From positions 1 to 64,000 of the forward strand of contig JABHAT010000029.1 of the NCBI GenBank assembly GCA_018674175.1: a DNA stretch of 64,000 nucleotides. Reading direction: 5' to 3'. Below the pieces are notes generated by a model. It ran no database searches and had not been told where the DNA came from. It saw nothing but the letters and a program-made list of their open reading frames with translations. How positions within the stretch are numbered: position 1 is the first letter of the stretch; each line of letters opens with the position of its first letter. Source of the DNA: Gammaproteobacteria bacterium (lineage in GTDB: Bacteria; Pseudomonadota; Gammaproteobacteria; Poriferisulfidales; GCA-002705445). The translations under genes were made by a program, and so were the position numbers. Positions 1 to 64,000 of the stretch are shown here, in pieces.

Positions 1-6
1 ATATTA

Positions 7-558
7 TTATTTCCATTTAATGGAACATCCAACACTTGAGTTTTGTTTAATTGGCCCTTCTCCACTTTCTGAAATTTTTATCATAGCTTCTAATAATTCT
101 GGCTGTAAATCATTACTAGTTTCTGCCATGCGTGTAGCATCTAGACGTCCTCGATACTGTAATTTAAGCATCTCGTTATATCCAAAAAAATCAGGCGTAC
201 AAACAGCACCATACTTTTTAGCAACTTCTTGAGTTTTGTCATATAAATAAGGAAAAGAAAATTTATTTTTTACCGCAATTTTATGCATATTCTCAAATGA
301 GTCTTCGTTATATTCACTAGGATCATTAGACATAATGCCAACAGAATTTATACCATGATCTATAAGAGTATTGGTAACTCTCACTAATTTCGGAAGTATA
401 GCTTTCACAAAAGGACAGTGATTACATATAAAGAAGATCAATAATCCACGCTCACCTTTAAGGTTTTCCAAAGTCCAAATTTTTTCATTTGTACAACTTA
501 AACTGAAGTCGTATGCATTTTGTCCATATTCGCATATAGGAGTGGTTTTTTCTGACAT
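7..558 (-). CDS. Thioredoxin-like (AhpC/TSA-type) redoxin
   Basis: A 183-residue thioredoxin-fold protein of the peroxiredoxin-like group often annotated simply as thioredoxin family protein. The segment FFICNHCPFVKAI at about residues 42-54 carries a CxxC-type pair (C45, C48) in the position of the thioredoxin active site, and the later PDFFGYN segment fits the conserved cis-proline region. No signal peptide is visible, so it is probably cytoplasmic. It is divergently transcribed from the apr operon with about 130 bases between. A role as thiol reductase or peroxiredoxin is inferred from the fold only; the substrate is unknown. Confidence 0.8.
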   Translation of the reverse strand: MSEKTTPICEYGQNAYDFSLSCTNEKIWTLENLKGERGLLIFFICNHCPFVKAILPKLVRVTNTLIDHGINSVGIMSNDPSEYNEDSFENMHKIAVKNKFSFPYLYDKTQEVAKKYGAVCTPDFFGYNEMLKLQYRGRLDATRMAETSNDLQPELLEAMIKISESGEGPIKQNSSVGCSIKWK

Positions 559-687
559 TATAAATTTTACTTATAGTTGATTAAAATTTTGCTATTAGCA
601 TTCTTTAACTCTTGTGGAGTATAGTATATAGCATACATAAAGGTGCAAGAAGACACCTAATTAATTTTGGTCATAACAGGAGGGGAT

Positions 688-1488
688 ATGCCAACGTTTA
701 TAAATATAAATCCGTTTGAGATATTGGTTGCCAATACATGGGTAACATCAATTGCCTTGCAAGGCTTTTTAATAGCAATGGCAGTATTAACTGTTGGTGG
801 TGTACTTCTAGATATTAAGCATAAAAAAAATGTTAAGTATTTTTTTGATAATGCAAAAAAAGCAAAAGAAAAAGCGACAACAAATGTTCCAACAGGCAAA
901 AAAGTTGGAATTATTGTCAACACAGTAGCGCATGATGTTCTTACTTCAGGTGAATTCTGTGGATGGAAAAGAAGAGTAGCTCATTTGCTAGGAATGTATG
1001 GAACAATTATCTTTTGGGTAGCTTCTGCATTAATGATCTTTAAATATTCAGCTTCTGCAACACCTGCGATTGTTTCACAATTTTGGCATTTAGGTGCAGC
1101 GATGACATGTTTAGGAGCATATTGGTTCTGGTTTTTCTTAAGAGTTGATGTTGCTGCTGAAGGTCACAAATGGTACCGAGTAGTTTTCACAGATTTATTT
1201 GTACTAGCTTTGGTAATTACCTCGACATTAGGATTATTGTGGTCTTATACGCAACATGCAGAATCACAATTCAGTATTATATTTTTAGTGCTATTTGTAT
1301 TTTCCAATATAGTTCTATTTGGTGGTGTTTATTGGTCTAAATTTGCACACATGTTCTACAAGCCTGGGGCTGCTATTCAAAAACATTTAGCTGAAGCAGA
1401 TGGTTCTAGAGACAGTTTGCCAGAACCAGCAGATGCACCAGAACAATTTGGTTTAGGAATCAAACGTGAAGCACCTAGACATTATTAA
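688..1488 (+). CDS. aprM: AprM, membrane anchor of APS reductase
   Basis: Putative membrane subunit that passes electrons between adenylylsulfate (APS) reductase AprBA and the quinone pool; known from sulfur oxidisers that use AprM in place of QmoABC. I see an N-terminal hydrophobic segment (residues about 15-40) and four more in residues 95-240, with a soluble lysine-rich loop between, in the style of the cytochrome-b-like QmoC/HdrE/nitrate reductase gamma proteins. An upstream in-frame TTG exists at 667, but ATG 688 has a strong ribosome site, AGGAGGGG at 678-685. aprB follows after 63 bases and aprA after that, the known aprMBA order. The identification rests mostly on this context plus membrane topology. 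Confidence 0.85.
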   Translation: MPTFININPFEILVANTWVTSIALQGFLIAMAVLTVGGVLLDIKHKKNVKYFFDNAKKAKEKATTNVPTGKKVGIIVNTVAHDVLTSGEFCGWKRRVAHLLGMYGTIIFWVASALMIFKYSASATPAIVSQFWHLGAAMTCLGAYWFWFFLRVDVAAEGHKWYRVVFTDLFVLALVITSTLGLLWSYTQHAESQFSIIFLVLFVFSNIVLFGGVYWSKFAHMFYKPGAAIQKHLAEADGSRDSLPEPADAPEQFGLGIKREAPRHY

Positions 1489-1551
1489 TAAATGTTTAGT
1501 ATGAGAAAAGAATTTTTAATTAATTTATATAAAAAGTAATAGGAGAAAGTT

Positions 1552-2052
1552 ATGTCAACATTTGTATATATGACCCGTTGTGATGGTTGCGGACACTGCG
1601 TAGATATCTGCCCTTCTGATATCATGCATATCGATCCAAAAATTAGGCGTGCTGTTAACATTGAACCAAACTTTTGTTGGGAATGTTATTCATGTGTAAA
1701 AGCATGCCCACAAAATGCTATCGATGCTCGAGGCTATGCTGACTTTGCCCCTATGGGCCACAAGGTTCGAGTTCTTAGAGAAGAAGAAAAAGGAACTATC
1801 TCTTGGAAGATTACATTTAGAAATGGTACTGAGAAAAATTTTGTATCACCTATTACAACAAAGCCATGGGGCAAGCATATTCATAAAGTTGCAGAAGCTG
1901 AAGTTCCAGATCAAGCTGCACATGACAACCAATTACTTTTTAATGAACCAGACTATTTAAAAATTGGCGACAATAGAGATGCTAAATTAATTAATAATGA
2001 TGGGCTTCCAGATCGTCCAAAAGCAACATTTAAACAGGGAGTGTACTACTAA
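1552..2052 (+). CDS. aprB: APS reductase beta subunit (ferredoxin-like)
   Basis: Iron-sulfur subunit of dissimilatory adenylylsulfate reductase. In sulfur oxidisers the enzyme runs in reverse, making APS from sulfite and AMP and releasing two electrons. Two [4Fe-4S] cluster motifs are clear: CDGCGHCVDICP (about residues 10-21) and CWECYSCVKACP (about 43-54), followed by the AprA-wrapping C-terminal tail typical of the family. At 166 residues it has the usual length. The start has AGGAGA at 1541-1546. Its stop codon overlaps the aprA start by one base (TAATG), so the two are translationally coupled. Confidence 0.96.
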   Translation: MSTFVYMTRCDGCGHCVDICPSDIMHIDPKIRRAVNIEPNFCWECYSCVKACPQNAIDARGYADFAPMGHKVRVLREEEKGTISWKITFRNGTEKNFVSPITTKPWGKHIHKVAEAEVPDQAAHDNQLLFNEPDYLKIGDNRDAKLINNDGLPDRPKATFKQGVYY

Positions 2053-3902
2053 TGGCTAATCATAAAACTGTTTACGAAGATTGTGATGTACTAATTGTTG
2101 GTGGTGGTATGGCGGGAACAGGTGCCACATTTGAGTCCAGATATTGGGGTCGCGATATGAATATTGTCTGTGTAGAAAAAGCAAACATTGACCGAAGTGG
2201 AGCTGTTGCTCAGGGTTTGTATGCGATTACCTGCTACATGGGTACAAGATGGAATGAAAATCAACCAGAAGACCACGTTCGTTACGCAAGAAACGATTTG
2301 ATGGGAATGGTTCGTGAGGATTTAGCTCTTGATATGGCTCGTCATGTTGACTCAGCTGTTCATATGTTTGAAGAGTGGGGTTTACCTTTAATGAAAAATA
2401 AAGAAGGTAGATATCAAAGAGAAGGAAAATGGCAGATTATGATTCATGGTGAAAGTTATAAGCCAATAGTAGCTGAAGCTGCTAAGAAATCTGCAAGCAA
2501 AATTTATAACCGTGTAATGATTACTCATCTTTTAAAAGATGAAAGTAATGATAATCGTTGTGGTGGTGCTGTTGGTTTTAATATGAGAACAGGTGACTTC
2601 CATGTGTTCCGTGCAAAAGCGACAATTATATGTGCTGGTGGTGCTTCACACATCTTCAAACCAAGAGCTGTTGGAGAAGGAATGGGAAGAACTTGGTACG
2701 CACCTTGGAGTAATGGTTCTTGTTACGCGCTTCCAATTTTATTGGGCGCTAAAATGACACAAATGGAAAACAGAATCGTATTATGTCGATTCAAAGACGG
2801 TTATGGTCCAGTAGGAGCATATTTCTTACATCTTAAAACTTACACACAAAATGCTTATGGTGATGAGTACGAGTCAAAATGGTATGACCAAACTAAAGAA
2901 ATGGTTGGAGAATATATTGATCATACTCCAACACCAACATGCTTACGAAACCATGCGTTTTTAGAAGAAGTAAAGGCCGGTAGAGGTCCAATTCACATGG
3001 TAACTATGGAAGCCTTTCAAGATCCACATTTGGAAACTATTGGATGGGAAAACTTTTTAGGTATGACAGTTGGTCAGGCTGTAGTATGGGCTTCACAAGA
3101 TATTGATCCTAAATACGAAAACCCAGAGTTAACAACATCAGAACCATACGTTATGGGTTCTCACGCGACTTGTTCTGGGGCTTGGGTAAGCGGCCCATCT
3201 GATTTATCTCCAAAAGAATACTTCTGGGGTTATAACAGAATGATGACAGTTGATGGCGTATTTGGAGCTGGAGATACTGTAGGTGGAACAGCTCATAAGT
3301 TTTCTTCAGGATCATTTACAGAAGGACGTCTTGCAGCCAAAGCTGCTGTTCAATATATAAATGATATGGAAACAAAACCTAGCGTATCTGAGAAACAAAT
3401 AAGTAATTTTAAAGAAGAAGTGTTTAAACCATTAGATAATTATATTATTGGTCGAAATGAAATTACTGGTGGTACAGTATCACCAAGTTATATTTTACCA
3501 ATTCAAGGCCTGCAACGTCTTCAGAAGATTATGGATGAGAATTGTGGTGGTATCACAAGTGGTTATATGACAAATGGAATCGGACTTAAAAAAGGCTTAC
3601 ATCATCTAGAGATATTACAAGAAGATCTAGAGAATATTGGTGCTGAAGATCTTCATCAATTGATGAGAGCTTGGGAACTAAGACATCGTGCTTTAGTTTC
3701 TCAATGTGTTACTGAACATACATTATTTAGAGAAGAAACTCGTTGGCCTGGATACTACTACCGCGGTGACCATATGAAACTTGATGATGAAAATTGGCAT
3801 TGCTTAACACTATCGCGCCGCGATCCAAAAACTGGAAAATTTGTTATGGAAAAAGCACCGATCTATCATATAGTAGATGAGGAACAAAAAAAGGCGGGTT
3901 AA
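2052..3902 (+). CDS. aprA: APS reductase alpha subunit (flavoprotein)
   Basis: Catalytic FAD subunit of dissimilatory adenylylsulfate reductase, acting on sulfite/AMP and APS in the cytoplasm. The N-terminal dinucleotide-binding motif VGGGMAGTG lies at residues 17-25. The fumarate reductase/succinate dehydrogenase flavoprotein fold continues through GGASHIFKPRA (about 196) and the FGAGDTVGG segment near residue 400. The length of 616 is normal for the family. Codon use and base composition look less AT-rich than most neighbours, as expected for a highly expressed gene. The gene order aprM-aprB-aprA supports a sulfur-oxidiser type enzyme. Neither sat nor qmo genes are in the window. Confidence 0.97.
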   Translation: MANHKTVYEDCDVLIVGGGMAGTGATFESRYWGRDMNIVCVEKANIDRSGAVAQGLYAITCYMGTRWNENQPEDHVRYARNDLMGMVREDLALDMARHVDSAVHMFEEWGLPLMKNKEGRYQREGKWQIMIHGESYKPIVAEAAKKSASKIYNRVMITHLLKDESNDNRCGGAVGFNMRTGDFHVFRAKATIICAGGASHIFKPRAVGEGMGRTWYAPWSNGSCYALPILLGAKMTQMENRIVLCRFKDGYGPVGAYFLHLKTYTQNAYGDEYESKWYDQTKEMVGEYIDHTPTPTCLRNHAFLEEVKAGRGPIHMVTMEAFQDPHLETIGWENFLGMTVGQAVVWASQDIDPKYENPELTTSEPYVMGSHATCSGAWVSGPSDLSPKEYFWGYNRMMTVDGVFGAGDTVGGTAHKFSSGSFTEGRLAAKAAVQYINDMETKPSVSEKQISNFKEEVFKPLDNYIIGRNEITGGTVSPSYILPIQGLQRLQKIMDENCGGITSGYMTNGIGLKKGLHHLEILQEDLENIGAEDLHQLMRAWELRHRALVSQCVTEHTLFREETRWPGYYYRGDHMKLDDENWHCLTLSRRDPKTGKFVMEKAPIYHIVDEEQKKAG

Positions 3903-4262
3903 ATGGAATTTCTTAAAAAGACGGACGACGAAATATTCAAAATAGCAGATCCATTATGGGTCGATTTAGTAAAAGCTTCCAATCAACAGGATTACGGAAG
4001 CTTTACTAAAAATTTTTCAGAAACTATGTTGATAGGTGCTCACGAAGTTGAGATTGGAAAGCAGTGGGCAAACAATAAATTTTTATCAGCTTTAACTGAA
4101 GCAGCGGATCCAATTGGATGCTTAAGAAGAAAAGAGCACGTAACTATCATTTACAAACAAACTAGTAATGATGCTGATCAATTTCCTGGTGATTATTTGG
4201 GAAGATTAGTTCTTGGATTAGAAGATGAAGAAGTTAAAGTTTTTGGTGCTACTATCTTTTAG
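3903..4262 (+). CDS. Unknown protein coupled to aprA
   Basis: A 119-residue protein that I do not recognise. Its ATG follows the aprA stop codon with no gap (TAAATGG), so it must be cotranscribed and is probably coupled in translation. It is rich in acidic residues and has no signal peptide, no membrane segment and a single cysteine (in DPIGCLRRK), so it is probably a soluble cytoplasmic protein. Its position suggests a role tied to APS reductase, such as assembly or a dedicated partner, but this is inference from location only. Confidence 0.75.
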   Translation: MEFLKKTDDEIFKIADPLWVDLVKASNQQDYGSFTKNFSETMLIGAHEVEIGKQWANNKFLSALTEAADPIGCLRRKEHVTIIYKQTSNDADQFPGDYLGRLVLGLEDEEVKVFGATIF

Positions 4263-4264
4263 TA

Positions 4265-4783
4265 ATGAAAAAAATCAATACTGTTTCAATAATTTCTGAT
4301 ACCCATGGAATTGTTGATAGCCATATAGTTTCTTATCTTAAAAACAGTGACGTCATTATCCATGCTGGCGATATTTGTAGCACAAAAATAATTTCTGATT
4401 TAAATAGATATTGTGATCAAGTATATGTTGTAGCAGGCAATAATGATGTGCCTGAAAAGTATTTTGAGCACAAAGATAAAAAAATTATCTCAGGTCTAAA
4501 AAAAACTCAAACTATTGAAATTAATAATCAAATTATATCTATAGAGCATGGAGATCGTTTTGGTCATAAAGCAGACCATAATGGATTGAGACAGTCCTAT
4601 CCAAACTCAAAATTAATTATTTATGGTCATACACACATACAAGTATGTGATCAAGATAAGGAGCCATGGGTAGTTAATCCAGGAGCATGTGGGCATACAA
4701 GAAATAATGATGGAGGCCCTTGCTTTATACAGATTGAAATTAAAGATAACAAATGGGACATAATAACTTATTGTTTTAACTAG
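4265..4783 (+). CDS. YfcE/MJ0936-type metallophosphoesterase
   Basis: A small calcineurin-like phosphoesterase of 172 residues. The metal-binding motifs appear in the expected order: SDTHG (about 11-15), HAGD (about 36-39), GNND (about 58-61), HGDRFG (about 98) and YGHTH (about 119-123). Family members hydrolyse phosphodiesters such as bis-pNPP in vitro with a di-metal centre, and physiological substrates are mostly unknown. It begins two bases after the preceding ORF and thus rides on the apr transcript. No sulfur-specific role can be inferred from the sequence. Confidence 0.88.
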   Translation: MKKINTVSIISDTHGIVDSHIVSYLKNSDVIIHAGDICSTKIISDLNRYCDQVYVVAGNNDVPEKYFEHKDKKIISGLKKTQTIEINNQIISIEHGDRFGHKADHNGLRQSYPNSKLIIYGHTHIQVCDQDKEPWVVNPGACGHTRNNDGGPCFIQIEIKDNKWDIITYCFN

Positions 4784-4799
4784 TTAATTAGTAAAGGTT

Positions 4800-4823
4800 T
4801 TTATATTTTCTAAAAAATATAAA
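4800..4823 (+). terminator. All-AT hairpin, possible end of apr operon
   Basis: A perfect 10-base inverted repeat (4800-4809 with 4814-4823) around a four-base loop lies 17 bases after the phosphoesterase stop. The stem is entirely A and T and is preceded, not followed, by a T-rich run, so it is a poor intrinsic terminator by classical rules. It is the only such structure in this intergenic gap. Confidence 0.3.
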
Positions 4824-4889
4824 CAATAAACAGCTTGCCAATATTATGTTTGTAATATATTTTTGTTATTTAATTTTGAGATTTAAAAA

Positions 4890-5702
4890 ATGGACGATCA
4901 TTCTTACAAAGCCGAAGACTATATAATCCAAGAAGAACCGTATTATCATCCTGTTAATGACGAGATAGAGGTTTTTGAGAGTGCGTATAATAATCAACTT
5001 CCAGTGCTCTTAAAAGGCCCAACAGGCTGCGGAAAGACAAGGTTTATGGAATATATAAGCTGGCGTTTGAAACGCCCTCTGATTACAGTATCTTGTCATG
5101 ATGATTTGACAGCTTCTGATCTTGTTGGTAGATATTTAATATCAGGAAGTGACACAGTTTGGATTGACGGCCCATTAGCGAAAGCAGTAAGAGCCGGAGC
5201 TATTTGTTATTTAGATGAAATTGTTGAAGCTAGAAAAGATACAACTGTAGTGATACATCCGCTATGTGATGACAGAAGAGTTCTTCCTATAGAGAAACTT
5301 GGAGAAGTTTTGGAAGCAACCTCAGAGTTCTGTATGGCAATTTCATATAATCCCGGTTACCAAAGTATTTTGAAAGATTTAAAACAAAGTACAAGACAAA
5401 GATTTGTAGCTCTAGAGTTTGATTACCCAGAAGCTGAGATTGAACAATCTATAGTTGAGAGTGAAACAGGTGCTGATAAAGAATTAAGCACTTCTCTAGT
5501 AAAATTTGCACATATGACAAGAAATTTAAAAGGCAATGGATTGGATGAGGGTGCTAGCACAAGACTATTAGTACATGCAGCTAAACTAATAGTATCAGGA
5601 GTAAATCCAAATACAGCATGCAGATGTTCTATTTCAGAAGCACTTACAGATGACCCAGATATGTTAAAGGCTGTAAATGAGCTAAGCTCATCATTATTTT
5701 AA
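4890..5702 (+). CDS. CbbQ/NorQ-type AAA+ ATPase
   Basis: A MoxR-family AAA+ ATPase of the CbbQ/NorQ/GpvN branch. Walker A is GPTGCGKT (about 43-50), Walker B is AICYLDEI (about 108-115), and the C-terminal third matches the CbbQ_C region. Relatives work as hexamers with a von Willebrand A-domain partner (CbbO or NorD) to remodel rubisco or nitric oxide reductase. The protein is complete at 270 residues. No CbbO/NorD homologue, rubisco or nor gene is in the window, so the client is unknown. It lies 106 bases downstream of the apr/phosphoesterase run and may have its own promoter. Confidence 0.88.
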
Positions 5703-5710
5703 AAAAATTA

Positions 5711-5756
5711 AGATGCTACTAGAAAAAGGAGCGAACTTGTTCTTAAAATAGCATCT
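5711..5756. repeat. Inverted repeat after the CbbQ-like gene
   Basis: AGATGCTA at 5711-5718 is the exact complement of TAGCATCT at 5749-5756. Inside lies a second small palindrome, GAACTTGTTC at 5733-5742. It starts 8 bases after the ATPase stop. There is no clear T-run after the outer stem, so it may be a weak terminator, an RNA processing site or a regulatory fold. The GAACTTGTT string recurs once at about 5996. Confidence 0.35.
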
Positions 5757-5770
5757 CAACTTTGCCTTAC

Positions 5771-5956
5771 CTAACCAAAAAACTTGTTATAAAAATTACC
5801 CCTGTAGTTCATACATACATCTTTATTGGGACTTTTATTCACAGTAGATTTTATATATAGGATTCCTCTATACATAAAATTTAAATTATTAGATTTTTTT
5901 TTGTCTGACTTAGGGATATCATTTAAAATAATACCTCTATATATTTGATTGCGCAT
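5771..5956 (-). CDS. Small protein with three YRG motifs (DUF4278-like)
   Basis: A possible 61-residue protein on the minus strand in the otherwise empty stretch 5703-6104. It has three copies of a YRG-centred motif, at about residues 6-9 (YRGI), 29-33 (YRGIL) and 51-54 (YRGN), spaced 22-23 residues. YRG followed by a hydrophobic residue is, as I recall, the hallmark of DUF4278, small proteins known mainly from cyanobacteria. The start has no convincing ribosome site. The motif periodicity argues that it is real rather than a chance ORF; function unknown. Confidence 0.5.
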   Translation of the reverse strand: MRNQIYRGIILNDIPKSDKKKSNNLNFMYRGILYIKSTVNKSPNKDVCMNYRGNFYNKFFG

Positions 5957-6104
5957 AACTCAACACTATTATTAAAAAAACATTTTATTTTAGTGAACTT
6001 GTTACGCAGGTTCTTGCGTGGTATAACCAGATTTAAATATAGCATTTATAAGAGAATAATCAACTGTATAAAGAATTAATATAAAAAGAAAAAAGGTACA
6101 TAAT

Positions 6105-6653
6105 TTGACAACAACTTTTGAATTAAAGAATATTTTTAATGATGATTTTTGCAAATCACTAAAAAAAACATATGGGCTAAATAATGAAAATCAAATAGCA
6201 AATATGTTACAGGATACATTTAGAGATTTTATAATATTAATATTAAGTGAGAATAATAGTTATACAGTTGAAGAAAGAAATAAATTATATAATGAAGCTA
6301 TTTATAATCTTCAGCATACAAGCAAGTTGTTACAAGGAATGCCGCACCCAGCAAGCTCAATGAGTTATAAGCTAAGTAAAATGTCAGAGACTTTGAAGAA
6401 AGTTACTAGTGGAAATAAAAAAGAAAAATCAAAAGCTAATAGATTTATTGAAAAAAATCTTATTAGAAAATTTATATTATTTTGGGATGCGAATAGCCCA
6501 GATAAATTTTTTACAGAAAAAGATAAAATAAACTATGAAATTTGTAAATGTTTTTTAGATTGCTCCAAAAAAATATCCTCAAAATATCCAGAGATAGAAT
6601 GGTTTAGAGTTTGTGAGATAGAATTTGTAGAAAGTCTATTCGAAAATATTTAA
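6105..6653 (+). CDS. Hypothetical helical protein
   Basis: I do not recognise this 182-residue protein. It begins with TTG at 6105; a weak AGG lies about nine bases upstream and no in-frame ATG occurs until about residue 34. It looks mostly alpha-helical, lysine-rich and soluble, with no signal peptide or membrane segment and no motif I can name. It ends four bases inside the convergent PPIase gene. Unlike its neighbours it has no obvious operon partner, and it could be a lineage-specific or acquired gene. Confidence 0.6.
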   Translation: MTTTFELKNIFNDDFCKSLKKTYGLNNENQIANMLQDTFRDFIILILSENNSYTVEERNKLYNEAIYNLQHTSKLLQGMPHPASSMSYKLSKMSETLKKVTSGNKKEKSKANRFIEKNLIRKFILFWDANSPDKFFTEKDKINYEICKCFLDCSKKISSKYPEIEWFRVCEIEFVESLFENI

Positions 6654-7123
6654 GATTCTTTAACTTCGTTAAGGGCACTAATTTCTGTCTCAGTAGCATC
6701 TCTAACTGCAGTAACATTTACATTAAAATTTATTTTTAAATTACAAAGTGGATGATTTCCATCTAGTACAATTCTTGAATCTGTTATTTTTGTAACTGTG
6801 AATGGCTTGACATCGCCAGACTCACTTTGAAATTCAACAACCTTACCAATTTCACGATATTCTTCTGGTACATTCTTTAGGTCATCTTCAAATATCAGCT
6901 CTTTATCTTCTTCTCCAAACACTTCGCCAGGCTCAAAAGTTACACTTACTTGATCATCAACAGATTTATTTTCAAGAGCATCCTCAAGTCTAGGCCATAA
7001 TCCCATTTTTACTCCATGAACATAATTAACAGGAACTTCAACTTGTTCAATAATTTGACCTTCGTCACTTATTATTGAATAAGTAAATTCAACATATTTA
7101 TTTTTTTTAATTATTTCAGCCAT
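6650..7123 (-). CDS. FKBP-type peptidyl-prolyl isomerase, SlyD-like
   Basis: A 157-residue FKBP-family prolyl isomerase of the SlyD/FkpA-short type, probably a cytoplasmic folding helper. The N-terminal FKBP half begins with VEFTYSIISDEGQIIE. The inserted-in-flap region (residues about 65-125) with GEVFGEEDKELIF matches SlyD, and HPLCNLKINFNVNV matches the family's closing strand (HPLAG in most). The metal-binding histidine-rich tail of E. coli SlyD is absent. It lies four bases downstream of the chromate transporter on the same strand, so the two are cotranscribed. Confidence 0.85.
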   Translation of the reverse strand: MAEIIKKNKYVEFTYSIISDEGQIIEQVEVPVNYVHGVKMGLWPRLEDALENKSVDDQVSVTFEPGEVFGEEDKELIFEDDLKNVPEEYREIGKVVEFQSESGDVKPFTVTKITDSRIVLDGNHPLCNLKINFNVNVTAVRDATETEISALNEVKES

Positions 7124-7127
7124 AAAT

Positions 7128-8393
7128 TTAAAAGTAAAATTTCATCATCATTCCTGTCAAAGCCAATGTAATTAGTAATGGTAAAATTCCAACCTTAGCT
7201 TTTGTTAAAGCCAATAAACTAAATACTATAAGAATTAACAGATGTATATCAAAGTTCTTAGTACCATTATTATCGGTCCATAATGAATTATAAGCAAGCA
7301 TATAGCCAAGATTAACTATTAATCCTACTACCGCAGAAGTAATAAAATTTAATGGTATTTCAAAACTCTTATTATCTTTGGTTAGTTCTATAAGTGGGGC
7401 TCCAATGAAGATAAATGCAAAAGAAGGAAGGAAAGTAAAAAAAGTTGCTAGAACAGCACATATTATTGCACCTGTAATTGGAGAACCTAAATTTAAGATA
7501 TCGTTATACCAACCAACAATAAAGCCAACATAAGTTACAATCATAATAAGCGGTCCAGGAGTAGATTCGCCTAAAGCTAGCCCATCTATCATTTGTTGAC
7601 TTGTTAGCCATCCATGTGACTCAATAATATTTTGAAATACATACGGTAACAATGCATAAGCTCCTCCAAATGTTACAAGAGCAGCTTGACTGAAAAATAG
7701 CGAAAGATTAATTAAAATACTTTCGTTTGTATAAATAATAAAGAAAAATACTATTGACCATATAGATAAAGCTATAAACAAAGTTTTCATAGATTTTTTT
7801 ATAACTTTATTTTTAAAAAATTCTAATGGTGATTTTTTTTTATATTCATTATTATTCTTCAAATAGTGAAATAGAAATCCAATTGTTCCAGCAATAATAA
7901 TTATAATTGGTAAATTTATATCCAAAATATTTATTGCCAGAAAAGCAGCAACTGCTGTCATCCAGTAATAAGATTTTTTTAGAACTTTTTTGGCGATTTT
8001 TATAGATGCTGAAAATATTATTGCAATTACAGCAGCTTTTATTCCGTAGAGAATCCCTTCCCCCCAAATATTGTCAGAATAGTTTATATAGATATAAGTA
8101 AGTAAACTTAAAATAAAAAAAGAAGGAAGAATGAATAAAGTTCCTGCAATCAAACCACCTAATCTTCCATGCATTAACCACCCTAAGTATGTTGCTAATT
8201 GCTGAGCTTCTGGACCAGGAAGAATCATTGTAAAATTTAATGCATGAAAAAAACTTTTATCATCAATCCATTTCTTCTTTTCTACAATTTCTTCGTGCAT
8301 CATACTTATTTGAGCTGCAGGACCACCAAAACTAATAAAACCTAGTTTTAGCCAATATAGAATTGCTTCTTTAAATGAGATTTTAGTTTTCAT
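7128..8393 (-). CDS. chrA: ChrA-family chromate transporter
   Basis: A 421-residue long-chain CHR-family membrane protein with two homologous halves. The N-half signature FISFGGPAAQISMMHEE (about 19-35) and LPGPEAQQLATYLG (about 57-70) are conserved. The second half repeats the pattern with ALVTFGGAYALLPYV and ESTPGPLIM. About ten to twelve membrane segments are visible. Characterised members export chromate, or take up sulfate in a few cases. In a sulfur oxidiser that handles much sulfate, an oxyanion transporter is plausible, but the direction and substrate cannot be read from sequence. Confidence 0.9.
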   Translation of the reverse strand: MKTKISFKEAILYWLKLGFISFGGPAAQISMMHEEIVEKKKWIDDKSFFHALNFTMILPGPEAQQLATYLGWLMHGRLGGLIAGTLFILPSFFILSLLTYIYINYSDNIWGEGILYGIKAAVIAIIFSASIKIAKKVLKKSYYWMTAVAAFLAINILDINLPIIIIIAGTIGFLFHYLKNNNEYKKKSPLEFFKNKVIKKSMKTLFIALSIWSIVFFFIIYTNESILINLSLFFSQAALVTFGGAYALLPYVFQNIIESHGWLTSQQMIDGLALGESTPGPLIMIVTYVGFIVGWYNDILNLGSPITGAIICAVLATFFTFLPSFAFIFIGAPLIELTKDNKSFEIPLNFITSAVVGLIVNLGYMLAYNSLWTDNNGTKNFDIHLLILIVFSLLALTKAKVGILPLLITLALTGMMMKFYF

Positions 8394-8463
8394 ACTTAAA
8401 TTTTATTGAACGGTTTATTTATTTATTATAGAATTATTCCACATAAAAATTAGGGGTAATAAA

Positions 8464-8799
8464 ATGTCTGATGATATTATATCAAAAAGCGGAGAAGTTG
8501 TCGGCCAATGGAATGGTGATAGTGTTGCTGACCTTCAAAAAGAACTTCAAAAAATTAAAATGGACCTAAGAAAACAAGGTAAAAAAGATAAGGTTGAACA
8601 TAATGGTGTTCCACATAGTGATCAGTTCCCAGATGATCTTAAGAATTTCACTGCCTATATACTTTGGGCGGTTGATAAGAATGAGAAAGTTTTAGTTGGC
8701 TCTGGTGCAAATAGAACAGAAACTGTTGAAAGTATTAGAGAATTTTATGCAAATGATGAAGCAAAAGCTTCAATAGATAGACATAATCTAGAAGAATAA
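8464..8799 (+). CDS. Conserved hypothetical, 111 residues
   Basis: A small soluble protein of unknown function, with no membrane segment, signal or cysteine. The first half is charged and helical (residues about 20-45), followed by a region with several aromatic residues (FTAYILWAVDK). The start is well supported by AGGGGTAATAAAATG at about 8452. It is divergent from the chromate transporter with a 70-base gap and stands alone, transcribed towards a convergent small gene. Confidence 0.75.
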   Translation: MSDDIISKSGEVVGQWNGDSVADLQKELQKIKMDLRKQGKKDKVEHNGVPHSDQFPDDLKNFTAYILWAVDKNEKVLVGSGANRTETVESIREFYANDEAKASIDRHNLEE

Positions 8800-8812
8800 A
8801 TTTATTGGGATA

Positions 8813-9043
8813 TTATTTCTCCCATTCTCTTAATATGGGAGCATCTCTTTTATCAAGAATTAACATTTCTGCCTCAAGCATATCTTCGGCAAATACTACC
8901 TTATAAGCGTTAGGGTCGTTAGGAGATTTCTCCATACGCAAGTTTTTTAGTAGGACCCTAGCTTCCTTATAGGTTTCAAAGGTTTCAATATGATCCACTG
9001 ATTTAAACTTATTATTTTGATATTTGAATACAAAGTATGGCAT
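8813..9043 (-). CDS. Conserved small hypothetical protein
   Basis: A 76-residue protein starting MPYFVFKY and ending LREWEK. The pattern of an N-terminal beta strand followed by an ARVLLKNLR helix and a late acidic helix (AEDMLEAEMLIL) suggests a compact alpha/beta fold. I recognise the general look of a family common in proteobacteria, often next to housekeeping genes, but can assign no function. It is transcribed divergently from rpiA. Confidence 0.75.
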   Translation of the reverse strand: MPYFVFKYQNNKFKSVDHIETFETYKEARVLLKNLRMEKSPNDPNAYKVVFAEDMLEAEMLILDKRDAPILREWEK

Positions 9044-9084
9044 TAATCAATTATAATACAGTTTCATAACTTTTAGTGAAAATA

Positions 9085-9750
9085 ATGAGCAACTCTGAAC
9101 AAAAAAAGCAGGCCGTAGCTAGAGCAGCAATAGAGTATGTTGAGTACGACGATATTATTGGTGTTGGAACTGGATCTACAGTCGACTATTTTATAGAATA
9201 TTTGAAACCATTAAAAAATAAAATTTCAGGAACCGTTGCAAGCTCAATATCAACAAAAGAAAAGCTTGAAGCAAATGGTATTCGCGTTATTGATTTAAAC
9301 GAGGTTAGTGATATACCAATATATATAGATGGAGCTGATGAAGTAAATTCAAACTTACAATTAATTAAAGGTGGCGGTGGTGCACTCACGCGTGAAAAGA
9401 TAATAGCTGGCGCTTCTCAAAAATTTTTATGTATTGTAGATGAGTCTAAGGTAGTTGATGTTTTAGGAAAATTTCCATTACCGCTAGAAGTCTTACCAAT
9501 GGCTAGGTCATTTGTTGCTAGAGAGATTATAAAAATAAAAGGCATGCCTGCTTGGAGAGAGGGATTGATTACAGATAATGGAAATATTATTTTAGATATA
9601 AATCATTTGGATATTATTGAGCCTATAAAATTAGAAAAAGAGCTAAATCAAATTCCCGGTGTAGTTACAGTTGGTCTTTTTGCAGCAAGAGGTGCGGATA
9701 AAGTTTTGGTTAGTAACGACAAAGAAGTAATAGAGTTAAAAAAAGATTAA
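9085..9750 (+). CDS. rpiA: Ribose-5-phosphate isomerase A
   Basis: Interconverts ribose 5-phosphate and ribulose 5-phosphate in the pentose phosphate and, where present, Calvin pathways. The conserved motifs are [10 protein letters not shown] (about 27-36), DGADE (about 80-84) and [12 protein letters not shown] (about 93-104). The length of 221 residues is standard. A GTG at 9076 is also in frame; I chose the ATG at 9085 because it begins the usual N-terminus, though neither has a strong ribosome site. The 3' end overlaps the convergent pseudouridine synthase gene by four bases. Confidence 0.95.
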
Positions 9751-10439
9751 GCTGTAATTTTTTCTGCGTTAACTTCCTTGAATTCCCCGAGTTTCATATT
9801 CGCAATTGAGTATTTTCCATAATGTGTTCTGACAATTCTATTCACAACAAGATTTAAGCTTTCAAAAATTTTTCTAATTTCTCTATTCTTTCCTTCAGTA
9901 AGCTTCATAATAAACCAATTGTTCGTATTTAATTTTTTCTCCAAAGTTATTTCATCAACTTTGTGAGTTATACCATCAATTGTAATTCCGTCTTTAATTT
10001 TTTTTATATAGGAATTTTGCATATTCCCATACACCTTAACTTTGTATGTCCTACTAATTTTATTTTTTGGAAGCTCATAGTATCTTGCATAGTCACCGTT
10101 ATTAGTAAAAAGCAAAAGACCTTCTGTATTATAATCAAGTCTTCCAATACTTATTAGATGCTGTTTATTATCTGGCAATAGGTCATAAACAGTTTTTCTA
10201 TCTAATTCATCTTTTCTAGATGTTATGTAACCTTTTGGCTTATTTAATATATATAATTCAATTTCACTTTGACCGACAATATGAGTATTACCAATATAAA
10301 CTTCATCTTTTTCATCTACTTGATATGAAAAATCATTACATATAACGTTATTAATAATTACTTTATCATCCTTAATAATTTTTTCTGCTTCTCTTCTGGA
10401 GCAGTAACCTGCATGCGCTAAAAATTTTGATAATCTCAT
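9747..10439 (-). CDS. RsuA/RluB-family pseudouridine synthase
   Basis: A ribosomal RNA pseudouridine synthase with an N-terminal S4 RNA-binding domain ([19 protein letters not shown], residues 1-19) and a catalytic domain whose motif [18 protein letters not shown] (about 98-115) includes the essential aspartate. Length 230. It is closest in layout to RluB (23S rRNA U2605), without the long C-terminal extension of E. coli RluB. It is coupled to tas upstream by a one-base TAATG overlap. The exact target uridine is not certain. Confidence 0.9.
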
Positions 10440-11482
10440 TATGGGGCTGGATTAGGTTGGCTTAAATGTATAGATTCAATTTCACTAATAATTTCTTCAT
10501 CTAGAATTAAATCAATACTTTTTATATTTTCGTTGAGCTGAGATAAATTAGTTGCACCAATAATATTACTTGTAACAAAAGGCTGTTGATTTACAAAAGA
10601 TAAAGCTAATTGTGTTGGTGTAATATTATACTTTTTAGCTAACTCCACATATTTCAAAGTAGAATCTTTTGAATTTTTATTGCTATATCTATTAAATCTA
10701 TTCCATAAAGAAAGTCTAGAATCCTTTGGTTTATTGTTAATATATTTCCCAGTAAGGACACCAAAACCAAGCGGAGAATATGCTAATAATTTTATATTTT
10801 CCATTTCTGCGATTTCAGCCATATTAATTTCGTATGTTCTATTTAATAAACTGTATGGATTTTGGATGGTAACAATCTTTGAGAAAGATTTTTCTTTAGA
10901 TATCTCTAAAAATTTCATAGCACCCCAAGATGTATCATTAGATAATCCGATAGATCTAATTTTACCAGAGATTACTAAATTATTTAGTGCTTCATAGCTT
11001 TCATTTAAATTATCAATAATTTCATTTGCATTTTCTTTACTATATTTATAATTTAATTGTCCAAAATAATTTGTTTGTCTTTGCGGCCAATGAATTTGAT
11101 ATAAGTCTATATAGTCTGTATTTAATCTTTTTAAATTTTCTGATATAGCTTTTTCAATATTTCTTTTATCTATCTTAAGGGAGCTTCTGATATAAGAAAA
11201 ATCCGGAGCTGGCCCAGTAACTTTAGAAGCTATAATGACATCATCTCTATTGTTACGCTTTTTTAACCAGGAACCTATGTATTTTTCAGTTAAACCCTGA
11301 GTTTTAGAGTTAGGTGGTACTGGGTACATTTCTGCAGTATCAATAAAATTAACACCATGTTCTAGAGAAAAATCTAATTGCTCATGCGCCTCTTTTTCAG
11401 TATTTTGCTCGCCAAATGTCATGGTGCCTAAACAAATTTTACTAACCTCTATATTTGTATGTCCAAGCTTAGAATAAATCAT
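10439..11482 (-). CDS. tas: Aldo/keto reductase, Tas family
   Basis: An NADPH-dependent aldo/keto reductase of 347 residues. The start (LGTMTFGEQNTEKEAHEQLD, about 18-37) and DTAEMYPVPP (about 49-58) closely resemble E. coli Tas. The catalytic D/Y/K/H set is visible as D49, Y54, K in ASKVTGP and H in QIHWPQR. Tas suppresses tyrosine auxotrophy in E. coli, but its physiological substrate is unknown. The FmdB-like gene lies nine bases upstream, so the run fmdB-tas-pseudouridine synthase looks like an operon. Confidence 0.92.
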   Translation of the reverse strand: MIYSKLGHTNIEVSKICLGTMTFGEQNTEKEAHEQLDFSLEHGVNFIDTAEMYPVPPNSKTQGLTEKYIGSWLKKRNNRDDVIIASKVTGPAPDFSYIRSSLKIDKRNIEKAISENLKRLNTDYIDLYQIHWPQRQTNYFGQLNYKYSKENANEIIDNLNESYEALNNLVISGKIRSIGLSNDTSWGAMKFLEISKEKSFSKIVTIQNPYSLLNRTYEINMAEIAEMENIKLLAYSPLGFGVLTGKYINNKPKDSRLSLWNRFNRYSNKNSKDSTLKYVELAKKYNITPTQLALSFVNQQPFVTSNIIGATNLSQLNENIKSIDLILDEEIISEIESIHLSQPNPAP

Positions 11483-11491
11483 ATCAATTGA

Positions 11492-11710
11492 TTAAGTTTT
11501 AGTTTTTTTCTCGGGAGTTTTTTTAGCTTTGGTTTTAAAGTCAGTTTCATACCAGCCTGTGCCTTTTAATTTGAATCCAGCTGCGGTAACTAATTTTTTC
11601 AATTTATGTTCATTACATTTTGGGCATAATGTTAATTTGGCATCAGAAATCTTCTGAATAATATCAAATTGGTGGCCACAAGCTTCGCATTGATATTCAT
11701 ATATTGGCAT
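11492..11710 (-). CDS. FmdB-family zinc-ribbon protein
   Basis: A 72-residue putative regulatory protein. Two CxxC knuckles (CEAC at about 8-11 and CPKC at about 33-36) form a zinc ribbon, followed by the family's KGTGWYETDFK segment and a lysine-rich tail. FmdB-family proteins are widespread and were first linked to formamidase and amidase operons; their function in most bacteria is unknown. It has a good AAAGGGACAAATT ribosome site. First gene of the fmdB-tas run. Confidence 0.9.
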   Translation of the reverse strand: MPIYEYQCEACGHQFDIIQKISDAKLTLCPKCNEHKLKKLVTAAGFKLKGTGWYETDFKTKAKKTPEKKTKT

Positions 11711-11755
11711 AATTTGTCCCTTTCAAAAAAAAAATAACAGTTTAATATTACTACT

Positions 11756-12172
11756 ATGATTACTAATCAAAAATACACTAGCAAAACATCTGTAGCTCTG
11801 ATGCTTTCAGGTCTCATACCATTTATCGTTGCAATTTATTATATGCAAACTTACGATTTTGAATATGGACTTGCAATGTTTGTTCATTATAGTGCAATTA
11901 TTTTATCATTTATAGGAGCAATTAGCTGGGGCAGGAATCAAGTTGAAAAATCAGCTAAGTTATTTTATTTAAGTGTAACTCCTTCTATAATTGCATTTTC
12001 AGCTTTCTTTTTTTCTTTTCCAGATAACCTATTCATTTTGGTAGTAGGTTATTTTATAGCATGGATTATAGATTTTTTTCTTCTAGTTAAGAATAAAGAA
12101 TTTTTTATGTATTTGATAATGCGCACCATAATTACAAGCAGCGTAATATATTTACACATATATTTAACATAA
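11756..12172 (+). CDS. DUF3429 membrane protein
   Basis: A 138-residue inner-membrane protein with about four hydrophobic segments (residues about 13-28, 40-55, 70-85, 88-105, with another near the end). The motif HYSAIILSFIGAISWGRN (about 44-61) matches the DUF3429 pattern. Its function is unknown. It is divergent from the FmdB-like gene across a short 45-base gap and convergent with rpsI, 13 bases apart. Confidence 0.8.
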   Translation: MITNQKYTSKTSVALMLSGLIPFIVAIYYMQTYDFEYGLAMFVHYSAIILSFIGAISWGRNQVEKSAKLFYLSVTPSIIAFSAFFFSFPDNLFILVVGYFIAWIIDFFLLVKNKEFFMYLIMRTIITSSVIYLHIYLT

Positions 12173-12184
12173 AAGTATAAAGTA

Positions 12185-12574
12185 TTATCTTTTGGAGAAT
12201 TGAACGTCTTTTCTTGCTTTACGAAGTCCAACTTTCTTTCTTTCAACTACTCTTGAATCTCGAGTAAGAAAACCATTCTTTTTAAGTAAAGGTCTAAGTG
12301 TGTCGTCGTATTTGAGAAGTGCTCTTGCTATACCAAGTTTAATTGCTCCTGCTTGACCAGATGAACCACCACCTTTGACGGTAATTCTTATATCAGTTTT
12401 GTCTGCAGTCTCAGTTAGTTTTAATGCTTGGTTTACAACCATTATATTTGTTTCACGGTCAAAATATTTATCTATTGGATCGGAATTAACTGTTATTTTA
12501 CCTGTGCCTTTAGTAAGGAATACTCTAGCTGTAGATTCTTTTCTTCTTCCTGTTGAGTAAAAAACATTATCCAT
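12185..12574 (-). CDS. rpsI: 30S ribosomal protein uS9
   Basis: Small-subunit protein S9, whose C-terminal tail reaches the P-site tRNA. It shows [14 protein letters not shown] at the start, [11 protein letters not shown] (about 66-76) and the terminal DVQFSKR tail with basic end. 129 residues, the standard length. It lies one base downstream of rplM, the universal L13-S9 operon. Confidence 0.98.
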
Positions 12575-12575
12575 T

Positions 12576-13013
12576 TTATATTTCCTTAACTATTGGTTTC
12601 TGAGCATGATGATTATGTTCTGCACCTTTATAAACGTGTAGCTTCTTAATCATAGCGCTTCCTAATCTATTTTTTGGCATCATACCTTTTACAGCTTTTT
12701 CAATAATGCTTTCAGGTTTTTTCGCTTGAAGCTTAGCAAAATTAGTTGATTTTAAATTACCTATATAACCTGTGTGCCTGTGATACATTTTGTCTTCAAA
12801 TTTATTTCCTGTAACTCTAACTTTTTCGGCATTAATTACAACAACATGGTCACCTGTATCAACATGTGGTGTGTAGCATGGCTTTTTCTTTCCACGCAAC
12901 ATATCAGTGATTTCAGTAGAGAGACGACCTAGAACTTTGTCGGTAGCATCAATAACATACCAATCTCTTTCTACTGTCTCTTTTTTTGCACTAATTGTTG
13001 TTTTTGTCATCAT
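12576..13013 (-). CDS. rplM: 50S ribosomal protein uL13
   Basis: Large-subunit protein L13, an early assembly protein that binds the 5' region of 23S rRNA. It is recognised by [18 protein letters not shown] (about 16-33), KMYHRHTGY and GMMPKNRLG. Either of two adjacent ATG codons (13013 or 13010) may start the protein. First gene of the rplM-rpsI pair. In E. coli this operon is autoregulated by L13; I saw no clear leader fold in the 57 bases before the adk stop. Confidence 0.98.
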
Positions 13014-13070
13014 AATCTTAAACCCTTTGTAAGGATGTGAATAATACCTAAGAATTAGTATATATACAAC

Positions 13071-13751
13071 TTATAATGTGCTTAAAACCAGTAGTTGTTT
13101 GATTTTTTCTATATTTTCTGATATCTGTGACTGAATGTCATCTATGCTTCCAATTCCGTTAATTTCAACATAAGTAGTTAAAGACCCTGGTTTTGATATT
13201 GTTTTATAGAAATCTACTAATGGGTACGTTTGTTCATGATATATGCCCAATCTTTTCTTTACAGTCTCTTCATTATCATCTGGTCTTTGTATTAAGGGTT
13301 CACCCGTTTCGTCATCTATATTCTCTTGTTTTGGAGGGTTATGTTTAATATGGTATGTTCTTCCTGAAGCTGAATGAACTCGCCTACCACTCATTCTTTG
13401 GATAATCTCTTCATCATTAACAATGATTTCTATAACGCAATCAATCTCAACTCCTTTTTCTTTTAAAGAGTTAGCTTGATCTAAAGTTCTAGGGAAGCCG
13501 TCAAATAAATATCCATTGACACAATCTTTTTCCTTAATTCTATCCTTAACTAAATCTAGTATTAATTCATCAGGGACTAAATCTCCTTTCTCCATAAGAT
13601 CTTTAGCTTTTAAGCCTAATTCTGTCTTATTTGCTACTGCTGATCTCAACATGTCCCCAGTTGATATTTGCGGTATTTCTAAATATTTAGATATAAAATG
13701 AGCTTGCGTGCCTTTTCCAGCACCGGGTGCTCCTAGCAATATAATCTTCAT
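13071..13751 (-). CDS. adk: Adenylate kinase
   Basis: Converts ATP plus AMP to two ADP. The P-loop is [10 protein letters not shown] (residues 7-16), the AMP-binding segment includes ISTGDMLR, and DGFPRT (about 84-89) is conserved. The LID domain is long and cysteine-free, so this is a non-zinc long-form enzyme. 226 residues. In a cell where AprBA uses AMP and a PPi-dependent phosphofructokinase is present, adenylate balance has an added role, but that link is only contextual. Confidence 0.97.
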
Positions 13752-13770
13752 GTGAAATCCTTAAAAAAAT

Positions 13771-13790
13771 TTATTATTATTATTATTATT
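13771..13790. repeat. TTA trinucleotide microsatellite
   Basis: Six and two-thirds tandem copies of TTA lie about 20 bases upstream of the adk start on its 5' side. Such a tract can vary in length by slippage and lies in the adk/pfp divergent promoter region. No functional evidence is visible. Confidence 0.7.
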
Positions 13791-13938
13791 TTAAAAATTA
13801 AATATAACCTTACATATAATAATTATCAAATAAGTAACTTGTATAAACCCATAAAAAACATTAACTGAGTTTACTCTCAACAGTATTTTACTATGCTAAA
13901 ATGTCACAATAATCAAAATAACAAATTAATTGAATTTC

Positions 13939-15192
13939 ATGGAAAATAAAAAGAAGAATGCATTTTACGCCCAATCCGGTGGTGTTACATCTGTAATTAA
14001 TGCTAGCGCAGCTGGCGTTATTGATAGCGCAAGAAAACATAAGAAGTATATTAATAAGCTTTATGCTGGGCAAAACGGAATTTTAGGCGCTTTAAATCAA
14101 GATTTAATAGATACATCATTCGAGAGTAAGTCTGACATAAAGAATCTCAAATATACGCCGGGTGGAATTTTTGGCTCCTGTAGGTATAAATTGCAAGATT
14201 ATAAAGAAAATGAAGCTGATTATGAAAAACTCTTAAAAGTGTTTAAAGCCCATAATATCGGTTATTTTTTTTATAATGGTGGCGGCGATTCTCAAGACAC
14301 CACAAATAAAATATCAGAATATTGTGTTAAAAAAGGCTTCGATATTAAATGTATTGGAATTCCAAAAACGGTTGATAATGACCTCCCTCTTACCGACTGC
14401 TCACCTGGTTTTGGCTCTGTTGCAAAGTACACCGCAATTTCAACTTTAGAAGCCGGACTAGACGTTAAGTCCATGTGTGCGACATCAACAAAAGTCTTTA
14501 TATTAGAAGTTATGGGGAGGCACGCAGGATGGATTGCAGCTTCATCTGCTCTTGCTAGTGAATCAAGGCAACACCCACCACATATTATTTTATTTCCAGA
14601 GATCGTATTTAATGAAAAATTATTTTTAAAAAATGTTAAAAATATTGTAGCAAAATTTGGATATTGTGTTGTTGTGACTTCCGAAGGAGTAAAAAATAAA
14701 CAAGGTAAATTTTTATCTGAAAGTGGTATCAAAGATGCATTTGGTCACGCTCAGCTAGGTGGTGTATCACCATATCTTTCAGATTTAATAAAAGCAAAAA
14801 ATGGTTATAAATGCCATTGGGCTGTTGCAGATTATCTTCAAAGATCTGCTAGGCACATAGCATCTAAAACTGATGTAGAGCAAGCATATGCACTAGGGTC
14901 TTATGCAGTGGACTTAGCAGTAAGCGGCAAAAATGCAGTTATGACGAGTATTAAAAGAACTTTAAATAAACCTTACAAATGGAAGCTATCAACAGTACCA
15001 CTTCACAAAGTTGCAAATGTGGAGAAGAAAATGCCAAAAAATTATATATCAGCAGACGGTTATCATATTACAAGTGCTTGCAGAAAATATATGGCGCCAT
15101 TAATAAATGGAGAAGACTGTCCAAAATACAAAAATGGTATCCCCTTATATACTTCTTTTAAAAATAAAAAAGTTAAAAAAATTAAATTATAA
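13939..15192 (+). CDS. pfp: PPi-dependent 6-phosphofructokinase
   Basis: Reversibly interconverts fructose 6-phosphate and fructose 1,6-bisphosphate using pyrophosphate. It has a PFK fold of about 417 residues. Two marks separate it from ATP enzymes: NGGGDSQDT (aspartate in place of the ATP-type glycine of GGDGT) and PKTVDNDL (lysine where ATP enzymes have glycine). The actual start is the ATG at 13939; an upstream TTG at 13930 is in frame but unsupported. Reversibility would let the same enzyme serve glycolysis and gluconeogenesis. cmoA follows after four bases. Confidence 0.92.
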   Translation: MENKKKNAFYAQSGGVTSVINASAAGVIDSARKHKKYINKLYAGQNGILGALNQDLIDTSFESKSDIKNLKYTPGGIFGSCRYKLQDYKENEADYEKLLKVFKAHNIGYFFYNGGGDSQDTTNKISEYCVKKGFDIKCIGIPKTVDNDLPLTDCSPGFGSVAKYTAISTLEAGLDVKSMCATSTKVFILEVMGRHAGWIAASSALASESRQHPPHIILFPEIVFNEKLFLKNVKNIVAKFGYCVVVTSEGVKNKQGKFLSESGIKDAFGHAQLGGVSPYLSDLIKAKNGYKCHWAVADYLQRSARHIASKTDVEQAYALGSYAVDLAVSGKNAVMTSIKRTLNKPYKWKLSTVPLHKVANVEKKMPKNYISADGYHITSACRKYMAPLINGEDCPKYKNGIPLYTSFKNKKVKKIKL

Positions 15193-15196
15193 ATAT

Positions 15197-15919
15197 ATGA
15201 AAGATCTTAAAAAAGACAATTTATATAAAAAAGATTTTCCCAGAAATCATAAATTTATTTTCGACAATAATGTTGCGGATGTATTTGAAGATATGGTTAA
15301 TAGATCAGTTCCAGGATATGAATTTTTGATCGAAAATATTGGAGTAATGGCAAAAAAATTCTACCAAAAAAATACAGTAATTTATGACCTGGGATCATCT
15401 TTGTGCGCATGTTCATTATCAATTTTAGAAAAGTTAAAAAATGTAGAAGTTCAGATATGTGCAGTAGACTCATCTCAACCGATGATAGATATATGTAAGA
15501 AAAATATAAATAGAAAAGAAATAAAATTTATACATTCTGATATTTTAGATATTGATATTAAAAACACTTCGATTGTCATTTTAAATTTAACTTTACAGTT
15601 TATTAGTCTAGAAAAAAGAACATATTTATTAGAAAAAATATTTTCTAAGCTTAATGAAAACGGAGTAATTATAATTACAGAAAAAATAAAAATAGATAAG
15701 GTATCTGATGATATATTCTTTAAAAACTTTCATGATTTTTTTAAAGAAAATAATGGTTATTCTAAAGAAGAAATTGATAGAAAAAAAATAGCGCTCTCAG
15801 AAACTATGATAATTGAAACTGAGAAAATACACGAAGATAGATTTAGAGATATTGGTTGTAAGAAATTTTATAAATGGTTTCAATGTTACAACTTTGTATC
15901 GTGGGTGCTAATAAAATAA
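15197..15919 (+). CDS. cmoA: Carboxy-SAM synthase
   Basis: Makes carboxy-S-adenosylmethionine from SAM and prephenate, used by CmoB for wobble uridine modification. The Rossmann methyltransferase motif is VIYDLGSSLCACSLSI (about 57-72), then AVDSSQPMI (about 84-92). The family opening (DFPRNHKFIFDNNVADVFEDM) is present. The start at ATG 15197 gives 240 residues, like known CmoA; a longer in-frame start at 15107 lies inside pfp and is unlikely. It overlaps cmoB. Confidence 0.94.
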   Translation: MKDLKKDNLYKKDFPRNHKFIFDNNVADVFEDMVNRSVPGYEFLIENIGVMAKKFYQKNTVIYDLGSSLCACSLSILEKLKNVEVQICAVDSSQPMIDICKKNINRKEIKFIHSDILDIDIKNTSIVILNLTLQFISLEKRTYLLEKIFSKLNENGVIIITEKIKIDKVSDDIFFKNFHDFFKENNGYSKEEIDRKKIALSETMIIETEKIHEDRFRDIGCKKFYKWFQCYNFVSWVLIK

Positions 15920-16890
15920 ACATTCTCTCTTATTTAAAAAATAATAATTTTTATTCTAAGGATACTTTTAACGAATATAAATATTTATTTGATATGTTTT
16001 TAAAAAATGACAGCTTCAGTAAGCACGGGAATAAAGATAAATGGTTTGATATTTTAAAATCTCTTCCTAATTTAGATACTAAATATTTAGATTATTCGGG
16101 CAGCCAAATAGTTATTGGTAAGCCAGAAGAAATTAACATAGCAGAGAAGCAGATACTTGAAAATGAATTATTAAAATTATGTCCATGGCGCAAAGGCCCA
16201 TTCAATGTTTTTGGTTTAGAAATTGATTCAGAGTGGCGTTCAGAAAAAAAATGGGAAAGAATAAAAAATTATTTACCTAGTGCTAAAGGCTTGAGAATTG
16301 GCGACATAGGTTGTAGCAATGGTTATTATGCTTACAAATTGTTAGATTTGTCTCCAGAATTAATTATAGGTATGGATAAAACAGCATTATTTATAATTCA
16401 ATTTCTCTCAATCAAATATTATACAAAACAAATTCAGGAGTTATTGGTTATTCCGTGTTCCGCAGAAGAGTTTGGGCAAGAAAATTTTGATTTTGATCTG
16501 CTGCTATCTATGGGAATACTTTATCATTCAAAAAATCCCGAAAGTCATCTTGATGTATTAAAAAATCTTCTTAAGAAAAATGGTCATTTGGTTATAGAAA
16601 CTATTATCTCAATGACTGATTCAAACATTAATATTGATAGGGGTCAAAAGTATGCTGGAATGAAAAATATTGGCACCATATTCACCAAAAATCATTTAAT
16701 TAGTTTATTAAAAAAATACCAATTTAAAAATATTGAATGTGTTGATGAGACCTATACCACGACTGACGAGCAAAGAGCAACAAAATGGATGGAGGGCAAA
16801 AGCTTCAAAGATTTTTTATTACCAAATGGTGATACTATTGAGGGCTACCCCCCTGTATGTAGAGCTATATTTATAGCTCAAAAAAAGTGA
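15901..16890 (+). CDS. cmoB: tRNA U34 carboxymethyltransferase
   Basis: Transfers the carboxymethyl group from carboxy-SAM to 5-hydroxyuridine 34 of tRNA, giving cmo5U. Hallmarks seen are CPWRKGPFNVFG, DSEWRSEKKWERI, GDIGCSNGYYAYK (SAM site), SMGILYHSKNPESHL and the terminal EGYPPVCRAIFIA. I place the start at GTG 15901 (about 329 residues) because the reading frame from ATG 15874 would be about 13 residues longer before the first conserved segment than in E. coli; this is not certain. Overlaps cmoA by 19 bases. Confidence 0.93.
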   Translation: MGANKINILSYLKNNNFYSKDTFNEYKYLFDMFLKNDSFSKHGNKDKWFDILKSLPNLDTKYLDYSGSQIVIGKPEEINIAEKQILENELLKLCPWRKGPFNVFGLEIDSEWRSEKKWERIKNYLPSAKGLRIGDIGCSNGYYAYKLLDLSPELIIGMDKTALFIIQFLSIKYYTKQIQELLVIPCSAEEFGQENFDFDLLLSMGILYHSKNPESHLDVLKNLLKKNGHLVIETIISMTDSNINIDRGQKYAGMKNIGTIFTKNHLISLLKKYQFKNIECVDETYTTTDEQRATKWMEGKSFKDFLLPNGDTIEGYPPVCRAIFIAQKK

Positions 16891-16934
16891 TTGTGATATT
16901 ATTTGTGAGATTATAAATTAAGCAAGGATAAATT

Positions 16935-18101
16935 ATGGTGGCTAAAGTATTTACTTCTGAATCAGTATCAGAAGGTCATCCAGATAAGTTATGCGATCAG
17001 GTTTCTGATGCAATATTAGATGCTACATTGACCCAAGATAAAAAGGCTAGAGTTGCTTGTGAAACCTTAGTTAAGTCTGAGGTAGGATCTTTGGGAGTAG
17101 TCGTATTAGGTGGTGAGATAACAACTTCTGCAAATATAAACTATGAAGATATCGTTAGAAAAACTATCAATGATATAGGTTACGACTCGAAAGAATTGGG
17201 TTTTGATTCTAAAACAGTAGAATTTATAAATAAAATTGGACTACAATCTCAGGACATAGCGCAAGGTGTAGATAGAGATAATGATGAGGAACAGGGTGCA
17301 GGAGATCAAGGACTGATGTTTGGTTATGCAAATAACGAAACAGATGTTTTAATGCCAGCCCCAATAACTTATTCACATAGATTAGTGCATAAACTTGCAG
17401 CACTAAGAAAAGCTAAAGATGTTGATTGGCTAAGACCTGATGCAAAAAGCCAGGTGACATTTAAATACGATTCTGGAAAAATCCATTCCATAGATACAAT
17501 AGTTATTTCCACGCAACACTCTCCAAGCGTTAGTCAAAAGGATATAAAAGAATATGTTTACGATAAAGTAATAAAAGAAGTTTTACCTTCAAACTACCTT
17601 ACTAAAGAAACTATAGTGCATGTAAATCCTACAGGTACTTTTGAAATAGGTGGCCCAGTTGGAGATTGTGGTCTTACTGGGAGAAAAATAATTGTTGATA
17701 CGTATGGTGGAATGGCCAGACATGGAGGCGGAGCTTTTTCTGGTAAAGATCCATCAAAAGTAGATAGATCAGCAGCATATGCTGCAAGATATGTAGCGAA
17801 AAATATTGTAGCTGCAGGATTAGCAGAAAAATGTGAGCTTCAAGTATCTTATGCTATTGGAGTGGCAAAACCGACATCTATAAGTATTGACACATTTGGG
17901 ACGTCGAATGTAGATGAGGCAAAAATTGTACATATTATTAATGAGGTTTTTGACTTGCGCCCATGGGGAATTATCAATATGCTTGACTTATTAAAACCAA
18001 TATATAGAGAGACTGCCTCGTACGGCCATTTTGGCAGAAGTGATTTAAATCTTTCTTGGGAAAAAACAGACCAAATTGAAAAAATAAAAAGTTTAATATA
18101 A
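16935..18101 (+). CDS. metK: S-adenosylmethionine synthetase
   Basis: Makes SAM from methionine and ATP. The family signature set is complete: [15 protein letters not shown] (about 8-22), [12 protein letters not shown] (about 115-126) and [19 protein letters not shown] (about 256-274). 388 residues. AAGGATAAATT precedes the ATG. The upstream gap from cmoB is only 44 bases and holds no SAM riboswitch that I can see. ahcY follows after 11 bases, giving a SAM production/recycling pair. Confidence 0.98.
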
Positions 18102-18112
18102 GGAGCATGATT

Positions 18113-19423
18113 ATGAGTAAGGTAATAGCGAAAATTGGACCAGATTTTAAAGTGGCAGACATGTCTTTAGCAGCATGGGGTCATAAAGAAATGAGGATTG
18201 CTGAAACAGAAATGCCAGGCTTAATGTCTCTTAGAGAAAAATATGGAAAAGAGAAACCATTAGATGGGGCAAGAATTCTAGGTTGTTTACACATGACAAT
18301 TCAAACTGCTGTTCTTATGGATACTTTAATAGATCTTGGTGCAACTGTTAGATGGTCGTCTTGTAATATATATTCTACACAAGACCATGCAGCAGCAGCA
18401 ATGGCTGAAAAAGGTGTGCCAGTATTTGCTTGGAAAGGCGAAACTGAAGAAGAGTATTTATGGTGTATCGATCAAACAATTATTGGTGAGCCTTCATGGA
18501 AGCCAAATATGATTCTGGATGATGGAGGTGACTTAACATCTATCATGCATGAAAAATATCCTGAATTATTAAATGAAGTTAAGGGTTTATCGGAAGAAAC
18601 TACTACCGGCGTTCATAGACTATACGAAATGGTAAAAAAAGATGAGCTAAAAGTACCAGCATTTAATGTTAATGACTCAGTCACAAAGTCGAAATTTGAT
18701 AATCTATATGGATGTAGAGAGTCTTTGGTTGATGGAATAAAAAGAGCTACAGATGTAATGATATCTGGAAAGACAGCCCTAGTGTGTGGATTTGGTGATG
18801 TTGGTAAAGGTTCTGCTCAGTCTTTAAGAAATGCTGGTGCAATTGTATGGGTTACTGAGGTAGATCCTATATGTGCACTTCAGGCTGCTATGGAAGGATT
18901 TAAAGTTGTAACAATAGAGTCAGTTATATCTGAAGTCGATATCTTTGTTACAGCAACTGGTAATGCATCAGTCATTAATTACGATCATATGGTAGCTATG
19001 AAGGATCAAGCAATAGTATGTAACATTGGGCATTTTGATAATGAAATTGATGTGGATTCTATTAAAAAATGCAAATGGGATAATATAAAACCACAAGTTG
19101 ATCATATAGAATTTTCTGATGGAAAGAAAATAATATTACTAGCTGAAGGAAGATTAATTAATTTAGGTTGTGCAACTGGTCACCCAAGTTATGTAATGTC
19201 TGCTTCATTTACAAACCAAGTATTAGCTCAAATTGAGTTATGGAAAAATGCAAAAAACTATAAGAATCAAGTCTATGTTTTACCAAAAATTCTAGACGAA
19301 GAAGTTGCAAGATTACATTTAGATAAAGTAGGTGCAAAATTAACTAAATTGACAACAGATCAAGCCGACTATATTAGCGTAGATCAAAATGGGCCATATA
19401 AAAACGATACTTATAGATACTAA
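18113..19423 (+). CDS. ahcY: S-adenosylhomocysteine hydrolase
   Basis: Splits S-adenosylhomocysteine to adenosine and homocysteine, clearing the product inhibitor of methyltransferases. It is NAD-dependent: the Rossmann motif is [14 protein letters not shown] (about 226-239), with [12 protein letters not shown] and [10 protein letters not shown] also conserved, ending in PYKNDTYRY as typical (PFKPDHYRY in many). I chose ATG 18113 over 18107 because AGGAG at 18101-18105 is then correctly spaced. In many bacteria metF follows; here rsmE does. Confidence 0.97.
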
Positions 19424-19430
19424 ATAAATA

Positions 19431-20168
19431 GTGCGTTTAATAAGACTATATACTGAGGAATCTCTAAATGTTGATTCATCAGTTTTCTTAATAAAAAACT
19501 CCTATCATTATTTGTCTAAAGTCCTGAGAGCAAAAGAAAATCAAACAATAGAATTATTTGATAATTCAGGATTTAGTTATTTTGGATATGTTAAAGGTAT
19601 AACTAATAAATCATATGAAATTTTTATAGAAAAAAAAATATTTCATGAAAAGAAAAATTCCAACATAGAGATAGCTTTTAGCGTATGTAAAAATCCTTGC
19701 TCTGATTTAATAGTTCAAAAATTAACAGAACTTGGTGTTGATTCAATACAGCCCATAATATCTAAAAATTCAATATTTAATCAAAAAAAAATAGATTCTG
19801 AAAAAAAATTGTCACATTGGAAAAATATATCTATTAGTAGTAGTGAGCAATCAGAAAGAAATTATCTACCAAATATAAAAAAAATTGTATCCTATCAGGA
19901 TTATGTTGAAAATTGCTCACATGATCAAAAAATTATTTTAGATACTAAATCACAAAAAATGTTACCAAGTATTTATGATAATTTAGCAAATTCATTATCA
20001 ATATTAGTTGGCCCAGAAGGTGACTTTACAGATGAAGAGTACTTGTATGCAAAACAATCAGATTTTTCATCTGCAAGCTTAGGTGATAACATTCTAAGAG
20101 TCGAAACAGCTGCTATATCAGCGTTTTCATATATTAAAATAATAAATAATAGTGATAATAATGAATAA
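19431..20168 (+). CDS. rsmE: 16S rRNA m3U1498 methyltransferase
   Basis: SPOUT-class methyltransferase for 16S rRNA U1498. It has the N-terminal PUA-like part (LIRLYTEESL...YHYLSKVLRAK) and the C-terminal knot with LVGPEGDFTDEEY (about 188-200) and SLGDNILRVETAAISA (about 214-229). 245 residues with a GTG start eight bases after ahcY. The 3' end overlaps gshB by eight bases. Confidence 0.95.
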   Translation: MRLIRLYTEESLNVDSSVFLIKNSYHYLSKVLRAKENQTIELFDNSGFSYFGYVKGITNKSYEIFIEKKIFHEKKNSNIEIAFSVCKNPCSDLIVQKLTELGVDSIQPIISKNSIFNQKKIDSEKKLSHWKNISISSSEQSERNYLPNIKKIVSYQDYVENCSHDQKIILDTKSQKMLPSIYDNLANSLSILVGPEGDFTDEEYLYAKQSDFSSASLGDNILRVETAAISAFSYIKIINNSDNNE

Positions 20169-21096
20169 AAAAGTACTAGTTATTATGGATCCTATAGAGT
20201 CTATAAATATAGAAAAAGATACAACATATCAATTAATGTTATCTGCTCAAAATATCGGACATGAATTATATTATTTAATGCCAGGAACTTTAGCAATAAG
20301 ATCTTTGGAACCAGTAGGTATGGCAGCAAGAATTAAAATAACTAAAGATAAAATTCCATTTTATAATCTATCTGATAAATCAGATTTTATACTTTCAGAT
20401 TTTGATTATATCTTAATGAGGCAAGATCCTCCTGTTGATAATAATTATATCTATAAAACTTATATTCTAGACTTAATAAAAAACTATGAATCTAAAGTTA
20501 TAAACACTGGACATTCATTGAGAAACTATAATGAAAAATTAATAATACTTAATTTCCCCGAACATATACCAGACACAATAGTTACTTCTGATAAAAAAAA
20601 TTTAGAAAATTTTAAAAAAAATCATAAAAAAATAATATTAAAACCACTAAATTTAATGGGTGGCAGGTCAATATATTTTATAGAAAATATAGACAAAAAT
20701 TTAAATGTTATATTTGAAGATATGACTAACCTTGGAAAAAATTATATTATTGCCCAAGAATATTTAGAAGATGTAAATAAAGGGGATAAAAGAATAATTG
20801 TTATAAACGGAAAAGTAATAAAGGAATCAGTAATAAGAGTTTCAAATAATGAAGATCACAGATCAAATATTGCATCGGGAGGATCTATCGAAAAGCACAT
20901 TCTAAACAAAGAAGAAATAAAAATTTGTGAAAATGTAGCTAAATTCTTAAAAGCAAAAAATATTTTTTTCGCTGGGATAGATATGATTGGTAATAAAATT
21001 ACAGAAATTAATATAACATCACCCACTTGTCTGGCAGAAATTAACAAATTTCATAATAAAGATATCGGTAAATTTTTTTGGGAACAACTCAAATGA
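20161..21096 (+). CDS. gshB: Glutathione synthetase
   Basis: Joins gamma-glutamylcysteine and glycine using ATP. It is a prokaryotic ATP-grasp enzyme of 311 residues: VIMDPIESINIEKDTT at the start, MRQDPPVDNNYIY (about 81-93), KPLNLMGGRSIYF (about 160-172) and ITEINITSPTC near the end. The start is the ATG at 20161; the GTG at 20152 is also in frame. It overlaps rsmE and shares an ATGA overlap with ruvX. In many gammaproteobacteria algH lies between gshB and ruvX; it is absent here. Confidence 0.95.
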   Translation: MNKKVLVIMDPIESINIEKDTTYQLMLSAQNIGHELYYLMPGTLAIRSLEPVGMAARIKITKDKIPFYNLSDKSDFILSDFDYILMRQDPPVDNNYIYKTYILDLIKNYESKVINTGHSLRNYNEKLIILNFPEHIPDTIVTSDKKNLENFKKNHKKIILKPLNLMGGRSIYFIENIDKNLNVIFEDMTNLGKNYIIAQEYLEDVNKGDKRIIVINGKVIKESVIRVSNNEDHRSNIASGGSIEKHILNKEEIKICENVAKFLKAKNIFFAGIDMIGNKITEINITSPTCLAEINKFHNKDIGKFFWEQLK

Positions 21097-21551
21097 ATTT
21101 GAAAAAAATTCTAGCTATAGATTTTGGAGTGAAGAGAATTGGTTTGGCTATAGGGGATTCTGAAAGCAGTATCGCAACACCTTTTAAAACAATAAAAAAT
21201 AATGGTTATGAAAATTGCTCAATCCAAATTGCTCAAATAGTAAAAGAGTGGAGAATAAATCTAATTGTACTTGGAAAACCTGAAATTTATTCGGATCAAG
21301 AGGTTAATAAGCAGATTGATAATTTTGGAAAAACCTTAAAAAAAAATCTAAATATTGACGTTATATTTTATAATGAGGATTATTCATCTAACTCCGCACA
21401 GGCTGAGTTAGCAATGCAAATGCAGGCCGGAAGAAAAAAGAAGGTGAATAAAGAAGAAATAGATAGAATTGCTGCAACATTAATACTACAATCTTATTTT
21501 GAAAATGAAATATTCAAAAGAGCAAACAAAAGAACTACTTCTAAAGATTGA
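21093..21551 (+). CDS. ruvX: Holliday junction resolvase-like RuvX/YqgF
   Basis: YqgF/RuvX family nuclease-fold protein linked to pre-16S rRNA 5' end maturation. AIDFGVKRIGLAIGD (about 8-22) holds the first catalytic aspartate, LIVLGKP the central strand, and EEIDRIAATLILQ the last acidic residues. 152 residues from ATG 21093, which overlaps the gshB stop as ATGA. It overlaps pyrR by 47 bases. Confidence 0.93.
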   Translation: MNLKKILAIDFGVKRIGLAIGDSESSIATPFKTIKNNGYENCSIQIAQIVKEWRINLIVLGKPEIYSDQEVNKQIDNFGKTLKKNLNIDVIFYNEDYSSNSAQAELAMQMQAGRKKKVNKEEIDRIAATLILQSYFENEIFKRANKRTTSKD

Positions 21552-22017
21552 GATTTCTCTAAGGGAATATCTTTTAAAACACAATATAAATGATCCAATA
21601 TTAATAGGTATCCATACAGGCGGCGTTTGGGTAGCTGATTGGCTGCAAAAAACTATGGGTTTTAAGGGTAAAGCGGCCTCTTTAAATATCAGCTTTCATA
21701 GAGACGATTATAGTAAGGTAGGTGTCAATCCAGGGGTAGAACCAACAGAAATGCCAGTTTCTGTTGATGATAAACACATAATTTTAGTAGATGACGTACT
21801 TTTTACTGGAAGAACAACTAGAGCTGCAATTAATGAAATATTTGATTTTGGAAGACCATTGTCTGTCACCCTAGTTGTTTTAGTTGAAAGAAATGGTAAA
21901 GAACTTCCAATCTCAGCAGATATTGTAGGAGAGATATTAGAGTTAGAAAACGGTAAGGATATAAAATTACTGGGTCCTGAGCCAATGCTTTTGGAAATAA
22001 CCGATAAAGAAACGTAA
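21505..22017 (+). CDS. pyrR: PyrR bifunctional regulator/uracil PRTase
   Basis: Phosphoribosyltransferase-fold protein; in many bacteria an RNA-binding attenuator of pyr operons, and often only a uracil phosphoribosyltransferase in gammaproteobacteria. The PRPP-binding loop is IILVDDVLFTGRTTRAA (about 92-108). 170 residues from ATG 21505. I see no PyrR attenuation stem-loop in the 12-base gap before pyrB, so classical attenuation at this point seems unlikely. Confidence 0.93.
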   Translation: MKYSKEQTKELLLKIEISLREYLLKHNINDPILIGIHTGGVWVADWLQKTMGFKGKAASLNISFHRDDYSKVGVNPGVEPTEMPVSVDDKHIILVDDVLFTGRTTRAAINEIFDFGRPLSVTLVVLVERNGKELPISADIVGEILELENGKDIKLLGPEPMLLEITDKET

Positions 22018-22029
22018 GAGGTAATTGCT

Positions 22030-23016
22030 GTGAGTGAAAATAAAGAAATAGGTTTGGATGATAAAAATTTAAATCATACTAATACTGTTTCTCAACAACG
22101 GCTTCGTCATTTTTTAGATATTGAATATCTACCAAAATCGTTAATATTAGATATTTTAGATCTTGCCGAGTCATTTGCTGGCTCTTCAGGACAGCCAGTA
22201 AAAAAAGTTCCACTATTGAGGGGTAAAACAATAGTAAATTTATTTTTTGAAGCCAGTACAAGAACTAGAACTACTTTTGAGCTAGCAGCTAAAAGACTTT
22301 CTGCAGATTTTTTAAATATTAACATAGATTTTAGTGCCACTAAAAAAGGCGAATCTTTACTTGATACTTTAAGAAATTTAGAAGCAATGCATTGTGATAT
22401 GTTTATTGTCAGGCATCCTTTATCTGGAGCAGCTGAATTTATTTCAAAAAATGTCTCTCAAAATATAAGTATAATAAATGCAGGTGATGGAAGACACGCT
22501 CATCCTACCCAAGCAATGCTAGATATTTTTACAATAAGAAAATATTTCCAAGATTTTACAAAAATTAAAGTTGCAATAGTTGGGGACATTCACCATTCAA
22601 GAGTAGCAAGATCTTTAATACATGCCTTAAGGATACTAGAAGTTCCAGATATTAGAGTAATCGGGCCTAAAACTTTATTACCAGAGGGTATAGAGCATAT
22701 GGGTGTAGTGCCCCATATAAATATGGATGAAGGAATTAAGGATTGCAATGTAGTTATAATGTTAAGATTGCAAAACGAAAGAATGAATTCTAGTTATATC
22801 CCAGATGAGCATGAATATTACAATCTTTACGGTTTTACTCCGCAAAGACTAAATCTTATTGCAAAAAATGGAATAGTTATGCATCCAGGTCCAGTAAATC
22901 GTGGGGTTGAAATAAGTTCAGAAGTAGCAGATGGCAACAGGTCTGTGATACTTCAGCAAGTTTCAAATGGTATAGCTGTAAGAATGGCAATTTTATCATT
23001 ATCTATGCAACCATAG
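22030..23016 (+). CDS. pyrB: Aspartate carbamoyltransferase catalytic chain
   Basis: Condenses carbamoyl phosphate and aspartate in pyrimidine synthesis. [17 protein letters not shown] (about 73-89) is the carbamoyl-phosphate site, with [10 protein letters not shown] and HPTQAMLD further on. The length of 328 and N-terminal extension match the Pseudomonas-type enzyme that works in a complex with an inactive dihydroorotase-like protein, encoded directly downstream. GTG start at 22030 with AGAGG upstream. Confidence 0.96.
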
Positions 23017-23028
23017 TTGGAGAATTAA

Positions 23029-24306
23029 ATGAATGATCTAATAATTAAATCTGGAAACATAGTAAATCCTGGTGGAGAAATATCTGGAGTACACGATATT
23101 TATGTTAAAAGTGGAAATATTATTGGCATTGATGAAGACACAAAAAAACTAAATTCACCTATCATTATCGATGCTGAAGATTGCATAGTCTGCCCCGGAT
23201 TAATCGATTTATCAGTTAGATTTAGAGAGCCTGGCCTAGAAAAAGAAGCAACTATACTCAGCGAGTCAAAAGCTGCAGTTTCTTCAGGTGTAACAACAGT
23301 TTGTTATATGCCTGATACTCAACCAGTAATAGATACTCCTGCACAAATTAAATTAGTAGAAGAAATTTTTAAAGATACAAATCTCTGTAAAGTTAAAGTT
23401 CTGGCGTCCTTAACAAAAGGACTTGAAGGAAGTAGCTTGAGTCCAATGGCTGAGCTTAAGCAAGCAGGAGCAATAGCTCTAACGAATTGTCTTAACCCTA
23501 TAAAAGATCCATTAGTTTTAAGAAGAGCAATGGAATATGCCACCGGTCAAGATATAACGATATTTTACCAGCCTCAAAATAATTATTTGGCTAATAATGG
23601 TTGTGTCCATGAAGGAAAGATATCCGGTAAATTAGGTTTACCTGGAATTCCCTCAGCCGCTGAATCTGTTGCTGTTGCAGAAGCAATTTTATTGAGTAAA
23701 TTAACAAACTCTAGATTACATCTATGCAGAGTATCTTGTCTTGAATCTTTAATGTTAATTCAAAATGCTCAGTCTGAAGGATTGCCTGTTACTTCTGATG
23801 TTGCAATACACCAGCTATTTTTTGATGAAAGCTCTATTGATAACTTTAATAGCGATTTTCATGTAATGCCTCCATTTCGATCAAATGAAGACTTAGTTGC
23901 TTTGCATCAGGCAGTAAAAAAAGAAACTATAACTGCAATATGTTCAGACCATCAGCCTCATAACGAGGACGCAAAACAAGCACCATTCTCTGATACGCAG
24001 CCAGGTATATCATCTATAGAATTATTACTACCATTGCTAATGGAATTAGTTGAATTAAAAATAATAGATATGAGTGTAGCAATAGCAAAAGTTACATCAA
24101 ATCCTTCTGAAATTTTAGGTATAGATGCGGGAGTAATAGCAAAAGGATTGCCAGCAGATTTATGTATCATTAAAAAAGAGGCATGGCTGTTTGATGAAGC
24201 AAAAATTTTAAGTTCAGGAAAAAATAACCCATTTCTCGGTAGAAAATTTAATTATTTAGTTGATAAAACAATTTGTGACGGAAAGATAGTTTACGAGAAA
24301 AGGTAA
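23029..24306 (+). CDS. pyrX: Non-catalytic dihydroorotase-like subunit (PyrX)
   Basis: A dihydroorotase-fold protein of 425 residues lacking the zinc site of active enzymes. The usual DxHxHxRxPG is DLSVRFREPG here (about 60-69), with both histidines lost. The later HVS-type histidine is arginine (LHLCRVSC) and the region that normally carries a further histidine reads YQPQNN, while SDHQPHNED is kept. In Pseudomonas such a protein (PyrC') is required for assembly of active aspartate carbamoyltransferase. Gene order pyrB-pyrX supports this role. A true pyrC should lie elsewhere in the genome. Confidence 0.92.
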   Translation: MNDLIIKSGNIVNPGGEISGVHDIYVKSGNIIGIDEDTKKLNSPIIIDAEDCIVCPGLIDLSVRFREPGLEKEATILSESKAAVSSGVTTVCYMPDTQPVIDTPAQIKLVEEIFKDTNLCKVKVLASLTKGLEGSSLSPMAELKQAGAIALTNCLNPIKDPLVLRRAMEYATGQDITIFYQPQNNYLANNGCVHEGKISGKLGLPGIPSAAESVAVAEAILLSKLTNSRLHLCRVSCLESLMLIQNAQSEGLPVTSDVAIHQLFFDESSIDNFNSDFHVMPPFRSNEDLVALHQAVKKETITAICSDHQPHNEDAKQAPFSDTQPGISSIELLLPLLMELVELKIIDMSVAIAKVTSNPSEILGIDAGVIAKGLPADLCIIKKEAWLFDEAKILSSGKNNPFLGRKFNYLVDKTICDGKIVYEKR

Positions 24307-24367
24307 TCTTGGGAAAAAAGAAAATTTTTGGATGTCACCCCAGTTTTTAAATCAAAGGAAATTTCTT

Positions 24368-25054
24368 ATGATTAATATAAAAAATAATATTATTAAAATA
24401 AAAGAAAGTATTTTAAATTTAGAATTAAAATTAAATAGAAAAAAAAATAGTGTAAATTTAATGGCGGTAAGTAAGATGCAAGATGCTGAAAAAATAAGAG
24501 AAGCATTTAACTCTGGCCAGAAAGACTTTGGTGAAAATTATTTACAAGAGTCTTTGAGTAAAATATCTGAGCTAAGAAACTTAGGTATAACATGGCACTA
24601 TATTGGTAAAATCCAGAGCAATAAGTCTAAATTAATTGCTGAAAATTATGATTGGGTACATAGTATTGATAAAATTTCCACATTGAGAAAAATTAATGAC
24701 CATAGAAGAAATTTTAAAGATAAAATAAATGTATGTATTCAAGTAAATATAGATAATGAAGAGGCAAAGTCAGGAATTAATCTTGATGATGTGGAGCAAT
24801 TTATAAACGAAGCTGTTGATTTTGATGGTGTCAATGTAAGAGGCCTAATGGCTATTCCAATGTATCAAAAAGAATATGAGTCACAATATAAAACTTTTAT
24901 GCGAATTAAAAATTTATTTGATAGTCTTGTAAATAAAGGATATAAATTAGATACTTTATCAATAGGCATGAGTTCAGACTATAGTGCAGCTATAGCAGCT
25001 GGATCTACGATAGTACGAATTGGAACATCAATATTTGGTGAAAGAAAAAAATGA
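24368..25054 (+). CDS. yggS: PLP homeostasis protein YggS/PROSC
   Basis: Pyridoxal-phosphate-binding protein with an alanine-racemase-like barrel. LMAVSKMQDAEKI carries the PLP lysine (about 36), DFGENYLQE and WHYIGKIQSNK are conserved, and GMSSDYSAAIAAGSTIVRIGT is the phosphate-binding end. AAGGAAA lies before ATG 24368; the longer frame from 24332 is unlikely. ATGA overlap with proC, the common yggS-proC pairing. pilT, often just upstream in Pseudomonas, is missing. Confidence 0.95.
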   Translation: MINIKNNIIKIKESILNLELKLNRKKNSVNLMAVSKMQDAEKIREAFNSGQKDFGENYLQESLSKISELRNLGITWHYIGKIQSNKSKLIAENYDWVHSIDKISTLRKINDHRRNFKDKINVCIQVNIDNEEAKSGINLDDVEQFINEAVDFDGVNVRGLMAIPMYQKEYESQYKTFMRIKNLFDSLVNKGYKLDTLSIGMSSDYSAAIAAGSTIVRIGTSIFGERKK

Positions 25055-25842
25055 AAATAGCATTTATCGGTTATGGAAATATGGCCAATGCACTTGTAAG
25101 CAGTATTTTAACATCTAAAAATATTACCTTATCTAGTGATATACATATATTTCATAATAAAAATAAAGATATATATGAATTAGAAAATTGTAAATTTTTG
25201 CAGTCTGGCCAAGATTGTGAAAATAATTTTGATATAATTTTCTTGTGCGTGAAACCAAAAGATATAGAAAGCGCTATCAAAGAAAATTCTCATATTTTTT
25301 TAGATAATCAAACCATTATTTCAGTAGCAGCAGGCATAACAATAAATTCAATAAAAGGATTTATACAAAAAGATGTATTAATAGCCAGAGCAATGCCAAA
25401 CCTATGTGCAATTTTTAACGAAAGCATTACCGGCTTATGTATGCCAAGTAATATGAATTACAATACAAAAGATCTTGTGGAAAATATTTTTAAAAATATT
25501 GGTTATGTGAGAAAAATTAATGAAAATGAAATGCACTCTTTTACAGCTTTATATGGCAGTGGTCCAGCCTACATTATGTATTTTATTGAATCATTCATTG
25601 AATGCGAAAATTTTGATAGTATATCTAGTGATGATAAGGCGTTACTAATTTTGCAATTGCTTAACAGCACTTCAAAATTATTGCTAACAACAAAAGATAT
25701 TAGTGAGTTAAGATCAAAAGTAACTTCTAAGGGTGGTACCACAGAATCTGCGATAAAAGTACTTGAAGAAAACAATTTTTCTGAGATCCTAGAAGAAGCA
25801 ATTAAAAGCGCAAGAAAAAAATCAATTGATTTATCAAAATAA
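25051..25842 (+). CDS. proC: Pyrroline-5-carboxylate reductase
   Basis: Last step of proline synthesis, NAD(P)H-dependent. N-terminal Rossmann motif IGYGNMANALV (about 5-15), LIARAMPN (about 110-117), GSGPAYIMYFIE (about 170-181) and KGGTTESAI (about 230-238). 263 residues. Start overlaps the yggS stop; yggT follows. Confidence 0.95.
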   Translation: MKIAFIGYGNMANALVSSILTSKNITLSSDIHIFHNKNKDIYELENCKFLQSGQDCENNFDIIFLCVKPKDIESAIKENSHIFLDNQTIISVAAGITINSIKGFIQKDVLIARAMPNLCAIFNESITGLCMPSNMNYNTKDLVENIFKNIGYVRKINENEMHSFTALYGSGPAYIMYFIESFIECENFDSISSDDKALLILQLLNSTSKLLLTTKDISELRSKVTSKGGTTESAIKVLEENNFSEILEEAIKSARKKSIDLSK

Positions 25843-25852
25843 GGAAAAAATA

Positions 25853-26410
25853 ATGTCGAATTCGTTCCCAGAGCTAGGATTTTTTGTAATAGATTTAGTT
25901 TTATCTTTTTTAATATTAGTATTTACATTAAGAATACTTTTGTCTATGAGCAGCGCTAGTTCAAATAACCCAATAACACAGTCAATAATAAAAATTTCTA
26001 AACCGGTGAGGTCTTTATTACTATTTATACCAAATATTGGAAAGTTTGAGGTTTCAAGTTTTGCAATAATATTTATTTGCCATTTTCTTAATATCTATTT
26101 TCAAAGTTCTGTTTTAGGAAGTGATATTATTTTAGAAAAATTAGTTTTATTTTCTTTTAAAAGCTCAATATTTAGTTTATTGAATGCATTGACAATAATT
26201 TTTATTATTTTAGCAATCTCGAGTTGGTTTGTGCAATCACCACAATCAAATAGAAATCCAGCTTTAGATATAATATATCAAATATCTAATTCTATTTTAT
26301 TTTATATTAAAAAGATAATTCCTACTTCAGTAGGAATAATCGATTTTTCAGTAATAATTGCACTTGTTTTAATACATTTCATAAAAAATTTCATAAATAT
26401 AATTTTGTAG
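25853..26410 (+). CDS. yggT: YggT-family membrane protein
   Basis: An integral membrane protein of about 185 residues with two YGGT repeats, each a pair of hydrophobic helices with the signature segment seen in SNNPITQSIIKISKPVRSLL (about 41-60) and SNRNPALDIIYQISNSIL. Linked to osmotic or potassium tolerance and cell-division zones in some bacteria; function here unknown. AAGGAAAAAA precedes ATG 25853; a frame from 25826 overlaps proC and is less likely. Confidence 0.88.
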   Translation: MSNSFPELGFFVIDLVLSFLILVFTLRILLSMSSASSNNPITQSIIKISKPVRSLLLFIPNIGKFEVSSFAIIFICHFLNIYFQSSVLGSDIILEKLVLFSFKSSIFSLLNALTIIFIILAISSWFVQSPQSNRNPALDIIYQISNSILFYIKKIIPTSVGIIDFSVIIALVLIHFIKNFINIIL

Positions 26411-26452
26411 CTGTATTTGTATATTTTTTTAAATTGGCGTATATTGCATTAA

Positions 26453-26500
26453 ACACCGATTTGAAGTCAGCTTGCGGGTGGGAAGTAACAGCTAAAGCGA
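26453..26500 (+). promoter_or_regulatory. Probable SAM-II/SAM-V-like riboswitch upstream of metX
   Basis: A compact H-type pseudoknot can be drawn. P1 pairs CACC (26454-26457) with GGTG (26477-26480). The loop contains GATTTGAA and GCTT (26470-26473), and GCTT pairs with AAGC (26495-26498) inside the string AACAGCTAAAGC. A GATTT loop and a GCTAAA tail are, from memory, the conserved core of SAM-II and SAM-V riboswitches of marine bacteria, and these commonly control metX-type genes. The element lies in the only sizeable gap of the yggS-metW run. Class assignment between SAM-II and SAM-V is not certain, and I could not run a covariance search. Confidence 0.65.
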
Positions 26501-26540
26501 AAATTTTTAAAGCAAAGCCAAATTCCCCGCATTTTTTTTT
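26473..26540 (+). terminator. Terminator-like hairpin in metX leader
   Basis: TGCGG (26473-26477) pairs with CCGCA (26527-26531), and GGAA/TTCC can extend it with a small bulge; nine T residues follow at 26532-26540. The 5' arm overlaps P1 of the presumed riboswitch, so the two folds exclude each other. This would be a transcription attenuator 20 bases ahead of the metX start. Confidence 0.55.
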
Positions 26541-26560
26541 ATGACTTCAGGTCTTATACA

Positions 26561-27706
26561 ATGGTCATTATAATGCAAAATAAATTGAAAGATAATTCTG
26601 TTGGTATTGTTCTTCCAAAAACAGTAGAGATTAAGTATGGTCTTCAGCTTGATTGTGGGAAAAATTTAGAAAATTTTTCTTTAACCTATGAGACTTATGG
26701 AGAACTCAACAGTAAAAAAGATAATGCCATACTCATTTGTCATGCTTTATCTGGAGATCATCATGCTGCTGGTTATCATAGTGTTGCTGATAAAAAACCA
26801 GGTTGGTGGGACTCATGTATTGGCCCTGGAAAACCATTTGATACCAATAAGTTTTTTGTGGTCTCACTAAATAATCTTGGAGGTTGTAAGGGCTCAACTG
26901 GGCCAAATACAGTAGATAAGAAAACAGGAAATGAGTTTGGGCCAGACTTTCCAATTATTACAGTTAATGACTGGGTAAATAGCCAGAAGTTACTTGCAGA
27001 TTATTTAGAAATAGATACATGGGCATGTGTCGCTGGTGGCAGCTTAGGAGGAATGCAGGCTCTTCAATGGGCTATAAGCTACCCTTCTAAAATAAAAAAT
27101 TCAATAGTTGTAGCTTCCGCAGCAAAACTATCAGCACAAAATATAGCTTTTAACGAAGTGGCGAGACAAGCAATTATTACAGATCCAGATTTTCATGATG
27201 GTCGTTATAATAATTTTGGAGTTGTCCCAAAAAGAGGACTCAGTATTGCAAGAATGTTAGGACACATAACATATTTGTCAGATGATTCTATGAGGCAGAA
27301 GTTTGGAAGAGATTTAAGAGAAGGGAAATTACATTTTGGATATGATGTAGATTTTCAGGTTGAAAGTTACTTAAGATACCAAGCTCAAGCTTTTGTAGAA
27401 AGATTTGATGCAAACACATATTTATTAATGACAAAGGCCTTAGATTATTTTGATCCAGCAAAAGAATATAATGGGGACTTATCTATAGCTTTTGAGAATA
27501 CACAATCAAGATTTCTTGTTGTATCTTTTACAAGTGACTGGAGATTTTCATCATCAAAATCACATGAAATAGTTAAGTCACTCGTTAAAGCAAGAAAAAA
27601 TGTATCGTACTCAGAAATCGAATCAAATAATGGGCATGATGCTTTTTTAATGCCAATACCAAACTACCTTGGTGTTTTGAAAAATTTTATAGATAATATT
27701 TTATAA
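26561..27706 (+). CDS. metX: Homoserine O-acetyltransferase/succinyltransferase
   Basis: Acylates homoserine in methionine synthesis. It has the alpha/beta hydrolase fold; the nucleophile elbow is [13 protein letters not shown] (about 157-169) and the catalytic histidine lies in [10 protein letters not shown] near residue 360. 381 residues. The start could be ATG 26561, with AGG nine bases upstream, or ATG 26573. The pair metX-metW is typical of gammaproteobacteria lacking metA. Preceded by a probable SAM riboswitch. Whether acetyl- or succinyl-CoA is used cannot be told by eye. Confidence 0.95.
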
Positions 27707-27718
27707 TATAGAGAAACA

Positions 27719-28315
27719 ATGAATAGAAAAGATTTTAAAATAATAGCTGAGTGGATACAAAAAGACTCAACAGTATTAGATTTAGGTTGTGGTGATTCAA
27801 CCCTATTAGATTATCTTGTATCTAATAAAAATATTTCAGGATATGGCTTTGAAAAAGATATTGATGAGGTCCAGGAATCTATTAAGAAAAATATTAATGT
27901 AATTCAGTCTGACTTTAATACCGGATTAGCAGAATATATTGATAGTAATTTTTTTGATTATTCAATCATGACTCAGGCTTTACAAGAAAATAAAAATCCA
28001 GATCACATAATACTTGAAATGGTTAGAGTATCTAGAGAAGGAATAATAACTTTTCCAAATATGGGATTTTGGAAAAATAGACTTCAGTTAGGGCTTGGAC
28101 GTATGCCAATATCTAAATCATTACCGAATCAATGGTTTGATACTCCAAATATTCATTTATGTACACTCAATGACTTTGAGAAATTATGTGAAGATCTTAA
28201 AATCACTATCCTTGAAAAGAAAGTTTTAAATAATAGATATTCTTCAAACTTATTGCTAAAAATTCTTCCAAACTTTTTTGGAGAAATAGCTTTATATAGA
28301 TTTAAAAAATACTAG
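27719..28315 (+). CDS. metW: MetW
   Basis: SAM-binding methyltransferase-like protein always paired with metX in this clade and needed for efficient homoserine acylation in some species. VLDLGCGDSTLLDYL (about 19-33) is the nucleotide motif; the family segment QALQENKNPDHIILEMVRV and ITFPNMGFWKNR are intact. 198 residues. Starts 12 bases after metX and meets a convergent gene with no gap. Confidence 0.95.
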   Translation: MNRKDFKIIAEWIQKDSTVLDLGCGDSTLLDYLVSNKNISGYGFEKDIDEVQESIKKNINVIQSDFNTGLAEYIDSNFFDYSIMTQALQENKNPDHIILEMVRVSREGIITFPNMGFWKNRLQLGLGRMPISKSLPNQWFDTPNIHLCTLNDFEKLCEDLKITILEKKVLNNRYSSNLLLKILPNFFGEIALYRFKKY

Positions 28316-28747
28316 TTATTCAGTATTGATTTTTGATCTTATAAAGTCAGTGTGATTTAAATGAAGAAGTTCAGTTAGTTTTCTTATCCTATGTTCTTCA
28401 TTCTTATCTATAACGTTATCAGCTCTTGCAACAAGCCAAGCCATGTTTATAAGATTTCTTTTTTGCATCTTTGTATAACTTTCATTGATTAGTTTTATAT
28501 ATTTTCTTAAACAATTAACATCTTTATGTATATTTAAAGCTTCATTAGTAAGCCAATCAGACTTATCCTTTGTTAATTTTAACTCGCTCTCAAATAAACC
28601 TATAATTGACTTTATTTCTTTATCGTCTATTTTAAAATCTGAATAACTTACTTCAATAAGAAGTATTGCGCACGCAAGGTTTATGTCAGCAATTGCATCT
28701 TTCTCAGGTGTGTTTTTTTTGAAAAATTTTTTGAGCATTTTTATCAT
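28316..28747 (-). CDS. TerB-like tellurite-resistance-family protein
   Basis: A 143-residue all-helical protein matching the TerB/DjlA N-terminal domain pattern: acidic helices with DFKIDDKEIKSI and the mirrored ARADNVIDKNEEHRIRKL, which look like paired metal-binding motifs. An alternative start at 28738 removes three residues. TerB proteins bind metal ions and are linked to stress complexes, but no other ter genes are here. It has a basic N-terminus (KKFFKKN) that might bind membranes or nucleic acid. Confidence 0.78.
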   Translation of the reverse strand: MIKMLKKFFKKNTPEKDAIADINLACAILLIEVSYSDFKIDDKEIKSIIGLFESELKLTKDKSDWLTNEALNIHKDVNCLRKYIKLINESYTKMQKRNLINMAWLVARADNVIDKNEEHRIRKLTELLHLNHTDFIRSKINTE

Positions 28748-28878
28748 TTCAAATCCTTAACATTTTTAATTTTTTATCATTATACATATATAGCATTATT
28801 AGCCAATTGAACATAATATTACCCTATTGATAATTATATTATTAAGATATAAAGTAACAGAAATTTTTTTGGTGAAAT

Positions 28879-29271
28879 ATGACTGATTATACTAACGAAG
28901 AGTTTCTATATATAACGAAAACTGTTATGAATGTTTTGGATACATGGAACCTTACTACTGAGCAGTACGTTCAAGTGCTTGGTTTACCCTCTCAAACAAA
29001 AAAAAGGCAGCTTGATAAATATAGATCTCTTAAAGCTTTTCCAGATGATGTGGCAATTATAAAAAGACTGAGTCATATAGTAGGTATATCGGATGCATTA
29101 AGAACAACATTCCCAAGAAATTTAAACATGGCTGAAAAATGGATGAATACAAACCATAGAAGGTTTGATAATAAAACTCCACTTTCTGTCATATTGGATG
29201 AAGGTATAAATGGTTTATGTAAAGTTAGATCTGAATTAGATTGTACTTTTGCTTGGAATGCTACAGCGTAA
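28879..29271 (+). CDS. DUF2384 (MbcA/ParS-type) protein, orphan
   Basis: A 130-residue protein of the antitoxin Xre/MbcA/ParS family. An N-terminal helix-turn-helix-like part (LTTEQYVQVLGLP, about 25-37) is followed by the toxin-binding domain with AEKWMNTNHRRFDNKTPLSV (about 83-102). In typical modules a RES-domain toxin gene follows; here a SET-domain gene follows after nine bases and no RES protein is in the window. It may be a solitary regulator rather than an antitoxin. Confidence 0.82.
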   Translation: MTDYTNEEFLYITKTVMNVLDTWNLTTEQYVQVLGLPSQTKKRQLDKYRSLKAFPDDVAIIKRLSHIVGISDALRTTFPRNLNMAEKWMNTNHRRFDNKTPLSVILDEGINGLCKVRSELDCTFAWNATA

Positions 29272-29280
29272 ATTAAAAAT

Positions 29281-29790
29281 ATGACAAATCTATATACTAT
29301 AAAGAATTCAAAGCTACATGGTAAAGGCTTGTTCGCAAATTCTAATATTAAATCTGGCACAAACATCATTGAATATGTTGGTGAGAAAATAACAAAGAAA
29401 CAATCAGACAAAATAGCTGAAATACAGCTTAAAAAATCACAAAAAAATAGAGAAGAAGGGCAAGTTTACATTTTCACTTTAGATGAAAAATACGATATAA
29501 ACGGAAACGTAAGTTATAACAAAGCTAGATTAATGAATCATTCCTGTAAGCCAAATTGTGACACAGATATTATAGATGGAAAAATTTGGATAAGATCGTA
29601 TAAAAATATTAAAAAGGGTGATGAATTAACTTATGATTACGGATTTGCTTTTGACAAAGACGACTTTAGAGATCATGTATGTAAGTGCGGAACTAGGGAC
29701 TGCGTAGGATTTATTGTGACAGAGGCAGATTGGAAAAAATTACAGAGATTTTTATTAAAGCTAGCTAAAAATTGCACAAAAACTAATTAA
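29281..29790 (+). CDS. SET-domain protein-lysine methyltransferase
   Basis: A 169-residue SET protein. GKGLFANSNIKSGTNIIEYVG (about 15-35) opens the domain; RLMNHSCKPNCDT (about 83-95) and KKGDELTYDYGF (about 114-125) form the SAM and substrate site; CKCGTRDCVGF is a post-SET zinc motif. Bacterial members methylate lysines of ribosomal, DNA-binding or host proteins; the target here is unknown. Probably cotranscribed with the DUF2384 gene. The 3' end overlaps convergent yrfG by eight bases. Confidence 0.88.
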   Translation: MTNLYTIKNSKLHGKGLFANSNIKSGTNIIEYVGEKITKKQSDKIAEIQLKKSQKNREEGQVYIFTLDEKYDINGNVSYNKARLMNHSCKPNCDTDIIDGKIWIRSYKNIKKGDELTYDYGFAFDKDDFRDHVCKCGTRDCVGFIVTEADWKKLQRFLLKLAKNCTKTN

Positions 29791-30442
29791 TAATCTCAGT
29801 TTCGAATAGAGATATATTATCTATAGATTTATAGTTTTTTATAATCTGTTTTTTATTTCCTGAATCTGGGAAATTTATAGCAATAATATTTTTAATGCCA
29901 TTTCTGTATGCAAAATCCAATACCTTTTGATTGTCATCAATAAAAACAGTTGTTTCCTTATTATAAATTAATTCTTTATCTAAATAATTCCAAAACTCAT
30001 TGGTTTCTTTTGCGAATCCATAGTCCTCTGAAGAAATAATATTATCAAAATAGCCCCACAATCTTGTTTCATTAAATTTTACATTTAACATATCTCTGGG
30101 ACAATTTGTAAGTAGTATTATTCTGATATTGCGTTTTTTTAGTTGAAGCAAAAAATCAATTACACCTGGAAAAATTCTAATTTTATCTTTTGTTTGTAAT
30201 AGTTCAGAATTTAAATTAATTTTTAATTTATCGCTCCAGTAATTTAGGCAATACCAGTCAAGCGTGCCTTGTTTTTTTTTATACATTTCTTCAAAAATTT
30301 CTTTTGATTTTATATATGAAATATTATTTTTTTTCGCATAAACTTTTGGAATATGTTTATGCCAAAAATAGTTATCATATGCTAGGTCTAGAAGAGTACC
30401 ATCCATGTCTAAAAAAAAAGTTTCTATTGAGTCCCATTTCAT
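29783..30442 (-). CDS. yrfG: GMP/IMP nucleotidase YrfG
   Basis: HAD-superfamily phosphatase of 219 residues. FFLDMDGTLLDLAYDNYFW (about 9-27) is nearly the E. coli YrfG opening, with the nucleophile DMDGT; ILLTNCPRD gives motif II and TVFIDDNQKVLDFA motif IV. E. coli YrfG acts on GMP and IMP. It is convergent with the SET gene and divergent from the MFS gene. Confidence 0.88.
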   Translation of the reverse strand: MKWDSIETFFLDMDGTLLDLAYDNYFWHKHIPKVYAKKNNISYIKSKEIFEEMYKKKQGTLDWYCLNYWSDKLKINLNSELLQTKDKIRIFPGVIDFLLQLKKRNIRIILLTNCPRDMLNVKFNETRLWGYFDNIISSEDYGFAKETNEFWNYLDKELIYNKETTVFIDDNQKVLDFAYRNGIKNIIAINFPDSGNKKQIIKNYKSIDNISLFETEIIN

Positions 30443-30476
30443 CTAATCTAGATCTTTAAGAGGTTAATATGATCAT

Positions 30477-31661
30477 ATGATAGCAGAAAAAAAATATTCA
30501 TTGTTAGTGAACTTACTACTCCAAGTAATGTTTGTTGGTATTTTACTAGGGCTTTTTAGAACTGCCATTCCTGCGCTATCTGAGACTATTTTTAATGTTC
30601 CAAAAAATTCTTTTATTTTTTTATCAACTTTTATAATTGCATTTGGAATAGTTAAAGGGATTTCAAATTATTACGCTGGAGTATTTGCTGATAAGTATAA
30701 TAGAAAATTTGTCCTTATATTAGGTTGGGTAGTTGCTTTACCAGTACCGTTTATAATTTATTTTTCTACTACATGGTATTTCATAATATTAGCAACTTTC
30801 ATTATAGGAATTAATCAAGGTCTAACGTGGTCAGTTACGCAAATTTCAAGTGTTGATATCACAAGAAATGAAAAAAGAGGTTTTGCAGTTGGCCTTAACG
30901 AATTTTCAGGTTACTTTGGTGTAGCAGTTGGTGGAATACTAGTAAGTTATATGACTTACTTACTCCCAGTTAAGGCTGCTTTATTCTTCTTTAGTATAAT
31001 ATTTATATTAATTGCGCTTATATATTGCATACTTTTAATTGAGGATACTAAAAAATATGCAAATATTGAAAGTAAAGGTAATCTGGAGAATATTTTTTTC
31101 TATGTATCATGGCGAAATAAAAAATTATTTGCGTATTCGCAAATTGGTCATGTTGAAAAATTTTTAGATACATTTATTTGGATATTTTTTCCAATCTATT
31201 TATTTAATAATGGAATAAAATTAATAGAAATAAGCTATATAGTAGGTACATATGCTTTTACATGGGGTGTTCTTCAAATATTTTCTGGATTATATTCAGA
31301 CTATATTGGGAGAAATTTATTAATTATAACGGGTATGTTAATTTGTATTATAACTTTACCTTTGTGTTTATTAAGTTTTGAACTAAGTTGGTGGTTAGCT
31401 TGTAGTTTTCTCTTAGGCGTTGGAATGGCAATGTTATATCCATCTATAAGTTCTGCGGTAAATGACAATTGTGATGATAGTTGGAGAGCATCCGGAATAG
31501 GTATCTACAGATTTTGGAGGGATACCGGCTATGCAACTGGTGCACTCTTAATAGGTATTGTAACAAGTGTAATTAATATTGAAGCAGGATTTATTTTTGT
31601 TTCATTTAGTATGATTTTATCAACTTTAATTTTAATCTTAATAATAAAAAAATATGGATAA
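30477..31661 (+). CDS. Major facilitator superfamily transporter
   Basis: A 394-residue MFS permease with about twelve hydrophobic helices. The motif-A-like loop GVFADKYNRKFVLILGW (about 68-84) and its second-half echo GLYSDYIGRNLLIITG (about 271-286) are clear. WRASGIGIYRFWRDTGYATGALL near the end resembles proton-coupled drug or metabolite exporters. Substrate unknown. Overlaps the DUF2237 gene by eight bases, so they are coupled. Confidence 0.88.
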   Translation: MIAEKKYSLLVNLLLQVMFVGILLGLFRTAIPALSETIFNVPKNSFIFLSTFIIAFGIVKGISNYYAGVFADKYNRKFVLILGWVVALPVPFIIYFSTTWYFIILATFIIGINQGLTWSVTQISSVDITRNEKRGFAVGLNEFSGYFGVAVGGILVSYMTYLLPVKAALFFFSIIFILIALIYCILLIEDTKKYANIESKGNLENIFFYVSWRNKKLFAYSQIGHVEKFLDTFIWIFFPIYLFNNGIKLIEISYIVGTYAFTWGVLQIFSGLYSDYIGRNLLIITGMLICIITLPLCLLSFELSWWLACSFLLGVGMAMLYPSISSAVNDNCDDSWRASGIGIYRFWRDTGYATGALLIGIVTSVINIEAGFIFVSFSMILSTLILILIIKKYG

Positions 31662-32031
31662 TAAATATAATAAAAATGTATTTGGTGAGCAAATAGAAGT
31701 TTGCAGTAAAGAAACTATGACTGGTTATTTAAGAAATGGTTCGTGTGTAACTTTAGATGATGATGTAGGAAGTCACACAGTATGTGCCAAAGTCACAAAT
31801 GAGTTTTTAGAATATTCAAGAAATAAAGGTAATGATCTAGTAACTCCTAGGCCAGAATTAGATTTCCCAGGGCTTAAAGAAGGCGACAAATGGTGCTTGT
31901 GCGCTTCAAGATGGCTTGAGGCACTTAATGACAATGTGGCCCCGCCTATTTTAATAAAAAGTACAAATATCTTGGCTTTAGAAATTATAGATATTGATTT
32001 ATTGAAAAAGCATGCAATCGATTTATTTTAA
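31654..32031 (+). CDS. DUF2237 protein
   Basis: A 125-residue member of the DUF2237 family, well conserved: SHTVCAKVTNEFLEYSRNKG (about 40-59), GNDLVTPRPELDFPGLKEGD (about 59-78) and WCLCASRWLEA (about 80-90). Conserved cysteines in SHTVC and CLC suggest metal or redox function, but none is established. Common in cyanobacteria and many proteobacteria. Coupled to the MFS gene upstream, with tRNA-Phe next on the other strand. Confidence 0.9.
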   Translation: MDNKYNKNVFGEQIEVCSKETMTGYLRNGSCVTLDDDVGSHTVCAKVTNEFLEYSRNKGNDLVTPRPELDFPGLKEGDKWCLCASRWLEALNDNVAPPILIKSTNILALEIIDIDLLKKHAIDLF

Positions 32032-32095
32032 AAAAAGAAATATTTTTTTATGTATTATCTCGTAAGCCTCGTTAGCAAGTTCTTTATTCTATAAA

Positions 32096-32171
32096 TGGTG
32101 GCTCGGGCCAGAATCGAACTGGCGACACGAGGATTTTCAGTCCACTGCTCTACCAACTGAGCTACCAAGCC
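32096..32171 (-). tRNA. tRNA-Phe (GAA)
   Basis: A 76-base cloverleaf with encoded CCA. Acceptor stem GGCTTGG/CCGAGCC, D-arm GCTC...GAGC, anticodon loop CTGAAAA (anticodon GAA) and T-arm GCCAGTTCGATTCTGGC. The anticodon stem (GTGGA/TCCTC) carries one U-U mismatch at the second pair. Located just upstream of the proteorhodopsin locus and transcribed away from it. Confidence 0.97.
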
Positions 32172-32479
32172 AAATCATCCATATATAAATTTAAAAAAGT
32201 GAGTATACACTAATGGAGCCATAGATGAAGGTAAGTTTTTTTACAGAAGATATTCATAGATTGGTCAATTCTCATCACATATTAGCCTATTAGAATATTT
32301 AAATTAATACGAATGCTAATTATGTTCATAAAAATTAACATTATTATCAATTACTTATGATTCATAAAATGTACAGATAAGCCGTTGTAATTAAGGGTTT
32401 ATTTTTTAATTTAAATCAATAGAATAAGAAAGGTATATAAAAATAAATAAGTATTTATAATAACTCGAGGAAAAACGAT
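32172..32479. other. Intergenic region ahead of proteorhodopsin
   Basis: About 308 bases of AT-rich non-coding DNA between tRNA-Phe and the rhodopsin gene. A possible -35 element TTGTAA at 32385-32390 is followed 16-20 bases later by TA-rich hexamers (for example TTAAAT at 32411-32416), which would give a leader of about 60 bases. GAGGAAA at about 32466 is the ribosome site. I see no ORF or RNA fold I can name. Confidence 0.4.
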
Positions 32480-33256
32480 ATGATTAATTTATTAGATTTT
32501 AGCAAAAAGCTTTTTGCGTCACTTCTAGTAGTAATCGCCTTACCAACTTTAGCTATAGCAGGTGGACATGCATCTGGTTTATCTGGAGATGATTATGTAG
32601 GTGTTACTTTCTGGATAATTTCTATGGCTATGGTTGCATCAACAGTATTTTTCATTGTTGAGCGTGACAGAGTTAGTTCAAAATGGAAAACATCATTAAC
32701 AGTTTCTGCGTTAGTTACATTAATAGCGGCAGTGCATTATTTCTATATGAGAGACGTGTGGGTAGCTACAGGTGAATCACCTACAGTTTTCAGATACATT
32801 GATTGGTTATTAACTGTTCCATTGTTAATGATTGAGTTCTACTTTATTTTAGCGGCTGTTACTACAGTATCTGTAGGAATTTTCTGGAGATTACTAATCG
32901 GTACAGTAGTTATGCTAGTTGGTGGATACATGGGTGAAGCAGGAATGGTGTCAGTAATGACAGGATTCATCATAGGGATGATCGGTTGGCTATATATTCT
33001 TTATGAAATCTTTGCTGGTGAAGCTTCTAAAGCAAATGCTTCTAGTGGAAGTGCAGCATGTCAAACAGCATTTGGTGCATTACGTTTAATTGTTACAGTT
33101 GGTTGGGCAATTTATCCTTTAGGATACTTCTTAGGATATTTAGCTGGTGGTACAGATCCAGCAACTGTAAACATAGTTTACAACTTAGCTGATTTTGTAA
33201 ACAAAATTGCCTTTGGTTTAATTATATGGGCAGCAGCTGTTAAAGAATCTGCGTAA
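32480..33256 (+). CDS. Proteorhodopsin, green-tuned proton pump
   Basis: A light-driven outward proton pump of the inner membrane, 258 residues with an N-terminal signal-like segment (about 10-28) and seven helices. By alignment in mind to the classic SAR86 protein, all key residues are shifted by 11: H86 (H75), D108 acceptor (D97), T112, L116 (L105, leucine meaning green absorption), E119 donor (E108) and K242 for the Schiff base (K231) in DFVNKIAFG. The gene is visibly less AT-rich than the crt genes after it, consistent with strong expression. It has its own terminator, so crt genes may be separately transcribed or reached by read-through. Confidence 0.98.
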   Translation: MINLLDFSKKLFASLLVVIALPTLAIAGGHASGLSGDDYVGVTFWIISMAMVASTVFFIVERDRVSSKWKTSLTVSALVTLIAAVHYFYMRDVWVATGESPTVFRYIDWLLTVPLLMIEFYFILAAVTTVSVGIFWRLLIGTVVMLVGGYMGEAGMVSVMTGFIIGMIGWLYILYEIFAGEASKANASSGSAACQTAFGALRLIVTVGWAIYPLGYFLGYLAGGTDPATVNIVYNLADFVNKIAFGLIIWAAAVKESA

Positions 33257-33280
33257 GTAGAATTTTTAATAAGTTTAACT

Positions 33281-33312
33281 AAAGGCTCGCTGTAACTAGT
33301 GAGCCTTTTTTA
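33281..33312 (+). terminator. Intrinsic terminator after proteorhodopsin
   Basis: AAAGGCTC (33281-33288) pairs with GAGCCTTT (33301-33308), extended inside by CT/AG, followed by a T-run to 33311. It is a textbook intrinsic terminator, and the clearest in the window. It separates the rhodopsin transcript from crtI, which starts 16 bases later. Confidence 0.88.
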
Positions 33313-33327
33313 TTTCCCGGTATTTTT

Positions 33328-34803
33328 ATGAAAAAAGTTATTATTATTGGATCTGGCTTTGGTGGTCTTTCGATTACTTCTAGATTGCGAAGCAAAGGAT
33401 TTGATGTGACATTAATAGAAAAACACGGTGACCTAGGTGGAAGAGCAAGGACATTTTTGCATAATGATTATAAGTACGATGCTGGCCCTACAGTTATAAC
33501 GGCGCCATATTTAATAGATGAACTTTTCTCAATACATTCAGAGAAGTTAAGTGATTATGTGAATTTATTACCAGTAAAGCCATGGTATAGATTTTTATTT
33601 GAAAATGGAGAATATCTAGATTACGGAGATAAATTAAGTACTACAGTTAGAGAAATAAAATCAAAATATAGTTATAAAGATGCAAGGTCATATATAAAAT
33701 TATTAAAACACAGCAAAAGAATCTTTAATAAAGCCTTTTTAGAACTTTCTGACGAACCCTTTGAAAGTCTCGGAAGCATGGTAAAACATCTTCCAGAGTT
33801 AATAAGAATAAGATTTGATAGATCTGTATATCAGGCTGTAGAAAAACACATGGGTAATAAAAATTTAAATCAAGCATTAAGTATGCATCCCCTACTTGTT
33901 GGTGGAAATCCATATAGCACAACATCAATATATTTATTAATACAATATTTAGAATGGAAGTGGGGGGTATTTTATGCAGAAGGAGGTACAGGAAAAATTG
34001 TAGATGCTTTAGAAAAGCTATTGCTAAAAAAAGGTGTTGAGATAAAAAAAAATACAGAAGCGCATAAAATAATTGTGAGTAAAAATAAAGTTATAGGCGT
34101 GGAAACGAATAAAGGATTAATTGATTGCGACGCCGTTGTATGTAATTCTGACCCCACATATACATATAAAAATTTACTTGGGTATAAACCTAATAAGATA
34201 TCTAATAATTTTAACTTAAAACATTCAATGAGTTTATTTGTACTATATTTCTCCACAAAAAAAATTTACAAAGATGTTAAACACCATACAATAATATTTA
34301 GCAAAAGACATTATGAGTTATTAAATGATATTTTTAATAAAAAAATATTTGTTAATGACCCTAGCTTATATCTTCATAGGCCAGGAGCAACTGATCCTTC
34401 GATGATACAAAATAATAATGATACATTTTATGTTTTAGCACCCGTACCTAATAACTTAAGTAATATTAACTGGGATGATAGAGGGGACGAGCTTTCATCA
34501 ATAATAATTGATACATTGCAAGAAAAAATTATGCCAGAACTATCCCAAAATATAGTGGACAGTTTTTACATAACTCCTGATTATTTTGAAAATGAATTAA
34601 ATACATATGCTGGAAGCGGTTTTGGAATACAGCCAATTTTTACGCAATCTGCTTATTTTAGATATGGAAATAAAGCGAAGGAAACAAAAGGGCTATATTT
34701 TGTAGGTGCAAGCACTCATCCAGGAGCAGGAGTTCCTGGTGTATTATCAACATCAAAAGTCACTGAAAAACTAATTTTAAGAGATTATGGGGATAATAAA
34801 TAA
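33328..34803 (+). CDS. crtI: Phytoene desaturase
   Basis: FAD-dependent desaturation of phytoene to lycopene, first of the retinal-pathway genes here. N-terminal FAD motif VIIIGSGFGGLSITSRL (about 4-20), then GGRARTF (about 44) and YDAGPTVITAP (about 51-61); C-terminal GLYFVGASTHPGAGVPGVL is the CrtI signature. 491 residues, standard. Overlaps crtB by 17 bases. Confidence 0.96.
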   Translation: MKKVIIIGSGFGGLSITSRLRSKGFDVTLIEKHGDLGGRARTFLHNDYKYDAGPTVITAPYLIDELFSIHSEKLSDYVNLLPVKPWYRFLFENGEYLDYGDKLSTTVREIKSKYSYKDARSYIKLLKHSKRIFNKAFLELSDEPFESLGSMVKHLPELIRIRFDRSVYQAVEKHMGNKNLNQALSMHPLLVGGNPYSTTSIYLLIQYLEWKWGVFYAEGGTGKIVDALEKLLLKKGVEIKKNTEAHKIIVSKNKVIGVETNKGLIDCDAVVCNSDPTYTYKNLLGYKPNKISNNFNLKHSMSLFVLYFSTKKIYKDVKHHTIIFSKRHYELLNDIFNKKIFVNDPSLYLHRPGATDPSMIQNNNDTFYVLAPVPNNLSNINWDDRGDELSSIIIDTLQEKIMPELSQNIVDSFYITPDYFENELNTYAGSGFGIQPIFTQSAYFRYGNKAKETKGLYFVGASTHPGAGVPGVLSTSKVTEKLILRDYGDNK

Positions 34804-35635
34804 CACACAAATAATTTATGAGAACAGCAAGTCCTTTTATTGGGCTAGTAAATTCTTACCTAAAAAAATTTTGAAAAAAGTCATAAATATTTACGCTTTT
34901 TGTAGATTGCAAGATGATCTAGTAGATGAGGGAATAAAAATAGAAGATTCTAGTGAATTAGAAGAGCTTGAAAATATTATAAAATCTTACGGTGTAAGTA
35001 AAAATATAATCTCAAATCTAATGGAAGGAATTAATTCTGACAAAAATTTTAAAAGGTTTAAAGATAACTCCGAGCTTCTAAGATATTGCTATAAAGTCGC
35101 AGGAGTTGTTGGATTAATGATGATTAAAGCTTTAGATATAAAGCAATCAGAAGCAAAATATTTTGCAATAGATTTGGGAATGGCAATGCAGCTAACAAAT
35201 ATCTCTAGAGATATAATGCAAGATTATAAAAAAAATAGAATCTATATTCCTGAAAATACTGGAATAAATAAAGATATTATAAGTAATATGACTAGTGAAA
35301 ATGAGAAAAAAATTAAGAAAGTTGTTAATCAAATAATATTAAAGTCAGAAATATATTATAAAAGCTCCTTAAATGGTCTGAGATATATACCAATAAGATC
35401 TAGATTAGCAATCCTTGTGTCTCTAAGAATATATCAAGGAATTGGTATAAAAATAACAAAAACAGGAAAAAAATTTATTCATGAGAACTTATATGTGACA
35501 AATATAGAAAAAACATTGATTGTTGCGAAAACATTAATTGAATTTATAATCTTTTTTATATTTCCTGTTTACAAGAAAAAACATAATGTATATTTACATG
35601 AATCCTTAGAGGGTTTATATGATATCCACAGATAA
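34787..35635 (+). CDS. crtB: Phytoene synthase
   Basis: Joins two geranylgeranyl diphosphates to phytoene. SKSFYWASKFLP at the N-terminus, the first aspartate-rich motif CRLQDDLVDE (about 38-47), and the second, MQLTNISRDIMQDYKKNRIYIP (about 135-156), are present. 282 residues. Overlaps both crtI and crtY by 17 bases. Its substrate producer, CrtE, is not encoded in this cluster. Confidence 0.95.
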   Translation: MGIINNTQIIYENSKSFYWASKFLPKKILKKVINIYAFCRLQDDLVDEGIKIEDSSELEELENIIKSYGVSKNIISNLMEGINSDKNFKRFKDNSELLRYCYKVAGVVGLMMIKALDIKQSEAKYFAIDLGMAMQLTNISRDIMQDYKKNRIYIPENTGINKDIISNMTSENEKKIKKVVNQIILKSEIYYKSSLNGLRYIPIRSRLAILVSLRIYQGIGIKITKTGKKFIHENLYVTNIEKTLIVAKTLIEFIIFFIFPVYKKKHNVYLHESLEGLYDIHR

Positions 35636-36764
35636 TAAATATGATTATATAATAATTGGTGCTGGTTGTGCCGGTCTAAGTTTAGCTTACAGGCTTTTAA
35701 ATAAAAATTATAAAATTTGCATATTGGAATCTAATAAAAACATAAATGAGAAAAATAAACTCTGGTCATTTTGGGATACTAAAAAAACTCCATTTAATCA
35801 TCTTATTAAAAAAAGATGGGAATATTTAATAATAAAAAATAAGTCTGAATCAATAAAAATTAATTGCAAGGATTACAATTATCAAAGTATAAACTCAAGT
35901 GATTTTAATAACTATATTATAAATAAAATAAATAAAAATATAAATTTTGACTTAATATTTTCCGAGAAAGTTGAGAATATTAAAAAAAATAATAATGAGG
36001 TTATTTTAACTACAAGTAAAAATATATATAAATGTAAGCATATATTTGATAGTAGCCCTAAAATACAAAAAGTTTTTATGTGGCAGAAATTTTTTGGCGC
36101 ATATGTTGAGGCAGAAGAAGAAATATTTGATGAGAAATCTCCAATATTTATGGAATTCTCAGATACAGAAAATAAATTTCACTTTATGTATATATTACCT
36201 TTTTCAAAAAAGACAGCGCTAATAGAGTCTACATATTTCTCCTGTCATGAAGAAAAAGAAATGCTCGATGAAAACTTTATTGATAGTTATATGCATAAAA
36301 AACATCCAAATAAAAAATATACAATTCAGAAGACGGAGTTTGGTAGAATTCCAATGGATACTAAAATTAATAGTATTACTGAGGATTATATTACTAAAAT
36401 AGGATCATATTCTGGAGTTACAAGAGCAAGTACTGGATATACATTCATAAATATTCAAAAGCAGGCTGATAAATTAGCAAATATAATGCCAGTTATAAGT
36501 GGTAATAATGAAAGTAAAAGATATTTTCACTCAATTTTATTGAGAAAAATGGATGCTGTATTTTTAGAAATTATTTCAAATAATCCAGAATATATGAAGA
36601 ACGCATTAATGGACTTATTTAGAACAAAAAAACATAATCCACAGATAAGATTTCTTTCTGATACGCCAACTATTCTTGATATATTAAAAATAATTATTTA
36701 CTTACCAAAAATAAAATTTATGCAGTACGCACTTGGTATAAAAAAAAATTTAAATGATAAATAA
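35619..36764 (+). CDS. crtY: Lycopene beta-cyclase
   Basis: Cyclises lycopene to beta-carotene. CrtY-type flavoprotein: YIIIGAGCAGLSLAYRLL (about 9-26), LWSFWDT (about 47-53), FGRIPM and YSGVTRASTGYTF (about 265-277). 381 residues. Very AT-rich. Overlaps blh by 11 bases. Confidence 0.94.
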   Translation: MISTDNKYDYIIIGAGCAGLSLAYRLLNKNYKICILESNKNINEKNKLWSFWDTKKTPFNHLIKKRWEYLIIKNKSESIKINCKDYNYQSINSSDFNNYIINKINKNINFDLIFSEKVENIKKNNNEVILTTSKNIYKCKHIFDSSPKIQKVFMWQKFFGAYVEAEEEIFDEKSPIFMEFSDTENKFHFMYILPFSKKTALIESTYFSCHEEKEMLDENFIDSYMHKKHPNKKYTIQKTEFGRIPMDTKINSITEDYITKIGSYSGVTRASTGYTFINIQKQADKLANIMPVISGNNESKRYFHSILLRKMDAVFLEIISNNPEYMKNALMDLFRTKKHNPQIRFLSDTPTILDILKIIIYLPKIKFMQYALGIKKNLNDK

Positions 36765-37656
36765 AATTAATATTATACATAAAAAATCTTTTGTTATTCT
36801 GAGTATTGCTAGCTTATTAGTATTTTATATATTCACATTTAGTCCTAACATTGACTATCAAGTATATTTTTTATTTGGTTTAGTATCAGCTATAGGAATT
36901 CCTCACGGTTTTTTTGATTTTTCAATTGGAAAAAAAATATTTAAGAAATATAATAGAAAATGGATATTATATTTTACACTAAGCTATATTTTTATATCAT
37001 TCATATATTTAATTGCATGGGTTTTCTTGCCAGGGCTTTCATTATTATTATTTTTATTTTTAGCTGCATACCATTTTGGGTTTGAAGATTATAATTATAT
37101 GCAGGAAACAAATAAGGTAGTTTATGTAGACATTAATATCTTTATTAAAGGTCTTATTGTTGTATTTACACCAATATTATTTCACTTTGATCAAGTAAAT
37201 TACTTATTTTCTGTTCTTATAGGTTATAAAATAAATGGTATTGAGTTTAGTATTATTCAAAAAATACTTTTTATCTTTTTATCAGTTACTCATATATTGT
37301 TTGAGAAGAAAAAGAGTTATCTTCATAAAACTGAGGGTATTCTATGTTTTTTAAATTTTGTGATATTGCCACCGCTTGTTTCATTTATACTTTATTTTTG
37401 TTTCATGCATTCTATAAGACATTTTTTAGAGTCAATATATATATTAAAGTTAGTTCCAAATAACTTTACTACAAGAAATTTCTTAATTGTGATTATTTTA
37501 ACTTCAGTTGTTTTTTCTATATTTTCAGTTTTCCTTATTTCGAATTTTTATGAGATATCCATAAGCGATACTGTAATAAAATTTATTTTTATTATTCTAG
37601 CTTGTTTAACTTTACCTCATATGATTTTCAATATGGTGCCATATAATAAAGAATAA
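36754..37656 (+). CDS. blh: Beta-carotene 15,15'-dioxygenase Brp/Blh
   Basis: Integral membrane iron enzyme that splits beta-carotene into two retinals, supplying the rhodopsin chromophore. Iron-ligand histidines are visible in GIPHGFFDF (about 48-56), AAYHFGFED (about 104-112), HSIRHFLESI (about 216-225) and LPHMIFNM near the end. About eight hydrophobic helices in 300 residues. Last gene of crtI-crtB-crtY-blh and convergent with yggX two bases on. Confidence 0.94.
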   Translation: MINKINIIHKKSFVILSIASLLVFYIFTFSPNIDYQVYFLFGLVSAIGIPHGFFDFSIGKKIFKKYNRKWILYFTLSYIFISFIYLIAWVFLPGLSLLLFLFLAAYHFGFEDYNYMQETNKVVYVDINIFIKGLIVVFTPILFHFDQVNYLFSVLIGYKINGIEFSIIQKILFIFLSVTHILFEKKKSYLHKTEGILCFLNFVILPPLVSFILYFCFMHSIRHFLESIYILKLVPNNFTTRNFLIVIILTSVVFSIFSVFLISNFYEISISDTVIKFIFIILACLTLPHMIFNMVPYNKE

Positions 37657-37658
37657 TA

Positions 37659-37916
37659 TCATTCTGGTTTAAAGTCTTTTGGTGTCTCTGAGCCTTCACC
37701 AAAAAAGAATTTTTCCATCTCTTCTTCTAGAAAAGTTCTAGCTTTTGGTTCTATGGGAGTTAATCTGTATTCATTTATTAACATAGTCATATGTTTTAAC
37801 CATAATGCCCATGCCTCCTTTGAGACGCTGTCAAATACTTTTTTACCTAGTTCACCTGGGTAAGTAGGTCTTTCTAACCCCTCTAATTCTTTCTTAAGCT
37901 TTGAGCACGTTACCAT
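37659..37916 (-). CDS. yggX: Probable Fe(II)-trafficking protein YggX
   Basis: An 85-residue YggX protein, linked to iron trafficking and protection of iron-sulfur clusters. It starts [13 protein letters not shown] and carries [29 protein letters not shown] and [11 protein letters not shown] as in E. coli. The longer in-frame ATG at 37922 adds two residues. It overlaps mutY by 23 bases, the common mutY-yggX pair. Confidence 0.94.
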
Positions 37917-38976
37917 TCTCATTTTTTTGCTCCTCTTTTAATCTCACAATAATTGATATAACTGGCTTTGATGAACCAATCTTATCATAAATATTTTTCC
38001 AGTAATAACTATCTAGAAAAAATTCTTTCTCCAATTTAATTCTTAAAATTTCTATATTTAATCTCATATGACTTAGGTTGTGTTTTATATTTTCATATTT
38101 AGTAATTTTTTCAGTTATTTTATTTTCTTTTAGAAATTTTTCGAGAATGCATTTCTCATTAAAACTTGGAAAACTCCATAAATTTGCCCATATGCCACCC
38201 TTAGAGTTTTTTTTCATAAGTATAAGATCTTTATTTTTATAATTTTGTATGATAATAAAGTATAGCTTTAAATTTTTCCTTTTAATTTTTTTTGTTTTTT
38301 CAGGTATGCTATCTGTAAGATTTAATTTTAATGACTCACAATTAAGATTAACTGGGCATATGTTGCATGTTGGATTATTTCTCAAACATACTAGAGAACC
38401 TAGATCCATAATTGACTGGGTATATATATTATTATATTTATTAGGTAGAAGTGTCTCAGAAAGCTCCCATAAGTTTTTTTCAATATTTTTTTCACCCCTA
38501 ACTGCAAAATATCTTTTAATAACTCTTTTAACATTACCATCAAGAATTGGATATTTTTTATTGTATGCTATAGATAGAATGGCTCCAGCTGTAGATCTGC
38601 CAACACCTGGAAGAGTTAAAATATCATCATATGATTCTGGAAAATTATACTCATATTTTTCTTGTAATATTTGAGATGACTTATAAAGATTTTCTGCTCT
38701 TCTGTAATAACCTAATCCTGTCCACATTTCTAGTATGTCATCTAATTTTGAATTTGATAAATCTTTTATTGTGGGATATTTTTTTATAAATTTTTCATAG
38801 TAAGGAAGAACTGTTTTGACTTGGGTTTGCTGAAGCATAACTTCTGAGATCCAAATCTTATAGGGATTGATTTTCTTTTGCCAAGGCAAATTATGCCTAC
38901 CATGATTTTTATGCCATGAAATTAGATTTTTAGAAAACTCATTTATCTGATTATTATTTTGCTCTTTTCCATTCAC
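37894..38976 (-). CDS. mutY: A/G-specific adenine glycosylase
   Basis: Removes adenine mispaired with 8-oxoguanine. Core: [19 protein letters not shown] (about 43-61), helix-hairpin-helix [12 protein letters not shown] (about 116-127), and the [4Fe-4S] cysteines in [18 protein letters not shown]; the C-terminal part is the MutT-like domain. Start uncertain: GTG 38976 (used here), another GTG at 38988 or TTG 39003, all inside the end of moaC. Confidence 0.94.
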
Positions 38977-39436
38977 CTGAAGCGCCACCTTTTTTAGATT
39001 CAAGTTGAATATCAGTAATTATCATACTTCTATCAATAGATTTACACATATCATATATAGTCAATAATCCAATTTGAACTGCAGTTAGGGCCTCCATTTC
39101 TACCCCAGTTTGACCTGCAGTAGATGCAGAAGCTTCGCAATAAACAAATTTCTTAGATTGGTTGATTTTAAATATAACACTAACTGACGATAAATTAATA
39201 TTATGACATAAGGGTACTAATTCAGAAGTTTTCTTCGAGGCCATTATAGAGGCTATACGTGCAATACCTAGAACATCACCTTTTTTGTGAGTTCCTTCTT
39301 TAATTTTTTTTACAGAGGTATTTGACATATAAATTTTGCCGCTGGCTACAGCTACTCTATCTGTGATATCCTTATCATTGATATCAACCATATGCGCATC
39401 ACCAGATTTTGTAAAATGTGTTAAATTTTTTTTCAT
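38954..39436 (-). CDS. moaC: Cyclic pyranopterin monophosphate synthase
   Basis: Second step of molybdenum cofactor synthesis. LVPLCHNINLSSV (about 73-85) and ASTAGQTGVEMEALTAVQIGLLTIYDMCKSID (about 104-136) are the family signatures, with [13 protein letters not shown] at the end. About 160 residues from ATG 39436; the longer frame from 39472 is less likely. Divergent from moaD, about 40 bases apart. Confidence 0.95.
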   Translation of the reverse strand: MKKNLTHFTKSGDAHMVDINDKDITDRVAVASGKIYMSNTSVKKIKEGTHKKGDVLGIARIASIMASKKTSELVPLCHNINLSSVSVIFKINQSKKFVYCEASASTAGQTGVEMEALTAVQIGLLTIYDMCKSIDRSMIITDIQLESKKGGASGEWKRAK

Positions 39437-39475
39437 CAAAAAATATTTGTTAATTTTTTTATAGTGTATCAAAAT

Positions 39476-39709
39476 ATGAAAATAAAAGTAATTTACTTAG
39501 CAAGACTTTCAGAAGATATTGGGAAAAAAGAAGAATATATTGATTTATTAGAATCCAAGCAAACAATAAAGGATATTTATTTAAAACTTGAACTGGATAA
39601 AATAAATTATGAAATTTATTCAGCAAGAAATTTCGAACACTCAGTTTTTGAAGATTTTGTTGAAGATAATGACGAGATAGCATTTTTTCCAACAATAACT
39701 GGTGGATAG
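39476..39709 (+). CDS. moaD: Molybdopterin synthase small subunit
   Basis: Ubiquitin-like sulfur carrier of molybdopterin synthase, 77 residues, with the obligatory Gly-Gly end (FPTITGG). VIYLARLSEDIGKKEE matches the family start. I use ATG 39476 rather than GTG 39464. moaE, usually next, is not present; a convergent protease gene begins six bases later. Confidence 0.92.
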   Translation: MKIKVIYLARLSEDIGKKEEYIDLLESKQTIKDIYLKLELDKINYEIYSARNFEHSVFEDFVEDNDEIAFFPTITGG

Positions 39710-39714
39710 GGAAT

Positions 39715-41082
39715 CTATTTTAATAAAATAAATGCAGTCCTATTATTTCTTTGGACGTGCATTACAAGTTCAGAATCATTTTTATCTGATACAATTTCTA
39801 AGTCCTTAATTTTTTGAACTGGAATATTATTAATTGATAAAATAATGTCATTTGGTCTTATTCCAACTAGATATGCTTTGCTATCTTTTCTCATTTTTAC
39901 TATTTTTATACCAGTTATTTTTCCATACTCCTGCATCCCTTCTTTAATCTCTGAAAAAACAATTCCTTGTAACCTAGTATTTATTTTTATACCAGATTTT
40001 TTAGAAATTTTTGGTTCAAGAATCTTTACTTTAACTGTGACTATCTTTCCTTTTCTACTTAATTGCATTGAGATTGTGCTATTTAATTTTAATAGACCTA
40101 TCTTATTTCTCATTGCGGCCGTATTTTTAATAGCTTGCCCGTTTATTTTTGTCACTACATCACCAATTTTTATACCAGCTGTATCAGCAGGTGAATCTTT
40201 TTGTACTCGAGTAATAATTGAACCTTTATTTGTATCAATTCCAAATGCCTTAGATAAGTCAGTTGTTAAATCTTGAGCAGATACACCAAGATAACCTCTT
40301 TTTACTTTTCCAAATTTTATAAGTTGATCTGTGATATCAAGAGCCATATTTACAGGAATCGCTAATCCTATACCTACACTTCCTGAGGCTCCTTTTGAGC
40401 CAATAATGGCTGTATTTATGCCTATAAGCTCACCTTTTAAATTAACCAAAGCTCCACCAGAATTACCGGGATTAATTGAAGCATCAGTTTGAATGAAATT
40501 TTCATAAGCCTCTATTCCTAAGCCTGATCTTCCTAAGGCACTTACTATTCCAGAAGTAACGGTTTGACCAATTCCAAAAGGATTTCCAATAGCAACGACA
40601 AAATCACCAACTCTTAATTTTTCAGAATCTGCAAATTTTAAGGAAATTAAATTTTTAGATATTATTTTAATTACCGCTATATCAGATGCTGGATCAGCTC
40701 CAACTAAAGTAGCTTTAAACTCTCTACCATCGTGCAGCTTTACTTTTATATCTTTAGCTTTAGCAATTACATGATTATTAGTAATAATATATCCTTTTTT
40801 ACTATTGATAATTACTCCAGAACCAAGCCCAGACCTATTTTTTTTTCTAGATTTTTGTTGACCAGGAATATTAAAAAACTTTCTAAGAAAAGGGTCGTCA
40901 ATTCGCTGCGCCCTATCCTCACCTTCACTAATTGTATAAATATTTACGACAGCGGGGGTAACGTTTTCTAACATTGGCGCTAATGATGGAACTCCAGCAC
41001 TAAATAAATTAGATTTATCAGCAGAAGATGCTGATGTAAACATAATTAATGATACTAAAATTATTCTTTTTAATGCAATCAT
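39715..41082 (-). CDS. DegP/DegQ-type periplasmic serine protease
   Basis: An HtrA-family envelope protease with a signal peptide (ALKRIILVSLIMFTSASSA), a trypsin-like domain and two PDZ domains. The catalytic triad is H in TNNHVIA (about 106), D in PASDIAVIK (about 136) and S in GNSGGAL (about 211). 455 residues from ATG 41082; the frame from 41103 overlaps the asparaginase-like gene. Degrades or chaperones misfolded periplasmic proteins. DegP and DegQ cannot be told apart by eye. Confidence 0.93.
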   Translation of the reverse strand: MIALKRIILVSLIMFTSASSADKSNLFSAGVPSLAPMLENVTPAVVNIYTISEGEDRAQRIDDPFLRKFFNIPGQQKSRKKNRSGLGSGVIINSKKGYIITNNHVIAKAKDIKVKLHDGREFKATLVGADPASDIAVIKIISKNLISLKFADSEKLRVGDFVVAIGNPFGIGQTVTSGIVSALGRSGLGIEAYENFIQTDASINPGNSGGALVNLKGELIGINTAIIGSKGASGSVGIGLAIPVNMALDITDQLIKFGKVKRGYLGVSAQDLTTDLSKAFGIDTNKGSIITRVQKDSPADTAGIKIGDVVTKINGQAIKNTAAMRNKIGLLKLNSTISMQLSRKGKIVTVKVKILEPKISKKSGIKINTRLQGIVFSEIKEGMQEYGKITGIKIVKMRKDSKAYLVGIRPNDIILSINNIPVQKIKDLEIVSDKNDSELVMHVQRNNRTAFILLK

Positions 41083-41086
41083 ATTT

Positions 41087-41572
41087 TTAATCCTTACATT
41101 CAAACTTACCTAAATCAATATTTTTTCTAACATTATTAGAGTTGAATATTTGTCCGCTCATTGCAATATAAACACCGTTTTCTAAGCTTAGTGCTGCGGC
41201 ATATGCGAATCCTGAGTTAAATATAGCATCAGTTTTCTTAAACCTAGCTGGTTGCATAGCACCAGTAAGAACAATTGTTTTTTCCTTAACATCTTCTAAG
41301 AATTTCGCAGTTTCAACCATAGTATCGGTTCCATGAGTTATTATAATTCTTTCTTCTTCGCACTCAATAACAGATTTTTTTATAATTTCTCTTTCACTAT
41401 GGGTTATATCAAGACTATCTTTTTTTAAGATAGACTGAACTCGATAATCAGACATCACATTACCCTCGTCAAGAATAGAAGATATGCAAGGCTCTCCAAT
41501 ACTATATTCACTATTAGCATCAAAATATATTTTATCAAATGTCCCGCCGGTTGTAAGTATTACTATACTCAT
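41087..41572 (-). CDS. Asparaginase-like N-domain protein
   Basis: A 161-residue protein corresponding only to the N-terminal domain of type I/II asparaginases: ILTTGGTFDK (about 5-14) and IITHGTDTMVETAKFL (about 76-91) are the two catalytic threonine motifs. Full enzymes have about 330 residues, so this is a single-domain form, known in other proteobacteria, rather than a fresh truncation. Activity is uncertain. Confidence 0.85.
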   Translation of the reverse strand: MSIVILTTGGTFDKIYFDANSEYSIGEPCISSILDEGNVMSDYRVQSILKKDSLDITHSEREIIKKSVIECEEERIIITHGTDTMVETAKFLEDVKEKTIVLTGAMQPARFKKTDAIFNSGFAYAAALSLENGVYIAMSGQIFNSNNVRKNIDLGKFECKD

Positions 41573-41687
41573 AATTACAATTCTCCAATCCCATAAATAC
41601 TATGTTATTATCTAGAAAGTGTAATTCTTCACAAAAATAAGAAATAAGCAAATTTATTTTATTTATCAATATTCTGAGAAAATTAAT

Positions 41688-42407
41688 ATGAGAAAAAATG
41701 GAAGAAAACCTAATGAACTAAGAGCTATTAAGATTACAAAAAATTACGTATCGCACCCTGAAGGTTCAGTTTTAGTGGAGTTTGGCGAAACTAAAGTTAT
41801 ATGTAATGCAACTATTGAGAATAATGTTCCTCGTTTTCTAAAAGGAAAGAACATGGGTTGGGTTACCGCAGAGTACGGAATGCTTCCTAGATCAACTAAT
41901 GAGAGAATGAGAAGAGAAGCAAAAAACAAGCAAAGTGGTAGGACGATGGAAATTCAAAGATTAATTGGGAGGTCTTTAAGATCCTCAGTAAACTTAAATA
42001 AACTTGGCGATAGATCTATTACTGTAGACTGCGATGTTATTCAAGCTGATGGAGGCACAAGAACAGCTTCAATTACTGGAGGATTTGTAGCTCTATGTTT
42101 AGCTTTAAGGAGCCAGGATGATGATAATTTTAGTTCTGTGGATGCTATCAAGTCTTTCACAGGCTCAGTATCTCTTGGTAAAGTTGATGGTGTAATTGCT
42201 TTAGACCTAGATTATGAAGAAGACTCAAATGCTGAGACAGATATGAATTTTATTATGAATGAAGAAGGTAATTTTATAGAAATACAAGGGACCGCGGAAA
42301 AAGGTTCGTTTTCAAAAAATGAGTTAGACCAAATGACATCTTTAGCTTCAGAAGGCATAAAATCTATTATCGAAATACAAAAAAAATCATTAAATAGTTA
42401 TGAGTAA
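41688..42407 (+). CDS. rph: Ribonuclease PH
   Basis: Phosphorolytic 3' to 5' exoribonuclease that trims tRNA ends. [15 protein letters not shown] (about 65-79), [12 protein letters not shown] (about 90-101), [21 protein letters not shown] (about 115-135) and [12 protein letters not shown] are intact. 239 residues. Overlaps rdgB by eight bases, a common pairing. Confidence 0.97.
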
Positions 42408-42996
42408 AATTGTTCTAGCTTCAAATAATAGTCATAAGATAAAAGAGTTTTCAAAAATATTAGATGAGGAAAATATACAATTAATTTCTCAATCAAAACT
42501 AGATATTCCAGAAGCAGACGAGACGGGGCTAACATTTTTAGAAAATTCAATAATAAAAGCAAGAAATGCATCTTTAATAGCCAAACTACCTGCAATAGCA
42601 GATGATTCTGGTATTGAAGTTGATGCACTAAATGGAAGGCCGGGTATCTATTCAGCAAGATATGCAGGGTTGGAGTGTGATGATAAGGCAAATAACAAGC
42701 TTTTATTAAAAGAGTTAAAAGACATTCCTTTCTCTCTAAGAACAGCCAGATATCATTGCACAATTGTTTACCTATCATCTTATGATCACCCGGTACCAAA
42801 AATATACAATGCTACCTGGGAAGGTTATATAGGCACGCAGGAGATAGGCAAAAACGGATTTGGGTACGATCCTTTGTTCTATTTGCCGGAGTATAAATGT
42901 ACGGCAGCAGAGCTTTCTGAGAGCGTTAAAAACACTATTAGTCATCGTGGGCAAGCCCTTAAAACGTTTAAGGAAGAATTTATAATAAATACGTAA
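42400..42996 (+). CDS. rdgB: XTP/dITP pyrophosphatase
   Basis: Ham1/RdgB house-cleaning enzyme that removes non-canonical purine nucleotides. [12 protein letters not shown] (about 5-16), [24 protein letters not shown] (about 67-90) and [11 protein letters not shown] (about 148-158). 198 residues. Last gene before the AT-rich non-coding region. Confidence 0.96.
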
Positions 42997-43469
42997 AATA
43001 TTAACTTTTTTATTAGTTTTTTTATAAATTTAGCTTGCTTTTTTTAATTTTTTTAAGAAACATTTCTTTTTATAGGGTCTTTTATTCACAGATAATATTT
43101 TTGTCAACTTTTATTACATCTTTATTAAAAATAAATATAGAGAATTTTTTTTTAATTTTCTTCATATTAATCAATAGCTTATATTGTACAAAAAATGAAC
43201 AATTTAATAGCTATTAAAGAATGTATGAATACTACTAAAACAAATAAGTTTTTTGCACAGACTTATCCACAATTTTTGTGGATATAAAAAATACCTCTAC
43301 AAAACAGTAATTTATATAGTTTAGTTAGAAATTATTACCAATTAGTGGTCTAAATAATAATAATTATCCAAATATTTTTAGCTTTATTTCAATATTAAGA
43401 CAATACTGCTTGTGGCAATATGTTTCTTTAGGTATTATTCATTCTCTTAAATTTAATGTTTGTAATATT
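42997..43469. other. AT-rich non-coding region with DnaA-box-like sequences
   Basis: About 470 bases without a credible gene. It holds TTATTCACA (43082-43090, +), TTATCCACA (43263-43271, +, perfect consensus), TGTGGATAT (43277-43285, the complement with one mismatch, facing the former across five bases) and TTATCCAAA (43364-43372, +, one mismatch). Long A/T runs surround them. This pattern fits a replication origin, a DnaA-titrating site or a DnaA-regulated promoter for rpmE2. No GATC sites, dnaA or mnmG nearby, so origin status is unproven. Confidence 0.45.
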
Positions 43470-43715
43470 ATGAAAAAAGAAATTCACCCCGAATATAGAG
43501 ATGTTCTATTCCATGACACCGGCGCAGATTCATACTTCTTAATTGGGTCAACTATAAAAACAGATAAAACAAAAGAATGGGAAGATGGAAAAACTTATCC
43601 ATATTGCAGTCTTGATATCTCATCTGTTTCACATCCTTTTTATACAGGCAAGCAAAAAATTATTGATACTGCTGGCCAGGTTGATAAATTTAAGAAAAGA
43701 TATAACAAATCATAA
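43470..43715 (+). CDS. rpmE2: 50S ribosomal protein bL31, type B
   Basis: A zinc-free (cysteine-poor) L31 paralogue: [19 protein letters not shown] at the start, [16 protein letters not shown]-type segment in the middle (about 50-64) and KFKKRYNK at the end. The CxxC of type A is absent. 81 residues from ATG 43470; the frame from 43410 has no support. In many bacteria type B L31 is induced on zinc shortage by Zur; I could not identify a clear Zur operator. No type A rpmE is in the window. Confidence 0.94.
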
Positions 43716-43767
43716 AATTCATTTAATTCCTCTTTATATTCTTAGCTTTTTTGGGCAGTATTAGCTT

Positions 43768-45234
43768 ATGGATAGAAGAACATTTTTAAAAGCTTCAACT
43801 TTATTTTCAATTAGTGGAACCCTGTCTTCGTGTGCAACAAATCCAGTTACTGGTGGAAAAGACTTGGTTTTATTGAATGAAGATGAGGAGTCAGAATTAG
43901 GAAGAACCTCACATAAGCAGGTAATGAAATCCTATGCACCTTACTCAAATCCAGAACTACTAAGATACGTAACAGAGCTAGGAGAAAAACTAGCAGCCGT
44001 AAGTCATAGAAATGAATTAATATATCATTTTACAGTATTAGACAGCCCTCAAGTTAATGCATTTGCGATACCGGGAGGATATGTATACATAACAAGAGGT
44101 ATGATGGCGTATTTAGGTAGTGAAGCAGAACTTTGTGGTGTGCTTGGCCATGAATTGGGTCATATAACTGCTAGGCATGGTGTAAAGCAGTATTCTAAAA
44201 ACCAAATTACAAACATTTTTACAACCGTATTTTCTATATTTATTGGAAATAGAAGCCTGGCAAATTTAAGTCAGTTGGCCAGTGCAGCAATTTTAAGAGG
44301 ATTTGGAAGAGAAGCAGAATTAGAGGCAGATAGAATTGGGGCTGAATATATAGCAAAACTTGGCTATGATCCTGATGCGTTAAAAAGTGTTATAGGGGTT
44401 CTTAAGAACCAAGAAGAATTTGATAAAGTTTTAGCAGAGGAAGAAAATAGAGAGCCTTATGCTTACCACGGAGTTTTTTCAACTCATCCAGATAACGATA
44501 AAAGGTTGCAAGAGGTAATAAAAGCCGCAAAAGACAATATTAATAAAAAAAAATTAGATGATAATAAAGAAAAGTATTTAAATCTAATATCTGGTATCCC
44601 ATTTGGCCCAGGAGAAGGTCAAGGTTCAGCCAGAGGCTCAAGTTTTTATCATACAGAATTAGACTTCACACTAAAATTTCCTGATGGTTGGAAAATAGAA
44701 AATTTACCAACATCAGTTTTAGGAACATCTAAAGATAGAGAAATATTAATTGAACTATCTATGAGAGATCTTAATAGAAAAATTGATGCAAAAGAGTTGT
44801 TGCAAAGACTTTATGGAGATATAAATAGTGACGGAAAAGAAATAGGTAACTCAGATTATAAAGGTTATGCTGCAACCATAGAAATGGATACATCATTTGG
44901 AGTTAATCATAAATGCAGAGTTGCAATATTATATAAAAATAAAAAAGAAGCATTTCAGTTTATAGCCACAACCAAAGATAATAGTGATTATAAAAAAAAT
45001 ATTGATATTTTTGATAAGACAATAAGCTCAATAAGAAAAATTAATGCTAAAGAAAAATATATGGGAGAGCCAAAAAGAATCATGCTACATAAAGTTAAAA
45101 AAGGCGACACATTTAAAAGTCTATCTGTCAAAACAGCTTTTAGTACTCATGCTGAAAAGAGGCTTCGAGTTATAAATAATATGTTTCCATCAGGCGAACC
45201 AAAAGTAGGAAGTTTGGTAAAATTAGTATATTAG
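43768..45234 (+). CDS. M48 metalloprotease lipoprotein with LysM-like end
   Basis: A 488-residue zinc protease of the BepA/LoiP type. The N-terminus has a twin-arginine motif (DRRTFLKAS) followed by a hydrophobic stretch and a lipobox-like LSSC (cysteine about 22), so it may be a Tat-exported lipoprotein. The active site is HELGHITARHG (about 128-138) with the third ligand in EAELEADRIG (about 183-192). The C-terminus, HKVKKGDTFKSL, looks like a LysM peptidoglycan-binding motif. Probably periplasmic quality control of outer-membrane proteins. dsbD starts one base later. Confidence 0.88.
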   Translation: MDRRTFLKASTLFSISGTLSSCATNPVTGGKDLVLLNEDEESELGRTSHKQVMKSYAPYSNPELLRYVTELGEKLAAVSHRNELIYHFTVLDSPQVNAFAIPGGYVYITRGMMAYLGSEAELCGVLGHELGHITARHGVKQYSKNQITNIFTTVFSIFIGNRSLANLSQLASAAILRGFGREAELEADRIGAEYIAKLGYDPDALKSVIGVLKNQEEFDKVLAEEENREPYAYHGVFSTHPDNDKRLQEVIKAAKDNINKKKLDDNKEKYLNLISGIPFGPGEGQGSARGSSFYHTELDFTLKFPDGWKIENLPTSVLGTSKDREILIELSMRDLNRKIDAKELLQRLYGDINSDGKEIGNSDYKGYAATIEMDTSFGVNHKCRVAILYKNKKEAFQFIATTKDNSDYKKNIDIFDKTISSIRKINAKEKYMGEPKRIMLHKVKKGDTFKSLSVKTAFSTHAEKRLRVINNMFPSGEPKVGSLVKLVY

Positions 45235-45235
45235 T

Positions 45236-46798
45236 ATGAATATAAAAAATTTATTTATACAACTATTTTTATTATTATTTTTTTTAAATAGTAACGTCTA
45301 TTCAGATGGTGTTTTTTCATCAAGTAAAAATACTTTTTTAAAAGCTGATGAAGCATTTTTAGTGTCATTAACAAAAGAAAAAAATAAATTTTTAATAATT
45401 AATTTTAAAATAGAAAAAGGGTACTACCTCTATAAAGATAAAATAAAAATTTATTATGACGAAAAAAAAATATCTGAAATAAAATTCCCAGAACCAAAAA
45501 TTACCGAAGATGATTTTTTTGGAGTAAGCGAAATATACAAAAGTAGCTTTTATCTAAAAATTAAAATGAATGAGAAAGTTCAAAGTGTTCAAGTATCTTA
45601 CCAAGGTTGTGCAGACAAGGGCTTATGCTATGCCCCTACAAAAAAAATATTCAATATTAGTGAAAATAATGGTGTAATTAAAAGTTCGGGAAATAAAATT
45701 TCAGACTCCGATAAAATTTATAAAAAACTATCATCTAATAATATTTTAGTAAATATTATTTTATTTATTGGTTTTGGATTATTACTTTCATTTACACCAT
45801 GTGTTCTTCCAATGGTACCAATATTATCTGGTATAATATTAAAATCTAACAAAAATAGTTTAAATAAGCCATTTCTATTATCACTTAACTACGTGTTGGG
45901 TTTGTGCACTTTATATTTTCTAGTAGGTATTTTTGTAGGCTATTCTTCTGATATATATAATATTCAAAGTATATTTCAAGATCCTATATATTTAATAATT
46001 TTTTCTATAATTTTGATTTTATTATCTTTCTCAATGTTTGGATTTTATGAATTAAAAATTTCTAATAATTTTCAAAAATGGATAAGTAATTTTAGTGATA
46101 AAAAAAATACTGGCAGTTATGGCGGTTCATATATTATGGGTTTTCTATCAGCTCTAATAGTTGGACCATGTGTTGCACCACCATTAGCAGGTTTGTTTAT
46201 ATATATTACTTCAGAAAGCCCAGGATCTTTTGTTACTAGCTTATTATTTTTAAGTCTTGGAATAGGAATGAGTATACCTCTCCTTCTCTACGGTACCTAT
46301 ATGGGTAGATTAGTTCCAAAGACTGGGAAGTGGATGAAATATATAAATTATATGATAGGTATTTTACTATTATTTGTTGCTTTAACTTTCATTGACAGAC
46401 TTATTCCTATATTAAATATAAATGACCAGAAATCCAGTTTAGTATTTAAAAATATTAGTAATGTTGATCAACTTAAGAAGAATTTATATGAAGAAAGTGG
46501 TAGGATAACTTTCTTAGATGTTTATGCAGATTGGTGTGTCGAATGTAAATTAATGGAACAAAAAACTTTTAGAGATAAGAAAGTAGAAGGTCTATTAAAA
46601 AATTTAAATTTGATAAAAATTGATGTTACAGATAACACAAAAGAGGATATTGAACTATTAAAATATCTTAATATTATAGGGCCCCCAGCGTATAAATTTT
46701 ATGACTACAAAGGCAAAGAAATTAAAGGTTTTGCAATACAGGGATATATGGGCCCAGAAAAATTTTCTAAACACATAGAAGAATTGAAAAAATATTGA
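45236..46798 (+). CDS. dsbD: Thiol:disulfide interchange protein DsbD
   Basis: Moves electrons from cytoplasmic thioredoxin to periplasmic thiol proteins. Signal peptide (about 1-23); N-terminal domain with CADKGLCYAP (about 130); membrane domain of eight helices with the paired cysteines in TPCVLPMVP and GPCVAPPLAG; C-terminal thioredoxin domain with ADWCVECKLME (about 430-440). 520 residues. Precedes aroQ-accBC as in Pseudomonas. Confidence 0.94.
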   Translation: MNIKNLFIQLFLLLFFLNSNVYSDGVFSSSKNTFLKADEAFLVSLTKEKNKFLIINFKIEKGYYLYKDKIKIYYDEKKISEIKFPEPKITEDDFFGVSEIYKSSFYLKIKMNEKVQSVQVSYQGCADKGLCYAPTKKIFNISENNGVIKSSGNKISDSDKIYKKLSSNNILVNIILFIGFGLLLSFTPCVLPMVPILSGIILKSNKNSLNKPFLLSLNYVLGLCTLYFLVGIFVGYSSDIYNIQSIFQDPIYLIIFSIILILLSFSMFGFYELKISNNFQKWISNFSDKKNTGSYGGSYIMGFLSALIVGPCVAPPLAGLFIYITSESPGSFVTSLLFLSLGIGMSIPLLLYGTYMGRLVPKTGKWMKYINYMIGILLLFVALTFIDRLIPILNINDQKSSLVFKNISNVDQLKKNLYEESGRITFLDVYADWCVECKLMEQKTFRDKKVEGLLKNLNLIKIDVTDNTKEDIELLKYLNIIGPPAYKFYDYKGKEIKGFAIQGYMGPEKFSKHIEELKKY

Positions 46799-46862
46799 TT
46801 TATGTAAAATTAAATGGTATTTTGATGAAAATAAGCGAATTTAGAAGAAATTAAAAGATATT

Positions 46863-47309
46863 ATGAGTAAAATTCTTGTTTTAAATGGTCCAAATCTCAA
46901 TCTTTTAGGCGAGCGTGAGCCTGAGATATATGGATATGAGTCTTTAGCCGACATATCATCTGCCCTTGATGAGGTTGCTCAACAAATTGATGTAAACTTG
47001 AGTCATGAGCAATTTAATTCTGAAGCAGAATTGATAGATGAAATTCATAGGGCAAAGAGTGAAAAAATAGAATTTATTATATTTAATCCTGGGGCTTTTA
47101 CGCATACTAGTATTGCCTTAAGGGATGCTCTTCTAGGAGTTTCTATACCATTTATTGAGATTCATATATCCAATGTTTTTTCTAGAGAAGATTTTAGAAA
47201 AAAATCTTATCTTTCAGATATTGCCGTAGGAGTTATCTCTGGGCATGGAATATTTGGATACGAGTTAGCTCTAATGTCAGCAGTAAATATTATTAAAAAT
47301 AGGAAATAA
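46863..47309 (+). CDS. aroQ: 3-dehydroquinate dehydratase, type II
   Basis: Shikimate-pathway dehydratase, small dodecameric form. [18 protein letters not shown] (about 6-23) contains the active tyrosine, [17 protein letters not shown] (about 78-94) and [14 protein letters not shown]. 148 residues. accB follows after one base. Confidence 0.97.
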
Positions 47310-47310
47310 T

Positions 47311-47772
47311 ATGGATATAAGAAAAGTAAAAAAACTTATGGAGATGCTAGAAGAATCTTCTTTGGCAGAAATGGAAATTATAGAGGGAGAAGAATCTATA
47401 AGACTTTGTAAGACTTCCAGTATGCCTAATCAAAATATTGTTAACCAAGTACCTGCAAATGTTATTTCTACAAACACCCCATTGGGCGTAACTTCGGAGC
47501 AGTCTGCAGCGAAAGAGGAAGTAGAGGAAAAAATTTCTGGGCATGAGATTAAGTCACCTATGGTAGGCACATTTTATGAAGCTCCTTCACCCGGATCTAA
47601 ACCATTTGTAAATATTGGCGATACTGTAAAAGCTGGAGACACATTATGTATTATCGAGGCGATGAAGATGCTAAATCAAATAGAATCTGATAAATCAGGT
47701 GTTGTTAAAGCAATCTTTGTTGAGAATGGTCAGCCAGTAGAATTTAATCAAGTTTTATTTATAGTAGAGTAG
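47311..47772 (+). CDS. accB: Biotin carboxyl carrier protein of acetyl-CoA carboxylase
   Basis: Carries the carboxybiotin in fatty-acid synthesis. N-terminal helical part, a short linker, and the biotinyl domain with [12 protein letters not shown] (about 125-136), K130 or so being the biotin site; thumb segment [14 protein letters not shown] also present. 153 residues. Four bases before accC. Confidence 0.97.
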
Positions 47773-47775
47773 AAA

Positions 47776-49131
47776 ATGATTAAAAAGTTATTGATAGCTA
47801 ATAGAGGCGAAATTGCACTACGTATTTTGAGAGCATGTAAGGATCTAGGTATTAAAACAGTCGCAGTTCATTCCGAAGTTGACAGAGATCTAATGCATGT
47901 AAGATTAGCTGACGAATCAGTTTGTATTGGCCCTGCAGACTCTAGAGAAAGTTATTTATTACCATCTTCAATAATTAGTGCTGCAGAGATAACAAATTCA
48001 GATGCTATTCATCCTGGTTTTGGATTTTTATCAGAGAATGCAGATTTTGCGGAACAAGTTACAAAGTCTGATTTTATTTTTGTTGGTCCAAAATCTGAAA
48101 CAATAAAATTAATGGGCGATAAAATTCTCGCAAAGAAAGCAATGAATGATGTTGGTATAACTGGTATTCCTGGGTCAAAAGGACCAGTATCAAAAGATAT
48201 TTCTGAAAATAAAAAAATAGCAAATGAAGTTGGGTATCCTGTTTTAGTTAAAGCAGCTCATGGAGGTGGTGGGCGAGGAATGAGAACAGTTGAGAAAGAA
48301 GAGGATCTTGAAGAATCTATTACACTTACTCAAAATGAAGCGCAACTAGCATTTGGTAACGACACTGTTTTCATAGAAAAATTTCTAGAAAAACCAAGGC
48401 ATATTGAATTCCAAGTTCTTTGTGATAATTTCGGTAACGCAATATGTTTAGGCGAAAGAGATTGTTCAATGCAGAGAAAACATCAAAAAGTTATTGAGGA
48501 AGCTCCAGCACCAGGAATAACGCTAGAAATTAGAAATAAAATGAGTGAATTAGTTACAGATGCTTGCAGGAAGATAGACTATATTGGAGCAGGTACTTTT
48601 GAGTTTTTATATCAAGACGGAGAGTTTTATTTCATTGAGATGAATACAAGAATTCAAGTAGAGCACCCAGTTACAGAAATGATTACAGGCATAGATATTG
48701 TGAGGCAACAACTTTTGATAGCTTCTGGCGAAAAGGTAGGGTATACGCAAGAACAAGTAGAATTAAGAGGGCACGCAATAGAGTGCAGAATAAATGCCGA
48801 GAATTCAGAGACATTTATTCCTTGTCCTGGAACAATTAATCAGTTTCATGCGCCTGGAGGGCCAGGAGTAAGAATGGATACACATATTTATAATGGTTAT
48901 TCAGTACCACCAAATTATGATTCGATGATTGGAAAATTAATTTCATATGGAAATAATAGAGATGCCGCAATCAGAAGAATGAGTAATGCATTAAACGAAA
49001 TTGTTATAGATGGAATTGATACAAATATAAATTTACAAAAAAAATTAATTCTAGATTCTGAGTTTCAAAAAGGAGGATTCAGTATAAATTATTTAGAAAA
49101 TAAATTTAAAAAAGAAAATGGATCAAAGTAA
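47776..49131 (+). CDS. accC: Biotin carboxylase subunit of acetyl-CoA carboxylase
   Basis: ATP-grasp enzyme that carboxylates biotin on Acc[16 protein letters not shown] (about 6-20), [26 protein letters not shown] (about 160-171) and [17 protein letters not shown] (about 286-302) are conserved. 451 residues. Overlaps fis by 14 bases. prmA and dusB, between accC and fis in Pseudomonas, are missing. Confidence 0.98.
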
Positions 49132-49363
49132 ATCAAAAAGATTATTGAGAGAGTTTGTAAGACAAGAAGTACAGGAATATTTTAAAAAAATTGATGGATA
49201 TCCAATTGATAAAGTATATAGCTTAGTAATAGGTGAAGTAGAAAAACCACTTATAGAAGAAACGATTAAATATTGTAAGGGCAACCAATCTAAAGCTTCA
49301 GAGTTACTTGGTATTAGTCGAGGAACTTTGAGAAAAAAAATGAGACAGTATGATGTTTTTTGA
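49118..49363 (+). CDS. fis: Fis nucleoid protein
   Basis: Small DNA-bending regulator of 81 residues. The C-terminal helix-turn-helix [19 protein letters not shown] (about 60-78) is near-identical to Fis, and an acidic middle carries the dimer helices. Start lies within accC, and its TGA overlaps the purH region, so translation is coupled to acetyl-CoA carboxylase instead of dusB as in E. coli. Confidence 0.93.
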
Positions 49364-49377
49364 AACAGGTATTAAAT

Positions 49378-50931
49378 TTGACTAAAAATAAAAAATTTGC
49401 ATTGATAAGTGTCTCTGATAAATATAATTTAAAAGATATAGTAAAATATTTAATAGAAAATAACTTTCAAATTATTTCTACTGGAGGAACATTTAAAAAA
49501 TTAAAAGAACTTAATTTTCCTGTTTTGTCAATTACAGAAATAACAAAATTTCCTGAAATTATGGACGGTAGGGTGAAAACTCTCCATCCAAATATACATG
49601 CAGGTCTTTTAGCGAGAGAAAAAGATGAAGATATTTTAAATGATTTAAATTTGCAGAGAATAAATGTTTTAATTGTTAATTTTTATCCATTTGAAAAAAT
49701 TGTAAATCAAGATAAAGTAATTTTCGAAGAAGCAATAGAGAATATTGACATTGGCGGACCAGCGATGGTTAGAGCAGGTTCAAAAAACTTTGAAAATTGC
49801 ACTGTACTTACTGACCCATCTGATTATAAGAAATTTATATGCGATTTCGATCCAGAACTAATATCAAATGAAATCTTAAATAAGAATATGGCTTTAAAAG
49901 CTTTTGAGCATGTTGCGAATTACGACATCTCTATAGCAAACTATTTAGGAAAAGAGATAGGGAAAGAAGATTTCCCGAAGTACCAAGCTTTGAAAAAAAT
50001 AAATAGTTTAAGATATGGTGAAAATCCACATCAAAAAGCATCTTTATATCAAAATAATGATGTAAGAAGTATTAGCATAGTTAACTCAAAACAATACCAA
50101 GGAAAAGACTTATCATTCAATAATATTGCTGATGGCGATTCTGCATTGTCATGCGTAATTAATTATGAAGAGCCCACATGCGTTATTGTGAAGCACGCGA
50201 ATCCATGCGGAGTATGCTCTCATAACAATCTAATGAAAGCCTATGAGGGAGCATATAATACAGATCCAACATCTTCATTTGGTGGAGTTATAGCTTTTAA
50301 TAGGGAGATTAATGAAGATATAATAAAAAAAATACTAGATAATCAGTTTGTTGAATTAATTATTGCCCCATCATTTTCCAAAAAAGCTTTAAAGTACGCG
50401 GAATCAAAAATAAATATTAGAATAATAGAGTTTACTGACTACAAGAAAAAAAATAATCAAAATTTTAGTCAAATTAAGAGTATTAGTGATGGAATATTAA
50501 TACAAGATGAAGATTATTCCTCACAAGATATTGTAAAAAATTATAAAGTTGTTTCTAAAAAAATACCAACAGCAGAAGAGTTAATTGATTTACATTTTTC
50601 TTGGATAGTTTCAAAATATGTGAAATCAAACGCTATAGTTTTTTCTAAGGAAAGAAAAACATTGGGTATAGGCGCAGGTCAAATGAGTAGAATCGATTCA
50701 ACATTTATTGCTGCACAAAAAGCTTTACAGCAGAACATTAGTTTGAAAAATGCAGTTATGTCTTCAGATGCGTTTTTCCCGTTTCCTGATAATGTTGAAA
50801 AAGCAGCAGAATTAGGTGTATCAGCAATAATACAGCCAGGTGGCTCACAGAACGATGAGTTGGTTATAAATAAAGCTAACGAACTAAAAATAAGTTTAGT
50901 ATTTACAGGTATAAGGCATTTCAGGCACTAA
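49378..50931 (+). CDS. purH: Bifunctional AICAR transformylase/IMP cyclohydrolase
   Basis: Last two steps of IMP synthesis. N-terminal MGS-like domain (FALISVSDKYNLKDI; GGTFKKLKE; MDGRVKTLHPNIHAGLL) and C-terminal transformylase domain with CVIVKHANPCGVCS and GAGQMSRID. About 517 residues. Start: TTG 49378 after ACAGG is my choice; TTG 49360 is also in frame. Two bases before purD. Confidence 0.95.
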   Translation: MTKNKKFALISVSDKYNLKDIVKYLIENNFQIISTGGTFKKLKELNFPVLSITEITKFPEIMDGRVKTLHPNIHAGLLAREKDEDILNDLNLQRINVLIVNFYPFEKIVNQDKVIFEEAIENIDIGGPAMVRAGSKNFENCTVLTDPSDYKKFICDFDPELISNEILNKNMALKAFEHVANYDISIANYLGKEIGKEDFPKYQALKKINSLRYGENPHQKASLYQNNDVRSISIVNSKQYQGKDLSFNNIADGDSALSCVINYEEPTCVIVKHANPCGVCSHNNLMKAYEGAYNTDPTSSFGGVIAFNREINEDIIKKILDNQFVELIIAPSFSKKALKYAESKINIRIIEFTDYKKKNNQNFSQIKSISDGILIQDEDYSSQDIVKNYKVVSKKIPTAEELIDLHFSWIVSKYVKSNAIVFSKERKTLGIGAGQMSRIDSTFIAAQKALQQNISLKNAVMSSDAFFPFPDNVEKAAELGVSAIIQPGGSQNDELVINKANELKISLVFTGIRHFRH

Positions 50932-50933
50932 AT

Positions 50934-52223
50934 ATGAATCTATTAATTATTGGTAGTGGTGGAAGAGAGCATGCAATTGCATGGAAAATATCACAATCAA
51001 ATAAAGTAAAAAATATTTACGTTACACCTGGAAATCCAGGAATCAATCTTGAAGAAAAAGTAAGCCTTATTGAAATAGATAATCCTACAATTAAAGACTA
51101 TATTGGTATTGCAAAAGAAAAAAGTATAGACCTTACGATAGTTGGCCCCGAAGCACCACTTGTTGAAGGAATAGTAGATGAATTTAATAAAAATAATTTA
51201 AAAATATTTGGTCCAAATAAATTAGCATCTCAGCTTGAAGGATCAAAAGATTTTTGTAAAAATATTTTAAACTCTGGAAATGTGCGTACAGCAAAACACA
51301 GATCTTTTAAGGAATCAATATCTGCCATTAAATATGTGAAAGAGCAGAATATGCCAATTGTAATAAAAGCAGATGGTCTTGCTGCAGGCAAAGGAGTTTT
51401 TATTATAGATGATCGTGATAAAGCATATAAATTAATAAATGATCTTTTCACGGGAGAAATAGGTGGGATAAAAACATCATTAATAATAATAGAAGAATTT
51501 TTACGAGGCGAAGAAGCCAGTTTTATTTGTCTTGTTTCAGGAGATAAGGTTATACCATTAGCTTCATCAAAGGATCATAAGAAATTATATAATGGTGACC
51601 ATGGCCCTAATACAGGTGGTATGGGTGCTTATTCTCCTACAAAATTGATAAATAGCAAAATATCTAATGTTGTAATTAATGAAATTATTACTCCAACTTT
51701 AAATGAATTAAAAAAGAAAAATATTGAATACGAGGGATTCCTTTATGCTGGATTAATGATTGATAAAAATCAAGTCCCATACGTATTAGAATATAATTGC
51801 AGATTAGGAGATCCAGAGGCGCAAGCTATATTGATGAGATTAGAAAGTGATATTGTTGAAATATTTTTAGCAACGATAAATAAAAAATTAGATGATTTAG
51901 AAATTAAGTGGAAAAGTGAGAGTGCTTGCACAATAGTGCTTGCATCAGAAGGCTACCCAGGACCATATGAAAAAGGGAAGAAAATTGAAGGCCTTGATCA
52001 CGAGATCAGTGGTACAAAAGTTTTTCATTCAGGAACAAGCATACAAGATCGTAATTTTATTACGAATGGAGGTAGAGTAATATCTGTAACAGCATTAGGG
52101 GTTAATCTTCAGATAGCCCAAGCTAAAGCTTATGACAGAAGTAATCAAATTTCTTGGGAAGGAAAAATCAAAAGACATGACATAGGCGAAAAAGAAATAA
52201 ATAATAAATTTACCTTTTCATAG
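50934..52223 (+). CDS. purD: Phosphoribosylamine-glycine ligase
   Basis: GAR synthetase of purine synthesis, ATP-grasp fold. [16 protein letters not shown] (about 3-18), [14 protein letters not shown] (about 141-154), [14 protein letters not shown] (about 222-235) and [11 protein letters not shown] (about 284-294). 429 residues. Overlaps the convergent rho gene by 14 bases. Confidence 0.97.
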
Positions 52224-53466
52224 ATTCAAAAAATTCATTATTTGTTTTTGTTGTCTTTAGTTTATCAAGTAGAAACTCTACAGCTTCAGTTTCTCCCATT
52301 GAGTGCATGAATTTTCTTAGTATCCACATTCTTTGAAGTTCTTCAGGAGAAGTTAGTAATTCCTCTCTTCTGGTCCCTGATTTATTAACAGCAATTGCTG
52401 GATACACTCTTTTTTCTGCTATTTTTCTATCCAAATGAACTTCACTATTTCCCGTACCTTTAAATTCTTCATAAATAACTTCATCCATCTTAGATCCAGT
52501 TTCAACTAAAGCTGTAGCTAAAATTGTAAGAGAACCGCCTTCCTCGATGTTTCTAGCTGCACCAAAGAATCTTTTAGGTCTATGAAGAGCATTAGCATCT
52601 ACACCGCCAGTAAGAACTTTCCCTGATGATGGGGCAACTGTATTGTATGCTCTAGCTAATCTCGTGATGGAATCCAAGAGAATAACAACATCTTTCTTAT
52701 GTTCCACAAGTCTTTTTGCTTTCTCAATAACCATTTCAGCCACTTGAACATGCCTTGTTGCGGGCTCATCAAATGTACTTGAAACAACTTCACCATCTAC
52801 CATACGTGACATCTCAGTTACTTCTTCAGGTCTTTCGTCTATTAATAAAACAATCAAATGACATTCAGGGTTATTAGTTTTTATACTTTGAGCAATATTT
52901 TGCAGCATAATTGTCTTACCTGCTTTTGGGGGTGAAACAACTAAACCTCTTTGACCTTTACCAATAGGGGCACATATATCAATAATTCTTGCAGTGATAT
53001 CTTCACTACTTCCATTCCCTCTTTCTAATTTAATTCTTTTTTCAGCATGCAATGGAGTTAAATTTTCAAATAATATTTTTCTTTTTGCATTCTCAGGAGC
53101 TTCATAATTAATTTGGTCAACTTTGAGCATAGCAAAATATCTCTCAGTATCTTTTGGAGGTCTAATTTTTCCTGATACTGTATCACCAGTTCTCAATCCA
53201 AATTTTCTTATTTGACTAGGGGAAACATATATATCATCTGGACCTGCTAAATATGAACTATTAGCTGATCGTAAAAAACCAAATCCATCTTGTAAAATTT
53301 CAAGAACTCCATCACCGAATATATCTTCTCCACTTTTAGCATGTGATTTTAAAATAGAGAAAATTACTTCTTGTTTTCTAGATCTAGAAATATTTTCTAT
53401 CCCCATATCCGAAGCCATAGTTAGCAAATCGGGTGGACTTTTTTTCTTTAACTCTGATAAGTTCAT
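52210..53466 (-). CDS. rho: Transcription termination factor Rho
   Basis: RNA-dependent hexameric helicase. N-terminal RNA-binding part with [18 protein letters not shown] (about 57-74); Walker [12 protein letters not shown] (about 178-188), Walker B region [16 protein letters not shown] (about 259-274), and [21 protein letters not shown]. 418 residues, as in E. coli. Downstream of trxA on the same strand, a common order, with a 145-base leader that could hold rho autoregulation. Confidence 0.98.
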
Positions 53467-53611
53467 ATTTTATTTACCTGTGGATTTTTTGCAGAATATA
53501 AAAATGCTTTTTTGCGCTATGATTAATTACGCTTGAGTTTATTTCTTTGAGATAAGTCTGCAACTGAGATTGAAAGTTAACATTAATATTAACTTCCGTC
53601 TAGCATTTTTT

Positions 53612-53938
53612 TTAAATATTATCTTCAATAAATTTTATTAAATCAGCTTTGCTTAAAGCTCCTACTTTGGTTCCAACTACGTTTCCATCTTTAAATAACA
53701 TTAAAGTTGGTATGCCTCTAATCCCATATTTTGGAGGTGTTTGAGAATTTTCATCAACATTTAATTTGCCAATCAATATTTTATCTGACATTTCATCTGC
53801 AACTTCCTCAAGAATAGGGGCTATCATTTTACATGGACCACACCATTCAGCCCAATAATCAACTAATACTGGTTTCTTAGATTTTATAACTTTGCTTTCA
53901 AACTCTTCATCTGTAAGTGTTAATATTGCATCAGACAT
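53612..53938 (-). CDS. trxA: Thioredoxin 1
   Basis: Cytoplasmic disulfide reductase, 108 residues, with the canonical site [11 protein letters not shown] (about 29-39) and cis-proline GIPTLMLF (about 75-82). Ribosome site AGGAGATA before the ATG. Would also supply electrons to DsbD. Confidence 0.97.
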
Positions 53939-54015
53939 AATATCTCCTAGGTTATTATAATAAGTTTTTTTAATTATACATATTATAGGATTAAATCAAG
54001 TTATTTTATTAATAT

Positions 54016-55194
54016 TTACGTATCTTCATATAAAATTCTCCATTCTCCATCTTTTTCTATTTTCCAAAATAATTTCTTTTTAGAAGAGGTTCTAAAATTA
54101 TTACTTTCATAGTGTTGTCTAAAATCTGAGTATATTAGCCCATTGGTTTTTGGATAATAAAATAAATTTAAATTTTCAATTTTTACTTTAATAAAGGTTT
54201 TATTTTTTATTATCCTTAAAATATGAGCAACTCTTTGCTCAAAATTATGTTTTTCACTATTAAAATTTATAGAGTGTTTAGATATAAATGCATGGGGATC
54301 CAAGCTTTCCCAAGTCTCCTTCCATGAGCTAATAATTTCAATTGCTTTATTTTTATTTTGATGCCATTCATTTCTTTTTATCCATTTCACTTTTTCAACT
54401 AAAATTACAGGAGTCTCTCCAACAGAAATATATTTACCTAGCTTCTTTAAAGTGTGATTGCTAGTAACAATGCATCCTTCACTAGTCAAAGGAGGCCTGC
54501 TATAAACGTCCCTAGGCACTCCATGAACCCAGATACCGTAGCCAGTTTTTTTATTTTTTTTATCCCATGCGTTCGGATAATTTATAGGATATGCTCCACT
54601 CCCATAAAGTTCTGGTAAATCTTCATCTACTAATTGAGAAGTGACTTTATAGACACCTACTGGAGTTTTATTATCACCTGATATTTTTTTATTAAATCCA
54701 GCTTTTCCTATTGATACATAAAAATCTGCAATAATTTCTGGAACACCATTGCTATTTTTTACTAAATATAATCTAGATTCAGATAATTCAATTAAAAATG
54801 CATACTTTATATTATCAGCTAAACTAATTATTGACCTTGGAAGAAGGTCTTTTTTCTTGTATATAGAATCAAAATTTATTCTTGCTTTTGCTTCACTCTT
54901 TAGGTCATTTAAACCTTTGTCCTCAGACTTACTTCCTAGTAGAGGTTTTTTATTTAAGTATGCTGATAATAAATCGGCATAAATAATCTTACCTAATTTA
55001 AAGTTAGGAAAATTTTTACTTAATTTTTCAGCACTAAGTAAGGCATCTTCATTACTGCCGTTTCTCATAAAATCAATGATTCTTAATAATTCTATTTCAG
55101 CTTTTTCATTTGACGAAGGTTCAGCGTTTGAGTAAGAAAAATTACTCATAGATAGTAAAACTAATAGTAGTGCGGCATTAATTATAATACGCAT
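54016..55194 (-). CDS. L,D-transpeptidase (YkuD) with NTF2-like C-domain
   Basis: A periplasmic peptidoglycan cross-linker or lipoprotein-attaching enzyme. Signal peptide (about 1-23). The YkuD domain has the catalytic cysteine in LTSEGCIVTSN (about 236-246), with upstream WVHGVPRDVY, and KTPVGVYKVTS. The last 110 residues (from about SWKETWESLDPHAF) look like a SnoaL/NTF2-type domain, which is also at the end of the neighbouring gene. 392 residues. One-base overlap with the upstream TPR gene shows an operon. Confidence 0.88.
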   Translation of the reverse strand: MRIIINAALLLVLLSMSNFSYSNAEPSSNEKAEIELLRIIDFMRNGSNEDALLSAEKLSKNFPNFKLGKIIYADLLSAYLNKKPLLGSKSEDKGLNDLKSEAKARINFDSIYKKKDLLPRSIISLADNIKYAFLIELSESRLYLVKNSNGVPEIIADFYVSIGKAGFNKKISGDNKTPVGVYKVTSQLVDEDLPELYGSGAYPINYPNAWDKKNKKTGYGIWVHGVPRDVYSRPPLTSEGCIVTSNHTLKKLGKYISVGETPVILVEKVKWIKRNEWHQNKNKAIEIISSWKETWESLDPHAFISKHSINFNSEKHNFEQRVAHILRIIKNKTFIKVKIENLNLFYYPKTNGLIYSDFRQHYESNNFRTSSKKKLFWKIEKDGEWRILYEDT

Positions 55195-56003
55195 TATTTA
55201 AGAGTGTATTCCCCTGTAATCTTAAAAATTTCTCCAACCAATGTAATTGTAAAATGTTTATTTACAACATCAGAAAATGAGTCAGAATTATATGATTGTG
55301 TGAACTGAGCAAGAATGTCTTTATTATCGTAGTTTATAAATTTTATATTAGATATTTTAATCTCAATATTATTTTTATTTTTTATTTTATTTTTTCTATC
55401 ATTCTTCCAAGCGCTATTAGATTTAAATTTTAATGAATGATAATTTTCCCCGTAACTTGAAAAGTATTTCTTAAAATCTTTATTTTGCCAAGAACTCGCC
55501 CATTCATTTATAAATTTTTTAACATCTTTTGGATCAATTTTATTTATATATGGAATTTTTTTTATATCGTCACTTTTAACTTGATTAAATTTTTTTTTAT
55601 TTGTAGTTTTTAAATTCTCTAGAAGTGTTAAATTTATATTGTTCTTAGGTTCTTTTATTGACAAAGCTTCTTCATATATTACGTTTGCTTGAAATGCATA
55701 TAAGTTAGTAAGATTTTTATATACTACATCAATATCTTTGTTACTAGTTATGGAGTTCCTAAGAATTTTAATGGCTTCATCAATATTCCCTAATTTTGCC
55801 TCTATGTAGGCCATATTATTTGAAATTTGAATATTATCTGGATTTTCTTTTGAAAGCTTTATAAGTATTTTTTTAGCTTTTGGAAAATTTTCTGACAAAA
55901 TAAGTGCATTTGCATCATTGAATCTTTCTTTGATATCTAAAGCATAAGAGGAGCAAATAGAGACATTTAATAAGAGAAAAGAAATTACTATTTTTATGTG
56001 CAT
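55194..56003 (-). CDS. Secreted TPR-like protein with NTF2-like C-domain
   Basis: A 269-residue exported protein with signal peptide (about 1-21). Residues about 25-120 form TPR-like helical repeats (AKKILIKLSKENPDNIQISNN; AKLGNIDEAIKILRN). The C-terminal 110 residues begin EWASSWQNKDFKKYFSSY and match the C-domain of the coupled L,D-transpeptidase in pattern and length. A partner or adaptor for the transpeptidase is plausible, but this is inference. Confidence 0.75.
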   Translation of the reverse strand: MHIKIVISFLLLNVSICSSYALDIKERFNDANALILSENFPKAKKILIKLSKENPDNIQISNNMAYIEAKLGNIDEAIKILRNSITSNKDIDVVYKNLTNLYAFQANVIYEEALSIKEPKNNINLTLLENLKTTNKKKFNQVKSDDIKKIPYINKIDPKDVKKFINEWASSWQNKDFKKYFSSYGENYHSLKFKSNSAWKNDRKNKIKNKNNIEIKISNIKFINYDNKDILAQFTQSYNSDSFSDVVNKHFTITLVGEIFKITGEYTLK

Positions 56004-56096
56004 TTAATATTATTTCAGTTGCTGTATAGTTATATAAAATAACATTATATGTTAAAAAGTTAATAATACAATAAATCTTAAAAAAATGGGCGGGTT

Positions 56097-56987
56097 ATGA
56101 ATATAACTATATTAGGTGGTACGGGCTTTGTTGGCCTGAGCTTGATTAATTGTTTAGCTAAAACAAAAAACAATGTGACCATAATTACCAGAAATAAAGA
56201 AAAAAATAAAAAAATACTTGTGTACCCAAATGTTGTATTAATTGAAGCAGATGTTCATAACGCAGAGGAACTTACAAAGCATACTAAAAAAACAGATGTA
56301 TTAATTAATTTAATAGGTATTTTAAACGAAAAAGGTCACAGTGGAAAAGGTTTTAGAAGTGCACACAGTGATCTAGTTAGGATTATACTTACGGTTTGTA
56401 AAGCTAATAATATAAAACGAATTTTACATATGGGTGCTTTAAAATCAGACCCAAAAGGACCTAGTCATTATTTAAGAACAAAGGGTGAGGCTGAAAGTTA
56501 TTTGATGACTTATGGAAAAAGATTCGCAAATATAACAATTTTTAAACCATCGGTTATTTTTGGAAAAAACGATAGTTTTATATTAAGATTTAGTAATCTA
56601 CTAAACTTTGTTCCGTTCGTATTTCCACTGGCTTGCCATGATTCTAAATTTGCTCCAATTTTTGTTGATGAATTATCAGATTTTGTTGTTAAATCAATAA
56701 ACGAATCAAAGAGTTTTAATAAGCAGTATAATTTATGCGGCCCAAAAATATATAGTTTAAAAGAAATATTGGAAATTGTAATTAAAGAAAAAAATAGAAA
56801 TATTAAGGTAATACCTTTATCAAAAACTATGTCTAAAATTCAAGCTAGTATAATGGAGTTTGTTCCCGGAAAACCTTTTTCAATTGATAACTTTAATTCT
56901 TGTCAAATAGATAGTATATGTAAATCAGATCATGATTTTTATTCAGATCTAGAAACTATAATTCCAACATATATAAAACCAAATTAA
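56097..56987 (+). CDS. NDUFA9-like NAD(P)-binding SDR protein
   Basis: An atypical short-chain dehydrogenase of 296 residues related to the NDUFA9 complex I accessory subunit. ITILGGTGFVGLSLI (about 3-17), HMGALKSDPKGPSHYLRTKGEAE (about 115-137) and FKPSVIFGKNDSF (about 150-162). Such proteins may support ubiquinone or complex I metabolism. cca follows after eight bases. Confidence 0.88.
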   Translation: MNITILGGTGFVGLSLINCLAKTKNNVTIITRNKEKNKKILVYPNVVLIEADVHNAEELTKHTKKTDVLINLIGILNEKGHSGKGFRSAHSDLVRIILTVCKANNIKRILHMGALKSDPKGPSHYLRTKGEAESYLMTYGKRFANITIFKPSVIFGKNDSFILRFSNLLNFVPFVFPLACHDSKFAPIFVDELSDFVVKSINESKSFNKQYNLCGPKIYSLKEILEIVIKEKNRNIKVIPLSKTMSKIQASIMEFVPGKPFSIDNFNSCQIDSICKSDHDFYSDLETIIPTYIKPN

Positions 56988-56995
56988 GATAAGCC

Positions 56996-58087
56996 ATGAA
57001 AATATACCTTGTTGGTGGTGCAATCAGAGATAAATTATTAGGACTAATACCTAAGGAAAATGATTGGGTTGTAGTTAATAGTAATCAGAAGGAATTATTA
57101 GATTTAGGATACAAGCAAGTTGGAAAGCAATTCCCAGTTTTTCTTCACCCTAAAACATCAGAAGAATATGCATTAGCCAGGCTAGAAAAAAAAATAGATA
57201 GAGGTCACAAAGGTTTTAAATTTGACACAAGTAAAAGTGTTACATTAGAACAAGATTTATTTAGAAGAGATTTAACTATAAACGCAATAGCCCAAGATGA
57301 AAACGAAGAGTTAATAGATCCTTATAATGGTATAGGCGACATAAATAAAAGAATAATAAGGCATGTTTCGGAAGCCTTTTGTGAAGATCCATTAAGAGTT
57401 TTTAGAGTAGCAAGATTTTGTGCAAAACTTGCAGAATATGATTTTAGTATCCATGAAACAACATATGAGGAAATGAAAAAAGTTGTAGACTCTAAAGAAA
57501 TAGAGACTTTATCTAAAGAACGCTTGTGGGGCGAACTGTCAAAATCATTCAATACAAAGAGTCCATGGATATTTTTTCAAGTTTTAATAGATTCAAAAGT
57601 GGCAGAAAAATATTTTCCTGAACTAATAAGTAATGAGCCATTAAAGAAAAAAATTATATATTTTTCAAATACAAAAATAGAAAAAGATGTATTTTTATCA
57701 TTAGTTGGTTTTTCTATAGATTTTGTTGAATCATTTGGTTTCCCAAAAAAAGTTTTAGACTTATATTTTATGTTTAATGAATTTGGCGCTAAGTTTGTTT
57801 CAATAAAATTAGATGATAAAAATATACTTGATTTTTTAAATAGATTAGACGCTTTTAGAAGACCTGAAAGGCTAAATATTTTTTTAAATCAGATGCAACA
57901 TTTTTTTAATTTTCATAAAATAAATGAAAAAGAAAAAATTAATATATTTACAGATTTGCACGAAATAATAAAAGAAAAAATTGAGTATGGTGATTTGTCA
58001 TCAATTAGTGTTGAGGAAATAAAAAAGAGGGTAGAGAGTATTAATATTAATATTATTAATTTAGTGTTAAGTAAAAAAAGTAAGTAA
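56996..58087 (+). CDS. cca: tRNA nucleotidyltransferase (CCA-adding)
   Basis: Adds or repairs tRNA 3' CCA. VGGAIRDKLLGL (about 5-16), NDWVVV (about 22-27), EEYALARLEKK (about 58-68), FRRDLTINAIAQDE (about 90-103) and DPLRVFRVARFCAKL (about 133-147). 363 residues, without the C-terminal HD domain of longer forms. Overlaps convergent uppP by 21 bases. Confidence 0.95.
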   Translation: MKIYLVGGAIRDKLLGLIPKENDWVVVNSNQKELLDLGYKQVGKQFPVFLHPKTSEEYALARLEKKIDRGHKGFKFDTSKSVTLEQDLFRRDLTINAIAQDENEELIDPYNGIGDINKRIIRHVSEAFCEDPLRVFRVARFCAKLAEYDFSIHETTYEEMKKVVDSKEIETLSKERLWGELSKSFNTKSPWIFFQVLIDSKVAEKYFPELISNEPLKKKIIYFSNTKIEKDVFLSLVGFSIDFVESFGFPKKVLDLYFMFNEFGAKFVSIKLDDKNILDFLNRLDAFRRPERLNIFLNQMQHFFNFHKINEKEKINIFTDLHEIIKEKIEYGDLSSISVEEIKKRVESININIINLVLSKKSK

Positions 58088-58861
58088 AAATAAGCCTAAA
58101 AATATTCTGTATATCATAAATGGATAGAATCCTATTTTATTTATATACGATATGAAATATTTAATCACAGCATATGAAATTAAAAAAGATATTATTATTG
58201 AAATTAATATTTTTAAAATTGTGTAGTAATCCAGAATATGGTAATTAATAGAGTATATTTCATATAACATTGCTAACAGTATAACTGGGAAAGATAGAAC
58301 AAGAGCAATTATAACTGTACTTTTTTTATTGTAACCAAGAAGCAGAGCCCCTAATATTATAATTGCAGATCTTGATGTTCCAGGTACTAGTGCTAAAGCT
58401 TGGAAGAGACCAATAAATAACATGTCATAATTACTTATATCTATAATATTTTTTTCTGGCCTTTTAAGAACAAAATCTCTTAGGAGCTCAGTTAATATAA
58501 AAAGAAGTGCTATCAATAATGTAGATATTGCTATAACTTCTATAGACCTTAAATTTGTAGTTATATAATCATGATACAAGAATCCAAAAATTAATACTGG
58601 CATAGAACCTATAAATAATTTTCCTATTCCAATATGATGTTTCGATGATTTGGAATCTTTGAAATATTGATTATTTAATATAAAGTAGAAGATAACTGCT
58701 AATAAAGAACCAAAATGCATTGAAACGTCAATAAGAATATTCTGATCAATCCAACCAAATAATTTTGGAATTAAAATTAAATGAGCAGAGCTAGAAATAG
58801 GAAGAAACTCAGTAATTCCCTGAATTATTGACAAGAATATTACTTGAAATAAATCATTCAT
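58067..58861 (-). CDS. uppP: Undecaprenyl-diphosphatase
   Basis: BacA/UppP, an integral membrane phosphatase recycling the lipid carrier for cell-wall synthesis. GITEFLPISSSAHLILIPKLFG (about 15-36) and LALVPGTSRSAIIILGALLLG (about 155-175) are the two signature loops. About eight helices in 264 residues. ATGA-type overlap with the MidA-like gene upstream. Confidence 0.95.
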   Translation of the reverse strand: MNDLFQVIFLSIIQGITEFLPISSSAHLILIPKLFGWIDQNILIDVSMHFGSLLAVIFYFILNNQYFKDSKSSKHHIGIGKLFIGSMPVLIFGFLYHDYITTNLRSIEVIAISTLLIALLFILTELLRDFVLKRPEKNIIDISNYDMLFIGLFQALALVPGTSRSAIIILGALLLGYNKKSTVIIALVLSFPVILLAMLYEIYSINYHILDYYTILKILISIIISFLISYAVIKYFISYINKIGFYPFMIYRIFLGLFLLTFFT

Positions 58862-59961
58862 AACTTGTGCCTAAAATCTTTAAAAGGCATTTTGAAATTA
58901 CCATCATCATCATCACACAATATCATCATTTTAAAATTTTCTCCCATATCCGAAGGTAATAGCAAAGTTTTTAGAATATTATTTTTTTTATTTGAATCAT
59001 TTATTTTTAAAGAATTCTCCAAGATATTTGTATTAAGAAGAAATTCGGTTTGAGTTGTGTAAGAAACTAATTGCAAATTATTCAAATTAGAAATTCTATT
59101 AACTCTAGAAAAATCAACACTTGTAGAAATATCAAAATTACCTTGGTCAGTAAGTGGATCAGATATTTTTTTGTGATTCTTATAGAATTGGATAGTTCCT
59201 TTTGTTCTTTCTGGATGATAAAATTCTTTTTCGTTATATCCGTAGTCAATGATTAAAAAAATAAAGTTTTTTACCCCGCTAATTGAATCAGAAAGAAATT
59301 TTTTATATAAAGTATTTATCTCAAAAATATAATTGTTAGGTATACTTGATCCTATCCTCAATTCAATATTTTTAATTTTTTTCTGCAGGTGGTCACTACA
59401 ATCTATTTTAGAAAAGTAAAGTTTATTATTTTTAGATTTTATTACTTTCTCATAAAAAATATTATTTTCTCTAAATAATATTTTTGATGGTATTGCATCT
59501 AAGACCTCATTTGCTAATAAAAAAACATTTTCAATATTTTTTACCTCATCTATCCACTCAACTATATCTTTGTATTTTTCCGGGAGTAATTTAATTTTTT
59601 TTTCTTGCTGCTTCCTTAAATAAATACTTTTTTCTAAAATGTAGTATTTTTTTGGAATATCATTATCCTTAATATTTTTTAGGAAGTTATACGCCATTTC
59701 TCCGCTGCCCGCACCAAATTCCAAAATATTGTCAATTTTTTTATATTTTTTACATTGCAGGTAAAAATTTATAATAGACTCTGTATATATAGATGATAAT
59801 TCTGGAGCAGTTATAAAGTCAGAATTTTTTTGGTCAAAACTAATATGTTTATTATTATAATACCCAAGATGTGATTCATACAAACAAATGTCCGTATAGC
59901 AATCAAAAGTTAAATAACCATCTTGTTTAGCTTTTGCATGTATTTTCTTTAATAATTCCAC
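58858..59961 (-). CDS. MidA/NDUFAF7-family methyltransferase
   Basis: A SAM-dependent methyltransferase of 367 residues. Start DGYLTFDCYTDICLYESHLGYY (about 15-36, F/Y-rich family opening), DFITAPELSSIY (about 48-59), ILEFGAGSGEMAYNF (about 79-93, SAM motif) and FLLANEVLDAIPSK (about 148-161). The mitochondrial relative methylates an arginine of a complex I subunit; bacterial targets are unknown. Coupled to uppP. Confidence 0.88.
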   Translation of the reverse strand: MELLKKIHAKAKQDGYLTFDCYTDICLYESHLGYYNNKHISFDQKNSDFITAPELSSIYTESIINFYLQCKKYKKIDNILEFGAGSGEMAYNFLKNIKDNDIPKKYYILEKSIYLRKQQEKKIKLLPEKYKDIVEWIDEVKNIENVFLLANEVLDAIPSKILFRENNIFYEKVIKSKNNKLYFSKIDCSDHLQKKIKNIELRIGSSIPNNYIFEINTLYKKFLSDSISGVKNFIFLIIDYGYNEKEFYHPERTKGTIQFYKNHKKISDPLTDQGNFDISTSVDFSRVNRISNLNNLQLVSYTTQTEFLLNTNILENSLKINDSNKKNNILKTLLLPSDMGENFKMMILCDDDDGNFKMPFKDFRHKL

Positions 59962-60020
59962 GTAGTACCCTATATTTTGTTTATTAACAGAATAGCTTAA
60001 TTATCAAGTATAATGTTTTT

Positions 60021-60764
60021 ATGAATCAAAAAAATACAAAAATTGTCCTAATTACTGGAGCCGGAAAAAGACTTGGAGAAGCAACAGCTTTAAAGCTTCA
60101 TTCTTTGGGAATGGATGTAATTATTCATTATAATAGCTCTGAAAAGGCGGCAAAAAAATTGGTATCTAATATGAACGATGTTAGAAAAAACTCGGCAATA
60201 TCAATTAAGTTAAATTTAAGAGATTTTACAAGCTATGAAAAAGAATTTTCCAAATTAGATGAAAAATGGTCAAGTATTGATGTTCTGATAAATAATGCTT
60301 CTACTTTTTATCCAACAAATATTCAGAATACAACATTTGAAAATTGGGATGATTTACATGATGTTAATCTTAAAGCGCCTTTTTTTATCTCTAAATTTTT
60401 TTATAAATCTTTAAAAAATAATAAAGGTTGTATAATAAATATTGTTGATATTCATGCAGATCGACCACTTGATGAATTTTCAATTTATTCTATGGCAAAA
60501 GCTGGTTTAAAAATGCTTACTAAATCATTGGCATTAGAATTCGGCCCCGAAATAAGAGTTAATGGTGTTTCTCCAGGTTCCGTAATGTGGCCAGAAAATA
60601 AAGAGTATGAAAGTAAGCAACAAGAAATTATTGAGAGTACTGCACTTAAAAGACAAGGTGATAGACAAGATATAGCTTTAACATGCGCATTTTTAATTAA
60701 TGATGCGAATTATATTACAGGCCAAATAATTAACGTGGATGGAGGCAGGAGTTTAAGCAGGTAA
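60021..60764 (+). CDS. Pteridine reductase-like SDR (FolM/PTR1 type)
   Basis: Short-chain dehydrogenase of 247 residues. LITGAGKRLGEATALKLH (about 10-27, with the GxRxG-like arginine for NADPH), LINNASTFYPT (about 89-99), catalytic YSMAKAG (about 157-163) and VNGVSPGSVMWPE. Similar proteins reduce dihydromonapterin or dihydrofolate. Its convergent neighbour is folB, which supports a pterin role. Confidence 0.87.
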   Translation: MNQKNTKIVLITGAGKRLGEATALKLHSLGMDVIIHYNSSEKAAKKLVSNMNDVRKNSAISIKLNLRDFTSYEKEFSKLDEKWSSIDVLINNASTFYPTNIQNTTFENWDDLHDVNLKAPFFISKFFYKSLKNNKGCIINIVDIHADRPLDEFSIYSMAKAGLKMLTKSLALEFGPEIRVNGVSPGSVMWPENKEYESKQQEIIESTALKRQGDRQDIALTCAFLINDANYITGQIINVDGGRSLSR

Positions 60765-61115
60765 CTAATTACTTCTTGTTATAGTTATTCCAACATCTTC
60801 AGAGCCGCGAATAGCACCAGGTTTACTTATTGAAAGAGTAATATATTCAACTTTAAATTCGACCAAGACGAGATTTGCAATATTTTCAATAAGTGTCTCT
60901 ATAAGTTCGTGTTTATTATCACTAACATAATCCTTAATACAGTTTGAAAGAGCTTTATAGTCTAAAGAGTGATTTACATCATCAGTTTTAGCAGCCTTCG
61001 AAATATCAAAACCAACCTCTAAATCTATTCTTATAATTTGCTCTATTTGTTTTTCCCACTCAAATAGCCCAATTCTGGTCAACAAACGTAAGTTTTTTAA
61101 GAAAATTTTATCCAT
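60765..61115 (-). CDS. folB: Dihydroneopterin aldolase
   Basis: Folate-pathway aldolase/epimerase, 116 residues. MDKIFLKNLRLLTRIGLFEWEK opening (20 of these conserved), DYKALSNCI, and ISKPGAIRGSEDVGI (about 96-110) as in FolB/FolX. The upstream in-frame ATG at 61121 adds two residues. It meets the pteridine reductase gene with no gap. Confidence 0.9.
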   Translation of the reverse strand: MDKIFLKNLRLLTRIGLFEWEKQIEQIIRIDLEVGFDISKAAKTDDVNHSLDYKALSNCIKDYVSDNKHELIETLIENIANLVLVEFKVEYITLSISKPGAIRGSEDVGITITRSN

Positions 61116-61208
61116 ATGCATGCGATTATAGTGTATTATTGCATTTAATGTTGTGTAGATAGCAAATATTTGTTATCTTTTTTCTTTTTTAAAAGGTTTG
61201 GGTTTAAT

Positions 61209-61433
61209 ATGTCAAGAATATGCGAAGTAACTGGTAAGAAGCCAATGTCGGGAAATAACGTTTCTCATGCAAAAAATAGAACAAGGAGAAGATTTTTGCC
61301 AAATCTACAAATGCATAGATTTTGGGTAGAAGCTCAAAATAGATGGATTTCATTAAGAATTTCAAGAAAAGGATTGAGAATTATTGAGAAAAAAGGTATC
61401 GAAACAGTACTTAAGGATATTAAGAAAATATGA
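61209..61433 (+). CDS. rpmB: 50S ribosomal protein bL28
   Basis: Ribosomal protein L28: [20 protein letters not shown] at the start, [11 protein letters not shown] and [16 protein letters not shown]. 74 residues from ATG 61209; a longer frame from 61170 is spurious. ATGA overlap with rpmG. Confidence 0.97.
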
Positions 61434-61585
61434 GAGAAAAAATAAAATTAGTGTCATCTGCAAAAACAGGACATTATTATACAACTACTAAAAATAAGAA
61501 AAATACACCTGATAAAATAGAAATTAAGAAATTTGACCCAGTTGTAAGAAAACACGTTACTTACAAAGAATCAAAAATAAAATAA
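61430..61585 (+). CDS. rpmG: 50S ribosomal protein bL33
   Basis: A 51-residue protein read directly from the DNA: starts [19 protein letters not shown], with [20 protein letters not shown] and ends [10 protein letters not shown]. This is the cysteine-free L33. Its ATG overlaps the rpmB stop as ATGA, the universal rpmB-rpmG pair. Confidence 0.96.
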
Positions 61586-61588
61586 TTA

Positions 61589-61900
61589 TTATTCTGGAGC
61601 AGGACAAAAACATTGTCCTTTAGAATTCCAGGCACACCTTCCAGTTTCACCACCTTTGCTTTTCCACATGGCGCAACCAACACCTGTCGCTCTTGGTCCC
61701 AATGGATCAGCAACCTTAACAGCAATTTTATCTTTAATATTAACAGTTACATACTCAAATTGAGATTCATTTTCATTTGTAATAACAGCTTCTACTTCTG
61801 CCTCTTCTTCATCAAAAGCCCAGTCTTTTAAATCACCAATTGTTGAGCAACCGGAAAGTAATAAAAATATGATAAACGAAAAAATAACTTTAATATTCAT
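61589..61900 (-). CDS. Small cysteine-rich lipoprotein, unknown
   Basis: A 103-residue predicted lipoprotein. Hydrophobic N-terminus and lipobox LLSGC (cysteine about 18), an acidic linker (DEEEAEVEAV), then a short domain ending with four cysteines (VGCAMW, GRCAWN, GQCFCPAPE) that could form disulfides. I cannot assign a function. AGGAGT-like site lies just before the ATG. Confidence 0.75.
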   Translation of the reverse strand: MNIKVIFSFIIFLLLSGCSTIGDLKDWAFDEEEAEVEAVITNENESQFEYVTVNIKDKIAVKVADPLGPRATGVGCAMWKSKGGETGRCAWNSKGQCFCPAPE

Positions 61901-62057
61901 GTTATAAAACTCCTAATTTAATCCCATATGTTCAATTAATAAATTTTTACTATTATAACTTTATTTAATTTATAATGTACTTAAATTTTTTATATTTACA
62001 AAAATATAATAAATAATATAGCTAAATTAGCCTCAAAATCATATAAAGAGAACATCT

Positions 62058-62996
62058 GTGTCAATAAACATTTTTTTATCAGACAAATTACCAGAAGAAA
62101 GGAATAAGCTTTTAACAGCAATATCTTTTAATAAAAAGATAGATTACACAAACAATATATTGTCAGTAGGAATGTCTGCAATTAATGGAAAAAATCTATA
62201 TGAAATTTGGGAGGTTAAAGATAAGGTTGACCGAAGTACTTATAATAATATTGATGTATCAAGAAATAAGTATTGTCTATTTGGCTCAATTATAATTGAT
62301 AATAAAGGCTCTTACGAAGAAATTAGATTAGAAATACAGAAAAAATACCTAGATTTTTTTAAAATATCAAATGAAAATGGTATGCGTATTGTTAAAATTT
62401 GGCATTATTTGCCAGAATTACTTAAAGCATACCCAGATAAAAAAACTAATTACTCTTTACTGTGTGAATCTAGAGAAGAAATATATAGAAATTTTTATAA
62501 AAATTCAGATTATCCAGCTGCAACAGTCATTGGCATAGAGGGCAATAAAATTTTAATATATTTTTTAGCAGCTTCTTGTGAAACTTACGAAGTTATAGAG
62601 AATGAAAGGCAAGTTAGTTCATATAACTACCCACAAAATATTTTTTCAGAAAAACCAATGTTTTCAAGAGCTGTAAGCTTCTCTTTTAAAGATAATATTC
62701 AAAAGAAAATAATGATATCTGGAACTGCAAGTATAAAGGGATATGAATCAGTTCATGAATCAGACGTTGCTAAGCAACTTGACGAGGCATTAAAAAATTA
62801 TAAAACCTTTGCTAAGCTAGAAAGTAATCCTTCAAATATATGTAGAGTCTATTTAACAAAATATCAAACAGAAAATCTTTCAATTGTAACAAAGAAATTA
62901 GAAAATTTTTTTGGGACTAATCAATATATTTTATTACAAGGTGATATTTGCAGAAGTGAACTATTAATAGAAATAGAGGGTGTATCAAATGCCTAA
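62058..62996 (+). CDS. Chorismatase (XanB2/FkbO/Hyg5 family)
   Basis: A 312-residue protein of the chorismate-hydrolysing family that yields hydroxybenzoates (3-HBA, 4-HBA) or dihydroxycyclohexadiene carboxylate. Recognised by RIVKIWHYLPELL (about 115-127), PAATVIGIEG (about 157-166), LIYFLAAS, ERQVSSYNYPQ (about 186-196) and MISGTASIKGYESVHESDVAKQ (about 228-249). In Xanthomonas, XanB2 supplies 4-HBA for ubiquinone in place of UbiC. GTG start. Overlaps the next small ORF by eight bases. Confidence 0.85.
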   Translation: MSINIFLSDKLPEERNKLLTAISFNKKIDYTNNILSVGMSAINGKNLYEIWEVKDKVDRSTYNNIDVSRNKYCLFGSIIIDNKGSYEEIRLEIQKKYLDFFKISNENGMRIVKIWHYLPELLKAYPDKKTNYSLLCESREEIYRNFYKNSDYPAATVIGIEGNKILIYFLAASCETYEVIENERQVSSYNYPQNIFSEKPMFSRAVSFSFKDNIQKKIMISGTASIKGYESVHESDVAKQLDEALKNYKTFAKLESNPSNICRVYLTKYQTENLSIVTKKLENFFGTNQYILLQGDICRSELLIEIEGVSNA

Positions 62997-63231
62997 TGTT
63001 ATATATAGAATTAAAACTGATATAGCGATGTTTGAAATTAAAACTGAACCGCTAGGTCTTTGGGATCTTTGGATAAATTCTATGCCAACGTTGACTTTTT
63101 CTTCTCCTCAAGAAGCTGCTAATGCTGTTATTAATAAGAAAACCGGATATTCTATTTGGGATAATCAAGAAAAAAAAATTAGTGATCATTTTAAAGAAAT
63201 TAAAAATTGGGAAAAAATCTCTGAAAATTAA
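62989..63231 (+). CDS. Small ORF coupled to chorismatase
   Basis: An 80-residue protein I do not recognise. The start at ATG 62989 overlaps the chorismatase stop and is preceded by AGAGGG at 62975-62980, so translation is coupled. It is soluble, with several tryptophans (LWDLWINSMP) and a repeat-like pattern of polar beta strands. Possibly a partner of the chorismatase, but this is only context. Confidence 0.7.
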   Translation: MPNVIYRIKTDIAMFEIKTEPLGLWDLWINSMPTLTFSSPQEAANAVINKKTGYSIWDNQEKKISDHFKEIKNWEKISEN

Positions 63232-63250
63232 AAAACAGGTATAAGCGTTT

Positions 63251-63790
63251 ATGACTAAACTTATTGGGTTGAATAAACCATTTGGTATTATTTGCCAATT
63301 TAGTGGAGATAGTAATACGTTGTCAGATTATGTTGATGTACCAAACGTTTACCCAGTTGGTAGGCTCGATAAAGATTCCGAAGGATTAGTAATTCTTACA
63401 GATGATGGAAAGTTGCAAAATTTAATATCTAATCCAAAATATAGCAAAATGAAAACTTATATTGTTCAGGTTGAAGGAAAAATAAGTAAGGCAGCTATTA
63501 CATGTCTTCAAAAAGGTGTGCATCTTAAAGATGGAAATACCAAGCCTGCAATTGTGAAAATAATACCAAAACCAATTTGGATATGGGAAAGAACTCCCCC
63601 AATTAGGATGAGAAAAAATATCCCTACTTCTTGGATTGAAATTTCAATTAGTGAAGGAAAAAATCGCCAGGTAAGGAGAATGACGGCAAACGTTGGATTT
63701 CCTACTCTAAGACTAGTTAGAACAAAAATTGATCAATGGGACCTAAAAGGTATTAAGCCAGGATCTTATGTTACGCTTTCACAGGGATAA
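63251..63790 (+). CDS. rluE: 23S rRNA pseudouridine(2457) synthase
   Basis: RluE, making pseudouridine 2457 in 23S rRNA. Short N-terminus (no S4 domain), YPVGRLDKDSEGLVILTDDG (about 34-53) with the catalytic aspartate, PPIRMRKNIPTSWIEI (RluE mark, about 115-130) and GKNRQVRRMTA. 179 residues. About 20 bases after the small ORF. Confidence 0.93.
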   Translation: MTKLIGLNKPFGIICQFSGDSNTLSDYVDVPNVYPVGRLDKDSEGLVILTDDGKLQNLISNPKYSKMKTYIVQVEGKISKAAITCLQKGVHLKDGNTKPAIVKIIPKPIWIWERTPPIRMRKNIPTSWIEISISEGKNRQVRRMTANVGFPTLRLVRTKIDQWDLKGIKPGSYVTLSQG

Positions 63791-63845
63791 TATAAATTTT
63801 TTTTTAAGTATATAAATGTAATCATATTTGAATACATATTTTCTT

Positions 63846-64000
63846 CTATTTATTCTCCATTTCTAGATTATATTTTCCAGAAGCAGCTAGACTATTTAGA
63901 TAGGCTCTATTCCCAATAATCTTTTGAGCTTCAGAATTATTTTTATTGTCTCCTCTCCATTTTTTCATAGCTTCTAATTGAAGAGCTCTACCGTAAGAAA
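63846..64000 (-). CDS. Fructose-bisphosphate aldolase class I, 3' end
   Basis: The last 50 residues of a gene running off the right edge, read by translating the minus strand. SYGRALQLEAMKKWRG and NRAYLNSLAASGKYN match the C-terminal part of class I (Schiff-base) aldolases (SYGRALQ...W.G...LANS.A..GKY). It splits fructose 1,6-bisphosphate. With pfp in the same window it completes a PPi-type upper glycolysis. The catalytic lysine is outside the window. Confidence 0.85.
   Translation of the reverse strand, partial: SYGRALQLEAMKKWRGDNKNNSEAQKIIGNRAYLNSLAASGKYNLEMENK

Follow-up and report, generated by a model that had tools for sequence, protein, structure and literature searches.

A group of DnaA-box-like sequences in a non-coding gap raises the question of whether such a locus is a replication origin located away from dnaA or a site at which DnaA is titrated or otherwise controlled. 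Both readings had been offered in an earlier note on the window, which is the whole stretch of 64,000 nucleotides of DNA analyzed here. The group lies in an AT-rich gap (positions 42997..43469) between two plus-strand genes, the upstream rdgB gene for an XTP/dITP pyrophosphatase (42400..42996) and the downstream rpmE2 gene for a type-B ribosomal protein L31 (43470..43715). The gap had been put at about 470 bases; it measures 473 bp from rdgB to the L31 start codon and contains 19.0% GC, compared to 30.0% GC for the window. Elsewhere in the window, the translations point to a proteorhodopsin-like gene followed by apparent carotenoid and retinal synthesis genes (32480-37656), and to genes resembling those of APS reductase (aprA, aprB) with a membrane anchor (667-3902). 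The latter genes suggest a putative capacity for sulfur oxidation.

Four sequences had been named as DnaA boxes or near-matches and all of them were found in place, with five bases separating the opposed pair. These are a distal box TTATTCACA (43082-43090, plus strand), the strong box TTATCCACA (43263..43271, plus strand), the inverted box ATATCCACA (43277..43285, minus strand) and TTATCCAAA (43364..43372, plus strand). The last of these is not conserved among relatives, for which reason it was discarded as a part of the element; it is probably incidental and lies outside of it. One box that was absent from the original list, TTTTGCACA (43251..43259, plus strand), is a full match to TTWTNCACA and completes a triad with the opposed pair.

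The abundance of DnaA boxes alone does not distinguish this locus. Boxes with up to one mismatch are no more frequent in the window than expected from shuffled sequences (27 observed versus 22.1 +/- 5.1 expected) and perfect boxes are not enriched genome-wide, where 12 were counted versus 14 in a reversed control. The gap is the sole place on its 156-kb contig with at least three boxes in 290 bp, and four boxes in 290 bp were obtained in only 0.8% of random placements. The clustering within 290 bases is therefore unusual on this contig, and it is the arrangement of the boxes that provides the decisive excess. On a second contig of 85 kb (C12), the gap between dnaA and rpmH is likewise the sole place with three boxes in 290 bp, so that two box clusters were found in 241 kb of genome.

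The arrangement is that of a DnaA-reactivating sequence (DARS), a type of non-coding DNA where the replication initiator DnaA is recharged. By definition, a DARS core consists of three boxes, with identical spacing in DARS1 and DARS2 of E. coli and with box I opposed to boxes II and III (PMC5742627). If TTATCCACA is taken as box II and as the reference point 0, TTTTGCACA is box III at offset -12, 3 bp away, and ATATCCACA is the inverted box I at offset +14, 5 bp away on the other side. The core in the window reads TTTTGCACA-GAC-TTATCCACA-ATTTT-TGTGGATAT, a geometry of 9-3-9-5-9 with box I inverted. Written in the orientation of the window, E. coli DARS1 reads TAATACACA-TGG-TTATCCACA-GGAAT-AGTGGATAA and E. 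coli DARS2 reads TTCTTCACA-ACT-CTATCCACA-GAAAA-GGTGAATAA, and all three share boxes at -12, 0 and +14, of which the +14 box is inverted. The number, orientations and spacing of the boxes in the window are consequently those of a DARS core. A search with the pattern TTWTNCACA-N3-TTWTNCACA-N5-TGTGNAWAA, in which up to three mismatches were allowed, identified the triad once in the window and not once in 100 shuffled versions. For the E. coli DARS2 core, the candidate TTATCCCAG-CTTTC-TGTGGATAA was rejected, as published deletion primers give TTATTCACC-TTTTC-TGTGGATAG-AGT-TGTGAAGAA instead. The right part of E. coli DARS2 (L219:1442-1486) contains a second, degenerate DARS-like triad, TTATCCCAG-CTTTC-TGTGGATAA-CAT-GGTGTAAGA, approximately 310 bp from the DARS2 core.

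The two E. coli sites differ in their flanking sequences, and these relate the window to DARS2. DARS1, located between bioD and uvrB, has the same core geometry, but an exact IHF site and a full-consensus distal box, both present in the window, are absent from the stretch of DARS1 that was compared; DARS1 is active without IHF or Fis (PMC5742627). In contrast, reactivation at DARS2 is supported by both proteins (PMC5742627, PMC4245941, PMC8682772). DARS2 lies upstream of mutH, a locus different from the rdgB-L31 gap, and its core offsets and orientations are identical to those in the window. Its IHF sites are found at -99/-83, and an exact WATCAANNNNTTR match for IHF, AATCAATAGCTTA (43169..43181, plus strand), is found in the window at -94, at the set distance and on the box III side of the core that characterize the DARS2 subtype. 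Both sites also have a full-consensus DnaA box approximately 180-200 bp out on the box III side. The distal box near -197 of DARS2 is opposed, whereas the distal box of the window, at offset -181, points in the same direction as box II. The Fis consensus differs in position as well. The sequence GTACAAAAAATGAAC (43186..43200, offset -77) matches GnnYAnnnnnTRnnC, the consensus used by Kasho et al. (PMC4245941), without mismatches and lies between IHF and the core, while the only exact Fis consensus found in E. coli DARS2, at -137, is farther from the core than IHF.

The predicted protein partners of such an element exist, as the genome encodes ihfA, ihfB, HU, fis, hda and zapE. The ihfA, ihfB and fis genes score above NCBIfam cut-offs, so that the IHF and Fis proteins of the DARS2 subtype are accounted for, and fis itself (49118..49363, plus strand, NF001659 above cut-off), whose product is an activator required by DARS2 of E. 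coli, is located in the window about 6 kb from the element. The HU and hda genes are best hits below the curated cut-off, with hda identified from a partial stretch.

The same flanking sequences invite a comparison with E. coli datA, at which direct DnaA boxes also flank an IHF site and an opposed box stands beside the second of them. In a datA-like site, IHF bending would unite DnaA bound at the distal box with DnaA bound at the core, stimulate the hydrolysis of DnaA-ATP and lower the level of active DnaA. The computed positions of the plus-strand box, IHF site, second plus-strand box and opposed box are -162, -97, 0 and +12 in E. coli datA and -181, -94, 0 and +14 in the window. However, the opposed pair of datA is separated by 3 bp instead of 5 bp, datA has no DnaA box at -12 and hence no three-box DARS core, and the triad of the window is exactly that core. 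The datA layout is thus reproduced only as far as the order box-IHF-box, and a purely datA-like role is considered unlikely. Because the direction of the distal box and the position of the Fis consensus differ from DARS2 and the datA layout is similar, room is left for a datA-like or combined role as a minority view.

Conservation of the gap was analyzed in an alignment of the own genome, eight other members of the genus and one relative from another genus of the family; several of the genus genomes were deposited as uncultured Thiothrix or uncultured Gammaproteobacteria. The element is found as a block at the same locus in the eight other genus genomes and in the family relative. The triad provides the longest run of invariant columns, CACAGA-TTATCCACA-TT--TGTGGATA, and box II is invariant in all 10 aligned sequences. 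Within the genus, the distal TTATTCACA box and the IHF and Fis matches are conserved as well. The IHF match is found at the same offset, exact in seven of nine genus genomes and with one mismatch in the other two, and the Fis match at -77 is present in all nine (own genome included) and absent in the family relative. When up to two mismatches were allowed, the triad was detected once in the own genome and in 9 of 10 genus relatives. The tenth relative (G007, 98% complete) yielded neither a triad nor an rdgB match, which reflects either a missing stretch or a true loss, and none of eight genomes from other families of the same order contained the triad, which counts against the DARS2 reading. 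This pattern of conservation bears on the suggestion that the boxes passively titrate DnaA without nucleotide exchange. Several high-affinity boxes, and the presence of only two box clusters in the sequence searched, would suit titration. Nevertheless, titration needs no fixed spacing, no opposed pair and no positioned IHF and Fis sites, all of which are conserved here, and it is regarded as a very improbable explanation.

The possibility of an origin away from dnaA, at which the boxes and the IHF site would assemble DnaA and the AT-rich gap would unwind, was assessed by gene direction and GC skew. The AT-rich gap with its several DnaA boxes and IHF site resembles E. coli oriC, and a change of gene direction does occur nearby, as had been noticed earlier. 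However, E. coli oriC does not contain an opposed pair at 5 bp, and the change of direction is local and does not continue on the scale of a replichore. On the own contig, rightward genes predominate to either side of the site, with 35 plus-strand and 14 minus-strand genes on one side and 66 and 43 on the other. The corresponding counts on a 331-kb contig of a genus relative (G001) are 51 and 24, and 177 and 72. GC skew had been among the checks proposed in the earlier note. In both the own genome and G001, the raw skew is positive overall to the left and to the right of the site and thus keeps its sign, and the skew corrected for gene strand does not show a clear change of sign there either. 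Neither a skew minimum nor a flip of gene direction was therefore found at the site.

As both the raw and the corrected skew of these fragmented contigs are weak and dominated by genes, complete relatives were sampled. The sampling covered 12-25% of each complete genome, for which reason the skew minima are located only to within one sampling step. At this resolution, the lowest skew sampled in a complete genome of the same order (G018) falls at 1.38 Mb, close to dnaA at 1.385 Mb, and two complete genomes that carry the triad (G374 and G053) have their minima at dnaA, with the triads about 1.1 and 1.0 Mb away, respectively. The triads of these two genomes lie in the middle of a replichore, as do the DARS sites of E. 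coli (PMC5742627). The sampled skew of two further genomes (G385 and G386) was too weak for origin placement. In the own genome, dnaA is found on contig C12 beside rpmH, and the neighboring genes run leftward to one side and rightward to the other. This rnpA-rpmH-dnaA-dnaN-recF-gyrB region thus combines a local flip of gene direction with three conserved boxes. The boxes in the dnaA-rpmH gap (G000:C12:66589-66638; L004, L100) are TTATCCACA, TTTTACACA and TTATCCACA and are conserved across the genus; this gap is likely oriC or a dnaA control region. The oriC of the genome is most likely located near dnaA, and an origin in the rdgB-L31 gap has very little probability. The element in the window is intergenic and probably away from oriC, as judged from dnaA being located on another contig and from skew and gene direction that are not origin-like. 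Of the two readings offered originally, the control site is supported by the DARS-type core and the IHF and Fis consensus matches, while the origin is not supported by skew and gene direction. The cluster is very probably a DARS-type control site rather than a replication origin.

A search of public genomes revealed that the triad is widespread, with close counterparts of the element in many Beta- and Gammaproteobacteria. The strict triad was detected in at least 115 stretches. In a sample of 369 genomes of the class, 152 contained it, compared to none in a reversed control. Neighboring genes, read from translations, include rdgB in many gammaproteobacteria and priA, xseA, metG or uvrB elsewhere, and two triads of Pasteurellaceae are located upstream of uvrB, which is also a neighbor of E. 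coli DARS1. As the neighbors elsewhere are priA, xseA, metG or uvrB, the element is not tied to one gene. This observation argues against a role in which DnaA acts from the gap as a transcriptional regulator of rdgB or the L31 gene. The gap does lie upstream of the L31 gene, and a promoter-like TTGTGG-N17-TATTAT block that is conserved in the alignment and may serve this gene is located at 43410..43438 (plus strand). However, it starts about 125 bp past box I, at a distance from the triad, and transcription control appears the most improbable of the explanations considered.

Flanking sites recur at preferred positions around these triads. Of 135 non-redundant triads, 85 have a full-consensus distal DnaA box at -205..-165 (0.28 expected) and 50 have an exact IHF site at -120..-80 (0.62 expected). 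When the own family is left out, 38 of 125 carry a Fis consensus at -85..-60 (2.86 expected). These expectations were obtained by mononucleotide shuffling of the flank, which is a simple control, and related genomes were thinned only at 85% identity. The offsets of the distal box in the 135 triads peak at -191 to -188, with smaller groups near -200 and -181, and the groups near -190, -200 and -181 are about one helical turn apart. It is conceivable, though rather doubtful, that the widespread form in Beta- and Gammaproteobacteria is a four-box machine, with the three boxes of a DARS core and a same-direction distal box at a preferred distance, together with IHF and often with Fis. The bend introduced by IHF would place the distal box against the core. 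A single site could in this way combine DARS-type release of ADP with a datA-like DnaA contact, and E. coli would have a rearranged version. Copy number varies, as two Legionella genomes (G389 and G390) contain six triads each, far above most genomes, with some of them paired at distances of approximately 0.9-1.3 kb. At least three triad copies at 322 bp spacing were found in a metagenome-assembled genome of the Methylococcales (L163), which amounts to a tandem array of the entire element.

The direct observations comprise the geometry of the boxes and its conservation, matches to the IHF and Fis consensus at fixed offsets, and the presence of ihfA, ihfB, fis and hda in the genome. The element is probably a DARS2-type DnaA-reactivating sequence. 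Binding of DnaA, IHF and Fis, the release of ADP and an effect on the timing of initiation are predicted functions, carried over from E. coli. Following the E. coli model (PMC5742627, PMC4245941, PMC8682772), ADP-DnaA would bind to boxes I, II and III of the core, and a head-to-head contact between the DnaA molecules on boxes I and II, which are opposed, would loosen the bound ADP. IHF, and probably Fis, would bend the DNA that separates the core from the distal box and would aid assembly. DnaA would then depart empty, take up ATP and be able to start the next round at oriC elsewhere. Conservation of DARS-like sequences in many proteobacteria has already been stated in reviews (PMC10380432), which limits the novelty of the element; the architecture described here is possibly a variant. 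DnaA box clusters away from dnaA are not necessarily origins, as this locus illustrates.

The recharging of DnaA at DARS sites was worked out in E. coli. A simple pattern, together with fixed offsets for the IHF, Fis and distal-box sites, would allow such sites to be mapped in uncultured genomes, and the same offsets offer a way to separate the general parts of the system from details of E. coli. With a clean DARS2-like site present at a genome size of approximately 1.1 Mb, nucleotide control of DnaA seems to be retained even in streamlined ocean bacteria.
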